From Limnephilus marmoratus (taxonomy: Eukaryota; Arthropoda; Insecta; Trichoptera; Limnephilidae), in assembly GCA_917880885.1 (NCBI GenBank), contig OU862907.1, positions 69,559,072 to 69,623,071 of the forward strand: DNA of 64,000 nucleotides. Reading direction: 5' to 3'. A program made the position numbers and the translations under genes. The notes under the pieces are model-generated. The model was not told where the DNA came from, did not search any database, and saw nothing but the letters and a program-made list of their open reading frames with translations. Positions 1-64,000 of the stretch are shown here, piece after piece; position 1 is the stretch's first letter; the number at the start of each line of letters is the position of its first letter.

Positions 1-1598
1 GAACAGTGTAAAGTTAGAAGCCTGTCCAACTGAGGTGACGTACTAGTAAAAACATGGTAGGTAATGGATAACCACAGATTTAATTAATTAATTTTAACTC
101 TAAAATGCATTTTTTTTAAATATGTAAAACATAATAAATGATTTTTAAGCAAAAAAATATATCAATAATTTCGGTTCACGAAATAATAAAGAATAATTCA
201 GAAGAGATGCGAGACAGCTCTTGTTGAAAAGTGAAAATACCAAGTTATCTTTAGAAGAATTGAAGAATTGGTACAGTTTTTGTCGTGAAACTTAAAAATA
301 TAAATATTATTATGAAAATTGGCCAAATAATGTGTTCAGCCTACTTCCATGTACATTATTATAGTAAAGCCATGTATTGATGTATTCACGGTGAAACTTA
401 AAGAACTCATACCGACCGCGGCGCTTTCATAGATGGCGCTACTTTCATTTTTTTAATTATTATTGACTGTTTTTTACAAGTTGTGTTTTAAAGTATTAGG
501 ATTAATTCATTGTTTGCGCCCGTTAGAATACCTAGTTAGAAATATAATCTTAACGTTGTTAGAAAGAAAAAATATCATACTTTATATTCAAACCTAAAAA
601 TTTATCAAAAAATAATTAAAACGATCTTTATGAACAAGGTTTCCGACTGCATATTGAAAAAAAAAAAAATTTTGTGTTTTTTTTTTTAATAATTGAGCCC
701 TTGCCCGGAAGAATGTTGTTTACAACAATATTCTTGTTCCGAGAAAAACTGAAAAAAAAAAACAGTTTTGTTTTATAACATTTTATATTTAAAATACATA
801 AAACATACAATTCTTATCAGTTTTAAATGAAAAGTTGTCTAAAAAGGCAAATAAATTAGAGTTTATTACTAGAATTTGTGGAAGAATGTTGTATATAATA
901 ATTTCACACATAACGTTATTCCACAAAACATTTCTTTTTAAGTGAAAACTTCTTTAGTACCGTTGTGATTTGAAACTCGATGAAACGAAAAAGCGACACT
1001 AAAAAGAGACAAAAATATAGGTACATCTATCTTTAGGATTGAGCCTGCGAGAGAATGAGATAAACAACCGGTTTTCTCTTTGTGCGGTGCTTCATAGCCT
1101 CCCCACTCTTGTATAGTCTACTTTAGTTTTCTGAAGGTTTCGCTTCTACCGCGTGTAAACTCCTCACTTGTATTTTTACTCTTCGTACGTTACATAAAGC
1201 AACATGCTCTTCTAACATAAATAAATGTACAAATGTACACGTGTACATGTTTTTATAAATGTACACATGTCATTGATGTATTGAACTTGAAAAGGCAAAC
1301 AAAAAACGATATGAATAAATAAAACCATTTTCGTTCTACATATTTTCTTGAAATTGACATACAAAATTATTCCAAAAAGCAGATAAATAATATATTTTCT
1401 GGACAAATTCTACTGTCCTACATTCTTCAGCTTCTTGGTTTTGAAGACTTTCTACTTGAAGCTATTAGTTCAGGTAACGAAGGCCAAAGAAGACCAAATA
1501 GGGGAAATGATTCGTGAAGAAGCCAATTTTGGCACATTTGTAGGGGAAGGTGTCATTAACAACATACTAAAAATATCGGGGAGTGGGGTGGAGCTAAA
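1..1598. other. AT-rich sequence without a recognisable gene
   Basis: No reading frame here looks like a protein I know; the small open frames are low-complexity. Two related hairpins can be seen: 709-735, where AAGAATGTTGT pairs with ACAACAATATTCTT, and 878-924, where GTGGAAGAATGTT faces AACGTTATTCCAC (11 of 13 positions pair). Both contain the string GGAAGAATGTTG, so they may be remnants of one repeat family. Poly-A and poly-T runs flank the first hairpin. Confidence 0.5.
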
Positions 1599-1616
1599 GG
1601 GGGGGGGGGGGGGGGG
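1599..1616. repeat. 18-bp poly-G run
   Basis: Uninterrupted run of 18 G after AGCTAAA. Homopolymers of this length are unstable and their exact length is often uncertain in assemblies. It follows a GGGGAGTGGGGTGG stretch, giving G-quadruplex potential. Confidence 0.9.
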
Positions 1617-2310
1617 TTTCTAAAGGTCATTTTTTGTTAAATATATAATTTACACTTATAAGTAACTTCTTGTATCTACCATCAGAACCTTAAAATTATT
1701 TATCAAGTGTTATATTTAAGAATAAGACAATATTATAGTCAACACACTAATTACATGTAAAAAATCTGTTCATTTTGACTGTTCTAAAACGGGCAATTTG
1801 CCTAGTTGGACAGTCAAAGATCATTATAAAGATGTAATATGTAATGTTTTCAAAATAAATAAATTAGTCAATTTTTTAAAGAAAGTGGAGAATGCTGCAT
1901 TTGATTCTACACACCTCAGATAATGAGTATAAAACATTTGTTAAATACGTGTTTATATTTTTTGTTATTATTAAAATAGATTACTTGGTGCAGCAGGACC
2001 ACAAAAGTGAAAAGGACGCGGCCCATTAATGAAATATTTACATTCGGTAAGTCATTATGGTAAGACTGAGTAAAAATTTTACAACTGAATATTTTTCTTT
2101 TTCTTATCATTTGTGTGGGGTTTTTCATCCATAAAACACATGAATGTAAGATAAAACGGCACAATACTTAAACAATAGGATTTACCTACTTAAGGCTAAC
2201 ATTTTAATTAAATCCGATGAATTCTTAATTAAAATACATTCTTTGTTCAAACAGATACCCGCGGATGTTAGGATTAATAAATCAGAACCATACCATGAAA
2301 ATATTTTACA

Positions 2311-2410
2311 TCCACACTCATCCGCACACTCACACGCGCACCCTCACACATACATCCGCACCCTCACACGCGCACCCTCACACATACATCCGCACCCTCA
2401 CACACCCCTC
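2311..2410. repeat. CA/CCCTCACA-rich minisatellite
   Basis: Tandem CA-rich repeat with a 34-bp period: CGCGCACCCTC recurs at 2335 and 2369, interleaved with CACATACATCCGCACC. About three imperfect units. The histidine-rich translation is a by-product of the repeat and not a gene. Confidence 0.8.
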
Positions 2411-2577
2411 TCCTTCAATAATTTACTAATTTAATTTAGGCATAAGGTATAATGTATTATTTATCTCACAAAAACATAAGTATATAATAGTGACATGTCA
2501 TTGGTACCAATTATTGTATTAATTCTATAACTTTGTAACTATTATTCATTATGTAATAATATACTGTTTGTTTCTGC

Positions 2578-2618
2578 AAAATAAAATAAAATAAAATAAA
2601 AATAAAATAAAATAAAAC
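2578..2618. repeat. (AAAAT)n microsatellite, possible retroelement tail
   Basis: About eight AAAAT/AAAAAT units at the end of an AT-rich stretch. Such tails often mark the 3' end of an old LINE or SINE on the plus strand, but no coding remnant is recognisable upstream. Confidence 0.6.
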
Positions 2619-2786
2619 ACGGTGAAAATTTTATAAAACATTTTTCAATTTTATAAAACATTCTATGTCTCCATATCAAAATTCAGAGGTATGATTTTTT
2701 AACATGAGTGAAAAATATTCAAAATGATTACCAAAAAATCTCAAGCAATCGGAGAAAAAGTTTTAAATTGCACTGTCGCTCCAGTG

Positions 2787-2905
2787 AATAAACAACTGAA
2801 CGGATTTTCATGCGGTTTTCACCAACAGATAGAGTGATTCATGAGGAAGTTTTAGGTATATAATTTGTCAAGGTTTTGATAAATTTGTTGAAATACATAA
2901 TATAT
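2787..2905 (+). mobile_element. Fragment related to the Helitron-like element at 16642-17250
   Basis: The string AACGGATTTTCATGCGG, then ACAGATAGAGTG and TAATTTGTCAAGG, follows the same order as on the minus strand of 17100-17200, inside the Helitron-like element described below. Neither terminus is clear here, so this is a decayed or partial copy. The surrounding sequence to about 3110 is also repeat-like (a GAGCTAGTATAA end near 3095) but not assignable. Confidence 0.5.
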
Positions 2906-3369
2906 AAATAAGAATGTCTGTATGTGGTGGACGAGCGGGCTGGCAAGCGGGCGGTGTGGATTAGATTTGTATGCAAATCTACAGTTTTATGTCGAGGTTG
3001 ATGAAATTTTGCACATGTGACTTTCAAAATAATAGGAAGATTTTCAAAACGAGAGGTGATTTCGAAAGCTCTATGTAAAGCCCTATGGACTTGAGCTAGT
3101 ATAATATATAATAAAGACCGCGGAAGATGAAATGTCCAGTCCTGCTACCTGCTAGTAGGACGGAGGTCCGTCCAATACACCGGGCCGCGCGTCATAATAT
3201 ATGTTGTGTACACGCTTTGTTCACTTGCGTCGTTAAGATTCTGACTATAGGTAGGAGTATTTTGAATTGATCGTGGTTCATTCTTCTTCTCAAATCAGTT
3301 GTTCATTGCTGAGGATCATGTTCCCTACTCCAACTTCCATAGTGGACCTTGCTCCTTCACTCCTCGTGC

Positions 3370-4875
3370 TTCTGCGCTGCATGGAGACTTGGAGAGACTA
3401 GGACACCCTAGTACCAGACACTGATACTTGCTCACTCCAGCGCTGCGGTGACCTTCCCCTTCCCCTTCCCCTGCTTCTTCTGGCAAACACTGCGGCCAGT
3501 GACTATGAGTTTCTCCAAGTTGAAGTCCTCAGTTTGGCGAGCAAAGTATCTTAAGATACGTTGTAGGCAGATAGTTGAGATCCTATTGTGGATGGCTGCT
3601 CTTATAGAATGAACTGTCTCCCTGTCCATGGAATCCTGACCATTTTTCACCAGCACCACATTTCAAGGGAGATCTAGTTACCAAACATGGCAAAAACCAT
3701 TTAGTCTTCCTCCAAGGTGACGATTGCATTATATCTATAATCAACATTACTTCTGCGCTGCATGGAGAGTTGGAGAGACTAGGACACCCTAGTACCAGAC
3801 ACTGATACTTGCTCACTCCAGCGCTGCGGTGACCTTCCCCTGCTTCTTCTGGCAAACACTGCGGCCAGTGACTATGAGTTTCTCCAAGTTGAAGTCCTCA
3901 GTTTGGCGAGCAAAGTATCTTAAGATACGTTGTAGGCAGATAGTTGAGATCCTATTGTGGATGGCTGCTCTTATAGAATGAACTGTCTCCCTGTCCATGG
4001 AATCCTGACCATTTTTCACCAGCACCACATTTCAAGGGAGATCTAGTTACCAAACATGGCAAAAACCATTTAGTCTTCCTCCAAGGTGACGATTGCATTA
4101 TATCTATAATCAACATTACTTCTGCGCTGCATGGAGAGTTGGAGAGACTAGGACACCCTAGTACCAGACACTGATACTTGCTCACTCCAGCGCTGCGGTG
4201 ACCTTCCCCTTCCCCTGCTTCTTCTGGCAAACACTGCGGCCAGTGACTATGAGTTTCTCCAAGTTGAAGTCCTCAGTTTGGCGAGCAAAGTATCTTAAGA
4301 TACGTTGTAGGCAGATAGTTGAGATCCTATTGTGGATGGCTGCTCTTATAGAATGAACTGTCTCCCTGTCCATGGAATCCTGACCATTTTTCACCAGCAC
4401 CACATTTCAAGGGAGATCTAGTTACCAAACATGGCAAAAACCATTTAGTCTTCCTCCAAGGTGACGATTGCATTATATCTATAATCAACATTACTTCTGC
4501 GCTGCATGGAGAGTTGGAGAGACTAGGACACCCTAGTACCAGACACTGATACTTGCTCACTCCAGCGCTGCGGTGACCTTCCCCTTCCCCTTCCCCTGCT
4601 TCTTCTGGCAAACACTGCGGCCAGTGACTATGAGTTTCTCCAAGTTGAAGTCCTCAGTTTGGCGAGCAAAGTATCTTAAGATACGTTGTAGGCAGATAGT
4701 TGAGATCCTATTGTGGATGGCTGCTCTTATAGAATGAACTGTCTCCCTGTCCATGGAATCCTGACCATTTTTCACCAGCACCACATTTCAAGGGAGATCT
4801 AGTTACCAAACATGGCAAAAACCATTTAGTCTTCCTCCAAGGTGACGATTGCATTATATCTATAATCAACATTAC
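3370..4875. repeat. Four-copy tandem array, ~375-bp unit with an inner hexamer
   Basis: Copies start at 3370, 3751, 4120 and 4495 and end at 4875, giving lengths of 381, 369, 375 and 381 bp. The length differences are exact multiples of 6 and are explained by an embedded CCCCTT hexamer present 3, 1, 2 and 3 times. Outside the hexamer the copies are nearly identical; one visible difference is GGAGACTTGG versus GGAGAGTTGG in copy 1. High identity implies recent amplification or homogenisation. Confidence 0.95.
3432..4784 (-). pseudogene. LINE reverse-transcriptase C-terminal fragment repeated in each array unit
   Basis: On the minus strand each array unit encodes the same ~72-75 residue frame containing CLQRILRYFAR and EDFNLEKLIVTGR, followed by a variable GKGKG stretch from the hexamer. 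This resembles the tail of insect endonuclease-reverse transcriptase proteins, where a C-terminal RRIL.fFgH..R.....EKLVvTGKveG segment precedes the end. The catalytic RT domain is absent. The four copies are at about 3432-3659, 3813-4028, 4182-4403 and 4557-4784. I infer that a LINE fragment was captured in a tandemly amplified unit. The family assignment is from memory of the motif. Confidence 0.55.
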
Positions 4876-4930
4876 TAGGCCCTGCGGGCGGCTTTTGGTT
4901 CGGCTTTACCCAGTTAGTGTTGGTGGTAAT

Positions 4931-5262
4931 GGTGACCATTTTATAAATCCAATAGGAAGTAGTTCCAAAAATAGCCCGTACCTCGGATCCATTGATAGCT
5001 AGTCACCGGGACAAAGTTACCTGGTCAAAGAGACAGGGACAGGCCATGACGTCATGTTTAATATATAGGCGCGTGATTACAACAATGGTGACCATTTTTA
5101 ACCCAATAGGAACTGGTTTCAAAAACTGGTAACCACTTTATAAATCCAATAGGAACCGGTTCCAAAAATAGCCCATTCCTCCGATCCACTGTAGCTAGTC
5201 ACCGGGACAAAGTAACCGTGACAGACAATTACGTCATATGTAATAATAGCCGCTTGATACAA
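4931..5262. repeat. Imperfect direct repeat, ~197 bp apart
   Basis: GGTGACCATTTTATAAATCC at 4931 is repeated as GGTAACCACTTTATAAATCC at 5128, and both copies continue through CCAAAAATAGCCC and AGCTAGTCACCGGGACAAAG. A shorter third start lies at 5087. The remainder to 5780 is AT-rich with scattered CG-rich strings and no gene I can identify. Confidence 0.75.
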
Positions 5263-6951
5263 CTATTTTTACCGTCAATCTTTCCATATCCGGAGAGATA
5301 CTACATCTTGACAAATTCGAAGCAGTTATACCATTCGACCTTGTAAGTCGGAGTTAACGACATCTTGTGACGCATTCTTGAATTAGAAACCGAATCACAG
5401 AGGTAGCTTAGTTTGAAAATCCACGTGCACAGATGTTACTTGTAACGCGGCGCGTGAGGCCTGACGTCAGACATGCAATCAAAGCCGGATTCTAATATTC
5501 AACCACGCAGACGGAAGGGTATTAATGTCTACTGTTTGATGATTGATAATGATTGCGTAAATGTTATCACGAATAGCGCTTCTCTTAAAAAAATTGGGTA
5601 AAAATATAGTTTTATTGATACAATATTTTACATTTTAAAATATAATTTAATAATGTTGGTTTCATTGGGTGACTTAACCGCGCTGCTGTTATCTTTTGGT
5701 GAGTAAATTCAAGCGGAAAGAGATAAAAATAATGATGTCATAATGGCAAACAGTATTGGTGTGCGTGACGGTTTTTTACGGCGCAGTGGCGCACCCAGGC
5801 TTTCCCCACCCCCCCAAAATAAAAATAAAACATATTTTATATAAATAAACAGCGGTTTTTTCGAGAAGAACAGAACAAGAAGTAAGTTATCTGTGTGTGT
5901 AATGCTTGCAGTGGTTTTAATTACCTTAACTTGTAGGTACCTACTGGCCAAGCACTGTGCAATATGGGAGTTTTGTCTAATTCATTGGAAATCTTGCTCA
6001 CAATTGCTGCAGGAAAATTACAGAAACGGACTTCACCTTCGAAAAGTCGTTGGACTGCACCTTATGGCGGAAAATGATCGGAAACGGACTGCGTCTAGCA
6101 AGGGTAATAAATTCTTCAATGATAATGTTTTTCAATCAAATTATGTGTTAAGTGGTATATTAAGATTTGTTAGTTAAAAAACGCGGATTCCGAAAACATA
6201 AGGTTTATTCTAGTATAATATAATAACCCGTGGAATTAATAAATCGTCATTAATACCGTAATGGGATTAAAAGCCCTGGGTTCTGGCTGAACTTACACCG
6301 CTACCTCACAGTACTACCGCTATAGGTTGGTCGGCCGCATGATTACAATGCGGATAAATTGCCAAGTTGCGCTGCGTAAACTCTCTCGTGTGACCATAGC
6401 GATATACAATTTATTTCAAAAAGTTCACGTTTTTTGCAAATCTTGATAAATATTTAAATTTGGAATTTTTTGATTTCATATCGACCTGAGTGGGATTAAC
6501 CTTAATGTTAACCTATAAAAGGGAGGTACGTATGACGTCACGTGAACCCGGCGGATTTCGATCGTTTTGATTTAAATTCAATCTTTGTAAATTATTTTAA
6601 CTACGAAATCGACATTTATTTTATTTGAAAAATACTTTTATTAAGTTAGGAAGTGAACAATTATATGTACAGTGTGTCAAATAAGACTGGAAAACATTAT
6701 AAGGACGCCAATGTTGTTCAAATGGCAATACTAAGAATATAACTCATTGTGAAAATGTAAAGTTGTGTAACTCACATTTTTATGAAAAATTGAAAACTAA
6801 TATTTTTTCTTTGCAATAGCCGGCGTTCTCAAAATTAGATTTTCATGTAAGTATATTACACCTTTGCAATTTTGTGTTAATATAATGAAGAATAACAATA
6901 TTGTAATAAAATATAAAGCAAAGTTAAGAAATTACTCACATTTATTTAATA

Positions 6952-6978
6952 CTAGCTTAACTAGCGTTGCTCGGGCTA
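6952..6978 (-). mobile_element. Helitron-like 3' terminus
   Basis: On the minus strand a TAGC/GCTA stem (6975-6978 with 6962-6965) precedes CTAG, and the next base is T. This is the arrangement of Helitron 3' ends: a short hairpin, a few bases, then CTRR, inserted between A and T. The 5' end was not located. Confidence 0.45.
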
Positions 6979-6994
6979 TAGAACATGTCTCTAA

Positions 6995-7040
6995 TTTTAG
7001 ATCTGAATATATACATTATATAACTCATTCAGATCTAAAA
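6995..7040. repeat. Perfect 14-bp hairpin
   Basis: TTTTAGATCTGAAT at 6995-7008 pairs perfectly with ATTCAGATCTAAAA at 7027-7040 across an 18-nt loop. Confidence 0.85.
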
Positions 7041-7599
7041 GTAGGGTAACTAAACTCACCATTAGTGATACTTTCTTTCTACCTACGGTTAAATTCAAAT
7101 TTATGAAAAATTAAATGAAAGCTAATCACTTTGTAAAACACCATTTAAACAAATTTATGTCATTAAGTAGGTACTTTGACAACAGAGCTTCTTCGATTTA
7201 ATTTTTATTCTTTAAGAAAAAAAGGATTTTTAAAATGTGTATAAAGTGTTCTATAGCACTTAAAAATAATATTTGACAGGTAAATTGGTGTTGCCAGCCT
7301 ACAAATTTTATAGTTCCATTTTTAATAATTTATATTAATATTCTTATATGACAAACTATACATTTTTTTTTAATCTGACTTGAATTCCTTGTTATGTAAC
7401 CAAACTTTATGAAATTGACTTGTTCACAAGTTCGAGTAGGTAAGAACACCTGAACGAAGAACGTTAGAACTTAAGAACGTCTGTAAAACCTGTGTATTAT
7501 GTTAAAGGTTTTTACTGAATTCATAGCATTTTTTCATTCTCTTAACCCAGCCCCCGCAAGACAAAATCCTGGGCGCGCCACTGCTCGGCAGGCCTTAGC

Positions 7600-7960
7600 G
7601 GGGAATTCCCTTTAGAATCAAATTAACCATCTGGCCGTTTCTCGCAGCGATAGGCAGAGAGGATAGACCGCCAACAACACCAACTGTCTTACAACACTCT
7701 CTTTGCTTCATTCACTTTCATACAACCTCTCTTACACACTATTCCGTTATTTGGATTATTGACATTACCCAAATCTTGTATTGATTCACTTTTACGTGCC
7801 TTGTTTTTTTCCTATTTCTTCTTAAATGCTTTCTCCCTTCATCCTCTTCATAAATCCAAACCGTCTAAGCGTCCCTTTCTTTATCTCACTCACCACGCTC
7901 ACATCTGCCCTGCTTTCTTTTCCTATCTTTAATTTTGTAAGACGGTCAATATCTATATTT
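7600..7960 (-). pseudogene. Decayed LINE reverse-transcriptase C-terminus
   Basis: The minus-strand translation gives KGTLRRFGFMKRMKGESI in one stretch (about 7830-7930) and SSLPIAARNGQMVNL near 7620-7680. The first resembles the iekGmLRWFGHveRM segment common to the C-terminal region of insect LINE reverse transcriptases. Stops and frame changes interrupt it. It abuts the right end of the hAT-like element at 7583. Confidence 0.5.
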
Positions 7961-8236
7961 ATCACACAGACTCACAGACAAATATAGGTATATATAGATT
8001 ATCTCTCAGAGCTTCAGGCGTCATAAGTATCTCATTTGTACAGCATTCAGTCTCAGTAGGTACAGTTTTCAAGCAGCTCGCGTGCCACCTATATAATGCC
8101 AGAGCTCACCAGTATGGCAGTATATACAGAAACCTTTGCGAGCGTGTTTACAACAACTTCCCAAAGATTCATCGCAATCGGATGAATGATTTAGGAAATA
8201 ATTTCAAAACTATTACCTACTAGCCTACTATTATAT

Positions 8237-9380
8237 TTAGAAACCATCGCGGGCATGCGCACAATAACTCACTACAATTTCATGGCAATCGGATGAATGG
8301 TTTAGCAACATGACGCCAGAGCTCACTATTGTATATTGGAACCATCGTGAGCATGCGCACATCAAATCCACAAAGTTTCATGGCAATCGGATGAATGGTT
8401 TAGCAACATGACGCCAGAGCTCACTATTGTATATAGGAACCGTCGTGGGCATGCGCACAATAACTCACTACAGTTTCATGGCAATCGGATGAATGGTTTA
8501 GCAACATGACGCCAGAGCTCACTATTGTATATAGGAACCATCGTGGGCATGCGCACATCAAATCCCCAAAGTTTCATGGCAATCGGATGAATGGTTTAGC
8601 AACATGACGCCAGAGCTCACTATTGTATATAGGAACCATCGTGGGCATGCGCACAATAACTCACTACAGTTTCATGGCAATCGGATGAATGGTTTAGCAA
8701 CATGACGCCAGAGCTCACTATTGTATATAGGAACCATCGTGGGCATGCGCACATCAAATCCCCAAAGTTTCATGGCAATCGGATGAATGGTTTAGCAACA
8801 TGACGCCAGAGCTCACTATTGTATATAGGAACCGTCGTGGGCATGCGCACAATAACTCACTACAGTTTCATGGCAATCGGATGAATGGTTTAGCAACATG
8901 ACGCCAGAGCTCACTATTGTATATAGGAACCATCGTGGGCATGCGCACATCAAATCCCCAAAGTTTCATGGCAATCGGATGAATGGTTTAGCAACATGAC
9001 GCCAGAGCTCACTATTGTATATAGGAACCGTCGTGGGCATGCGCACAATAACCCACTACACTTTTATAGCAATCGAATGAATGGTTTAGCAACATGACGC
9101 CAGAGCTCACTATTGTATATAGGAACCATCGTGAGCATGCGCACATCAAATCCCCAAAGTTTCATGGCAATCGGATGAATGGTTTAGCAACATGACGTCA
9201 GAGCTCACTATTGTATATAGGAACCATCGTGAGCATGCGCACATCAAATCCCCAAAGTTTCATGGCAATCGGATGAATGGTTTAGCAACATGACGCCAGA
9301 GCTCACTATTGTATATAGGAACCATCGTGGGCATGCGCACATCAAATCCCCAAAGTTTCATGGCAATCGGATGAATGCTC
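8237..9380. repeat. 98-bp satellite array, twelve units in two alternating types
   Basis: TTTCATGGCAATCGGATGAA (or close variants) recurs at 8278, 8376, 8474, 8572, 8670, 8768, 8866, 8964, 9062, 9160, 9258 and 9356, exactly every 98 bp with no indels. Units come in two types after GCATGCGCAC: type A has AATAACTCACTACA and type B has ATCAAATCCCCAAAG. The order is A B A B A B A B A B B B, a 196-bp higher-order repeat that ends in B units. A more diverged unit lies upstream (about 8120-8200), and dispersed relatives occur at 59555-59767 and 62990-63215. Confidence 0.97.
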
Positions 9381-9411
9381 TTTTTTATATATTTTTTATG
9401 ATTATTTTTGA

Positions 9412-9475
9412 CAGGGGATAACCAGAGAAAACCAGAAATATGTCATTTTTAAATAAGATTTAAGACGTATTGACT
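9412..9475 (+). repeat. Dispersed repeat, pair with 12265-12335
   Basis: ATAACCAGAGAAAACCAGAA here matches ATAACCAGAGAAAACCGGAA near 12275; both continue with ATATGT and GTATTGACTC. The two copies lie on either side of the hAT-like element at 9820-11934. Confidence 0.7.
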
Positions 9476-10599
9476 CTTTTACATAAAAAATTTAAAATCG
9501 ATTTCGAGAGATTGTTGTTTTATCTAATAAACGCATGTTTTAAATTTTCCAAAAAAATATAATTTTTAGTATAATAAGGCTATTATACTATAGGTTGTTG
9601 GCAGATTTGTTAAATTTTCAAAAAAGATATTGTACCAGTATCTATGTGTATCCCCTGACTGAAAGAATCCTGAAGATCTTCATACAAAAAGTTAAAATTT
9701 TGCAAAAAAAAAATTTTTCAGCTACTACTCATTAACGTCTATAACTTAGCATATTTTTCAATCTTAGCGCTCCAGCTCACTGAAAACTCACGGGCTCACT
9801 GGTCTCCATGTGTAATAAACAGAGCCGGATTAAGCATGTCGGGGCCCCTAGGCAATCCACGTCTCGGGGCCTCCTTGTTCCTTTGATCACATCCTGAATG
9901 TTTTTGTTTTTCTGAATGTACGTTGTACGTTTTTATGTTTTTCTGAATGTACGTGTCGAAAGCATTGTGTCAAAATTTCAAGTAAATCGGAGCAAAACTA
10001 ATGAAGATACAGAGTTTCAAGCGACTGGCCCTCATGCTCGATTCAAGTATATTTCGAGTATAAAATTTTTAAGTAGGTTTTCTCGCAATCAACATTTCTA
10101 AAGTTCGTGAACATCATAACTCAAAATCTTGACTTGACGTGACCGATGCTTTTGAAATTTTGTAAACTATTTCTACCCATAAATCAACAGATAGTCAAAG
10201 GGAGTTTTTTACCATATTATAATAACAAATTCACCGAAATTTTTTAGCAAAAATTGCGTTTTTCACTTCAAAATGCTGCCAAAAATAAAAGAAATCGAAA
10301 TAACTCCCTCTGACTACCTAGGAAAAAATACTACCTTTTTAAACGCATTTCGATTTTTTTGTTTCAAATGATCCGGTGACGAGTAATTTTTTCCGAGGCG
10401 CCTCCGGAGATTCACTCTCATGGACTTATTTATTGATATTTTTAATTGAAATTTTTTTCAGATACTTTAGATGTTATACTATAAATAAAAATACTTTGAT
10501 ATAAATAAAACCAACATTTTTCATATCTCAAAAAAAAACATGACAATACGTCTTTATTTCGCCTTTAAAAAGATACCCCCTCCCCCCTTAAAGCACCAG

Positions 10600-11045
10600 G
10601 ACACTGTAAAAATACTTTTGCATTTTTCTTACTTATTTCATTTTCTGAAAGATGCGTTTATTAAAAATGCTCCTACCGAGAAATTCGAAAAATTGACGGA
10701 GATACAGCATTATATGTGAAATCATTTTGAAACAGTTTGTATATTGAATTATCCTTCAGCAAAACTTTGAATGCGTTTTTCTCGAAACTTAGTGCATGCA
10801 AATCGGATATATAGTTTTTCTAATATGTTGTCAACCAGGTTGAAAAACAGGTTGCAGTTTCGAGAAAAACGCTTTAAAAGTTTTGCTGAGGATAATTCAA
10901 CATACAAACTGTTAAAAACGGTTTCATATAAAATTCTCTATCTCGATCAATTTTACCAATTTCCTCAAATGGTGAGAGTATTATTGACAAATGCATCTTT
11001 CAAAAATGAATTAAATTTTTTTTGCAGTGACCTTAACGCCTTGTT
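10600..11045. repeat. Long imperfect inverted repeat
   Basis: The region 10600-10790 is repeated in inverse orientation at 10855-11045, with about 65 bp between the arms. Anchors: CGTTTTTCTCGAAACT on the left with AGTTTCGAGAAAAACG on the right, and CAGTTTGTATATTGAATTAT with ATAATTCAACATACAAACTG. The transcript could fold into a hairpin of nearly 200 bp. The 113-residue open frame across the right arm has no recognisable family. Confidence 0.85.
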
Positions 11046-11339
11046 TAGGATTTTATCAAGGGAACATGGAGGTGTTTGGAGGCCCCCAGAGTTAGAGGCC
11101 CAAGTGAACTGAATAAAAAACATGAAAAATTTCATAAACTTCACTAAAGGGGGAGAGGGTTAATTCAACTTTGCCACCCGGGCTTCTGACGGGCTTAGTC
11201 CGCCACTGCACTTAACCCTTTTCCAACTTCCAAAATTATTGTTTTCTACCAAACGTAATTTTATTCATAATTAATCTGTACTTTTACTACATCATGAAAG
11301 GAACACCATCACCCCACCCCATTCAATAAAAAACGAATA

Positions 11340-11500
11340 CAACAAAATACAATAACCATTTATTGCACATAAAAGTTCACATACAGAGAAACAAAAATAC
11401 CTATATATTATTTTAAAAAAACATTACAATGAGTTGTCTTGTCACTAAAGTGATCTCTTCCAGACAACCTTTCCCAAAGAATTTTAGCAAGCAGATAGGT
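11340..11500 (-). mobile_element. LINE 3' end with conserved hairpin
   Basis: On the minus strand the order is GTTGTCTGGAAGAG, then the hairpin ATCACTTTAGTGAC (11441-11454), then an AATAAA signal at 11359-11364. This is the layout of a widespread insect LINE 3' untranslated region that I recall; in that family the hairpin is thought to be recognised by the reverse transcriptase. No coding part remains, so it is a heavily 5'-truncated copy inside the hAT-like element. Confidence 0.6.
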
Positions 11501-11934
11501 AGTGCATACTGAAGCTTGTACAACATTTATATTTTAAACATATAATTAGAAATAAAAGCAAAAAATAAAACAAATAAATGCCAATATAAACCACACACGG
11601 CACCTTCAACCACTTCAGATATTAAGTAATGTTGCAACAAATATAAGGAAAGAAAAGTAAAATACAACTACCTACGTTTATATATTTGCTTTAATTATCG
11701 ACTTTTTATTTGTTATTTGTGCATGATGTGAACATTGGTTATTTATTGAGTTATAATAATTTGTTGTTGTCTTTAATGTGTACCTAATGTTATTAACCTG
11801 TAAATGTTCCTAATAAAAAAATTAAAACATCTTGAAAGTTGACTTTTCCCAAACTTCGTTCGGGCGCGAGGCCCCTTGCCGATGCGGGGCCCCTAGGCAG
11901 TTGCTAACGCTGCCTTAGGGATAATCCGGTACTG

Positions 11935-13404
11935 GTAATGAAGCTTCTTTAATAGGTACCTACGCATGTAAAATGAAATATTAGTCAGGCATAATTTAAA
12001 CTCCTTTAGTAGAACGGAAAAACTTCACCAAATGAAACCGCGATAACATATTCTGAAGAAATTGTGTCTCCTGTCCCCTGTGGTTTCCTGTCTGACAACA
12101 CACCGCCACCGTTTCTATTTTTGTATTATAACTGATAAGCTTTCCTTACTTTACTGACTTGTCCATTGTCCATTTCAAATAATAATATGAATTTTAAATC
12201 CGTTTACCATTGTTGGGTTGGTACCTACTACTTTTTTTAATATTTTAATTATTCCCTTTTTATGTGAAGAGGGAATAACCAGAGAAAACCGGAAATATGT
12301 TATTTTATATGTATTGACTCATTTCCTAATATATATAAATATTCTGAAATTGTTTAAAGATTTTCATTTATGAGATGTTGTAAATAGTATCTATAGCTTC
12401 GGTGTATATAACTACTATTTATTATTTTAGTAGTAATATGGCACTAAAGCACGTCCGCCCGCAGTCCCTAAACCCACCCTCGCTTGAGCTGGCCGCCATA
12501 TTGGCCGATCCTTAGTCGACCAAGGACCCTTCGTTTCGTGATATTGTTGTGTAGGTAACTAAAAATTTGGGAAAAGGGTTTTTTGCCAACCGTTTTGATA
12601 GAAGGAATTACAAAAATTATTAAGGCATATCAACATAAGTATATATGCTTGTTGAAGTTAGAAAAAGGTCGAAAAAATACAGTTTCCTTCCAAAGAAGAG
12701 CCTCTCCATTTAAAATCGCAAGCTCCCTACGGTTTTAAGTTTGTTACTGTAAAGATAATAAATGCAATTTTATATTGCAAATTATAGACAATAAATGAAA
12801 GTTTCCCTTAAAGTATATTTCATACCGCTAGGTGATTAGGGTGTTCCTATCTAGAAATAAAAATATATTTTTAAAATTTTTATTTAATTTTTTTTAATTT
12901 ATTTGGCATCAAAATATGTCTATAATCCTAAATTTTAACCCTCCTACCCCCACCCTCCCACTTTTTAATCGCGATTTTAGTATTTTTGTATAAACAAATT
13001 TAACCGTCTTTCGTATTTCAAACAGAACGAAATTATTTATGTTTTGAATGACAGATGGCGGTACGTCCGCCTCATTAAACTTTCATCCACACATGCGCAA
13101 GACATTCTCGAGAAGCGACGCGTCAATTTGATATTTCATTTGGCATCATGTTCTCGCATGGGCAAACCATCGAGCTTATTTGTGTTGGCTAAAGACGGAG
13201 TGACAAAAAATATGGTTCACTCAATTGCTCATTGAAATTCATATTGATTTTCTTTATTTCATTTTCCTACTTTAGTTGGTGTTTTTTTTGTTTTTATCGG
13301 CGGTCATCGTCTACATTCCTCTTTCTGTCATAGATCCCATCCCCACACACTTACAATATATTCGTTATTTTTTATTTAACAACCAAAATATTCACAAGAA
13401 ATAA
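11935..13404. other. Intergenic, AT-rich, no gene recognised
   Basis: It holds one copy of the dispersed repeat at 12265-12335 and a CG-rich island-like stretch at 12440-12545. The open frame at 13044-13235 is not like any protein I know. The stretch before 13405 probably belongs to the Helitron-like element ending at 13440. Confidence 0.4.
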
Positions 13405-13440
13405 TTTATATGGCAGAACAACGTTTGTCGGGTCAGCTAG
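13405..13440 (+). mobile_element. Helitron-like 3' terminus
   Basis: GGCAGA (13412-13417) and TTTGTC (13424-13429) form a stem with two G-T wobbles. Seven bases later comes CTAG (13437-13440), followed by T. Same architecture as the ends at 16642, 52287 and 62804 but with a different stem sequence. The 5' end was not found; the element may reach back several hundred bases. Confidence 0.6.
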
Positions 13441-13669
13441 TATACATATATATTATCTCTCAGAGCTTCACGCGTAGTAATTAATTCATAAATATTTTTT
13501 TAATTAAAATTAAACCAACGTTTATTTGATAACCGCATCAACCTGTAGCCTATAGGCTGTGTGTGAGTGTGAGTGTAGGTGCTTCCGGGAAATGATCGCA
13601 TCTCTCTATCAGCAACATCAATTTGTTTCATTTAGTTTGGATTTGAATTTAAAAATCACAACTGCGCCC

Positions 13670-14087
13670 CACGGTTGAATTTGGCAGCCACCTATGGTCT
13701 GGAGCTCCAAAATACCTGAAAAATACCCTCGACTCTGTGCAGAAACGGGCAGTTCGTTTAATAGATTCTCCCATCTTAACAGACGGGTTGTAATTTTTAG
13801 AGCACAGGCGTCGGGTGGGAATGCTATCCTTGTTCTACCGGTATTACAATGGAAGATGCTGCGAGGAACTAGCGTCATTGATCCCTTTGGCCCAACATTT
13901 TTACATGGTTGGTATTTGTCACATGAGAACGGGTAGTTTCTTCGACTCGTTCTTGTGTTCAACAGCTCGGCTGTGGAATGATTTGCCGGCCTCTATGTTT
14001 CCTCCTTCCTACAACTTGGGTCTCTTCAAGACCAACGTTCATTCCATCCTCTCATCAAAAAGACCCTCCACACAGCATCCCAGATGA
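13670..14087 (+). pseudogene. LINE reverse-transcriptase C-terminal domain
   Basis: One frame runs from about 13670 to the stop at 14085 and is broken by a single TAA near 13789. It reads VEFGSHLWSGAPKYLKNTLD, then QKRAVRLIDSP, HRRRVGMLSLFYRYY, FFDSFLCSTARLWNDLP and YNLGLFKTNVHSIL. This order is the C-terminal region of CR1/Jockey-group LINE reverse transcriptases. The catalytic core is missing, so the copy is 5'-truncated. The 3' hairpin at 14066-14134 follows directly. Confidence 0.8.
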
Positions 14088-14134
14088 CATAGGCCCTGAG
14101 GGAAAGTATTTTCCTCAGGGCCTTCTGTGTGGAG
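14066..14134 (+). other. Two-stem hairpin in a LINE 3' untranslated region
   Basis: Outer stem CTCCACACAG (14066-14075) with CTGTGTGGAG (14125-14134) and inner stem GGCCCTGAGG (14092-14101) with CCTCAGGGCC (14113-14122), both perfect 10-bp pairings. The outer stem overlaps the last codons and the inner stem follows the stop. Related hairpins occur at 28624-28700, 29930-29990, 34590-34635 and 58384-58462, so it is a family-wide 3' structure, probably used in reverse transcription. Confidence 0.85.
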
Positions 14135-14299
14135 TTAATGTAAAAAAAATAATAAAAAGCGCTGTTGCAATTTGATGATTTGTATTTTTAAAATAATTTT
14201 TATAGAAATGTATTTAATATTTTTTTATTCGAAGCAAAAGGTATTAAGATGAAGCTATACGTGAAATCACCATTTAGATTAATCTTTACTAAGAATTGG

Positions 14300-14510
14300 T
14301 TTACATTATGAACCTCAAAAAATATGCTACAGATAAATTTAAACTTTTGCTACCTTTTGTATGTGTTGGAATTACAATAAAATTATTTTCTTTATTTGTT
14401 TCTGTGCTACCTCCTTCTTTAGCCAATGTTCGGACAGCGTTACAGTGTCCATCATTCACACACCACACATCTCTCTGATGATGGACACTGTAACGCTGTC
14501 CGAAACACGT
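14300..14510. mobile_element. Penelope-like terminal fragment with palindromic hammerhead-like motif
   Basis: A 25-bp perfect inverted repeat (14431-14455 with 14478-14502) contains GACACTGTAACGCTGTCC. On the plus strand CTGATGA (14475-14481), a stem, and GAAAC (14502-14506) form the core of a hammerhead ribozyme. The left part, read on the minus strand, matches the 3' region of the Penelope-like element at 43240-45189 (TTGGCTAAAG, then AGGAGGTAGC). So two copies of one terminal motif lie head to head. The cleavage-side bases look altered (GTGCAC where a GUH is expected). Confidence 0.65.
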
Positions 14511-14544
14511 GCACCCCAATATTCTCATAAATTGCATTGCTAAT

Positions 14545-15725
14545 TAAATTAACTGGCTGAGCCGATTTGTCCATTGTTTAATCAATCGCTTGACACAGGA
14601 CACAGGTTGCTTCCCGGACATTTGGAAACGTTGTTATCTAACGCATATATTAAAAAGGGTAATAAAAGTGATGTCACTAACTATACACCTATATGTAAGC
14701 TACCTATAATTCCGAAACTTTTTGAAAAATTACTTCTTGATAAAATTTCCCCATGTATTAACCATCTCATTGTTCCAAACCAACATGGATTTTTGTCGGG
14801 CAGGTCAACTCTGACAAATTTCTCAATATATGAAAACTTTATATCAAATGCATTAGCTAACAGAACTCAAGTCGATTCCATATATACAGATTTTATCAAG
14901 GCCTTTGACAAAGTGTGCCATAAAATTCTACTGGTTAAACTACGTAAGCTCGGTATTGACGGAAAACTTTTAGACTGGTTTGCGAACTATCTATCTTATA
15001 GAGTTCTACTTGTAAAAAATAATTTGTTCTATTCCAATCAATTTATAGCTACCAGTGGCGTACCACAAGGGTCCCATTTAGGCCCAATTTTGTTTTTACT
15101 GTTTATAAATGATATTGTTGACATATTTGAAAAAGATGTAAATGTATTGGTTTTGGCAGATGATTTAAAAATATTTAAAATCATCAAAACCGCTGAAGAT
15201 TGTGCCTGTCTACAAAATAATTTAAACAAATTAATTAGTTGGTGTTTTCTTAACAAACTTTATCTGAACATAAATGAGTGTTATTCAATAAGTTTTTACA
15301 GAATAAGTCAACCAATTATTCATCCTCTGTCGAAGAAATTAATGACCTGGGCATAACTTTCGACTCTAAATTAAACTTTATATCCCATGTAAACTCAATC
15401 TATAATAAAGGTATCAAAATGCATGGCTTCGTTCTTAGAAATTCCAGAGGTTTCAGGAATATTTCAACTTTAAACATTTTGTATACATCCTTAGTACGTA
15501 GTCAAGTCGAATATAAAACCTCGATCTGGTACCCTCATTTTAAAATACATTCAGATTCAATCGAAAAAATTAAACACAATTTTTTAAGACACATTAATTT
15601 TAACCTCGGTATTCTCATTGAAAACATAAATTATAATTACTCGATGTAACAATTAAATTTATTAAGACTCTCAGATCGAAGAATTATATCCGACTTCATT
15701 AATATTTATGTTCAAAATTGTAAAT
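14545..15725 (+). pseudogene. LINE reverse transcriptase, 5'-truncated and frameshifted
   Basis: Open frames 14574-15356 (260 residues) and 15278-15649 (123 residues) together encode an RT. Early residues come in two frames: TGCFPDIWK only appears after a shift near 14605. Then NQHGFLSGRST, SIYTDFIKAFDKV, TSGVPQGSHLGPILF, and LADD at residues 194-197 of the first frame, where FADD or YADD is usual. The second frame gives NDLGITFDSKLNF and LYTSLVRSQVEY, the thumb region. The N-terminal endonuclease is missing. The element continues after a 381-bp insert and ends at about 16552. Family close to the LINEs at 21.6-25.9 kb and 49.3-50.9 kb. Confidence 0.85.
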
Positions 15726-15741
15726 GATAGTGATAGAAGTG

Positions 15742-16122
15742 TTTTTTGTGGGGTTGAGGAGCTGGTGAAGAATGTTTGACCTGGTGCTCCGTCTTCTCAT
15801 CAGACGAGGTAGTACCAATACTTTACCATAAGGAATAGTCAGGCTCCTGGGGATCACGGTACTTCTAGGTCGCGATCCAGTGTTCAGTAATTATATTGGA
15901 TGATGATTGATAACACTTGCTCATTTACGAGTGATTAACATTCATTTGAGATTAAATATTTACACGATTTAGTGTTCACGTATGAAACGGGTAGAGAGGC
16001 ACAAAACGCGAGTGGCCGGCCGGATCGAGCACTGGAGACGGAATAATTTGCTCGGTCATCGCCGGAGCGATCCAGAGATGCTTTCTTTGCGTGGTGGGGA
16101 TGCCACACGCATAAATAAATAA
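15742..16122 (+). mobile_element. SINE-like insert within a LINE
   Basis: The insert is flanked by AAGTG (15737-15741 and 16123-16127) and ends in ATAAATAAATAA. Removing it with one AAGTG restores an open LINE frame (VNDSDRS joined to DAHSRIDSPDL), which defines the borders. A GTGG...CCAC hairpin lies just before the tail, echoing the 3' hairpin plus (AAAT)n tail of the LINE family, so this is plausibly a passenger of those LINEs. I see no clear tRNA-type A and B boxes. No coding capacity. Confidence 0.7.
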
Positions 16123-16127
16123 AAGTG

Positions 16128-16552
16128 ATGCCCATAGTAGAATAGACAGTCCAGATTTAACTAAGCTCATTGAATTTCATATTCCCACGAGAACCACTCG
16201 TTCTAAAATCCTTTTTGAATGCAAGAATAATCGGACTGAGTATACGAAACACTCGCTTTTACCTAGGTTGCATGAAGTTACTAATAGATATGCAGATGTG
16301 ATAGATCTATTTAATTGCACGGAACATAGGTACAAGAAGGCTATGCTATCATATTTTTTTAATCACTACTAATTTTATTTGTATTATAGATTTTTGCATG
16401 TCAATGTATCTCTGGTGTCACTTCCCAATGTAACGTCACAATTAACTGTTATTCATACACTGTTTCATCATTACTAATATTTTGAATATGAATTTGTGAC
16501 ACATTAGTGTTTATGGCACACTTATGCCGTTTGTTTTAAATAAATAAATAAG
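16128..16552 (+). pseudogene. C-terminal end and tail of the split LINE
   Basis: Continues the LINE of 14545-15725: RIDSPDLTKLIEFHIPTRT, then LFNCTEHRYKKAMLSYFF and a stop at about 16370. The 3' untranslated region ends with a GGCA/TGCC hairpin (16515-16518 with 16525-16528) and an AAATAAATAAATAA tail. The same ending is found at 21.6 kb (minus), 42.8 kb and 50.9 kb. Confidence 0.8.
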
Positions 16553-16641
16553 CATGGCATAACACCCATACAAAATAAAATTATTATTTGCATAACTACT
16601 ACTAAAAAAATTGTTTTTTTTTTTTTTTAACTTAACTATCA

Positions 16642-17250
16642 CTAGCTGACCCGGCCACGCGTTGCTGTGGCTAATAAAACACTTTGTAAAATCCAACCTT
16701 TGTAACCACCGCCGTCTTTGAGTTTATCGCGAAGAGATAGACAGATGCCGCGGAGGACTTTAATTTATAATACGTAGAGATGGTGTGAAAAATTATAATA
16801 ATGTGAATGAAATGCTTAGGGTAACTAACGTATTTAAGTTAATAAGGATTAATACTAAATGACCTTCCAATTATCCCATTGTACGTGACCATTTTTTTTA
16901 GAAAAATGGGTATAGTAAGCTATCCGTAAAAGATTGATGTATGCCATCGTGGACTTTTTTGTATATCTATAAAAGAAGAATATACCACCATGCATTGTTT
17001 TGTTATATTTCAAATGGATTAGGCAGTGTTTTTGATGAAATCTCCCAGGCGGCTTGACTTTTTCCAACACTTCTAACAATATCGTTATGTTTCAACCAAT
17101 TTACACAAATCCTTGACAAATTACATAACTAACCTTTCTCACGAAACACTCTATCTATTGGTGAAAACCGCATAAAAATCCGTTCAGCAGTTTTCGAGTT
17201 TATCGCGAACAGACAGACGGCGCGGGGGACTTTACTTTATAATATGTAGA
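16642..17250 (-). mobile_element. Non-autonomous Helitron-like element
   Basis: Read on the minus strand it starts TCTACATATTATAAAGTAAA near 17250 and ends in CTAG at 16645-16642, followed by T. The 3' hairpin is GCCAC/GTGGC (16667-16671 with 16654-16658), eight bases before CTAG. Length about 609 bp with no helicase coding. The base before the 5' TC is not A, so the 5' junction deviates from the usual A-T target or has mutated. Related fragment at 2787-2905. Confidence 0.65.
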
Positions 17251-17253
17251 GAA

Positions 17254-17606
17254 GCAGTAGCGGCGTTAGGGTAGGGCGCCGGACATAAAGGGGCGCGCCT
17301 TCATATTCCCTCGCTCTTTGAGCCAGATCTACTTACTCGTAATTCCCTAAATTTAGGAAAAAAATTGTTATGGTGGCAACACTAGAACTGGAACGTAGTG
17401 TACCATAGACATCCAAATGGATAGACAAGCAGTTACAGATGAGGGGTAAAACCAAACTATGGAGAGGGAAGAGGGGAAAGATGACTGTCATTCGTTGAAC
17501 AATCAATCTGACAGTATATAGGCATCTCGCATTACAATATCACCATTTAGTTCTTAAAAGCAAAATCTGCTTTGAATGAATATACCTTTTTACATGGGAG
17601 CGCGAA
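17254..17606. mobile_element. Possible hAT-like end plus dispersed family copy
   Basis: CAGTAGCGGCGTTAGGG at 17254 resembles a hAT-type terminus directly after the Helitron-like 5' end. The part 17510-17606 (CAGTATATAGGCATCTCGCA to TACATGGGAGCGCGAA) is repeated inverted at 26697-26794, where a CAGTGGCGTACGG terminus lies outside it on the minus strand (27038). The two copies therefore look like members of one transposon family, though the other ends were not found. Confidence 0.45.
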
Positions 17607-18490
17607 TTGCTTGCCACGTTCAAAACATATTTGCTAAGGCCAAATGCTCGCTCCAAAAAGACTCGCGCCAATACACATATCAATATTTTGTTTCCGTGTT
17701 TAGTTAAAACACTTTTACAAATGTTTCATAATTTACTTACCCCTGTAACCAGCGACGAGCACATTGGAGTACCGCCCACATGCGCTATGTGTACATTGAT
17801 ACGTAGATATATTGTATAGCACAAGCTGCCGTTATTTCGTTAAATGTATGGATGTCAGCTTCTCGCTGTTCACGGCAAGAATGATGACGTCACACATTTT
17901 AGATTCAAGCGAGGCTATATCCCCTCCCCATGGAGCGAGCCGGTTCCAAGGAGGAGCTACAGCCGGCGCCATGTGGAGGGGGAAATAATACATTTTTATC
18001 ACTTAGGGCAGGTCCAGATATATTCATATGTCCGTGTAGTGTACAATCTCTTCGATCGGAGCACTGCATGCAGTTCATTTTACTGGGAATCCCCAACCAT
18101 AGAAAAACACATTATCTATCTATTTTTAACATTTTATTTAAAAAGAGTTGGCGTTATTTTTGACGAGGCGGAACACATCCAGCTCTTTTTCATTTATTGC
18201 ATAAGTGGACACATTAATTCCAATTATTTTTAAATCAAACAAACGCAGTAATCAGACGTTCTACGCTACGTTGCAATGCTCTTGTTCGTCACTCTTGGTT
18301 CTGACTAGGGAGTGCCATTAGTTTTATCTAAAAAGTTGAAATATAAATAATGTAAAGTGTAAAATAGGTATTTTTTTATTTGATATTTTGACGGATCATT
18401 TTATTAGATAAGTACAAATTTATTTTAACAATCTATACTAAACACCCTCTACTATAGTTTTCTCTCTCTGCTATCTATCGATCTCTATAA
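17607..18490. other. No recognised gene
   Basis: Contains overlapping open frames of 63-129 residues (17844-18233 is the longest) that resemble no family I know and lack recognisable domains. Probably non-coding or a degraded repeat. Confidence 0.35.
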
Positions 18491-18499
18491 CATTTAATA

Positions 18500-18945
18500 A
18501 TAATTTCCTTTCTGAACTTTGTATAATAAAACAAATTGCTATAAATAACGGATATGAACCAAAATTAATTGATAACATCCTAAATAAAAAACTTAGCAAA
18601 ATTTCAAAAAATAATTATCTATACAATTCTAATAATATTAATGATAAAGAATGGCGTAAAATTTTGTATATTAATAATTTTTCAGTTCAATGTTGCACAA
18701 ATCTCCCTTCTAATATTAAACCAGCGTTTTATACAAGAAATAATATCGGTAATTTTTTGAGAAATACTAAAGATAAAGACCATAAATTGACTAATTCCGG
18801 AATAAATAAACTCAAATGCAATGATTGTCCCTCATTTTATATTTGAAAAACAACTCGTAATTTTGAAATCAGAATCAAAGAACATTTAAGGTGTCTTAAT
18901 AATAATAATTTTTATAAGTTTGCTAACCTAAACTAAAAGCTTTGC
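18500..18945 (+). pseudogene. Penelope-like GIY-YIG region remnant
   Basis: The plus-strand frame reads GYEPKLIDNILNKK, then SVQCCTNLPSNIKPAFY, then GINKLKCNDCPSFYI, stop, KTTRNFEIRIKEHLR. The last part is the usual GiYkL.C.dC..fYIGqT.R.f..R..EH segment of Penelope-like GIY-YIG endonuclease domains. The expected glycine after FYI is a TGA stop at about 18844. The RT domain is not preserved upstream. A hammerhead-like motif about 200 bp downstream supports the assignment. Confidence 0.7.
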
Positions 18946-19137
18946 TAAGCTAAATAATGAATCTATTATCAACAAACAAAAAATATTGTCATATAGCCCA
19001 ATCATGGATTTGTTCCCCTACCCACCCACTCTACACTAATACCTACCCACCCAATCTACATTATTAACTTTAGCAACGGCTCCACCCCTACCATAATAAA
19101 ACATTGTTCGAAACTGTCAAATTAGTATAAGCTTTCC

Positions 19138-19170
19138 CTGACGAAGGAACGTTTGTTCCAAAACCGGTTG
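19138..19170 (+). ncRNA. Degenerate hammerhead-like motif
   Basis: CTGACGA (19138-19144), a perfect GGAAC/GTTCC stem with a GTTT loop (19146-19159), then AAAAC. A hammerhead core needs CUGANGA, stem II and GAAA, so one G is replaced by A. It lies at the 3' side of the Penelope-like remnant, where such ribozymes are known in this class. Probably inactive. Confidence 0.5.
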
Positions 19171-19719
19171 GATTTGCGCATCATATAAGTGGTTTATACA
19201 AAGTTGAATTATTTCATTTTTCTATAATGGATAACCACAAAGTAATAGCTACATTCAAAAATATATCTATAACATTTGTTTGTATGTTTATACGTTTGGG
19301 GCGGGGTAATCTTTGGAACTAATTATACTATATTGATGAAATTTTGACATGGAGATAATATAGATCCCGAGGAAATATATAAATTACCTACTTTTTAATG
19401 CGGAAAAATCTCATTCCCACGGGAACGAATGGATGATCGTGATTTTTTCGTCCAAATCTAAGCACTGTCGCGAAACACAAGCTTGTAAAAGTAAAACATT
19501 TCACAAACATTCTGCTGCCATGTCAATGTTACCTACATTTTTTGATCTTCCTTCCCGTGTTTAACGCTATCCCAAATATAATGCGTTTTTGGTCGTCCTC
19601 GCTGGATAGCGTTATAATGAAATTTTATTGTAATTAATTTATTTTTAGAAATGTTTGAACTTATAGATATTTAATTTGTTGGATATTTTATTGTTTACTA
19701 CTTAACTAATTAGTGCAAA
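19171..19719. other. AT-rich stretch, no gene recognised
   Basis: Nothing coding recognised. It precedes the 82-residue frame at 19720 and could hold its promoter, but no convincing TATA or initiator motif stands out. Confidence 0.35.
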
Positions 19720-19968
19720 ATGTCTGAACACGTTTATTTTCAAAAGAAATCTGGGTCAAAATATAGAAAACGAAAAGCAGAAAAAGAAAAGGAATTTCAA
19801 AAAACAAAAAAGTTTATGAATATAGATAAATATATCCTAACAAAAAATCAAGACCTGAATGTGGCATCTACATCTGGAATACAAACGATTTCATCGGTAA
19901 TGGAGCCTCTTGCTGAGTCAGATCAGATTAGCTGCTGCAGTGATTATGGACGAAGTTTCCCGAAGTGA
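19720..19968 (+). CDS. N-terminal fragment of a ZMYM/hAT-type protein
   Basis: 82 residues starting at ATG. The N-terminus, KKSGSKYRKRKAEKEKEFQ followed by KFMNIDKYI, is the short basic opening typical of ZMYM1-like and TTF-type zinc-finger hAT transposase-derived proteins. After a Ser-rich stretch the frame stops at 19968. The TTF or BED-like zinc finger and the RNase-H core that should follow are not present within the next kilobase. It may be a first exon, a truncated transposon, or a pseudogene. The hAT derivative at 56802-57524 carries a C-terminal hAT dimerisation region but is not obviously the partner. Confidence 0.5.
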   Translation: MSEHVYFQKKSGSKYRKRKAEKEKEFQKTKKFMNIDKYILTKNQDLNVASTSGIQTISSVMEPLAESDQISCCSDYGRSFPK

Positions 19969-20259
19969 GGGAAAAGTTTGTGCTAGATGCTGCTCAGGAT
20001 GACTCCATTGGTGATATATCGGACGGATGTCCTCTATATTGACTGTAAAATACGGGTGCTGGGCTTCTAGTCTATTCAGCAGTCCAAGGAAGTGCAAGGT
20101 AGAAAGTCAAAGGCGATTGCAGTTTTCAGGCAGTAAGAAGTGGTGCAAGAAGATAGAGGCGGTCAGAGTAGGATGTAGCGCGACGGTTGAAGTTCGGATA
20201 AGACTGACTTGAACAGATTTTGGCGCTCCCTATATACGCTGCCGCGTGACCGTGCGTAA

Positions 20260-21138
20260 AGCGCGCCTTCCACTGCGAGCGGAGCGGACTCATTACGGAA
20301 TCCGCTCGACTAGCAAACGTTAACTGCATACTAGTGCTTCCATCAAGAACGAGGCCAGCAAAGCGGACTAAACGAGTTAAATAGTTTCGAACGAGTCCGC
20401 TCCGCTAATGCGAGCGGAGCGGACTCCGTACGATCTCCGCTCGACTCGCACACGTTAACTGCATACAAGTGCTTCCATCAAGAACGAGGTGAGCGGAACG
20501 GACCGAACTAGTTAAACTAGGTCCAAACGAGTCCGCTAGCGCACACCATCGCCGACTAGTTTCTAGCGGACTCCGCTCCAAAACTGTCATCAATTCAGTT
20601 GCTTCGACTGCATTTTTGGCGAGACGGAGGTGTTTATTGAAGATGTTTGCCAATTTTGTTTATAGGATACGACTAATAAAGTTGTCGCAATGTCGACAAA
20701 AAGAATTCGGCTTAGAAAACCATCATTGAGATGAAATTAGCGGAAATAAGAAAGTAAAATATTTTTTTAAAGTTTTTAAATTTTTCAGATTAGATTCCTT
20801 CTATAAATATACATTTGAAAACATTTTTTTCATTGCGTACATGCTGTCAGAATCATCTTCACTAAAATCAGTACTTGACACCACAAAAATCATTCCGTTC
20901 ATTTCGAAACATAGCGATACTGACTCGTTTTCAATGGAAAGGCAAAACTATTTCCCATTTTTTATTGACCTCGCTCCGCTCGCTCCGCTCCGCTCGCCCC
21001 GCTCATTTCTCGAACGGGCAGTGGAAGGCAAACACATATCTTGTAAGCGACTCTTTTTTGGTGGAAGGTCAAAGCTATTTCGCTCATCTCCCGATCCGCT
21101 CCGCTCAACTCTTTTCCGCTCGCAGTGGAAGGCGCACT
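20260..21138. mobile_element. Harbinger-like foldback element with TAA target duplication
   Basis: Left terminus AGCGCGCCTTCCACTGCGAG (20260) is mirrored at the right end (AGTGCGCCTTCCACTGCGAG on the minus strand, from 21138). TAA flanks both sides (20257-20259 and 21139-21141), the 3-bp duplication typical of PIF/Harbinger elements. Subterminal regions are built from GAGCGGAGCGGA strings in inverse orientation at the two ends. A 135-bp internal unit is repeated (starting 20274 and 20409). No transposase frame recognised. Confidence 0.75.
20274..20560. repeat. 135-bp tandem duplication inside the foldback element
   Basis: TGCGAGCGGAGCGGACTC at 20274 recurs at 20409, and both copies contain ACGTTAACTGCATAC and GTGCTTCCATCAAGAACGAG. 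The copies have diverged by scattered substitutions. Confidence 0.85.
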
Positions 21139-21141
21139 TAA

Positions 21142-21589
21142 CATAGGCTCGCGCTTTGCAGAAGTACCCCTTGAACGTTGGTGCATTTCTTTGCAGCTTC
21201 GTGTATTCTTATATAAGGATTAAATGATAATTTTGAATTATACACGCAACATCACTCTCTTTTCCGCTCCATCTCGTGTAAACCACTTCTTTCTAGCATT
21301 TTTATTAACTTCAGAAAAAATTGTACAATGTTAACCAGTGGGTATTTAGCCCGACATCAGTGTGAAAAAACCCTTATATCTATTTAATAAAAACATTCAC
21401 ATATTTAATTTTATGACAATTGTATGGACGCGAGTCCAGCCTTTCAATCTATATATTTTTATTTAAAGTAGCTCTAGCAGGACTCGCGTAAATTAATATT
21501 AATTATACACAAAAATATTTACAAACAGATAATTAGCCAGCCATTTGAGAAGAAGCTCGTTGATTGGCTGTCCGTGCGCCATTTATTTA
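21142..21589. other. No recognised gene between two elements
   Basis: AT-rich sequence between the Harbinger-like element and the 3' tail of the LINE; nothing coding recognised. Confidence 0.4.
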
Positions 21590-21958
21590 TTAATTTATTT
21601 ATTAATTTTCAACGCCCTGATGGGCTTTTACATTACAAGTTTGTAATACAGAGACAGGTTTTTTAAAAACAAAATATACACTATAAAAATAAATAAATAA
21701 CAAGTAATACAGATAAATTAAGGAAGATAAAACATTACGATAAAAGAGAAAGTTTTTAAGTTGTAAACAGCGTAGAAAATAAACTAGTAGGTAGGTACTC
21801 GTATGTTAGTAATTAATTGTGATGTGTAAATAATACATGACAAAATGCAAGATACATAAAAATAAAACGGTAACTAGTTATTACATTGTGGTTAAATATA
21901 GAAATACACAAATATACGCATTAGCCCCTAGGTGATGCTCCTTAAATATCGAAATATT

Positions 21959-24841
21959 CTACATAAAAGTATTGTTCAGGTATTTCTTAAATAATGGTAA
22001 ACTTGTGTTAAATATATCGATATTGGAGGTGAATTTGTTTCCTAATGTGTGAAGTCTAGAAATAGGTGCATGTATGTGGTAGTTCGTTCCAGAATTATTG
22101 TTGCAGAATAATATGTTTTGCCTTGTTGCTCGATTGGGTACCCTGAAATCGATGAGATGCAGGAGTTCGCAACAATCTAATTCAGAGTGAATAATTTTAA
22201 ACAAAAAAGTTAAGTCATTTATTTTTCTTCTGTTTTCTAGGGAATGCAATTTAAGTGTGTTTAGTAAGGATGTATAGTTAATGTGTTGAGTAGGTATGTG
22301 TAATTTGAAGTTGATAAATCTTAAAAATTTGTGCTGCACTCTTTCGATATTTTTTATATGAATTTGATAATAAGGGGACCAAACAATGGAATTGTATTCC
22401 AACAAGCTGCGTACGAGTGACAAATATACGATTTTTATAACTTCCAACGAGTTGAAGTCTTTGATTGTTCTGATTATAAATCCTAGTGTTTTCATGCCTT
22501 TGTTAGTTATTTGTTGTATGTGATTTATAAAATTTAATTGCGTGTCAAACACAACTCCAAGATCTCTAATTTCATTGACTTTTTCTAATATGTTGTTATC
22601 TATTGTGTACTTGAAAGATAGTGGGGTCTTTGTTCGACAAAACGTTAGTGTCTTACATTTGTCGATATTGAGGAATAAGTTATTTGTGACACACCAATTT
22701 TGTAATTTGTCTATGTTTGACTGTAGGATTAGGCAGTCACCTATATTGGATATTTCTTTGTATAATTTGATGTCATCGGCAAAAAGCAGAACTTCTACAT
22801 CGTTGAAACAGCTTATGATATCATTTATGAATATTAAGAAAAGGATGGGACCGAGATGACTCCCTTGCGGTAGACCACTAGTTGCATATAATAACTTAGA
22901 TATAGTATGTTTAATTTTAACAAATAAGATTCTGTTAGATAAATAACTTGAGAACCAATCCAACAACTTGCCTCTCAGTCCTAAGGCATACAGTTTACTA
23001 AGTAATAATTTATGTGATACTTTGTCGAAAGCTTTTGAAAAATCTGTGTAGATACTGTCAACTTGTTTTTTTCTTGTAAAAGATTCTATAATATAGTTAT
23101 GGTAAAGTAACAGGTTGGTAGCAGTTGACCTACCAGAAACAAATCCGTGTTGGTTTTTATCAATTGCTTTTAATATTGATGGATAAATTAAATCAAGAAC
23201 AAGGGATTCAAAGATTTTCGGGAGCGCTGATTGTATGCATATAGGACGGTAGTTTTTAATGTCTGAGTCGTCACCTTTTTTGAGAATCGGGGTAATATAA
23301 CTAGATTTCCAACGGGTTGGAAAATGTCCAGAAGAAAGTAGGTGGTTAAATAATGTGGTGAGTGGACCTGATATTGCAGATGCGCATTGTTTGAAAAATA
23401 TTGGTGGGATGTTATCTGGGCCTGCAGATTTGTTAGGGTCAAGTGAAATGATTTTATTTAAGCATGATTCCTGTGTAATGGTGTAGTTCTGTAAATTTAT
23501 TGTGTTTTGATATGTGTACGATGGTACGTTGTTATCTGATATTTCACCTTCGTATACACTTTGGAAATGATCCGCAAACAAATTAACAATATCAAAGGTG
23601 CTATTGGCTATTTTGCCATCATAATGCATTGTGGGGGGGTAGTCTGTACTTTCATTGTTTAATTTTTTAACAAAATTCCAAAGATTTTTTGTTCCTAGCG
23701 CAGTTTTCTCAACGGAGGTGATGTGTGCTTTATAGCATAGTTTAGATAGTGTTTTACATTTCTTTCTTGTTTCTGAGAAGTTTGAGTAGTCGTTGATTTG
23801 GTGAGTGAGTTTAAAAATTTTGTGTAGCTGTTTTTTTTGTTTCAGTAAGAGTATAAGGTCTGTGGAGAACCAAATTGGATATGTTCTGTGTTTTGGTGTA
23901 TATGAGGGGACATGAGATTTTATAAATTCAGAAAATGTTTCATAGAGTTTTTCTAGTATTTGTTCGCTATCACTGTTATTAGTCAAGAAAGTCCAATCTG
24001 TATTAGTGAGTTGGTAGTTAATAGAATCGTAATCGGCTTTTTTGAAGTTGAGTGTCGTTTGTTTCTGTGGTGGTTTGTTTGTGTACATATTTACTGTAAT
24101 GTGTAAGGGGGGGTGATAATTATCCACCGGTACGAGCTGATCGTCTGACATTTCAACACACAGTTTAGAGCTGTTTGATAGGGCAAGATCTAGAAGGCGA
24201 TCACATATATTGGGTACAAAATTGTGTTGATGCAAATTTAAATAGTTTATCATATCTATTACTTCACGTGCTGGGTCGTTAGAACTTTCGTTAGTAATAT
24301 AACCATTGTCACTAGAGTTCCATTTCAAATTGGGAAGATTATAATCGCCGACGATAATTATTTTCGATGTAGGATTTTTTGACATGAGAAATTCGACGTC
24401 TTCGCAATGTTTCTTATAGGTTTGGATGTCGGAGTTTGGTGGTATGTATACAGTTCCAATGATGATTTTTTCCATGGGAGTAACAATTTGTATAAATAAT
24501 TGCTCCAATGAGGTATTTTTCGTGCTTAGTTTTTTCACGGATATATTTTCCTTGATTGCAATCAAAACTCCGCCTCCTCTGGATTTGGTACTGGATTTTG
24601 GGTTTCTGTCACGGCGAAATATCTTGTGGTTTGTGAAACCAAGTTCAGGAGATTTTATTTCTGGAACGAGCCATGTTTCGGTAAGGATGAATATATCATG
24701 TCCGTGTAGAGGTACCGTTACTTTAAGCTCATGCAGTTTTGTACGAAGTCCTCGTGTATTTTGATAATAGATTTTGATTTCGTCAGGGCATTTGGTCCGG
24801 CGTTTTTGGCTAGTTCGGCCATATCCAATAGTGGATTTTAG
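21959..24841 (-). CDS. LINE ORF2: APE-type endonuclease and reverse transcriptase
   Basis: About 960 codons are open when read from the end of ORF1 in the -1 frame. The first ATG in this frame is over 120 codons in (a TTG at 24565 is only an alternative start), and endonuclease motifs lie upstream of it: YYQNTRGLRTK (residues 25-35) and LTETWL (53-58, catalytic Glu). They are followed by GDYN (165-168), LDLALSN and DNYHPP (about 240). The RT follows with TPILKKG, NQHGFVSGRS, SIYTDFSKAFDKV, GLPQGSHLGP and FADD (687-690). The C-terminus has SLVRSLLEYNSIVWSP and ENRRKINDLTFLFK. CR1/Jockey-group by motif pattern. Entry probably depends on a -1 frameshift at the ORF1 stop. Looks intact. Confidence 0.92.
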   Translation of the reverse strand, partial: LKSTIGYGRTSQKRRTKCPDEIKIYYQNTRGLRTKLHELKVTVPLHGHDIFILTETWLVPEIKSPELGFTNHKIFRRDRNPKSSTKSRGGGVLIAIKENISVKKLSTKNTSLEQLFIQIVTPMEKIIIGTVYIPPNSDIQTYKKHCEDVEFLMSKNPTSKIIIVGDYNLPNLKWNSSDNGYITNESSNDPAREVIDMINYLNLHQHNFVPNICDRLLDLALSNSSKLCVEMSDDQLVPVDNYHPPLHITVNMYTNKPPQKQTTLNFKKADYDSINYQLTNTDWTFLTNNSDSEQILEKLYETFSEFIKSHVPSYTPKHRTYPIWFSTDLILLLKQKKQLHKIFKLTHQINDYSNFSETRKKCKTLSKLCYKAHITSVEKTALGTKNLWNFVKKLNNESTDYPPTMHYDGKIANSTFDIVNLFADHFQSVYEGEISDNNVPSYTYQNTINLQNYTITQESCLNKIISLDPNKSAGPDNIPPIFFKQCASAISGPLTTLFNHLLSSGHFPTRWKSSYITPILKKGDDSDIKNYRPICIQSALPKIFESLVLDLIYPSILKAIDKNQHGFVSGRSTATNLLLYHNYIIESFTRKKQVDSIYTDFSKAFDKVSHKLLLSKLYALGLRGKLLDWFSSYLSNRILFVKIKHTISKLLYATSGLPQGSHLGPILFLIFINDIISCFNDVEVLLFADDIKLYKEISNIGDCLILQSNIDKLQNWCVTNNLFLNIDKCKTLTFCRTKTPLSFKYTIDNNILEKVNEIRDLGVVFDTQLNFINHIQQITNKGMKTLGFIIRTIKDFNSLEVIKIVYLSLVRSLLEYNSIVWSPYYQIHIKNIERVQHKFLRFINFKLHIPTQHINYTSLLNTLKLHSLENRRKINDLTFLFKIIHSELDCCELLHLIDFRVPNRATRQNILFCNNNSGTNYHIHAPISRLHTLGNKFTSNIDIFNTSLPLFKKYLNNTFM

Positions 24842-25560
24842 TTTTTTGAGACATTTACTATTGCTGGCTTATTGTTTATGAACTTTATAGTAAGTCCGAC
24901 TTCGCCTTCCAGGGTACGGTTAGCCAGGGTTTGTCTAAGATCATTTAGGTATTGCCTTTGTAGAGGGGTTTGGTCGGAATAGATTTTGCAATCAGTGTGT
25001 GTTAGAGCTATATTTTTTCTACGCAATATGTTTAATACAATCAACGGATCATTAAGGATTACTTTCATAGGTCTTACTTTATTTGGTTTTACTGCGCCAA
25101 TGCGGAAGACGTTGACAGAGTTTTCAACAAGTGTGGTATCGATTTTGTTGAGAATTTTTAGAACTTCCATTTTATCCTGTTTAATCCGGTCAATTTGATT
25201 CACCATGACACTTTCGGGGACATTTGTGATGATTAAATTTTTTGCTCTCACCTTTCTTTCTTCTAACTCGTCGGCTGCTTCGCACATTTGGGCTACTTGT
25301 GTCCCATTTGGCAGGGACTGAGGCGGAGGCTGGAGCGGCTGGTTTTCTGAGATGCGTTGGAATGTTTTAAGTTCACCTTCCAAAAAGCCTGTTCTCGCTG
25401 CAACAAGGCTTATGTTGCCCAGTAGTTCCGAAAGTTTTGGAGATAGTTTCCCCATCTGTTCTTTGGTGAACTTATTTGTTGGATCCATTATGGTGGTATG
25501 TAGAGAATTGATAATGTTGTTTGCTGCCGTGATAAATGAGTATGTATCACAGGTATCCAT
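24838..25560 (-). CDS. LINE ORF1: RNA-binding (RRM-like) nucleocapsid protein
   Basis: 240 residues from ATG at 25560 to TAA at 24838. The N-terminal third is helical and linker-like, with a proline-rich segment near residues 75-85. The C-terminal half has KNLIITNVPES, VFRIGAVKPNKVRPMKVIL and IYSDQTPLQRQYLNDLR, the pattern of ORF1 proteins of CR1/Jockey-type LINEs, which bind element RNA in the ribonucleoprotein particle. No CCHC zinc knuckles are visible. The last codons read TCA AAA AAC TAA: the heptamer A-AAA-AAC sits directly on the stop, and ORF2 continues in the -1 frame. Confidence 0.85.
   Translation of the reverse strand: MDTCDTYSFITAANNIINSLHTTIMDPTNKFTKEQMGKLSPKLSELLGNISLVAARTGFLEGELKTFQRISENQPLQPPPQSLPNGTQVAQMCEAADELEERKVRAKNLIITNVPESVMVNQIDRIKQDKMEVLKILNKIDTTLVENSVNVFRIGAVKPNKVRPMKVILNDPLIVLNILRRKNIALTHTDCKIYSDQTPLQRQYLNDLRQTLANRTLEGEVGLTIKFINNKPAIVNVSKN
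24841..24847 (-). promoter_or_regulatory. Candidate -1 ribosomal frameshift heptamer
   Basis: On the minus strand A AAA AAC (positions 24847 to 24841) sits in the ORF1 frame just before TAA. Slippage by -1 bypasses the stop and enters the open ORF2 frame at CTA. A-AAA-AAC is a classical slippery heptamer. No stimulatory hairpin or pseudoknot was demonstrated. Confidence 0.7.
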
Positions 25561-26010
25561 TTTTACTGCTTCGAGATGTGTGGTTTGAAAAAAGGTTTAG
25601 CGGCCCTGCGCTGTGTAGGCGGAGTTCGTAGACTCAGCTGTCAAACAACACACACAGACAACAGAGTTCGGACTAAGTGATCGGTGGTAGTCAAATGATT
25701 GTTATGACAGAAACTTAGTATTATAAAAATCAGATTTAGGTAAACACTGACGTTCTAAAACAACTTGAAACTTCTCAACTTCACTGCTAGTGTAATTCCG
25801 TATGTGTGAGCACTGTTTTTTTTGTCAAAAACGTTTAGATTGTTTACTTATTTAATTTTTAAAAAGGAGCGAATATAAGGGCGTGTCTCTGTACGGAGAT
25901 AGTATTGTTGAGAAGTAGAGTGGGGGGGCGGGGTGTTTTGAACGGGCCTTCCGTTGGTCTCGAATGGTCAGGGAGGGGGTAACGTCGTAAATACCTGCAG
26001 CATGTGGAAC

Positions 26011-26200
26011 GCGACCTCATTCGTCCTTGGACGGCCATGCAGATAAGCTGTTGCTAAAGCGGCCATCATGCGAATTGGATAGGTTATAGGTATGTTTGAT
26101 ACAGCACCCTCATTCGTCCACGGACGGCCATGCTGAATGTTTGGCCATTGCAGACAAATTTGCTTGCTGCGTATTGGGTAGGTCACGTTCGATACAGGTG
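26011..26200. repeat. Imperfect direct repeat, ~93 bp
   Basis: CCTCATTCGTCC...GGACGGCCATGC occurs at 26015 and 26108; each copy ends in a TAGGT...GATACAG string. The rest of 25901-26696 shows no gene. Confidence 0.7.
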
Positions 26201-26696
26201 ATGTACAACAAATAAAAATGCTAGATGACGTTAGTACTGTTGTCCCGAATTTTGCGGATCCAGCCACATGGCCACTCATTCGAAATAGCAAAATAATTGA
26301 TCATATAATAATTAGTGGCCCAGTGCAAACTCACATTGATAATTATCCGAAGAATGATACGGGGTGACATTTCTATAATTCCCATTTTATAAAAAAAAAC
26401 TAGCAAACAATGAAACAATTTATTCAAGATAAAAAACGTATCAGCGATCGTCGGGTGAAATTGCCCCTTTTACGCAGTATGCTCATTTTAAAAGATCATT
26501 ATGTTTATTTGTGAACTGTTATTTTCATTCGTAAAGGTCTTTGACTTAAGTATAGGTCATATACCTTGGTTGTGTGCCCATCTAATACAGTGAAAACATT
26601 TGAAGGAATTATTTTACTTAAGGCTTAAATGATAAATCGCATTCACGAACGAATAACGCCCAATTTTTTAATTATTTTGTATTTAGACATATTTTA

Positions 26697-27038
26697 TTCG
26701 CGCTCCCATGTAAAAAGGTTTATTCATTCAAAAGCAGAGTTTACTTTTAAGAACTAAATAGTGATATTATAATGCGAGATGCCTATATACTGTCATATTG
26801 AGTTATCGACGAATCACATATCTCCAGTCATTTTCCCACTGCGCCCCGCTGTAGTTGTTGTCTACCCCTAACCTTTATGTTCTGGTCTATTAATATTAAT
26901 ATGTCTATGCACACTACCCATGCACCAATTACCGAAATTTTATGTTAAATCATTCACAAACAAGAGTTTCAAAAAAATGATGCATTCGTTTTTCGTTGTA
27001 GGTACGGCTTTTCAGTCTTTTTAGACCGTACGCCACTG
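26697..27038 (-). mobile_element. Inverted copy of the 17.5-kb dispersed family, with hAT-like terminus
   Basis: 26697-26794 is the reverse complement of 17510-17606 with few differences. On the minus strand a CAGTGGCGTACGG end starts at 27038. It opens a small hairpin (GTACGG and CCGTAC). The opposite terminus was not identified. Confidence 0.45.
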
Positions 27039-27459
27039 TACACCAGTAAAGAGAACAAACCCGTCAACAGTGGTTAATTTATCATCGTTTACTGAAATTA
27101 TTAATTAGTCAGAGATGACTAATATGGCGTTGGTTTTCCACTAACTTGTGTGAACAAATTGCATATTGCTGATAAAGAAAATATTAATATGTTTCCAGTT
27201 CAGCCACTTCCTTCTAGTATTTAGATAAGGAGCTTCTCCTTATCTCGGGTTTAGTGGTGAGAGGCGTCGCGGATATAAAACCACGATAAGGATGTACAAT
27301 TACTTGCGATTTTTTTGAGCAACTAAATAAAGGGAAACATTTAATTCAATAAATAAAACTAATTGTGCCTATAGTAGAACTTTCGTACAAACAAATGTTT
27401 CTTCTGATTTTATAATTTTATCTTATTTAATAAATCAAAATAAATTTTTTTCTCAATTT

Positions 27460-27900
27460 AAAGCTTGAGCTCGGGCTGCGTTTTCTCAGGCTCCATTGGG
27501 ACGAAATGACTGTAATTTTGAATAATTTTTCAACATAACAGTCCAAAGAGGAATCAACAAAATGTCCAAAAAGTAGCATTTGTGGAAAATGAAAATTATG
27601 TATGATCATAATGCGAGGCTTGGGAGTTTGAAAGCCATTATCTCGGGCTCTGTTAGGCCGAACCGGATTCATATTAAAAATGGTAGTTTGAAGAGGAATC
27701 ATTAACAAAATCCACAAAATGCATCATTTATGGAATTTTTTTCATTTTCATGGGCATGATATGAGACTTGGGCTCTGGCAATGATATCCGGTATCTAGGG
27801 CTCTGTGTCGCTGAACCGACTAAAATTTTGGACTCTCATCAACATCTTTAAAAAGTAGCGTTTGTTGGAATTTCATCATTTGAAGGCTTGGGCTTGATCT
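27460..27900. repeat. Degenerate ~150-bp tandem repeat
   Basis: Three diverged units share the order GGCTTGGG, ATCTCGGGCTCTG, GGCCGAACCGG, AAAATTTT and GAGGAATCA. Starts near 27468, 27620 and 27768. The block 27039-27459 shows no gene. Confidence 0.6.
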
Positions 27901-27904
27901 TTGA

Positions 27905-28262
27905 CATACCCCGATCAGGGTATGTTGTGAGGCTGAAGGTACCTAGTGGGGAGGGGAAGGAGATGGGGAATAGGAAGGTGGCAAAGTCCCTGACTATTCA
28001 GACCTGATCACCAAACACGGCTAAAAGCCATTTCAAGCAACATTTCAATTCTGAATGGTGGTCTTACACCAGGGCGATACTGTGAGTATCTTCCACTCTG
28101 GAACATGCCGCAAATATACTATATGTACATTATTTTAAATGAATTAATTGTGAAATAACACAAATTAATCAAATTAAATTTATGTGCCCACGCCGAGATT
28201 CAATCCCGCAACCTTTGGATTGCAAGTCAAGAGCCTTACTGCTAGACTACGCCAGCCGTCAT
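27905..28262 (-). mobile_element. tRNA-derived SINE, copy 1
   Basis: On the minus strand a tRNA-like head (28260 to about 28190) contains GTAGTCTAGCAGTAAGG (A-box-like) and GCGGGATTGAATCTC (degenerate B box). The body follows: TTTGATTAATTTGTGTTATT, ATGTTCCAGAGTGG, GTATCGCCCTGGTGTAAGAC and CACCAAACACGG (on the plus strand). The same body is found at 54118-54420 and 59140-59440. A head with a polymerase III promoter plus an unrelated body is the definition of a SINE. Not a functional tRNA gene. Confidence 0.75.
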
Positions 28263-28374
28263 ATTTACGTCATACAGCCCCTACCTGAACCCGCCTCCCA
28301 CCGGTAAAAAAAAAATATATAACTTGAGTCGAAACAGAAGGGAACTATTCATTGGATAATTAACACCCCTGCCA

Positions 28375-28700
28375 TAGGTCACCCCAAGTGATTCAATACG
28401 TTTCGTGACTTAGCAGAGGTGTTGGGGTGAGGTGTGTCTAGGTCTTGGCGGCGGATGCGTTTGCTCGCCTACTGCGTGGCGGTCGAGGGAGACCTTTCAT
28501 TTCATCGTCTTGCGGCTCAGTGAGTGGAATGAATTCACACGTCCGTCACACCTGGACAAACTGACCCCCAGATTCCTACCCACACCTCATACATGTTTCC
28601 TTCCCAGGACTTCTCTAATAAGACCCCCCGCACAGCATCCCCAAAGATGACATGAGCCAAGAGGGGAAATTGTTTTCCTCAGGGTCTCCTGTGTGGAGCT
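28375..28700 (+). mobile_element. Short element sharing a LINE 3' hairpin, copy 1
   Basis: It begins near CTGCCATAGGTCACC, contains TTTCGTGACTTAGCAG and TTGGCGGCGGATGCGT, and ends with the CGCACAGCATCC...TTTTCCTCAGGG...CTGTGTGGAG hairpin also seen at 14066-14134. An inverted copy lies at 58385-58700. Either the 3' end of a LINE with a decayed coding part or a SINE that borrowed the LINE 3' end. Read-through frames here are not convincing proteins. Confidence 0.6.
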
Positions 28701-29079
28701 ATTGTTAAAAAAATGTGTCTCCGCCTACCCCTATGAGAAACGGCGTGAATGTTAGTTTGTAGATTTTTGATTAAATATTTAAAAAGAGTTTGCATTGATT
28801 TGATTGTTCGACATACCATGCAAACCTTATCGCTATTAACTTGCCCAAGAGATTGCCAACTTAAAAATAACTTCGCTGTCACCAACAGGAAAACCATATT
28901 CTGGAATTACAAATGATGATTGGGAGGCCTGTGGCAAATAATGCAAATTGATGAAAGTGTTGCACAGGGCCGCATTTAGGATCTGTAGTCTCGGAGGTCT
29001 CTATGGTAATATAACTTTAAAAAATTATGTCAAACCAAAAAATGCTTTTGTTTTATCATCCATGAAAAACTAAATGACT

Positions 29080-29250
29080 ATGGATATAGAAAAATTAATT
29101 GCTTGTGTTTATAATAGACCAACCCTGTGGGATAAACATTCTAGAAATTACAATAATCGAGATGTTTCGAAACGGTTATGGGCTGAAATTGCATCAGAAA
29201 TGGATATAGCGGTTACAGACATGGAGCAACTTAAGGGACCAATTTCATAA
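29080..29250 (+). pseudogene. MADF-domain fragment
   Basis: 56 residues from ATG to TAA: MDIEKLIACVYNRPTLWDKH, then SRNYNNRDVSKRLWAEIASE and MDIAVTDMEQL. This matches the first two-thirds of a MADF domain (LI..V..rP.LWd..h..Yk.r......W..IA.el....v), a Myb-like DNA-binding fold found in transcription factors and in the accessory protein of PIF/Harbinger transposons. The third helix with its WKnLR motif is missing, so this is a broken copy or a first exon. Confidence 0.65.
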
Positions 29251-29527
29251 ATAATATGACAAATGCAATGAAACAGGTAAATCCGGTGCTGCGGCGGATC
29301 ACAAATCACCTTCGTGGTCATATTACGAATCAGGCGCGGATCCAGCCCTGGAAAAAGGTTGTGGGCACAGCCACCCGAAAATCGGCCAAGTGCGAGGTTG
29401 CGAGTCGGAATTTGGAAAAAGTCGGAACGAACTCGCTCATGAACAATCATGACTCACGAACGACTTTTGAAATTGATTATTTACAGGACTTTGGCCTTAG
29501 GAATGGAAATAATCATTGGAGGAAGTC

Positions 29528-29655
29528 AGGGGGAGTTCAAGTATTACGTAACGCAATTTTTGAAGATTTTGGACCCCCCTTCTCCCCCATGTAACGCGCC
29601 ATAACATTTTCCTTTACCCCCCCCCCCCCCCCTAAAACGTTACGTAACAACCAGG
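29528..29655 (+). mobile_element. Small MITE-like repeat with C16 tract, copy 1
   Basis: It starts GGGGGAGTTCAAGTATTACG and ends near CGTTACGTAACAACCAGG. A run of 16 C lies at 29617-29632. The same termini recur at 33840-34075 and 35045-35185 on the minus strand. The ends contain the palindrome TTACGTAA. Confidence 0.65.
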
Positions 29656-29929
29656 TGACAAATTTTACCTGAAAGTCACCATTAAGTTGCGCAACGTACT
29701 GAAATGTCCCTTTAATACCCTTTTCTTGATTTAATCGCGTTTACGGAAACAAATAAATAAAACTCGCGATACATGCGTATATTGTTCATTTTATGAATTC
29801 AAATTGTTATTTATTAAATAAATTGAAAAATTTTATAATTTTTATCGGCATTGTATTTCTTCCGGATTTCCACAATTTAACACTGATCTATTATATACCT
29901 ACATGGTTTTACAACACGTACTTTTTTTA

Positions 29930-29990
29930 CATTAGCTGCACTGAGGAGGCCCTAAGAAAGTAATTTTCCTATTGTTTCCCTGTGGAGCAA
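29930..29990 (-). other. Degenerate LINE-type 3' hairpin at the palindrome border
   Basis: ACATTAGCTGCACTGAGGAG, then GGCCCTAAGAAA and TTTCCCTGTGGAGC. It corresponds to the inverted form of the 14066-14134 hairpin and has an inverted partner at 34590-34635 in the other arm. Confidence 0.55.
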
Positions 29991-29994
29991 CACT

Positions 29995-31310
29995 TTACTC
30001 CACTATGATTCACAAGCTGACTCATAGTGGAATAAAACCTCTTTCATGTTCCGAATGCAGTTATACAAGTTCTCAAAGGGGAAGATTTAAAAATCCACAG
30101 TATGATTCGCAGAAGTGAAAAACCTTTTCATGCCCTGACTGAAACTATTCGTGTCCTCAAAATGGATATCTAAGAAGTCACTCGCTGACTCATAGTGGAG
30201 AAATACCTTTTTCGTGTTCTGACTGCAACTATTCACGTATTACGAAGAGAAATCTAAAAATCACATGTTTACCCACAGCGGAAACAGACCTTTTTCATGT
30301 ACTGACTACAAGTATTCCTCTTCTAAGAGTAAAAAGTAACTAAAACGGCACTTGCTAACTCACAGTGACGAAAAACCTTTTTCTTGTCCTGACTGCGACT
30401 ATTCATGTGCTACACAACGGTATCCAAAAATTTTACATGCTTACCCACACTGGACTAAAACCTTTTACATGTCCCGACTGCAATTATTCATGTTGTATGA
30501 AGGAACTTCTTAGAAATAATTTGCTTACTCCAAGTGACATAAAACCTTTCCATTGTAATTATTCATATTCTACAAAGAGGCGCCAAAAAATCACATGTTT
30601 ACGCACAGCAGACAGAAACCATTTTCCTGTCCGGAATAAAGTTATACAAGTTCTCAAAAGGACAATTTAAAAATTCGCCGTATGATTCACAGAAGAGAAA
30701 AACCTTTTTCATGTTCTGACTGCAACTATTCGTGTTCTGAAAAGGGATATTTAAGAAGTCACTTGCTGACTCGACTCATAGTGGGGAAAAACCTTTTTCA
30801 TGTTCCGACTGCAACTATTCAAGTACTACGAAGAGAAATCTAAAAATCACATGTTTACCCACAGTGGAAACTACTACTACGATATTCAAGTACTACGAAG
30901 GGAAATCTAAAAACCACATGTTTACCATTTCATGTCTTGACAGCAACTATTCTTCTTCTCAAAAAAAAAAACTTAAACGGCACATGCTAACTGACACGGA
31001 TGAAAAACCTTTTTCATGTCCCGACTGCAATTATTTATGCTGTACAAAGGAACTTCTTAGAAATCATATACTGGCTTACAGTGATATATAACCTCTTACA
31101 TGTTTCTACTGCGACTATTCATATTCTAAAAAGAGGCACCAAAAAATCACATGTTTACATACAGCAGACAAAACCATCTTCCTCTTCCGAGTGCAGTTAT
31201 TCAAGTTCTCAAAAGGAGATTTAAAAATGCACAGCGCGATTCGCAGTGGAGAAAAACCTTTTCCATGTTCCGAGTGTGACAAGGCATGTACTACGAAAAA
31301 TATCTATATG
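29995..31310 (+). pseudogene. C2H2 zinc-finger array, left arm, broken
   Basis: Successive 84-bp-type modules encode KPFSCPDCDYSCATQR, KPFTCPDCNYSCC.KELLRN, KKLKRHMLT and similar. Each has Cys-x2-Cys and a KPF linker, and many have the His pair. Stops and frame changes occur every few hundred bases (open stretches 30365-30670, 30864-31091, 31000-31224), so no single protein can be read. About 15 finger-sized modules fit. Zinc fingers of this kind bind DNA in nuclear proteins. The array is copied inverted at 33110-34560. Confidence 0.8.
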
Positions 31311-31374
31311 TAATATTATTATATTTAAGCAGTAAACTAACCTGTGTGTAATACCTAAAAAGCGTTTTTCTAAC

Positions 31375-31885
31375 CAAAAACTCTCGTAAAACATCATTCA
31401 TAATGTTATGTTCCATAAAATTTTCATTTTTTTTTTTTTTCTTTTGCTATTTTCCTTGGTTCTCATACTGGCAAGTCAGCATGAGAACCTGTATAGGCCA
31501 ATAACAGCTGATGATGCAAATCTCCCGCTTTTCAGGACATTATAGAAACTTTTAACTCAATTTAACAACACTGACTACAGAAATTTGTGTTTATGTGTAT
31601 TCCAAGTTGGCAACCCTTTTCATTTATGTTGTACAGGGAACCCCTTGACTGTATTGTGCGTCATTTTTATTTTATTTTCGTTGTCAGTATTCGTTAGTGT
31701 TTTAAACACGAAATACGCATAAACACAAATTGTTGTAGTCAGTCTTGTTAAAGTGCTCTCATGCTGACTTGCTAGCGCAGCGCAACCAAAAAAATGCCAA
31801 CAAAATTTGAAAAAACAGCAAAAGAAAAAATGAAAAATAATTTTTAATTCATGGAACATAATAGATGAATGTTAAACTTTAACAG
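31375..31885. repeat. Inner inverted repeat in the palindrome spacer
   Basis: Arms 31375-31610 and 31640-31885 are inverted copies with a centre near 31625. Anchors: CAAGTCAGCATGAGA (left) with TCTCATGCTGACTTG (right), ATTTGTGTTTATG with CATAAACACAAAT, and TTATGTTCCAT with ATGGAACATAA. Not centred in the outer palindrome, so probably an independent foldback element. Confidence 0.8.
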
Positions 31886-33064
31886 CCTTACTAAAAAACC
31901 CAGTGAAAATTTTATTCAATTGATAAACGGCCGCGGATGTGAAAACATTACTAATTAAAAATTTGTTCTTTGAAAGAAATACACATGGTTTCCGCGGCCT
32001 GAGAGGGTAGTTTATCTCTGTTTTAACCATTGATGTTCGAACGATATTTGTAATTTTTCCATAGTATTTTGAATGTTCTATATATTTCTTATTTTTGAAG
32101 GTGTCGTAAAAACAAATACCATTTATGAAAACTAGATAAAATTACCTATTAGATTTGTGTATTTGAAATACACTTTAGCTTTCAAAAACTGCCATATTTT
32201 AAGATTCAAACTCGGAAAAAAATGGAAAAAAATTTCCTCCCACAACATTTTTGACCAAAATGTAGAGAAATTTAAATAAAATCAAAATTTAAAAAACACA
32301 GTCCTTTTATGTAATAAATTTGGAAGGAAACTATCACCTCACTTTTTCATCGTGTACATACAATAAAAAAATAATAAAAAATTTAAAAGTTTTGTTTATT
32401 GCCAAAAAAATGACTTAGAAATAATACCGAAATTTAAAACAGATTTCTTGCATCTCTAAAGACGTTATTTTTTTTGATACGTTTACGAACACATGTATTA
32501 GATTTTAATATTATAAAAAATTATCACTTTTAAGGAATTCTCTTAAAATAAAGATCTTAAAATGAAAATTTTATCTTTTAAGTAACCTATAAAAAACAAT
32601 ATTCTGACAGATCAACTTTGAAAGTACGGCGTTTGTACAATAACTTGATTAAACTGATCTAAACCACACAAATAACATGGTAAATATATCCATTATGTGA
32701 ACAGTAGAGTAAATTCGTCACTACAATAGAAATTATTAAGTAAAATCACAAAATTTTCGATATCCCGCCATAAAACACACCGAGCTGTTTTGTCATCGCG
32801 GGCTGTCGCGGGCCGAAGAACTAATGCATAGGCGCGCCGATAATGCCCCTTGCGGAGAAAAATTAAAACAACATTGTTTCCTAGTAAATTAAAACCATAT
32901 ACAAAGTTGTCACATCTTAATGCGTTTTAACAGCGTGACCACGTAAGTAACTTTATTGGTAATAAAACGTGTTTAATTGTATACGAGGTATATTGATGTT
33001 ATTGCAATAACACAGTTAATCGGTCGCGCTGTGGTTTTTTTTTAGTAAGGCTGTAAATGTTTAG
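31886..33064. other. Palindrome spacer, no gene recognised
   Basis: AT-rich sequence with a short CG-rich stretch at 32765-32860; no open frame of note. Confidence 0.5.
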
Positions 33065-33109
33065 TTAGAACAATGCTTTTTAGTTATTACACATAGGTTA
33101 GTTTACTGC

Positions 33110-33850
33110 TCAAATAAAATAATAATATAATAATAAAGATAATTTTCGTAGTACATGTATAGTTACACTCAGAACATGAAAAGGTTTTTCTCCACTTTGA
33201 ATTGCGCTGTGGATTTTTAAATCTCCCTTTCGAGAACTTAAATAACTGCATTCGGGAGAAGAAAATGGTTTTGCCTGCAAACATGTGATTTTTTGGTGCC
33301 TCTTTGTAGAACATGAATATTTGCAGTAGAAACATGAAAGAGGTTTTATATCACTGTGAGTTAGCAAATGATTTCTAAGAAGTTCCTTTGTTTAACATGA
33401 ATAATTGCAGTCAGGATATGAAAAAGGTTTTTCTCCTCTGTGAATCATTCAGTGGATTTTTAACATGTAAAAGGTTTTGCCACTTTGAATTAGCAAATGA
33501 TTTCTAAGAAGTTCCTTTGTACAACATGAATAATTGCATTCGGGACATGAAAAAGGTTTTTGACCAGTATGGGTAAGCATGTGAATTTTTGGATTCCGTT
33601 GTGTAGCGCATGAATAGTCACAGTAGGGACAAGAAAAAGGTTTTTCATCACGGTGAGTAGTTAGCAAGTGCCGTTTTAGTATTTTTTTTCAAGAAGTGGA
33701 ATAGTTACACTCAGGACATGAAAACGGTGTTTCTCCATTGAGGGTTAGCTTGTGATTTTTAGATTTCTCTTCGAAGTACATGAATAGTTGCAGTCGGAAC
33801 ATAAAACAGGTTTTTCTTCACTATGAGTCAGCAAGTGACGTTGTATTTGC
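33110..33850 (-). pseudogene. C2H2 zinc-finger array, right arm, part 1
   Basis: Minus-strand modules: KPFSCPYCDYSCATQRNPKIH, KPFSCPECNYSCCTKELLRN, KPLSCFYCKYSCSTKRHQK and FSSPECSYLSSRKGDLKIH. Open stretches are 33449-33667, 33110-33367 and 33087-33335, in different frames. Same finger types as the left arm, in inverted order. Confidence 0.8.
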
Positions 33851-34075
33851 GTTACGAAATACTTGAACACCCCCTAAACGAAAAGGGTTGCCTAATTGGA
33901 AAATTTTAATTCCCTAGTTTTTTTTATTTAAATAAAGAAAAACATGTTTAGTAACTCGTTGTTCGAACCCCCCCCCCCCCAGTAACGCACCGTAACGTTT
34001 CACAAGACCCCCCCCTCACCCCCCCCTCACCCCCCCCCCCAAGTGCGTTACTTGAACGGCCCCTAAGTTTACTGC
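33840..34075 (-). mobile_element. MITE-like repeat with long C tracts, copy 2
   Basis: GCGTTACGAAATACTTGAAC at the left and CAAGTGCGTTACTTGAACGG at the right. C tracts occupy 33968-34040. It interrupts the right-arm zinc-finger array. It may be two overlapping copies of the 29528 family. Confidence 0.5.
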
Positions 34076-34284
34076 TAAAATGTAATAATATTACACATAG
34101 ATAGGTATACAATATATAAACTAAACCTAGACTTTTCATAAAGAACTGGCCATAAGTAGGTATAACATATTTTAGCAACACTATTGTCAGCAAGCCCCAA
34201 TTAACTATTTTGAATTTCTATTTTTGAAGTTTTTCAGTGATCAAATTGACCAAATTCCTTAAAAACGTAAACATACTATAAACA

Positions 34285-34560
34285 TTTTCAGATGTAGGTT
34301 TTTTTTACTGTGGGTAAATATATGACTTTTAAGACATGCCATTGTAGCACATGTGAATTTGTAGATACCGTTTTGTAGCGCATGAATAGTTGCAGTCGGA
34401 ACATGAAAAGGGTTTTTCTCCACTAAGAGTCAGCAAGTGACTTCTTAGATGGATTTGTGGATTTTAAAATCGTCTTTTTGAGAACTTGTATAATTGCATT
34501 CGGGTCATGAAAAAGGTTTCACACCACTACGAGTCAGCTTATGAATCATATTGGAGTAAA
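34285..34560 (-). pseudogene. C2H2 zinc-finger array, right arm, part 2
   Basis: Beyond the MITE insertion the minus strand again encodes finger fragments: CATGAATAGTTGCAGTCGGA on the plus strand is the reverse of a CSDCNYS codon run, with the KPFS linker next to it. No long open frame. Confidence 0.6.
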
Positions 34561-34759
34561 GCGTTGTTTCAGACGGCAGACTTATAAAAACTATTTTCCT
34601 CAGGGTCTCCTCAGTGGATCTAATGTAAAATAAGAATGTGTTGTAAATCCATGTAGGTATATTAATTATAAGACAATGTCAAATTGTGGAGATCCGGAAG
34701 GAATACAATAATAATAATAATTTAAAAATTTTTATACATAAATTAATAACACTATTTCG

Positions 34760-34990
34760 CTATACGGATGCCAGGAATGCAATTAACACATCTGCCGGAT
34801 CTGCCCTGATAATAATGCTATCCGAAACGTTGGCTAAAGAAGGAGGTAGCGAAACACGGCATAACACCCCAAAAACAAATAACGAAAATAATTTTAAATC
34901 TAAAAAATGTACCCAATATAAGCATCTATTGCGAAATAGAAATCTCTTGTGTTATTTATTACCGCAAACGCGTTTGAAAACAAGAATAAG
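34760..34990 (+). mobile_element. Penelope-like 3' fragment
   Basis: CCGAAACGTTGGCTAAAG, AGGAGGTAGCG and ACACGGCATAACACCCC match the terminal region of the Penelope-like element at 43240-45189 read on the minus strand. The preceding CTGATAA (34808-34814) is a decayed CTGATGA of the hammerhead core. Confidence 0.7.
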
Positions 34991-35044
34991 CGACTTTCCA
35001 ATACTTTGCGCAACTAAATTGTGAATTTAAGTAAAAACAGTTGC

Positions 35045-35185
35045 TTGGGTGTTACGTGACGTTTAGGGAGGTAGACAGGGGGGGGGGGGGGTACAGAAAA
35101 AAATCACGGCACGTTACATGGTGGGATGGAGGGTCAAAAATCTTCAAAATTGCGTTACGTAATACTTGAACGCCCCCTTGTCAAT
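35045..35185 (-). mobile_element. MITE-like repeat with G tract, copy 3
   Basis: GTTACGTGACGTTTAGGG at the left, a G run near 35080-35092, and GTTACGTAATACTTGAACGC at the right. Same family as 29528-29655, in inverse orientation. Confidence 0.6.
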
Positions 35186-35232
35186 TAGTATATGCTACAA
35201 AACCTCCCAAGAAAACAAACTTTTTGGTACCC

Positions 35233-35899
35233 TGTTATGATAAAATATTTGTTAATATTTCTCGCAGTTTATTTTATCATAGATTTAGGCAAGCAGGTAC
35301 CTAATTTCAAGAGGTGATTAAATAATATTTAAAAATAATAATAAATTTCAACAAAGATTTATTTTTTTAAATTTTGGAAGTAACATCATTCATTTTTTCT
35401 TTTTTGAAATGGGTATAAAAATCGAATATTTTGTTTAGGGCCCACTTCTTAGTTATCTTTCAAGGTGGTAGAGGGTTTAACTGACGAGTCGGTCGTGATT
35501 TCATTTGATATTATTTCGTATAATTTAATTAAGAAATACGAAGGTTATTGTCCGAAACTGGAACATAATTAACTGGGCTGCGATCATCGTTATCGTGATG
35601 CCCATAAGTGTATTTAATAACACATTTCTAACGTCGTAATTTACACGAAAATAACCGATGGATAATTTCAAATTTTAATTGCCAAGTAACAGGCATCTTA
35701 TGTAAACATATGGAAGAAAAATATCCTAAAGGAAATCAATCTGATAAATAATGAAGATTTATTATTCTCGCCTTGATATACAAGATATTTATGGCTGGAT
35801 TTGATTTTGGGAGCAAATAAACATTTCGGCTGAATACAGTACCAGGTATTTTGTCTGTCTATACTACAGGAGAAAAACCAGAAGCACAAGATCGTAATT
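35233..35899 (+). mobile_element. LTR-like direct repeat, copy 1 (667 bp)
   Basis: It starts TGTTATGATAAAATA and ends AAGATCGTAATT, and appears identical to 39635-40301. A TATA-like GGGTATAAAAATCG lies near 35410 and an AATAAA near 35816, both expected in an LTR. The 3' end lacks the usual CA. No tRNA-complementary primer site is obvious after it. A purine-rich GGTCCGGGAGGTAA precedes the second copy. Confidence 0.65.
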
Positions 35900-38800
35900 C
35901 AAGCAAGCTAGCTAGATCTTGTATTTTTTGGTCTATCCTGATTATGTTTATTTGTCCCAATTTATTCTTTATCATGTTATAACAATTTAATAATTTTTTA
36001 TAGCAATTTGGCCGCCTTAAACGTGTTGGGTTTCGTTTTTTTTACTTTACGATTGTTTTACAAGGATTTTAATGTATATTTTCTTTTTCAAAGTCTGTTT
36101 GTTCATAACATGTCGTTTTTTTTTTCTCTCATGAGCTTTTGTTATTAACGAGTTTCATTTGTTTTGAAAATATTTCATTTGTTTAAAAACAATAGAATGT
36201 TATCAAGTTGATTATTTTTTTAGGTTAACTATTTTCAGCTCGTAACGTCATTTCTAATTTTTAATCAAGCAAAATTTAATACCTTTTCTTTATGTTTGAA
36301 TTTTTACGACTGCGTACTATTTATTATACAATTGAGAACGTCTTCAATCTTCGATTAATTCTACGGCTATTATTATGGAATAATGCTACGAACACTTTAT
36401 TTAAAAGAAAAACAAAGGATAAACAATCAAATGTTATTGTTTATTGTTTGTATTTCGGTATAACTATTTTCATTTCGCTACGTCATTTCCAAAATATTAT
36501 ATTACTACGAATTATAAATGAATTATTGCGGCAGTAATTTTAAAACGAAATGCAAATAGAACAACTTTGAACAAATTAAACAAATTTGATTTTCCGTAAT
36601 TTAAAAGAGAATAAATGTATTTACTTCTACGAATTTTATAATTTTAAAAGTTTTCAACGTGATTCAAGATCGTTTATTTTCTGAACTGGAATATTTTATT
36701 ATTTTTTTCAAAATGTCGACTTCATTCGGGAACGTAAATGGTAAAACAAAAGAAGGTCTAGTTAAGCGTCTTATTCAACGACTGCATCGAAAACAAGAAT
36801 CAATTTTTCCTTTTATAATATTTTAACAAATAAGGTATTTTTCTAAACGTAGATTTTAATAATTATTTAAACGTCATTTACAAATCTAGTAAAGATTTTA
36901 TTCAAAAAATATTATTATGGAATACAATTAACTTGAATGGAGCTACTCGATTTTCTCACATTTCAAGCGCACGGAATGCAGATATTTCAGAGTTGTCTTT
37001 TCTGGTTAGACAGTTTCTTTCTATTTCGTTTTTTTTGAGGTGGTGGGCCCATCATCACAGGATTCGAGATAGGATGAAATATTCAATTGTATTATAACGT
37101 AATCGATTGTTTAACAATATACATAATTATCAATAACCTTTAAAACTTCTTTTTGCCAATTGTGACGTTTTCTTATATTTTATTTACAAAAACGGGCATT
37201 ATTTTCAATAACAATTCTGAAAATCGTTTTGAATTTAGTACAATCAAGTAATTTTCAACGGTGACACAAGGAATAATGTGATATTTATTATCATTATTTT
37301 AACAAATAAAGGACAATATACACTAAATGTAATAAGACTTGGAGAAATAATGGACAATGACGCAACGTCATTATTATCATTGGAGGGGAGTTGGCGGAGG
37401 TATATCCAGTTTGAACAACTGGGTCCTGGTGTTCAACTTACCATTCCTAATGGTCTAAATAAGTTCCAAAAGGTAAGGGTGGGCGTGTACCCCATCCGCA
37501 ACGTATCGATCCGGCGTCGATAACGTTTACCTTACATGAGAGACAGAGGGCGAGAGATGCTTGCTGTCTGCTCATCAAACCCTGAGCTGCTGTCTTAGGT
37601 ACAGAACAGTGTGCTACATCGTCAGTCGGGAGGCAGTGGATCCGTTGTCTGTAGAAGGATAATACCTATAGGTGATGGAAGGACTGCAGTCCACTGGTCC
37701 ATGTGCATACACGCAGTACTACGTGATGTGAAACTTGTCTGAGTGGTTCGAGTTGTTTTGGAAGTTTTTATGAGCAATTCTGACACAACATTCTACAAGT
37801 AATTCATAAACTCGGTACTATTGGTAGTGATTTCTGCAAAATCACATCATTATTTTTCTCAAATATATCAAGTCTCAATTAATTTGTGCACGCCTTTATA
37901 TTGTCTTATGTTATGCTCTACGTCAGAGCCAATAAAAGTCGAGCCCATACAATCAATAATAAATATTGTACACTCGACGCGTAATTTTTTTTGATGTCAT
38001 AATCATGGAGAATCTATCCATTGACTTTAAAACATGTAAGTTCTGTAAAGCCGAGCTTATATACCGAAGTTATATGGTGGTTTCCAAGGGTTTGGCCAAA
38101 AACATCAGAAGAAATTTACTCAAATTTCGAAACATTTCAATCAGGTCTGATCAACCGATTTGTCGCTGCCTTGCATTTATATAGTTAGTAGTACTATTAT
38201 ATTTACAGTTTTACAACTAAAATATAATAACATTTAAACATTAAATATACAATTTTATGTAAAAATGGTCTTTAACAACATTCTATAACACAGGTACAAC
38301 TCTAGTACTTCGCTCGAGTTCAACCATTATCGTGTATTATTACGGAGTTATTAATAATACAACTTATTAATTTACATGTTATGAATGAACAGACAAACTT
38401 AAATTTTAATCACGACGTTTTGTATATATGTGTATATGTTTTAATTTTATTTAACTTAGAATTTTTAAAAAAAGATTTACCACCAAGTATTTATACTTTA
38501 TTTTCTTTTAAAAATTCTAAGCAATCAGTTTATAATGAACTGTGTACTTTTACATTTAATTCTACAATTTTTGTTGTTTAATTAACGGGATTATTCAGAG
38601 ATCCAAAGATTCGTACCTCTTTGCAACTTGGGTTGTCTTGTTAGTTGAAAAATATAAAATTTACATAAAAATGTTAACATTTAATTTCATTTCATATCGT
38701 ATTTCTTTAAAAAAATATATAAAAAATATATAGAGATATAAATATAGTTATAGATGTGGTTAAGTTAGTTTATATTAGAGCATATCTCCTATGCATTCGA

Positions 38801-39634
38801 GTATGCAATACGTATTTTTATATTAATTAAAGAGATTAGTTTATTTAATTTATAAACTTTTGCTTAAAAAGTGTTTGTTTTCTCTTGGGAAACTGGAATT
38901 TGTTTGTTTCAAACAATTTACTAAACAATTTCGACTCCACAAAGCTGGTTGTCTACCTCAATTATTTGGCACCATTCATTGGCGATGGTTGATGACTTTA
39001 TGACATTTAAATTATTTAATTTTATATAAATTTTGAATGCTATTTTGTATATTTCCTTCTTGGATAGACCAATTGACCTTAGTGAGTTAGTCAGGAAACT
39101 CCACGGAGTGAACATTCTTGATATCCTAAAGATGGATTTAAATTCAGTGCAAAGTGAGGGTTGATTGATCTCCCTAAAAGTGATGCCTATTGAGGCTTAA
39201 TACCCTGATTTGGGACAGTGACGCTTTAGAGCATAAAGTGATATGACGTTTTTGAAGGAGTTATGTATAATTTGTAGAAATAATATTTATAATATTTTTT
39301 TTCAGTTTAATGTGTGTTGTTTATTTATCATTTATTGATTGTTGTTCATGTAGCATTTAATTATGTCTATTTTAGGTATTTTAACTATAATAATCAATAA
39401 TATTGTATTCTAATCCTAAATCAAATTTAATCAATTTTAAATATTTCAAAAAGTTCATACGAATTATTAATTATATATTATGTTTTATTTATCTTTGAAA
39501 AGATTGTTAAATATTATTAATTGCTTTGTTGTTTTTATTTTATAGAAATCCTTGGATCGACAAGAGTATCAGATAGAATAGGTTTCTTTTATAGTTATGT
39601 TTGGGGACAAACATTTGCGTGGTCCGGGAGGTAA
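35900..39634. other. AT-rich core between the LTR-like repeats
   Basis: 3.7 kb without gag, protease, RT or integrase motifs. A possible exon lies at 37278-37467: ...GEIMDNDATSLLSLEGSWRR and YIQFEQLGPGVQL, ending in CAAAAGGTAAGG, a good splice-donor match. Another small frame at 38005-38184 begins MENLSIDFKTCKFCKAELIY with a Cys-x2-Cys pair. A third (39115-38921, minus) is Lys/Ile-rich. None matches a family I recognise. A degenerate or non-autonomous LTR element is one reading; two separate repeats around host DNA is another. Confidence 0.4.
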
Positions 39635-40301
39635 TGTTATGATAAAATATTTGTTAATATTTCTCGCAGTTTATTTTATCATAGATTTAGGCAAGCAGGT
39701 ACCTAATTTCAAGAGGTGATTAAATAATATTTAAAAATAATAATAAATTTCAACAAAGATTTATTTTTTTAAATTTTGGAAGTAACATCATTCATTTTTT
39801 CTTTTTTGAAATGGGTATAAAAATCGAATATTTTGTTTAGGGCCCACTTCTTAGTTATCTTTCAAGGTGGTAGAGGGTTTAACTGACGAGTCGGTCGTGA
39901 TTTCATTTGATATTATTTCGTATAATTTAATTAAGAAATACGAAGGTTATTGTCCGAAACTGGAACATAATTAACTGGGCTGCGATCATCGTTATCGTGA
40001 TGCCCATAAGTGTATTTAATAACACATTTCTAACGTCGTAATTTACACGAAAATAACCGATGGATAATTTCAAATTTTAATTGCCAAGTAACAGGCATCT
40101 TATGTAAACATATGGAAGAAAAATATCCTAAAGGAAATCAATCTGATAAATAATGAAGATTTATTATTCTCGCCTTGATATACAAGATATTTATGGCTGG
40201 ATTTGATTTTGGGAGCAAATAAACATTTCGGCTGAATACAGTACCAGGTATTTTGTCTGTCTATACTACAGGAGAAAAACCAGAAGCACAAGATCGTAAT
40301 T
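39635..40301 (+). mobile_element. LTR-like direct repeat, copy 2 (667 bp)
   Basis: Same length and apparently the same sequence as copy 1, including the same 63-residue minus-strand frame. After the identical block the two copies still share TCTTGTATTT..GGTC.ATCC and ATTTGTCCCA at much lower identity, which simple LTR borders do not explain. An ATGGTCGATCCAAGGAAG followed by GTGAGT lies just downstream. Confidence 0.65.
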
Positions 40302-40410
40302 TAGATAGATAGATAGAATCTTGTATTTATGGTCGATCCAAGGAAGGTGAGTTTATGTTCTGTTATTATGTTAATTTGTCCCAGTTTAATTTATTATGTG
40401 TTAATAAAAT

Positions 40411-41006
40411 CTTTGGGAGGAATGCAGATCCGGGCACAGTTTGGAAATGTAATAAAAAGGCACTTTCTAGATGAGAAAAGTGTGGAAAAGCAGAATAAAA
40501 CAAAAATTAAGGCGCGCTCGGCAAAATTGAGGGAGGTACAACCGTTCAAAGTATTTAAAATTTCACTTTACAAACTGATATTGACAGTTCGCCCGCGTCC
40601 GCCCACCATTTTTTTTATAACCTAATACGCTAAACATGGTTTGTGATAGAAAAGAAAGTGCCCCCTTCGTAGCGCCTGCTCGCGTCACGGCAAAAAAACA
40701 TCCCAGTTTTCAAGTGGTTTAGCGGCTACGCTAGGTTTGTGTAATATGGTTTGTGATTTTGGCGTACTATTAATTCTGTATTAGGTCTGGGATCCAACAT
40801 AAGCAATGAAAACATGGCGAACGAACTGTCAATATCAGTTCGCGAAGTGATTTTTTAAATACTTTGAACGGTTGTATCTCCCTCAATTTTGCCGAGCGCG
40901 CCTTAATTTATTTTTTATTCATCTTCTCCACACTTTTCTCATCTAGAAAGTGCCTTTTTATTAAATTTCCAAACTGTGCCCGGATCTGCATTTCACCCAA
41001 ATCTTT
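40411..41006. repeat. Inverted repeat, arms ~185 bp
   Basis: Left arm 40411-40594 and right arm 40818-41006 are inverted copies: TGCAGATCCGGGCACAGTTT on the left, AAACTGTGCCCGGATCTGCA on the right. Both arms contain AAAAAGGCACTTTCTAGATG and GGCGCGCTCGGCAAAATTGA or their reverse complements. The spacer has no gene. Confidence 0.9.
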
Positions 41007-42549
41007 AATTTAATATATCTTAACAATACTGTTTAATTTATTTTAAAATAATCCTTCTAATTTAATCGTATAGTTTACATATCAAAGGCCCTGAGAGTGT
41101 TTCATTGCTTTACTATCTGCTAGCCTGGTTAATCAACCAGTGGCGCCCCTATAAAAATAAAGCTGGCAGATCTTTTATTCTACCCTTTTAACATCATTAT
41201 TTATTAAACATTACATATTGCGTAACATTTTGACCCACTCCGGGATCATGTAACAACCCGCACCACACAAATAAAAAAAAATAAAAAAATAAAAATACAA
41301 TAAATGTTTTGTTACATCATATGATCATATGTAACTTTTTGTTTTATTATTAAACAAAGTTACAAATGATGCAAGGAGGTCCGTCCTCTCTGCGTACCCC
41401 TTCGGAGAAACGGCGTGATGGGTGATGGTTTAAGATTAGTTAGTTAGTTACAAATGATGATACATAGGGTAGGGCTTTGCATTAGAGCGGTAAAATAGAA
41501 ATAATTTCACTAAAATAACTTACCATGATGCAACAATACATATTATGTCGAAAAAACAATCAGAGCAATTTAAAAAGTAAACTTTTTTAGATAGGTCAGG
41601 TTACCTAAGTTTGACAGCACAAACGATCTATGCACTCGGCGACCCGGCCATAGTCGGTCATAGATAGTCATCTCTTCTTTCCAAAACAAGTATCTATTCA
41701 TGTGCCAAAGAGAAACAGACAACATGTTGTCAAAAATGTGACATAACGTGTCAGAATATCGTTTATGGCTCTTTGCTGCGTTCCGAATTACGCACGATTC
41801 ACGCTTTTTTTATTTTTATTAAGGCATGGCGTTTATTATCATCAGCCTATCGATCTCAATAAACCGTGAAAGTGTGACGTTATAAGTCATTTGTCTATTA
41901 GGGTTGTGGGCATGCCCACCGTGCCCACAACGGTGGATCCGCGCTTGTTACGAATCGTTATTATTCTTGGCGAAACAAATCGCACCGATACCTTTAACGG
42001 GAAATGTGCCTGAACCTCCCAGCCAAGAATTTTTTTTGAATATTTTCTTATTTCGATCTCTACATACTCTTGGTCCACATCAATATTTCGCTTTTTCATA
42101 AGTCTTCCAACTTGCGATATAGGTACACGAATAGGTTTGGTGTGTGGTCTAGTGTGTTGTGGAGATTACTGCTTGACTCGAAATCGAGGCTCTTAGCTGC
42201 GACAAAGATGAAGGTCCAGGCTGGGGTACTGTTTATGGCTGTGATTCAGGTGAATACTATTGTAGGAAATTTTATTGATGTTTTGGGTGGATTTTGTATT
42301 CCAATACTCTTTATCACCCCTTTGATAGATAGGTACGTAAAAATCCTTAAATGTTTCACATTGTGAACAGTTACAAACTTAATACCCACTGTTCTGTAAC
42401 TACATTCATGATAACTACATTCATAGTACCTACTTACTTATTTATATATGTAATTACTGTGTACCTTTTATTTATTTATTTTTTCATAATAATAACAAAC
42501 AAACGTACATTTAAGAAAATTACCTACTTTTATATTTATTGTTAAAAAT
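41007..42549. other. No recognised gene
   Basis: Contains CAGTGGCGCCCC (about 41130), which resembles a hAT terminus without a partner, the palindromic CATATGATCATATG, and a TACCCCTTCGGAGAAACGGC string typical of dispersed insect repeats. The open frame 42070-42366 has hydrophobic stretches but no family resemblance. Confidence 0.35.
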
Positions 42550-42842
42550 GTTTTACACCACTGCAATACCGGTATGCTTCGAGCATATTTGGAATCACAC
42601 TTTGTGTGATATTGTGACAATAATTATTGAATCTAATGTAGCGTGAGCCCAAATAGAACTCCTTTGTAAACAATTACTCGAATACTGATACCTACTTATG
42701 TTAGGCCTACTTATATCTTTCTAGCTCTGTTTATCATTTTCTGTACTATATACTTATGATACTGCTTACTTGTTATAATGCTCCTGTACAATTTATTTTA
42801 TATGTCAAAGCCATCAAGGCGTAAACAAATAAATAAATAAAT
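42550..42842 (+). mobile_element. LINE 3' end with hairpin and (AAAT)n tail
   Basis: CAAAGCCATCAAGGCGTAAAC (hairpin GCC/GGC at 42810-42812 and 42818-42820), then (AAAT)n to 42842. Same 3' structure as the LINEs at 16.5, 21.6 and 50.9 kb. A coding part is not visible, so this is an extreme 5' truncation; the left border is approximate. Confidence 0.55.
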
Positions 42843-43332
42843 AGGTATTTCTTCTGAGATTGTAAAACCTAATATATTTTTTTAGATAGGGATTTCTACT
42901 ACACTCCTACCCTGACCACAGTTTTGTAAACACGATCTAACTAATTCAATAATACACAAGTATAATTCATATGAATATTGATCTGACCACGTTACAAGAA
43001 AAACCACTGCTGCCGTTTCCAAACAGTGGACAACATGGCGGCAGCAGCGTTTGAAAGTCAAGAAAATTGGCGTTTCAATTCGGTTTTATCAGCGATCGCC
43101 CGGTTGTTTTCGATTTATATTATTGAAATACGCCTTTCACTATCATGAACAATGAATTTTACGGGTCTTTGATTGTTAAAAAAAATGAAATCGCATATTT
43201 TATGCGATACTTTTCGATTTTTCAGCCGTTTTCATTGTGAGATATGATTTTAGATTTTCACGGCCAAAAATTTTATGGTTATTTCCTTTTGGGGTATTAT
43301 GCCGTGTTGCGCTACCTCCTCCTTTAGCCAAC

Positions 43333-43364
43333 GTTTCGGACAGCGTTACAGTGTCCATCATCAG
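43333..43364 (-). ncRNA. Hammerhead-like motif in the Penelope 3' region
   Basis: On the minus strand CTGATGA (43364-43358), a stem of GGACA...TGTCC, then GAAAC (43337-43333). This is the CUGANGA-stem II-GAAA core known from Penelope-like elements. Downstream CGTTGGC does not obviously offer the stem III plus UH cleavage site, so activity is doubtful as it stands. Confidence 0.6.
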
Positions 43365-43466
43365 GGCAGATGCGTAAATGTTAGGGATGAAATGTGTGCT
43401 TAAGTACTTCGAAGCAATACCGTGTCGCCAGCACCAATTGACTGCGGGCTGGCATTACAGTATACT

Positions 43467-45173
43467 TCAAGATGATTTTTTGCATTTAGCTTTGGTGTAG
43501 CCGTCAATTACCGGATACCAAGAACTATTGAGCTTAGCTCCGTCGTCCCTATTAATGTTAATAGGATTTTTATGAATTTCAATTGCCTCTGTAATTAAGC
43601 GTGATCTATAGGTTTTGGGTCTTCCCAGGACTTCAGGAACAAATCCGAAGTAATGGCCGGTTTCAATTAAATGCTCGGCGATTGCCGATTTGTCAGGGTG
43701 GCCAAGTTTACATGCTCGAAAGTGTTCCGATATACTTTTGGAGATCGTCCGCTCTGTCTGGCCAACATAGACCTTATCACATCCGGAACAGCTGAGTTTA
43801 TATACTCCATCTGTTTCCAGAGGAAACTTGGTCTTTGCAGACCTCAGTAGGTCTTGTATTTTGGTCGTGGTTCCGAAGGCAGTCTTGATGCTTTCTTTCC
43901 TCAACAGTCTGGCAATTCTGTCTGTCACATTGTGAACATAAGGTAGGAAAGCACAGCCTTTAGACTCTTGTTCAATTCTATCTTCGTTTGGTGTAGATTT
44001 GGCTCTTATTATTTGCCTTGTCTGCCTTGCCGGGTAACCGTTACGCTCCAGTGCATCGGTGAGCTTAGTAAGTTCCGCTCCGATTTTTGTTTCTTCACAT
44101 ATTCTGGTCGCTCGGGTTACCAGCGTATGGATAAGTCCTCTCTTCTGCGCTGGGTGGTGATGCGAAACAGTATGTAGATACTGATTCGTATGAGTTGGTT
44201 TCCTATACACTGTGTGTCCTAGGCTACCATCTTCTTTTCGCATCACTTCCACATCTAGAAAAGGCAGGATTTTGTGATTATTTTCCAACTCCATTGTGAA
44301 CTTAATTTTACTGTGAAGTGAGTTAAGATGGTCTAGGAATTCGTTCAGTTTCTCTATTCCATGAGGCCAAATGGCGAAAACATCATCGACATAACGCCAC
44401 CATACCTTTGGAACAGCCGAAGCTGTGTCAAGTGCCACTTCTTCAAACTTCTCCATAAAGAAGTTAGCTAGAACTGGCGACAACGGACTGCCCATCGCAA
44501 CTCCTTCCACTTGCTTCAAAAGCTCACCCTGAAATGCAAAATATCCTGTTTTGAGACAGTGTTCAAAAAGTTTGCAAATGTCTTCCTCGTATATCTCCCT
44601 GAGCATAGTCATGGAGTCTTCTAGAGGCACATTCGTAAAAAGAGAAACTACGTCAAAACTGACAAGAATATCCCTTTCATCAGTCTTAACCTTCTTAAGT
44701 TTACTGATCAGATCTGTGGAATCCTTAATCCAAGATTCAGTTTTTCCAGTTTGCATCTGCAGTAGTCTAGATAGGTATTGGGACAGTTTGTAAGTAGGTG
44801 CACCAATAGCACTGACAATCGGTCTCATTGGTATATCCTTTTTGTGAATTTTTAGAAGACCGTATAGGGCAGGAGTTCTGGAGGCTTTTACGAAAAGCCC
44901 AGATCGATCCTCTTTCCTAATACTGGAGGCTTTAACTAGCTCTCTTGTCTTCAAGTCAATCTTATTGGTGGGGTTGTTTTTAATCTTCTTGTAAGTGCCG
45001 GCATCGCACAGGAGGTCTTCCATCTTTTTGATGTAGTCTACCGTATTAATCACCACAGTGGCATTACCTTTGTCGGCAGGCAGAACTAAGATTTCCTCAT
45101 TGGCGCGCAATTCTTTTAAGGCCACAAACTCTAGTTTTGTGATGTTTGGGCGGGGTATTTTGGCCCTTTTCAA
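43467..45173 (-). CDS. Penelope-like reverse transcriptase with GIY-YIG endonuclease
   Basis: 568 open residues. LPADKGNATVV (31-41) and LYGLLKIHK (103-111) are the Penelope N-terminal RT motifs; then FDVVSLFTNVP (173-183), EGVAMGSPLSP (223-233), and YVDD at 261-264 with the catalytic aspartates. FLDVEV and YRKPTHTNQYLH follow. The C-terminal GIY-YIG domain reads GVYKLSCSGC (456-465), KVYVGQT (467-473) and EHF. This enzyme nicks DNA and copies element RNA. The frame begins at a TTG near the insertion border, with no upstream ATG in the element, so the copy is N-terminally truncated but otherwise uninterrupted. Confidence 0.93.
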   Translation of the reverse strand: MKRAKIPRPNITKLEFVALKELRANEEILVLPADKGNATVVINTVDYIKKMEDLLCDAGTYKKIKNNPTNKIDLKTRELVKASSIRKEDRSGLFVKASRTPALYGLLKIHKKDIPMRPIVSAIGAPTYKLSQYLSRLLQMQTGKTESWIKDSTDLISKLKKVKTDERDILVSFDVVSLFTNVPLEDSMTMLREIYEEDICKLFEHCLKTGYFAFQGELLKQVEGVAMGSPLSPVLANFFMEKFEEVALDTASAVPKVWWRYVDDVFAIWPHGIEKLNEFLDHLNSLHSKIKFTMELENNHKILPFLDVEVMRKEDGSLGHTVYRKPTHTNQYLHTVSHHHPAQKRGLIHTLVTRATRICEETKIGAELTKLTDALERNGYPARQTRQIIRAKSTPNEDRIEQESKGCAFLPYVHNVTDRIARLLRKESIKTAFGTTTKIQDLLRSAKTKFPLETDGVYKLSCSGCDKVYVGQTERTISKSISEHFRACKLGHPDKSAIAEHLIETGHYFGFVPEVLGRPKTYRSRLITEAIEIHKNPININRDDGAKLNSSWYPVIDGYTKAKCKKSS

Positions 45174-45833
45174 AATATGGCAAGTCTCTCGTTTTCATTG
45201 TGTTTTTTTTAAAACTTTCTTATATATTTCATTACATAAGAGACACCTCGTACCCAGGTATCTATATTCATCGGTCTCCTAAAAAAACCAAAGTTTATCT
45301 GAAAGATCATCAATTTTTGTGTAAGTAAAACTACTGCTGCCTTTTCCAAACAGTGGAGAACATGGCGGCAGCAGCGTTTGAAAGTCGCCCTCCACGCAAC
45401 CGAAATTGGCGTTTCAATTCAGTTTTATCAGCGATCGCCCATTTTTTTCGATTTGTATTATTGAAATACGCCTTCCACTATCACGAACAATAAATTTTAC
45501 GTGTCGTTGATTGTTTAAATAAATAAAATCGCTAAAATACTTAATGCTATATTTTTCGATTTTTCAGCTGTTTTCATTGTTTTTTTATACTTTCTTATGT
45601 CTATCGTTACATTTTATATTTTTAAATAAAGACCACCTAACACGTGAAGTTATTTGGCTATATTTTTTTAGCAGAAATCGAGTCTTCGACCCTAGATTTT
45701 AGTATTTTATTCGAGTGGAGAGTTCAGTATTAACAAAACGCGTCCGAATATCGTAATTTTAATAGAGTAGGTTAGTCAGCTCTTTAGTAGATACAAGATA
45801 CAATCCATTTCGTTCTATTTTTCGGGCGAGTAA

Positions 45834-46103
45834 GGCTGGGCGCATACATCAGAGTTTTCCGTCCGATTGTCTGATCAGGCAACAAAAGCCTTCTCGCCAT
45901 ACATTTCTTATGAAATCTCGCACACACCCGATTCGAAAACCGGATCGGTAATATAAATAGGGCGCGCCCTTCCGCGCCGGCCGTTAAATCCGTCCTGAAA
46001 AAGGGCGTGGCCCCAGTATTATTACTGATTCAGTTTTTGAATCGGATTTCCAATCCGATTGTCTTATCGGACAATCGGAAAGAAAAACCTGATGCGCCCA
46101 GCC
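45834..46103. mobile_element. Harbinger-like MITE with TAA target duplication
   Basis: 270 bp bounded by GGCTGGGCGCATACATCAGA (left) and its inverse ending GATGCGCCCAGCC (right); inverted termini continue through TTTCCGTCCGATTGTC and GACAATCGGAAAG. TAA flanks both ends (45831-45833 and 46104-46106). Non-coding. TIR plus TAA duplication fits PIF/Harbinger-type MITEs. Confidence 0.88.
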
Positions 46104-46511
46104 TAAGGCCCCCCCCAAATTTACATATCACAATGTTGGTAGGTATGTTATATGTGTATGTTGTTGCAACGCTAATGCGTTTATGATTATTTAATTTGTT
46201 GTTGTAACTAATCCGTGGAACTAATCTCCTGCTGACAAGCTAGTTGCAGAAGCTTAGCGGGTAATAAATTCCAATTGTATGCAATGTTTATACAATAATA
46301 AAAAATAAAAATAAATATTGTGAAAAAATTAAAATTTATTAAATCGTCGCAGGAAAGCAATATTGCTGTATCCGCCACTTTTACGAAAACGATTTTTACT
46401 TTTTATACACCACTTTGCAGGGTACTTTTTTCTGCGTCGATTTATCTGGGTCCCGTGATTCTACAAGGATAAATAAGAACTGTACGACATTGGAAAAACT
46501 AGCTGTTTTGT

Positions 46512-46857
46512 CAACAATATGTTTTTAACAGATGTACACACTTCAAAATCCTGTGTTTTTTTTACATTTGGCGGTTACGATAATATACAATTTTTAAAAG
46601 AAACGACATAATCACTTATACGGAAACATTACACGTTCGGTTGGTTCTTACAGCATTTTCAAAGATTGCATTTAAGTGTTCGCGCAACAATATGTTTTTA
46701 ACGGATGTACACACTTCAAAATCCTGTGTTTTTTTTACATTTGGCGGTTACGACAATATACAATTTTTAAAAGAAACGACATAATCACTTATACGGAAAC
46801 ATTACACGTTCGGTTGGTTCTTACAGCATTTTCAAAGATTGCATTTAAGTGTTCGCG
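46512..46857. repeat. 173-bp tandem duplication
   Basis: The unit starting CAACAATATGTTTTTAAC at 46512 is repeated at 46685 with only two visible differences (ACAGATG/ACGGATG and GATAAT/GACAAT). Confidence 0.95.
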
Positions 46858-47159
46858 GCGGTTACTACATTTGTTTGCTTTCTAATAGCACTTGTCGTTT
46901 ACTACAACTTGTCAATATTTACGTACAGTACCATAACCATGCGTGTTAGAAGAATTAGAATGATGTTCTGTTTTCTTCCTTTACTTACTTACTGTATTTG
47001 TTAAGAGGTAAGAAAAATTCGTATGTTTTGTTATCTCATATAATTAGTACATATTTGTCTTCTGTGGAAGTAAAGATTGTCAATTACATTAACATAATTT
47101 TTAATTTAAATGATTTTTTTTTTAAATGTTGGGTAAATTTTCGGGATTAGTGTCCATGG

Positions 47160-48190
47160 TTATTATGAATAATTGTTAGAAAAAAACTTTAGGTTCGCCT
47201 TAATCACTATAAAAGGAAACATTTTGCATCACGGGTGGCGGAAAATGATGCATTTTAATTTTCAATTGCGTAAAATTAAATTTCACTTCGCGAACCGATA
47301 CGGCGACAATTCAGCGGCCATTCTGTCACTGTTATATTGGTATCCCTGATACAAACAAGAGCTAGATTCGACTGTAGCCGACTTCGTGGGATACATGATA
47401 AGGCGCGTAATTATGAAAAACAGAATTAATAATATAGTGTAAACGAACCTCTAATCAGAACCACAGCTGAGGCACTGGAATGGAGACAAACCATTCAAAT
47501 CCTGGGATGTTTTTTAAAATAAAGATAATATACACAAATCCGCTACACAAACCCTGCTTTGCCGGACAAACCATTCAAATCCTGGGATTTTTTTTAAATA
47601 ACGATAATATACACAAACCCGCTCTACAAACCCTGCATTGCCGGACAAACCATTCAAATCCTGGGATGTTTTTTAAAATAAAGATAATATACACAAACCC
47701 GCTACACAAACTCTGCTTTGCCAGACAAACCATTCAAAACCTGGGATTTTTATAAAATAAAGATAATATACACAAGTCCGCTACACAAACCCTGCTTTGC
47801 CGGACAAACCATTCAAAACCTGGGATGTTTTTTAAAATTATGATGACATGCAGCTCTCGTAGTTTAACCTCAAAGTTCCGTATTATCCGTGAGGTGGACT
47901 TAATGCATTGTCTGTTGTGTTTTCATAATTGCGTGCCTTTTCATGTATCCCACGAAGTCGGCTACAGTCGTATTTAGCTCTTCGCTAATATTATCAGAGA
48001 TACCAACATAACAGTGATGGAATGGCCGCCGGATTGTCACCGTATCGGTTCGCGAAGTGAAATTTAATTTTACGCAATTGAAAAATAAAATGCATCATTT
48101 TCCGCCACTCGTGATGCAAAAAGTTTCCTTTTATAGTGATTAAGGCGAATCTAGAGTTTTTTTCTAAAAATTATTCCATAAATAAATAAC
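47160..48190. mobile_element. Long terminal-inverted-repeat foldback element
   Basis: Arms 47160-47430 and 47925-48190 are inverted copies, with anchors TTCGCCTTAATCACTATAAA / TTTATAGTGATTAAGGCGAA and TAGCCGACTTCGTGGGATAC / GTATCCCACGAAGTCGGCTA. The core between them carries an 80-bp tandem array and nothing coding. Flanks are AT-rich (TTATTATGAA and CATAAATAA), so a target duplication cannot be defined. Confidence 0.85.
47486..47840. repeat. 80-bp tandem array inside the foldback element
   Basis: ACAAACCATTCAAA recurs at 47486, 47566, 47645, 47725 and 47804 (79-80 bp apart). Each unit has CCTGGGATGTTTTTTAAAAT, then ATAATATACACAAA and CGCTACACAAACCCTGC. Confidence 0.95.
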
Positions 48191-48959
48191 TGTAATGACC
48201 GTGGCCGGTTATATACATTACTTTCTGGACTCCGTTGTGTGGATCCAGATTCCTCTTGATGGTGATCTCAGTGGGATTGCAATAATAATACGTGGGTAGA
48301 CTATTGTGGTTTATTCCGAGATTGAGTACAAAGGTGCTTCGTAGGAAGTCTATATGCAAAGAGGACAATATACAGCAATCACACCCTTTTATATGTTCCT
48401 CATGCTGTCTCACTCATTCACGCATGTCTCTTTCATACTACAAGACATACGTTCACCACAATAACCATGGACACTTCGATCGAAAATTTACCAAATGTTG
48501 TCAATGAAACGAATTTAGCCCAAAAAATAACGACACACATTTACAAAGCTATTCTAAATTTAATTTTGATGTTCTTTGACTCTTATAGCAATTTATGCTG
48601 CTGAAAATAAAGTTGATTTTCAGAATTCAAATGTGTTTATAATATTTTTAGTGTACACAAAAAAATGTCAACTGCTGTAAGTGCCAAAAACATTTTCCTT
48701 CTTCACTTGTAAAAGATTTAAATATTACCATTTGATAGATCATATTTTTTCAGCTAAGCATTTTAAAAATGGCGTTTCCGTAACCACTGGTTTAAAAGTT
48801 ACAATTTTTTTTTTAAGTTGAAAAGTTTTTTGGTTTTAAGGTGAACAATTGTGACGAAATGATCGAATTATTTGAAAAACCAATCTTCTTTCTTTATTGC
48901 CCTCATCTAAATTTCAATACAATTCCATTTTATCTCGTATAAAGTATTTTTATGCGAAT
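48191..48959. other. No recognised gene
   Basis: AT-rich sequence between the foldback element and the second tandem dimer. The small open frames have no family resemblance. Confidence 0.4.
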
Positions 48960-49304
48960 AAACGTAAGTAATAAACTCAAAAAAAATTTTGTTTGAACAA
49001 TCAACGACACGAAAAATTCATTGTTCACCACTGACAAAACCGAATCGAAACGCCAATTTCGGTTGCGTGGAGGGCGACTTTCAAACGCTGCTGCCGCCAT
49101 GTTCTCCACTGTTTGGAAAAGGCAGCAGAAGTTTTTCTTACACAAAAATTGATGATCTTTCAGATAAGCTTTGGTCTTTTGAGGAGGTCGATGAATATAG
49201 ATACCTGGATTCGAGGTGTCTCTTATGTAACGAAAGACATAGGAAAGTTTAAAAAAAACACAATGAAAACGGCTGAAAAATCAAAAAATATCGCATAAAA
49301 TATG

Positions 49305-50922
49305 GTTTTATGGCCGGCAAGTCGACACTAACTAACCACATTTTATATCAAAATTTCATTTCCGATGCAATGGCGAAGAAGCTCCAAGTTGACTCAATTT
49401 ACACTGACTTCAGCAAGGCGTTCGATAAGGTTTCTCACGCCATTCTTGTAGAAAAACTGTTTAAAGCTGGAGTTCGTGGTAATATGTTGCTTTGGTTTAT
49501 AAGCTATCTTTCAAACCGAAAACTTAGTGTTAAGCTAAATGGGGAATCATCGTATGATTTTTTTGCATCCAGTGGTGTTCCGCAAGGTTCCCACCTCGGA
49601 CCTGTATTATTTATCTTTTTTGTAAACGACATTTGTAATATTTTTAAAGACATCGACGTACTTATGTTCGCAGATGATTTGAAACTTTTTAAAGCAATTC
49701 GTAGCCTGGATGACTGTTATATTCTCTCAGCAAACTTGTCAAAATTAGTTGAGTGGTGTAGCGATAACAAGCTATACCTTAATGTTAATAAATGTATAAC
49801 TATGAGATTTTATAAAATAAAAAATCCAATTTTTTTCAATTACACAATCAATAACTTCATTCTCGAATCTGTTTCTGAAATTAATGACTTAGGTGTTACT
49901 TTCGACACCAAACTTAACTTCATACCACACATTGAAAATATCTCAAAGAAGGGTTTAAAAATGTTAGGTTTTGTACTAAGAGTGGCTAAAGATTTCAAAG
50001 ACATTAAAACCTTAAAACTTCTGTACACATCACTAGTGAGGAGTCAGGTTGAATATAACTCAACTGTGTGGTCTCCCCACTATGACGTGCATTCTCAAAC
50101 AATAGAAAGAGTACAAAAAAAATTCCTAAGCTTTTTAAATTATAAACTAAAAATACCAAAAGAACAATTAAATTACACTTATCTACTGCAATTATCTAAT
50201 CTATTAAATTTGTGTGACAGAAGAACTGTTTCCGATCTAGTATTTTTATATAAAATCTTGCATAATACAATTGACAGCCCTGAATTCTTGGCGCTCATAA
50301 ATTTTAATGTGCCAGCCAGAAATACAAGGTCAATACTACCCTTTTATTCTGGCAATACTACGACTAGGGCACAATTCCATATACCACTATATAGAATTCA
50401 AAACTTGGGTAATATGTATTCGCACATAGATATATGGAATATGTCACTGATACACTATAAACATGAAATAATAAAATCATTTATCTATAATTTAAATGCT
50501 CACTAAGGATTTTTTTTGTAAATTTACTTCATCGACTTTATAATTAATTGAAATTCAAAATGAAAAGTTTTGAACTCCTGCAACTCACGAACCTACCATC
50601 TACATATAGCGGTTTCACGCTATGAGTGACCAATAAGTACTTAGGTGTTTGTTATTCATGATTATTGTTGTAAATTTTGAAACACATCTGATGACCTTAC
50701 TTTACAATTTTTGTTCCTTTTATATTTATATCATGCATGTATTTTTTTTTTATAGCAACTTTATTGTTTTTATTTCTCACTATACTTTTAAATTTTTGTT
50801 ACTTTTATTTCATGTTTGTATTTTTGTTTTCTATTGTAACTTTTATTTATATTATATTTTTCTTTCTTGCATTAAAATTGTACTGTCTTTATACATTTAT
50901 GTAAAAGCCCTCTGGGCGTAAA

Positions 50923-50950
<28 letters not shown>
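49305..50950 (+). mobile_element. 5'-truncated LINE with 10-bp target duplication
   Basis: Flanked by ATAAAATATG at 49295-49304 and 50951-50960. The pre-insertion sequence (ATCGCATATTTTATGCGAT, minus orientation) is intact in the other dimer near 43190-43210, which confirms the borders. The element starts within the RT coding region and ends with a GCCC/GGGC hairpin (50907-50917) and an (AAAT)n tail. Confidence 0.93.
49310..50506 (+). CDS. LINE reverse transcriptase, N-terminally truncated
   Basis: 398 residues. Begins at the RT palm (GFMAGKSTLTN), then SIYTDFSKAFDKV, SSGVPQGSHLGPVLF, FADD at residues 120-123, INDLGVTFDTKLNF, LYTSLVRSQVEYNSTVWSP and DRRTVSDLVFLYKIL. Catalytic aspartates are present and no stop interrupts the frame to the natural C-terminus. 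The endonuclease and RT fingers are missing because of 5' truncation, so it cannot be autonomous. Same group as the LINE at 21.6-25.9 kb, but a different subfamily judging from residue differences. Confidence 0.9.
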   Translation: MAGKSTLTNHILYQNFISDAMAKKLQVDSIYTDFSKAFDKVSHAILVEKLFKAGVRGNMLLWFISYLSNRKLSVKLNGESSYDFFASSGVPQGSHLGPVLFIFFVNDICNIFKDIDVLMFADDLKLFKAIRSLDDCYILSANLSKLVEWCSDNKLYLNVNKCITMRFYKIKNPIFFNYTINNFILESVSEINDLGVTFDTKLNFIPHIENISKKGLKMLGFVLRVAKDFKDIKTLKLLYTSLVRSQVEYNSTVWSPHYDVHSQTIERVQKKFLSFLNYKLKIPKEQLNYTYLLQLSNLLNLCDRRTVSDLVFLYKILHNTIDSPEFLALINFNVPARNTRSILPFYSGNTTTRAQFHIPLYRIQNLGNMYSHIDIWNMSLIHYKHEIIKSFIYNLNAH

Positions 50951-50954
<4 letters not shown>

Positions 50955-51290
50955 AATATGCGATTTCATTTAGGTATTTATTCAATTAACGACACGTCAC
51001 ACGTCAAATTCATTTTTTGTGATAGTGAAAGGCGTATTTCAATAATACAAATCGAAAAAAAACCAGGCGATCGCTGATAAAACCGAATTGAAACGCACAA
51101 TTTCGGTTGCGCGGAGGGCGACTTTCAAACGCTGCTGCCGCCATGTTCTCCACTGTTTGGAAAAGGCAGCAGTGGTTTTTCTTACACAAAATTTGATGAT
51201 CTTTCAGATAAGCTTTGATTTTTTGAGGAGACTGATGAGTACAGATACCTCGTACGAGGCGTCTCTTATTTCTCGGTAGCAACTGAGACG

Positions 51291-52286
51291 GCCCACCAGG
51301 GGGACGGGCAGCTCTGCTTTTTCGTATAGTCCTACCCCTTATAGTCTCGAGGAACAATCAGAATATGGGAGACTTATGATTACAGAAGTCTCAAAAAAAA
51401 AATTTTCAATTTTTTTTTTAGCGTTGCCCGGTCCCAGACATGGCAGCACTGCCATTTTGTGTACCCCTATGAATGACCTAACGATTTTTGTATATGAACT
51501 TTGGGAGACCTATCATTACAGGTTTAATGTAGTCGGCTCTCCTACCATAAGTATTGTTGCTAAGGGTAAATAGTGGTAAAATGATATTTTAGGCCTGCCA
51601 GGATTCGATTATCATCCGATGCAGTATTTTTTTTGTTGTAATGTAAACAATTTTTGTTTATTCTTAAAACATAATCGGAAATTATTGCTTGGGGCGTGAA
51701 ATGTCGTGGAGCCGGTCCTGTCACAGTATGGTGACGAGCAAAATAAATGTATAAATAGATTCACAAGGCACTGCGAGCTTCACTTCAGATTGTTTAGTCC
51801 TTCATAGTACCTACACTGGTCTGTCCTCTTATATTTTCTGACAACTACTTATTCGGACCAATTAATCACAAATTTATATTGTTTAGTAATTGAATTCAAA
51901 TCCAGTGGTTTCCTGTGGCTGATCCTTGTCCGGCGTATCATTTCAGGTGACTGAAACATTTCTTCATTTACAACTACTTTTGTGTGTTGGAAATTTATTT
52001 GTACAAAATATAAACATAATTAATATCGGAGTAACATTTACAGGTTAAATACATGAGACATTTCTTTTTCATAATTTAATATTTATAAAAAGCCATGTTT
52101 ATGTATTTTGATTGTAGATTGTGATTTTGATATTGATTTTGATTGTCGTTGTTTTAATTAAGGTGTTTTAATTTTAAACAAAACCATATTTTTTAAAGTT
52201 TTTATTTTAGTTGAATCAGTAGGTATATTTTATAACTATTCAAAGCTTATAAAAATATGTTATTAATTTATTAAAAATATTATCAA
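51291..52286. other. No recognised gene
   Basis: Mostly AT-rich; GGAGACTTATGATTACAG at 51368 recurs as GGGAGACCTATCATTACAGG at 51503, hinting at a short decayed repeat. No coding signal. Confidence 0.4.
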
Positions 52287-52420
52287 CTAGCGAGTTCCCG
52301 GCATGCGTTGCAATGCTACTTAATAAAGTAATTGTTTCTCCCTGCGTGTCCTTTTCTATTCGTCCTGTCCCCTTCCTTTTTTTTGAGTAAATCGATTATT
52401 TTTCTTAAAGGCATCTTTTT
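52287..52420 (-). mobile_element. Helitron-like 3' end
   Basis: On the minus strand GCAT/ATGC (52316-52313 with 52304-52301) forms a stem ten bases before CTAG (52290-52287), followed by T. The adjoining GGGAGAAACAATTACTTTAT (minus) matches the 3' part of the complete element at 62036-62807. The 5' end was not located. Confidence 0.6.
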
Positions 52421-52424
52421 TTTT

Positions 52425-52612
52425 CAATTATGTGAAGTTTGCGAAATTTCCAAGACGGAAAATTTTTATTTTTTTGAAAAAATTCTCCAGGGAAATTGGA
52501 AACTTCGGAAAAATCGAAAATTAAAAAAGTTCGACAAATTGGTCGGAAAACAGATCGGGAATTTTTTATTAACACATTTAGACATTTATCTTTTTGATAT
52601 CATTATTTGAAG
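52425..52612. repeat. AT-rich repeat related to 55210-55600
   Basis: Strings of GGAAAATTTTTATTTTTTG, TCGGGAATTTTTTATTA and ACATTTAGACATTTATC recur at 55210-55600. Low complexity but with the same order. Confidence 0.5.
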
Positions 52613-52699
52613 TTTTGGAAAAAAAAAATTATTTTATATATTTAATAATATGGTATTTAATTAATAAATGTCGTTTATTACAAACAAGATCTGCTATGT

Positions 52700-53640
52700 A
52701 ATTATTATTATGCCAGACAGCTGTTTCGCCTGAGGCTAAGCCACTAACAGACGATATATTTATATTATTTCTGGAGAGGTGAATTGCTTTTAATTTTTAT
52801 TACCTATCCCCTTATTGACTTCAGAGTAAAAAGTTGGAAATTCTGAATGGTTATTACTCTTTTTAAAGTTTCCCCAATTACTGCAGCGTTTAAACTTGAC
52901 TAAAGTTCGTTAGATGAGTCCAAATGATGACTCAGGGGTTTCTTTCCAGCATATTTAAGTATTTTTGTGGTCATTTTAGAGAAAATAAAAATACTTAATT
53001 GTTCTGGAAAAAGAAATCCCTGAATCATCATTTGGAAAACTGACTAAACGACCAACGACCTTCAATCAAATTTAAACAATGCAGTCGTTTTGGAAACCTT
53101 AAAAATAGTAATAAGAATTAATAATTTCCATCGTTTTACTCGGAAAACACAGACACGCCCTGTGCCCTATATCAATGATATTCAAATACAAAAGAGATAA
53201 TCTATGGTGTCCGCGCATCAGTCGGCGGACTACGCCCTAATTAGAGTAGTTTGAATACAAAAATAATTTCTTCATTTCGTTGATTTTTTGAAGATGTGCT
53301 TTAGTATTGGTTAACAATATTGTTTGAATACGGAAAGAATTAGTTAATTTAGTTTAACGTTCGTTTGGTTTATACGTTAATTATTCGTTCATTTAGTTTA
53401 TTTGTTAATTGGTAAACAATATCGGCGACACCCGGAAGCGCAGTCCCACGTAGTAAAAACTGCTAATAGCACATCTACTTATATTTTAATATCTTTGGGG
53501 CATAGGCAATAAAAATAAAAGCAATACCACAAGTACCTATCTAGAAATAATATTAATACATTGTCTGTAAGGGGCTTAACCTAAGTTTGATAATGTCTTC
53601 AGATGGCGAAACAGCTGTCATGATAATAATTAGCTGGCGT
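52700..53640. mobile_element. Palindromic remnant with hammerhead-like ends
   Basis: Left arm 52700-52975 and right arm 52983-53640 are inverted copies with a centre near 52978; the right arm has an extra ~350 bp (about 53135-53490). Outer ends are GACAGCTGTTTCGCC (52716-52730) and GGCGAAACAGCTGTC (53605-53619). GAAAC-AGCT-GUC is the 3' half of a minimal hammerhead, and TTGATAA at 53587-53593 stands where CTGATGA would be. Probably an inverted pair of Penelope-like or retrozyme-like ends. Confidence 0.6.
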
Positions 53641-54027
53641 AATAATAATTAGGTATCATACCTCGTTCGTAGTGAATTGTGTTTTTAAATTAAATATATG
53701 TATTATTGAATGTATAAAATAAACAAATAAAAAATGTAATTTCGAAAGTTTTCAAACTTTAAATGACAAATCCAGTTAAATGTCCTAAAGTTTTTTTGTT
53801 CATCCATTTGCCAGTTTTGAAAATTACAAATTTCAAAATATGGACAATTTTCAAACTTATAAAACAAAAACTTTTTTTTTATTATTTAAATAATTTTTTT
53901 TATATTTTTTCCGATTTTCTCAGAAAAAAATATCAGGAAAATAAACATTTCTATGGTCTAAAAATCCCAACATGAAAAGTTTTTATACTTCAAATAACAA
54001 AATGAAGAAGATATATGTCTATTTGAC

Positions 54028-54430
54028 GACCTCCGTAGTTCAGTGGGTAAGACTCTTGACTCACAATCCGGAGGTCGCGGGTTCGAACCCGGAATGCGCA
54101 AATAAATTTTATTTGATTAATTTGTGTTATTTCACAATTAATTCATATAAAATAATATATATAGTATATTTGCGGCATGTTCCAGAGTGGAAGATACTAT
54201 CAGTATCGCCCTGGTGTAAGACCACCATTCAGAATTGAAACGTTGCTTGAAAATGGCTTTAGCCGTGTTTGGTGACCAGATCTGAATAGCCAGGTACTTC
54301 CCAACCTTCCGCTTCCCTACCTCCTTCCCCTCCCCACTACCTTCAGCCTCACAACATACCCCAATTGGGGATGCCATAGTCTCACTGGCTCCAGACGGGA
54401 GCAGTTGAGATTCTTGTGCGGTATTCACTG
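54028..54430 (+). mobile_element. tRNA-derived SINE, copy 2
   Basis: The head at 54028-54101 has GTAGTTCAGTGGGTAAG (A box) and a perfect B box GGTTCGAACCC. Then TTTGATTAATTTGTGTTATT and the same body as copies 1 and 3. The 100-residue minus frame over the body recurs partly in copy 3 (KYLAIQIWSPNTAKAI), but this follows from the sequence identity of the SINE and is not evidence for a protein. Confidence 0.8.
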
Positions 54431-54934
54431 TAAAAACCAAACGTATCTAATGTTTTCCAAAATCAAACACTGGATCACACGATATTATTTATCAAAGGAA
54501 GCGGCCATCGGTTCCTTTTGGCTTTCACGGATTCAAAACGTTGACTTGTGCATTCAAATTAATTTTTATTCATCCAGTGACTTTCGACTCAATGAATCTT
54601 TTAGTTAGAGAAAAAATGAGTTGGTACCTACGAGATAAATTAATTTCTGCAAACATTCTAATAATTGATGTTGTACATACAAAGGAAGAAAACTCTACTA
54701 TTAGGGAACTTTATTAAAATCGGCGAAGCCCATCGACAAGCCGCTTGAAGGGCCAAAAGGCCGGCCAGGGCAACGAAAGCGAGTTTTCGTCTGGTTTAAT
54801 ATAGTAAGGGAGACAAGAACTTCTATAAGACCTTCTATGAGTTATTCCTAAATATTAACAAATTAGCCCGTGGAGCTATAATACCCCTTTACCTAGCATT
54901 CATTGGATGAATAAGGATTCTTATAATAACAGAA

Positions 54935-55105
54935 AATGTTTGGCTTCATTCTAATAAATTCAGAAGGCTTTAGGAAAATATATCAACTTTTTACCATAAT
55001 TTTGTGTGCATCATTAGTCCGAAATCAAGACGAATATAACTCCTCCATCTGGTTTTTAAAATATGTTCAGATTTAATCGAAAAAAATCTGAAGACATATT
55101 ATTTG
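54935..55105 (+). pseudogene. LINE RT C-terminal fragment
   Basis: Reads MFGFILINSEGFRKI, then LCASLVRNQDEYNSSIW, followed by stops. Equivalent to GFVLRNSRGFRNI and TSLVRSQVEY in the LINE at 14545. Short and decayed. Confidence 0.7.
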
Positions 55106-55209
55106 ATTAATTGAGCAAAAAAGTTTAAAATAAATTCCGAAGGCGTTAATTTTCAACTCGGCACTCCTTTCTGTTACTTAGGAAAATTGAAAAATGAGTT
55201 GAAAAATTT

Positions 55210-55600
55210 TCATAAAAAGATTAAAAGACATTTACATTTTGGTTATTGTTTTTTGAAGTTTGGAAAATTTTTACTTGAAAAACTTTTGATCCTGGAAAAT
55301 TTAATTTTTCTAAAAAAAATTCTCTCGAATAATCTTTAGAGAAATATGTCAGAAAAAAGTTCGGGATTTTTTTTAAAAGCCATTCATGTATATTGTATTT
55401 TATGAAGTTTCTAACTTTTGGGAAATTTTTATTTTTTGATAAAATTCTTCCGAAAATTATAAAATCGGAAATTTCATCTCGGAAAATTAGTCGCAAAATA
55501 TGTTGGGATTTTTTGTACAAGCATTTAGATTTTTTTTTCCAAGAAAAATTCTTTCTGGTAATATTGGAAAACCAGAATTTTTTGCTAGCAAAATTGATAT
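55210..55600. repeat. Degenerate ~142-bp AT-rich tandem repeat
   Basis: TCGGGATTTTTTTTAAAAGC (55361) and TTGGGATTTTTTGTACAAGC (55503) mark units 142 bp apart; each is followed by ATTTA or ATTCATG and a GAAATTTTTATTTTTT or CCAAGAAAAATTC string. Related to 52425-52612. Confidence 0.6.
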
Positions 55601-55619
55601 ACAATTATGCGCAGAATTA

Positions 55620-56590
55620 ATAAAACGTCATTTAAAAAAGAATAAAACGCAATCACATCAATACGGTCTTTTTTGTTGGCATCATTGGATCAGCCTTCTG
55701 ACGTCATGGTAAACAAAAAGACTAAATTGTTTTCGGCTGTACAAGACAACTTTTTGTTTTGATCTTATTAAATAATGTATCATTTTTAGTTCTGACCAAA
55801 CTGAAACTTAATTTGAGCGACTTTTAGATTTGTAATTTATTTAACGGACGTAGGATATTTTGATAGAAAATTGATAAGAGTTTGGAAATGGCTGTGGGTG
55901 TACACCATGGTACAATTTAATAACAATAGTGTTTAAAAAAATTGGTGCTACACTGATTACTGAACTGTCGAACGAATAAAACGTTGTGCGTTGTGACGTC
56001 ACACCAGACACGTCATATATTGAGTGTGAAAAAAGGAAAATTGTTTTAACTATGAAAAGTAAGATTAAAACAAATATGTTTGCTGGTATGTAGGTAATGC
56101 TGGTATGTAATGTTGCAGACGAGTCTGCCGTAGTTTTTAGCTCAAAAATGATTTAAGCTATTCTAAAATAGGTGTTTTACAGGATGTATTATTTTTCACA
56201 ATTAATAATTAAATTATTTTCTCCTTAGGAGAAGACCAGAAGAAGTATCCGGCTACTAATTTCCAGACAACTGTGAAGGTAACTAATTTAATTTAATTAA
56301 TATTTATTGACACCCTTTTGGACTTTCACAAATCTATTTATAAATGGATCACAAATACAATATTGGATTGAGTCACCGATATAATATTGTATTTGTAATC
56401 CTTTCTTGGAAGTTTTGAGTTTTGCTTACAAACAAAACTATTAATCTATACTAATGTTGCTTTTTTAAAGTTTCTTTATTCTTTGAATTGTTCGTTACAT
56501 GAATTGGGGATTTTTCGACCACCATACTAGGCACATGCATGTGTTGTGGTAGTCAAATCATGCCTCTGTTATGCATAAGTATGTGCTTGC
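55620..56590. other. No recognised gene
   Basis: AT-rich; nothing coding. The segment GAGAAGACCAGAAGAAGTAT (56227) followed by splice-donor-like GAAGGTAAC is too short to call an exon. Confidence 0.4.
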
Positions 56591-56801
56591 GCTAACAATT
56601 AATTCTTCTTCATATTTTAATGTTTTTTCTTATTATTATACTGTCGCACTCTGTGAAAGAGCAGCTTTTGAATTCTTTTAATTATCACCTTAATATCTTT
56701 ATCCAAGATATTAATAACATCGTTTATATAGTGTAAAAATAAAATTGAGCCCATATAAGACCCTTGTGGTATACCACTTGTAGTTATATATTGGTTATTA
56801 T

Positions 56802-57524
56802 TAGGGGTAGGTAAATTTCGCAAATAAAAAATCGTGATTTCGCATTTAAAAAAACTCAAAATAGAAAATTTCGCATTTATTTCGCAAAAAAAAATATACA
56901 ATGTTAAAAACCCAATTAAAGGCTAGCTAGCATTGTTGTAATTTCTACATTTTCATCTTTCATTGTTTGCTTGCGATCAGTTACGACAATGTTGTAGATA
57001 CTAAAGTACCTCTCGGCATCAACACCTTTGACAGGGCAATTGACACATTGAATAGCTGCTTTTGCAAATCCAGGGTAGCAAGATTTTGATTTAACTAAAA
57101 CTTGCATTACATCCACAGGAGCTTCTTGGCCGACCAATCGAAGTAATTGTCTGTGAAAATGAGAGTACCCGTCAATTAGTTCTTCTTGTGGTACACTTTT
57201 GAAAACCGGAATTTTTGCGAAGCTTTCCACTATGGAATTTGAATTGACAGAAGAAGATGGCACATTTGCTGTTTCCGATGGACAAAATAATCTGCCAATG
57301 TGCTTGTAGCACTCATTTGTTGGATTCGGCCACATGTGTACCAACAATTTATCGTAATCATTTATGTTGTAATAATTGTTAGCGCGTCTGATCAACATTT
57401 GAAAGCACGTAACGTAAAAAGGTGCGAAAGTATTTAATTTTCAAATTTCGCTTTTATCGCAAATAAAATGCAGATTTCGCTTTTATCGCATCTATTTCGT
57501 AAAAACGAAATTTACGTACCCCTA
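56802..57524. mobile_element. hAT derivative with perfect 8-bp target duplication
   Basis: Termini TAGGGGTAGGTAAATTTCG (56802) and its inverse, CGAAATTTACGTACCCCTA (to 57524), match at 18 of 19. GTTATTAT flanks both ends (56794-56801 and 57525-57532). 723 bp long, retaining only the C-terminal part of a transposase. Confidence 0.95.
56916..57398 (-). CDS. hAT transposase C-terminal (dimerisation) fragment
   Basis: 160 residues. The last 50 read GFAKAAIQCVNCPVKGVDAE, then RYFSIYNIVVTDRKQTMKDE and NVEITTMLA. This is the hATC dimerisation region (p.la.aa......PvSs.d.ER.FS.y..vvtdrR..l..env), which carries the last part of the catalytic domain. The BED finger and the DDE core are missing. Start ATG at 57398 is close to the right terminus, so this is an internal deletion derivative rather than a full transposase. 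Confidence 0.85.
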   Translation of the reverse strand: MLIRRANNYYNINDYDKLLVHMWPNPTNECYKHIGRLFCPSETANVPSSSVNSNSIVESFAKIPVFKSVPQEELIDGYSHFHRQLLRLVGQEAPVDVMQVLVKSKSCYPGFAKAAIQCVNCPVKGVDAERYFSIYNIVVTDRKQTMKDENVEITTMLASL

Positions 57525-57770
57525 GTTATTATATATGTATTTGCGAACCAGTCCAATAGTTTCCCATCAATACCGAGCTTACATAGTAACAAGGAGAATA
57601 TTATGGAATACTTTGTCAAAGGTATATTAATATGTGGAATCGGCTTGAGTTCTGTTAGATAATGCCATCGAAACATAATTTTGATATAACGAGAGATTTG
57701 TTAGAGTTGATCTGTTCGTAATCCAAGTTTATTCGGAATAGTGAAATGGTTTAGGTGTGTATGGAGTAAT

Positions 57771-58384
57771 TTTATCTAGTAATAGTTTTAAAAAAAGTTT
57801 CGATACTAAGGATAGCTATTTTTGTTTTTGTCTGGAGATTTAATCTTATTTTTTTGTAATTCTTGGGCATTAACTACCTATATAACAATTTCTAGACATT
57901 TTGTTTTGAAAAGTTTTATTTTCTATGTACATTTGTTACTTCAAATTTTTAATTTTTTGCTACCAGTTTCGTCACTTCCGTGTCATTCACTAGCAAACTT
58001 AAAAATTTAATGCAAGTACAAAACTATTAGATTTAATTGGGTGGGAGGGGGAGTAGTGGGAGGGTTGATTTTGGGGGAGGGGAAGAAAGTTATGAGGAGT
58101 CGACATTACATGGAAACATTGTTAATAAGGGTGATTTGCAGGGTAGGTACTATTATTTTATTAATTGCATTGATTTTTGATGTCATTTTTTTGTTTATTT
58201 CCCATGCCTATGTATATGGTGCAACAAATTAAAATATTTATTTTATATTGGAATGTTTTAACTTGGTTTTATCTTTGTTGAAGCTATAGCCTGCCTCTAT
58301 TAAATGGTTAGTAAACTCGGAACAGTTATTATTTCGGAGACAAAGTCATGTTCCAAATTACTTTACAAAGTGTATTTTTTTACA
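57771..58384. other. No recognised gene; G-rich stretch
   Basis: A G-rich run (GGGTGGGAGGGGGAGTAGTG) at 58040-58085 could form a G-quadruplex. Otherwise AT-rich. Confidence 0.5.
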
Positions 58385-58700
58385 TTAGCTCCACACAGGA
58401 GGCCCTGAGGAAAATAATTCCCCTCAAGGCCTATGTCATCTTTGTAATGCTGTGTGGAGGGTCTTTTTAGGAAATATGAATCCATCCCTCTTACTGCGGT
58501 ACAAGGCGATGTTCCTAGAGAGTACCTACGGCTGGAACAGTCAAAGGGACTTCCTCAATCACTCTCTTCAAATATGGCCTACCATGCAGCTTATGGACAG
58601 ACGCATCTGCCGCCAATACCCGTACAAACCTTACCCCATGAACCCGGGCACCACTGCTAAGTCACCAAACGTAGCAAACCACTTGTGGTGACCTATGGCA
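58385..58700 (-). mobile_element. Short element sharing a LINE 3' hairpin, copy 2
   Basis: Reverse-orientation copy of 28375-28700: on the minus strand CTGCCATAGGTCACCACAAG, TTTGGTGACTTAGCAGTGGT and ATTGGCGGCAGATGCGTCTG, ending with the CTCCACACAG...GGCCTTGAGG...CCTCAGGGCC...CTGTGTGGAG hairpin (58462-58384). Confidence 0.65.
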
Positions 58701-58912
58701 GAGATGTTGGTTATCCACAAATAAATATGTAAAAACGGGATATAAGTACATATGTTGTGTATCTTTTAGGGAGTAATGTATGAGAAATCGTATCGAAAGC
58801 CTTTGCTAAGTCTAATAATACGAGTAGTACGATCTTTTTCTTTCCCCCATCTATATTTTCAGAAACATGTCTTGTAAGTTACGATACATGTGCAATTTTA
58901 TGTACATACATA

Positions 58913-59450
58913 AGACGGCCGGCGTAGTCCAGCGGTAAGGCTCTTGACTAGCACTCTGAAGGTCGCGGGATCGAACCCCGGCCGCGGCGTTGCAAATAAG
59001 TTTTATTTGTTTTTCTACCTCAATGTACACTCGTTAAGATAAGAAGTAAAAAAATAATATGCGTAAATTTAAAAAATGTAAAGGAAGTTGAAGACCTCTG
59101 TAGAAAGATTTGATATTACAAATATTTAAAGAAAATAAATTAATTAATTTGTGTTATTTCACAATGTATTCATTTAAAATAATATATAGTATACTTGCGG
59201 CACGTTCCAGAGTGGAAGATACTCTCAGTATCGCCCTGGTGTAAGACCACTATTCAGAATTGAAACGTTGCTTGAAATGGCTTTAGCCGTGTTTGGTGAC
59301 CAGATCTGAATAGCCAGGTACTTCCCCACCTTCCTCTTCCCTATCTCTTTTCCCTCCCCACTGCCTCCACATACCCCAATTGGGGATGCCATAGTTCCAC
59401 TGGCTACAGACGGGGGCAGTTGGGACTCTTGTGCGGTATTCATGTAAAAT
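58913..59450 (+). mobile_element. tRNA-derived SINE, copy 3 (with internal extra sequence)
   Basis: The head at 58913-58988 has GTAGTCCAGCGGTAAGG and B box GGATCGAACCCC. About 150 bp of unrelated AT-rich sequence follows before the shared body resumes at about 59143 (TTAATTTGTGTTATTTCACA) and ends near 59445 with TCTTGTGCGGTATTCATG. Confidence 0.75.
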
Positions 59451-59554
59451 TAAAAAATATATATTTATTTACCTTTATATAAATATATTGAGAACCTCTG
59501 AATTCTATTTTTAATTATAATTCATTCTTTTAAAATTAAAAAAAAAATAAGATT

Positions 59555-59767
59555 AGAAACTTTCGCGGGCGTGCGCACAACGAATCACCAAAGTTTTATC
59601 ACAATCGGATGAATGGTATAGGAAATAATTTGATAACGCCACAGAATTATATAAAGGAAACATCACTTGTGTGCGCACAACGAATCACCAAAGTTTTATC
59701 ACAATCGTATGGATGGCATATGAAATAATTTGATAACGCCAGAGCTCATTATTATACAAATTATATT
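59555..59767 (+). repeat. Dispersed relatives of the 98-bp satellite unit
   Basis: Two units 100 bp apart: GTGCGCACAACGAATCACC at 59571 and 59671, each followed by CAAAGTTTTATCACAATCG and ending with GATAACGCCA. The repeat resumes at 62990, so the hAT at 59776-62981 interrupts it. Confidence 0.85.
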
Positions 59768-59989
59768 ATTTAGGACAGGGGTCACCAAATGGCGGACCGC
59801 GGTCCGGATCAGATACAAAATATTTGACACACGTAACTTGAGTAAGTAATTTGATAATTTTCCCAGCGCTTTGTCAATGCTGCCGTCGATTCGGCAAAGG
59901 AAAGGAAAGCTTGTATGGGAGCTCCTGACAGTAGTAAAAAGCTTTTTGCGAAAACTCGATCTTTCCAACATTGATCTTGATAATTAACT

Positions 59990-60720
59990 AACTAACACTT
60001 CCCTAATTTTAAAATATAACGAGCTTGACGTCGGCCAATACAAAACCATCATTAAGGATCTTAAATCGGAATTCGAAAAGAGATTTATCAATTTTAGAAA
60101 ATTGAGAATGTCGTCGACATCCCCACCAACTAACACCAATAATAGGAAGTTTCTTATGAATATTTTGTTGGTGCTAATAAATACCCAGAATTAAAAAAAT
60201 ACCCTTGAAACTTGTCACTTTGTTTGGGTCAACACAAGTTTGTTTGGCAGCATTTTCCAAGATCAACTTCATTAAAAATACCCTTGAAACTTGTCACTTT
60301 GTTTGGGTCAACACAAGTTTGTTTGGCAGCATTTTCCAAGATCAACTTCATTAAAAATACCCTTGAAACTTGTCACTTTGTTTGGGTCAACACAAGTTTG
60401 TTTGGCAGCATTTTCCAAGATCAACTTCATTAAAAATACCCTTGAAACTTGTCACTTTGTTTGGGTCAACACAAGTTTGTTTGGCAGCATTTTCCAAGAT
60501 CAACTTCATTAAAAATACCCTTGAAACTTGTCACTTTGTTTGGGTCAACACAAGTTTGTTTGGCAGCATTTTCCAAGATCAACTTCATTAAAAATAAATT
60601 CCGGAGCAGACTTACCGATGGCAATGAACATCTCCAAGATTTAATGAATAGCTTGCACAAACTTTAGTCCAAACTTCGGACGGATTGCCTTCGAAGGCAA
60701 AAAATGTAATTCTTCTCATC
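59990..60720 (+). pseudogene. hAT transposase C-terminal remnant
   Basis: NELDVGQYKTIIKDLKSEFE and KRFINFRKLR at 60022-60115, and FRSRLTDGNEHLQDLMN at 60599-60650 after the array. These correspond to the late part of EPM2AIP1/Charlie-type hAT transposases (..F..RF.DF.. and ..yRSRLTDehL...lr.a). The unit of the 79-bp array reads FVWVNTSLFGS, the segment that normally precedes the cysteine and RSRLTD part. Confidence 0.6.
60201..60595 (+). repeat. Five identical 79-bp tandem repeats
   Basis: Units start at 60201, 60280, 60359, 60438 and 60517, and look identical: ACCCTTGAAACTTGTCAC... to ...TTCATTAAAAAT. Because 79 is not a multiple of 3, a ribosome reads all three frames in turn; all remain open, giving overlapping 72-73-residue frames that are not genes. 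The unit is a duplicated piece of the hAT transposase. Confidence 0.97.
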
Positions 60721-60736
60721 AATATTGTAAATAAAC

Positions 60737-61993
60737 TAGTGTCCGACCAAAACAGAACTTTCCACAGAAACTGAAACCCGCGGTGTCTGTCTCAGTTTCG
60801 GCCGAAACCGAAACTGAAACTTTTTTAGACATGTTAAAAATCGATAGTGTACTGTTTTTTGACTTATTTTTTACACTTATTCAGACAGTTAACACGTGTA
60901 AAATTAAATAAAATAAATAAAAAAAAACAATAATTTAAGTAAGTATGTAAAAAAAATATTTTTTTTTACATTACTTCTTAAACATTATAAAGGACCTCAA
61001 TAATTGAGTATTTTAATTTTTATTGGGTTTACAATCACAAAATATAATAACAATAATTGAATTAAGATTTTTTTATTTTTTTATTACTGCTTTAATACAA
61101 ATCAAAATTAATAAACATGTTAACTACTTCTTGGAACAAACTTTTCAATAATCAACACTTAAGGCGATCCACTAGTTCACTACTGTGCCGTGGACAGTAG
61201 TTCTTCGGTGGATGCCATAGGGGTCACTTTGAATAACCGAATTCGTCGACTAGCGGCCGTATTGTAAAATATCAACGCGAAGATTGGGTGTAAATATCAA
61301 CTTTTTTTGCGATTATTATAAAATAAACTGAATTTGCCACATTACACAATAAAACCATATCCGAAAAGGGGTTTATAAATAGGAGAGTTTGGACTTGAAA
61401 GTGTGTTTTTTAGACTTTATACTTTATTTTTTTATAGGCTTATTAAAAGACTTATAAAAAAAACTGACCGATATTTTAAAGGGCCAAGGTATGTTCTACA
61501 CGTAGTATTTAATTGAAGCATCTACAATACTTCTAAGTGATCAAATTTTCAAAACAAAAACATATGATTTTGCATTATTTACTATGGCTTCATCTTAAAG
61601 GAAGGACCTCATTAATTGAGTATTTTGCTGATGATGGTGGGCGACATAAGAGCCACCAACTCACCCGAAGTCAGCCGAACGAGAAGTTCCAAGAAGTACT
61701 TAACATGTTGTGTTATTTTTTATAAATTTTGTTAATTTTATAGAAGTAATAGGTATAAAGAAAATATTATTTTTTCACATGATTCAATTATTGTTTATTT
61801 TTTTTGTTATTTATTTAATTTAACACGTGTTAACTGTCTGAATAAGTGTAAAAATAAGTCTAATAACAGTAAACAATCGATTTTTAACATGTCTAAAAAA
61901 GTTTCTGTTTCGACAGATTTTCTGCGAATCTAGATTTTTTTTGCCGAAACTTGCCGAAACCGAAACCGGAACGGAACCTTCAGTCGGTCACTA
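60737..61993. mobile_element. Second hAT-like element, nested
   Basis: Termini TAGTGTCCGACC (60737) and GGTCACTA (to 61993; inverse TAGTGACCGACTG). Long subterminal inverted similarity: CCGAAACCGAAACTGAAAC, TTTTTTAGACATGTTAAAAA and TTCAGACAGTTAACACGTGT occur inverted at the two ends. Flanks AAATAAAC and AAAAAACC match at 6 of 8. The 62-residue frame at 61537-61725 is not recognisable. Confidence 0.7.
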
Positions 61994-62035
61994 AAAAAAC
62001 CCTTGGTTCTTCTTTTTATTCATAACATTTTTTTA

Positions 62036-62807
62036 TCTATAATATAAAAATGAATCGCTAAATTTGTTGGTAAGCCCAAATCTCGAGAGCGGCTGAACCG
62101 ATTTCGCTAATTCTTTTTTTAAAATATTCCTTGAAGTTCGAGGATGGTTCTTACGGAGAGAAAAAATAAGAAAATTGCGCCGAAAATTAGATAATAACAG
62201 AAAACATCGCACGTTTGACAGTTCACGTGTTAGAGAATGACATTTTGCAAAACAATGAATGATTGTTCAATCAGGATTCTATTTTTGAAAAGTTGAAAAA
62301 TTTATTTAAAGTAGGTACTCCCCTAATAGTTTGAATCGAATAAAGAATTTTAGATATTTTAAATAGGTACCTATGCTAGGTACCAAATTTAACATACATG
62401 AAAGATGGAAATTTGAATAAAAATTGTAAAAGGTGGCAAGCGGGCTGTTTAAAAACTGAATGTACTGGGTTTGAATATATGGAACGCGGGAGGAGGGTTG
62501 GTGGGATGAGGGAGTGAGAAAGGGAAGAGGGAAGGCGGGGAAGCTGAAAGGGGAACGCGGGACGGGAAGTGGAAGTGTGAGGGGGGAGGGGAACTCGGGA
62601 GGGGGGTTCGCGGGACGGAAGAAGGGGGGGGGGGTGGAGTTGGGAGAGGGAAGGTGGAGGTGACGGAGTGGGAACGCGAGAGAGGAAGAGGACGTAGGAG
62701 AAGAAGGGGAGACGGTAGGGGAACGGGACGAATGGGAAAGGAGACACTCACAGGGAGAAACAGTTTCTTTATTAAATGGCATAGCAACGCATGCCGGGAC
62801 CAGCTAG
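62036..62807 (+). mobile_element. Complete non-autonomous Helitron
   Basis: Begins TCTATAATATAAAAATGAAT after an A and ends CTAG (62804-62807) before a T, the A/T target of Helitrons. The 3' hairpin is GGCAT (62778-62782) with ATGCC (62791-62795), eight bases before CTAG. 772 bp, no helicase. The interior contains a purine-rich tract at 62478-62740. Confidence 0.82.
62478..62740 (+). repeat. G/A-rich strand-asymmetric tract
   Basis: Around 260 bp of nearly pure purine on the plus strand, with many GGGAGG and GGGGAACGCGGG strings and G runs up to 10 (GAAGGGGGGGGGGTGG). It can form G-quadruplexes or triplex (H-DNA). The Pro/Ser-rich frames on the minus strand here come from this composition. 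Confidence 0.9.
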
Positions 62808-62989
62808 TTATTTAATAAAATAATGTTCCGGAACCCATTCGTTTTATTTGTTCATTGAAATTGTTATTATTTCAATTGTGAAGTCGGGGAGGGGGGAAGG
62901 GTAGGCTTTTTCCCTTCAGGACCGCAACGGTAATGTTATTTTAAAAAACGGACCAGTAATGAAAGTAATTGGTGAGCCCTGGTATAGGA

Positions 62990-63215
62990 AATATCTCATA
63001 ACGCCAGAGCTCAACATTATGTATTATAGAAACCTTCGCGGGCGTGCGCACATCATATCACAACAGTTTCATCGCAATTGGAAAAAATGGTTTATGGAAT
63101 AACTTCATAACGCCAGAGATAAAACTTATAAAAAGCTTACATTGAATAGAAACCTTCGCGGGCGTGTACACAACAAATCACGAAAGTTCTTCGCAATCGG
63201 ATTAAAAGTACAGGA
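62990..63215 (+). repeat. Dispersed relatives of the 98-bp satellite unit, continued
   Basis: AACCTTCGCGGGCGTGCGCAC at 63029 and AACCTTCGCGGGCGTGTACAC at 63151, with TTTCATCGCAATTGG and CATAACGCCAGAG. Continues the repeat broken by the hAT at 59776-62981. Confidence 0.8.
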
Positions 63216-63309
63216 AATAATAAGGAACAAACAAAGAAATATTCATTGAATAAAAATATTATACTAAAAATCCAAATGAAATATGAAAAAGAACAAGACA
63301 CAGAAAAAT

Positions 63310-63400
63310 AAAAATATAACTGACGTAACTGGGCCACAAACCCATGACCTCTCATCTTACTGGAACGATTTGGGCAATACGGCTACTGAGACCTCATATT
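63310..63400 (-). mobile_element. Degenerate tRNA-like SINE head
   Basis: On the minus strand GTCTCAGTAGCCGTATTGC (A-box-like), CGTTCCAGTAAGATGAGAG and GTCATGGGTTTGTGG (decayed B box), then AT-rich body. Looks like the head of a tRNA-derived SINE; weaker than the three above. Confidence 0.4.
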
Positions 63401-63524
63401 TTATCAATCACATATTTCAAATTTCAGATTTAACAATATTATCTGTGACTATATTCTTCCCCAAATCATAGGCAGATACCAAATGAGAAACAACTGTTTG
63501 AAGATCAGGTAACTTTGATAGTTC

Positions 63525-63867
63525 CAGTTGCGTAGCGAGGGGTGGGGGGGGGCGGCCCGCCCCGGATTTCACCCCCCAAGAGCACGGTCTGTAGCTCTAT
63601 GGCTCTCCGTGGAGTGCCCAGAAACGGAAGAATTTTGGGTCTAACGGTTTTTATACAGGCGAAACTAGCCTATATATATATGAAGAATTTTTTTCCCAAC
63701 AATTGTCTAGCCACCCCCTCCCCCCAAGACGGACCAATTTTTGACTAGGCAGTAATGTTTTTATTTTTAAAGAAGTCGCAATTTGCGTTTTGAATTTCTC
63801 AAAGTCTACTTTAATGGGGGGTGACACCACGTAAACTGATGCCCCACCCGTGCTACCTACGCCACTG
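63525..63867. mobile_element. hAT-like MITE
   Basis: CAGTTGCGTAGCGAGGGGTG (63525) is mirrored by CCCCACCCGTGCTACCTACG...CCACTG (to 63867). Ends match in CAGT.GCGTAG, then G-rich. The 8-bp flanks (GATAGTTC and GTCTAGGA) do not match, so the target duplication is lost or the borders are slightly off. Confidence 0.6.
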
Positions 63868-64000
63868 GTCTAGGATACATAAATAGCTTTTGGAAATTTA
63901 AGTATTTCCGTTTGTGTACCTACGTTATGGGTATACCGTTTCCGCCATTTGACTTCTGTTTTTTAGGTTCTTTTGTAAGTTTTTTTAGATATTTTTGTTG

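Follow-up and report, generated by a model that had tools for sequence, protein, structure and literature searches.

The prevailing view of LINEs is that translation restarts for the second ORF; how this ORF is translated is a long-open question, with re-initiation and AUG-independent starts among the answers considered. An AUG-independent start is thought likely for L1 ORF2, and SART1 restarts at UAAUG (PMC2881922, PMC5009743). PMC5009743 also lists A_AAA_AAC among the most shift-prone heptamers with mammalian ribosomes. The retroviral gag-pro and gag-pol junctions resemble the one described below in having the same A_AAA_AAC, the polymerase in the downstream frame and an expected minority fusion, but differ from it in that here the host is a LINE, the stop codon often directly follows the heptamer and no downstream stem-loop or pseudoknot was found in most lineages. 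In a plant RNA virus, -1 frameshifting depends on a stop codon adjacent to the slip site, and not by way of a 3' structure (PMC5009743); the stimulator proposed below is likewise of the stop-codon kind, although the viral heptamer is not A_AAA_AAC. The non-LTR elements TRE5-A (DRE) and TRE3-A of Dictyostelium are a precedent, likened here by description rather than sequence, and differ in being amoeba elements. Jockey-superfamily LINEs (CR1, L2, Daphne and Jockey clades), like the element described below, carry an APE endonuclease and a reverse transcriptase (RT) in ORF2. Their ORF1 types have been classified (PMC4120745), and the literature excerpts found for these LINEs gave no description linking ORF2 expression to a slippery heptamer.

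Results

The window (the 64,000-nucleotide stretch of Limnephilus marmoratus DNA that was analysed) contains on its minus strand a full-length LINE of 4.33 kb at 21581..25909, delimited by aligning 39 copies from the genome with this one. As in APE-type LINEs, the copies are dispersed, share a common 3' end (34 of the 39 reach 21580-21585) and are variably truncated at the 5' end (limits 24976 to 25912). ORF2 matched PF14529, PF03372 and PF00078, all above the Pfam cut-off, corresponding to an APE endonuclease and a reverse transcriptase. The element is probably an APE-type LINE of the Jockey superfamily (CR1/L2/Jockey group). An RT tree was built from 120 public proteins and 10 rows from the L. 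marmoratus genome. Ten RT stretches had been taken for it, of which 8 entered, L057 having no match and L059 being too short. Five site-bearing rows shared one clade with subfamily B (see below) in this tree, whose reference rows were public proteins rather than named Repbase elements. A related Sipha flava protein carries the name "mobile element jockey." An Rfam search of 21500-26000 returned no match.

ORF1 (24838..25560, minus strand) was defined by ORF reading, homologues and alignment, and has 252 codons stop to stop or 240 counted from the ATG at 25560. It ends in ...VNVSKN*, where the minus strand reads GTC TCA AAA AAC TAA. The slippery heptamer A_AAA_AAC lies in the ORF1 frame at 24841..24847 (minus strand), as judged from sequence, phase and conservation counts, and is adjoined by the ORF1 stop TAA (24838..24840, minus strand), exactly as the initial annotation had read TCA AAA AAC TAA. 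ORF2 lies at -1 relative to ORF1 (21959..24868, minus strand), with 969 codons open stop to stop; frame reading confirmed the 960 codons previously given, which are counted from the base after the shift. The site thus has the form X_XXY_YYZ in the zero frame within the -1 overlap. The APE endonuclease domain starts at 24700..24769 (minus strand), with YYQNTRGL beginning at 24769 and no ORF2 ATG upstream. YYQN is at codon 34 of the open frame. The endonuclease motifs do precede the first Met (codon 132), as annotated, but LTETWL, at codons 62-67, falls slightly past the first 60 residues in which it had been placed. An ATG that begins 15 nt beyond the stop of ORF1 was rejected as the start of ORF2, as it sits in the ORF1 frame; it reads ATG GCC TAA in all 26 other copies of subfamily A. 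AAAAAACTAA was observed twice in the window against 1.68 expected from shuffles, the letters alone not being rare; what goes beyond chance is the phase and conservation of the heptamer, not the mere presence of AAAAAACTAA.

Intact copies with a different junction or without the heptamer were sought among 40 copies in two subfamilies, namely the window copy and L009-L047, the best-scored 40 of 173 candidates. All 40 kept A_AAA_AAC, preceded by an open ORF1 frame, and in all of them ORF2 was open at -1. The ORF1 stop adjoins the heptamer in the 27 subfamily A copies, while the 13 subfamily B copies have CAA in place of TAA and an ORF1 stop 24 nt later.

The survey was extended to 100 listed endonuclease starts on contig C1, all of the DNA evidence coming from this one genome. 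Upstream of these starts, AAAAAAC was found in the -1-shift phase 52 times and in the other phases 3 times each. However, AAAAAAT was likewise biased (17 : 6 : 2) and was present in L067, a large family of ATG type that lacks an open ORF1 at this point; the phase bias alone is therefore no proof. AAAAAAC was also in phase, without an open ORF1, at L104, an ATG-family place. At 43 of the first 99 places an open ORF1 had the heptamer at its end and an open ORF2 enclosed it, and these places were spread over 16 of 28 clusters, showing that heptamer and frame relation are conserved as anticipated; the site is not special to one element but recurs across many LINE lineages of the genome. The number of clusters depends on the threshold (28 at 88%, 23 at 80%). 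Clustering used the 99 places; the hundredth, L155, was added later, is unclustered and also bears the heptamer. This ORF1 tail is present at 50 places (48 found by a pattern composed from tails already known, plus L111 and L155), and 46 of them keep the heptamer in the ORF1 frame. The four exceptions (L085, L086, L123 and L142) are lesions, and other copies in their clusters keep it. A frame-stop count (0 of 182 codons versus 23 and 14) was not used as evidence because the sites had been chosen for an open ORF2.

Most site-less clusters have an ATG just upstream of the endonuclease. In the nine clusters of such ATG-type places, one of which has an additional place of neither kind, no place carried the heptamer together with the open ORF1 and ORF2 described above. 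An ORF2 ATG two codons before YYQN was present in 6 of 44 site-bearing places, all of one group (L055/L063 type), where restart at that ATG could in principle occur; L072, a close copy of this type, is without it. U_UUU_UUA was found at 12 places in 2 clusters. These are candidates only, since all but one of the 12 have an ORF2 ATG that comes after the site or overlaps it.

Codon usage at the site was compared across 17 representatives from the 16 clusters, picked for carrying the site, with L075 counted apart from L055 because their junctions differ. The slip codons AAA AAC follow an A-ending codon in 17/17. Asn at the site is AAC in 17/17 (versus 23/101 upstream Asn codons), Lys is AAA in 17/17 (77/105 upstream) and Pro is CCA in 12/12 (9/28 upstream), while third bases vary in the codons of Asn and Pro residues conserved a few positions upstream. 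Synonymous draws yielded the heptamer in 5-7% per representative; as the lineages are related, these per-lineage odds are not to be multiplied. The heptamer is therefore conserved at the nucleotide level across diverged relatives. The ORF1 stop directly follows it in 9/17 representatives, at distances ranging overall from 0 to 57 nt, and in L075 and L077 it falls within the endonuclease frame, by 22 and 34 nt.

The downstream stem-loop or pseudoknot predicted in the initial annotation was not found in our scans, which addressed local rather than long-range structure a few nucleotides downstream. Stem-loops in the 60 nt downstream of 20 sequences had z-scores of -2.2 to +2.5, leaning to less structure than shuffles, and a basic search for H-type pseudoknots across 90 nt gave no candidates in 15 of the 17 representatives. 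The candidate in L075 was often matched by shuffles, and that in L129 was reached by 0/60 shuffles. The stop codon directly after the heptamer (9/17) is a candidate stimulator.

In public protein records, Lys-Asn was kept at the same position in 5 of 6 ORF1 homologues. An endonuclease start was seen in 75 of the 120 outside ORF2 proteins, of which only 3 (P0003, P0025 and P0082) extend back to a KKL fitting the -1 heptamer reading, at the level of protein sequence. No DNA relatives were found in the viral contig and genome contig collections. The sole Pfam match of ORF1 fell below the cut-off, and a PDB sequence search with ORF1 gave nothing meaningful. Among the matches to its predicted model (pLDDT 58, pTM 0.30), human L1 ORF1p chains ranked 3, 9 and 12 (E 0.12-0.25), weakly suggesting, at low confidence, an L1-ORF1p-like fold of type II, the type with a coiled coil, an RRM and a C-terminal domain.

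Discussion

We observed directly how the two frames are related, that ORF2 lacks an ATG, and that many of the LINE lineages in this genome conserve the heptamer in its nucleotides. These observations support the earlier suggestion that programmed -1 frameshifting produces ORF2 as an ORF1-ORF2 fusion, which we consider very probable. From the conserved signal we infer a working shift, its efficiency and its help from the nearby stop rather than from an RNA fold. Most ribosomes would terminate at the stop that follows A_AAA_AAC, and ORF1 protein would be released. With AAA AAC occupied by lysyl- and asparaginyl-tRNA, a minority would slip back one base to AAA AAA, bypass the stop and continue for 960 codons, giving a fusion of ~1200 residues with endonuclease and reverse transcriptase.

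A ribosome that ends ORF1 and restarts nearby, either by re-initiating at ORF2 independently of an AUG, a route considered for mammalian L1, or at an AUG, as in SART1, would fit the lack of an ORF2 ATG in the window copy and the stop right at the junction in 9/17 representatives. Such a restart is nevertheless improbable, as the stop wanders from 0 to 57 nt past a heptamer whose own letters, the synonymous ones included, do not change, and in L075 and L077 the stop sits 22-34 nt inside the endonuclease frame; the ATG 15 nt past the stop, in the ORF1 frame and soon closed by TAA in the remaining 26 copies of subfamily A, argues against an AUG restart. The site is also a run of six A, and one A added by transcriptional or reverse-transcription slippage would join the frames into an identical fused product. 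Six A is short for polymerase slippage, and slippage on the run would need neither the C after A6 nor a fixed codon phase, yet none of the 50 tail places replaces the C after an intact in-frame A6 run and the phase is fixed (52 : 3 : 3), making this explanation highly improbable. Least probable of all, with hardly any weight, is that the ORF1 C terminus simply needs Lys-Asn and that A-rich codons are slippery by accident. Lys and Asn are indeed conserved as residues too, and AAAAAACTAA itself is not rare, but these ORF1s commonly use AAG, AAT, CCT and CCC at other positions, and none of the 17 does so at the site.

Beyond the fusion by frameshifting in this genome, we raise as a tentative and rather doubtful proposal the combined idea that structure-free, stop-codon-coupled -1 frameshifting is the standard route to the endonuclease-RT, as an ORF1 fusion, throughout a whole lineage of animal LINEs and that A_AAA_AAC gave way to U_UUU_UUA upon exchange of the ORF1 module. 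Use of a retrovirus-type heptamer by a large lineage of animal LINEs would mean that elongation sets the ratio of ORF1 protein to polymerase and that the enzyme bears an N-terminal ORF1, which could tether it to its own RNA. It would also provide numerous naturally occurring slip sites that show no evident fold downstream, as a test set for the role of the stop codon in -1 frameshifting. In these families, an ORF2 annotated from an internal ATG would lack the N terminus of the endonuclease.

Structure of the element and its ORF1-ORF2 junction

The window carries on its minus strand a 4.33-kb non-LTR retrotransposon (25909 to 21581) with an ORF1 running from an ATG at 25560 to a TAA at 24840-24838 and an ORF2, encoding APE endonuclease and reverse transcriptase (RT) domains, whose reading frame, -1 relative to ORF1, extends uninterrupted between 24868 and 21959. 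The closing codons of ORF1 are GTC TCA AAA AAC TAA. The endonuclease begins with YYQNTRGL at 24769; there is no ATG in the ORF2 frame upstream of this motif, and the first Met of the open frame is codon 132. Re-reading of the minus strand showed the letters, coordinates and 960-codon figure of the initial annotation to be correct, and its observation of a slippery heptamer (A_AAA_AAC) at the ORF1 stop with ORF2 open at -1 is confirmed. An ATG located 15 nt past the ORF1 stop was rejected as the ORF2 start because it is in the ORF1 frame and reads ATG GCC TAA in the 26 other copies of the same subfamily (A); a single base close to the junction, private to the window copy, affects this ATG, whose frame stays open longer there.

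Several other repeats were observed in the window. Direct repeats of 300 nt at 35233-35532 and 39635-39934 (100% identical, 4402 nt apart) look like both ends of a young LTR element, and two mutually inverted arrays of ~84-nt units (29956-31292 and 33144-34598) read by eye like degenerate C2H2 zinc-finger repeats. Tandem arrays were also present at 3369-4882 (unit of ~375 nt), 8124-9501 (98 nt), 47485-47881 (79-80 nt) and 60116-60675 (79 nt).

Conservation of the heptamer in the genome

The genome (1.63 Gb, 67 contigs) was searched with 401 nt around the junction, and the best 40 of 173 candidates (the window copy and L009-L047) were examined. In all 40 best-scored copies AAAAAAC lay in an ORF1 frame that was open for at least 49 codons ahead of it, with ORF2 open at -1 for at least 162 codons, as the initial annotation had expected of related copies. 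In subfamily A (27 copies, 99-100% identical to the window) TAA adjoins the heptamer, while in subfamily B (13 copies, 93-94%) CAA follows it and the ORF1 stop lies 24 nt later. Since the stop position differs between the subfamilies and AAAAAAC is found in every copy, the heptamer is constant and the stop is not.

A genome search with the endonuclease start motif, chosen to reach other families without selecting for the heptamer, gave 2401 matches versus 5 for the reversed control. All 100 places listed of these matches were examined, every one on a single contig (L048-L144 and L155, making 98, plus L047 and L027). Within 110 nt upstream of the endonuclease start, and with the phase needed for a -1 shift into ORF2 given first, the phase counts were 52:3:3 for AAAAAAC, 10:0:1 for TTTTTTA, 17:6:2 for AAAAAAT, 9:20:8 for AAAAAAA and 1:0:1 for AAAAAAG. 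The AAAAAAT bias was seen in the L067 family, which has an ORF2 ATG near the endonuclease start and no site, indicating that common ancestry by itself is able to give a phase bias. Under a stricter requirement, at least 12 open ORF1 codons ahead of AAAAAAC and an open ORF2 frame, 43 places remained among the first 99, spread over 16 of 28 clusters (88% identity), with L155 in addition. Among the same 99, U_UUU_UUA was in the right phase at 12 further places (2 clusters), 37 lacked a site but had an ORF2 ATG within 45 nt, and 7 had neither; the 10 clusters without any site comprised 9 with ATG-type places and 1 (L105) with neither. Phase-correct AAAAAAC outside the 43 occurred at eight places, namely L104, L142 and six that the 80% threshold groups into the L054/L058 cluster (L058, L069, L081, L090, L108 and L116).

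Constraint on the slip codons

Codon choice was compared in 17 representatives, picked for having the site. The Asn slip codon was AAC in 17/17 compared with 23/101 for the Asn codons that precede it in those ORF1s, and the Lys slip codon was AAA in 17/17 compared with 77/105 upstream. The preceding codon ended in A in all 17, and where it was Pro it was CCA (12/12, versus 9/28 upstream). A conserved Asn ~12 codons upstream of the site was AAT in 10, AAC in 5 and replaced by His once, and a conserved Pro near it used CCT, CCC, CCA and CCG, indicating that third positions vary freely at a short distance from the slip site but are fixed within it. When codons were redrawn synonymously from the ORF1s' own codon usage, the heptamer arose at a rate of 5-7% for each representative; these odds were kept separate rather than combined because the lineages are related.

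As the representatives had been chosen for the site, the reverse check was made from ORF1 tail to heptamer. This tail was recognised at 50 places, 48 of them through a protein pattern derived from tails that had been read beforehand and the other two being L111 and L155; at 46 the heptamer stood in the ORF1 frame. At L085, L086, L123 and L142 it did not, and other copies of their clusters keep it. In public records, read as protein, Lys-Asn was at the same place in 5 of 6 ORF1 homologues (aligned without the chimeric P0126), and KKL was found at 3 of 75 readable ORF2 N-termini. The closest of these records (91-93% identical) may belong to this or a closely related species.

Re-initiation and a possible stimulator

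The ORF1 stop (TAA, TGA or TAG) immediately follows the heptamer in 9 of the 17 representatives and lies 3 to 57 nt past it in the other 8, reaching 22 nt (L075) and 34 nt (L077) into the endonuclease reading frame. These two places argue against re-initiation, in which the ribosome would end ORF1 and then restart to make ORF2, since a complete endonuclease would need the ribosome to move backward after the stop. Among the 44 places that carry the site, 6, which belong to a single kind, also had an ATG that could in principle serve such a restart, two codons ahead of YYQN; L072, a close copy, is without it.

The downstream stem-loop or pseudoknot predicted by the initial annotation did not emerge. 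No stem-loop was found in the 60 nt folded for 20 sequences, where MFE z-scores ranged from -2.2 (L098) to +2.5 (L063) and leaned slightly overall to less structure than shuffles. A simple H-type scan over 90 nt gave no pseudoknot candidate in 15 of 17 representatives; the candidate in L075 was equalled by 16 of 60 shuffles and that in L129 by none of 60. As the stop adjoins the heptamer in about half of the representatives, the stop codon would be the first candidate stimulator. In pea enation mosaic virus, according to PMC5009743, a stop codon close to the slip site can have an influence that does not depend on a fold.

Other ORF1 types

A tree of RT sequences, built from 120 public proteins together with 10 rows of this genome, placed the window family, subfamily B, L097, L055, L053, L099 and L058 in one clade (support 0.91), whose internal order the tree does not settle. 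L058 has an ORF1 of another kind with U_UUU_UUA as candidate site, and in L058-like copies a phase-correct AAAAAAC persists beyond the ORF1 stop, 30 nt ahead of the endonuclease. This pattern would fit an ORF1 exchange with a replaced slip site, a reading we treat as a lead only, given that the damaged fragment L062 was placed elsewhere and that L061 (U_UUU_UUA) and L067 (ATG) fell outside the clade.

A different ORF1, cysteine-rich by eye, occurs at 12 of the first 99 places (L054, L058, L061 and others related to them). At its end it has, in the -1 phase, T_TTT_TTA, the HIV-type heptamer; 11 of the 12 have an ORF2 ATG overlapping this heptamer or after it. In L108, of the L058 family, an ORF1-type frame and the endonuclease share a single open frame, apparently via a junction deletion. 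P0126 joins the N terminus of the window-family ORF1 to a cysteine-rich C terminus and is a possible ORF1 recombinant.

Relation to known LINEs

Among the titles and abstract openings that literature searches of the open-licence PMC library brought up, none described a slippery heptamer serving ORF2 in LINEs of the Jockey superfamily; Repbase notes, outside this scope, may hold earlier remarks. The portions available of the following sources describe a -1 frameshift requirement for ORF2 of Dictyostelium TRE5-A and TRE3-A (PMC5911963), a need for frameshifting in HeT-A gag, with TART and L1 accounted for otherwise (PMC5009743), and dependence of ORF2 translation on that of ORF1 in L1 and SART1 (PMC2881922). 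LINE ORF1 types are treated in PMC4120745, and the corresponding portions of PMC1925062, PMC9004415, PMC7175516, PMC11125867, PMC4700185 and PMC5391098 had no bearing on ORF2 translation. For the window family, the comparative evidence gives strong support to the interpretation that ORF2 would be made as an ORF1-ORF2 fusion by programmed -1 frameshifting at the heptamer.
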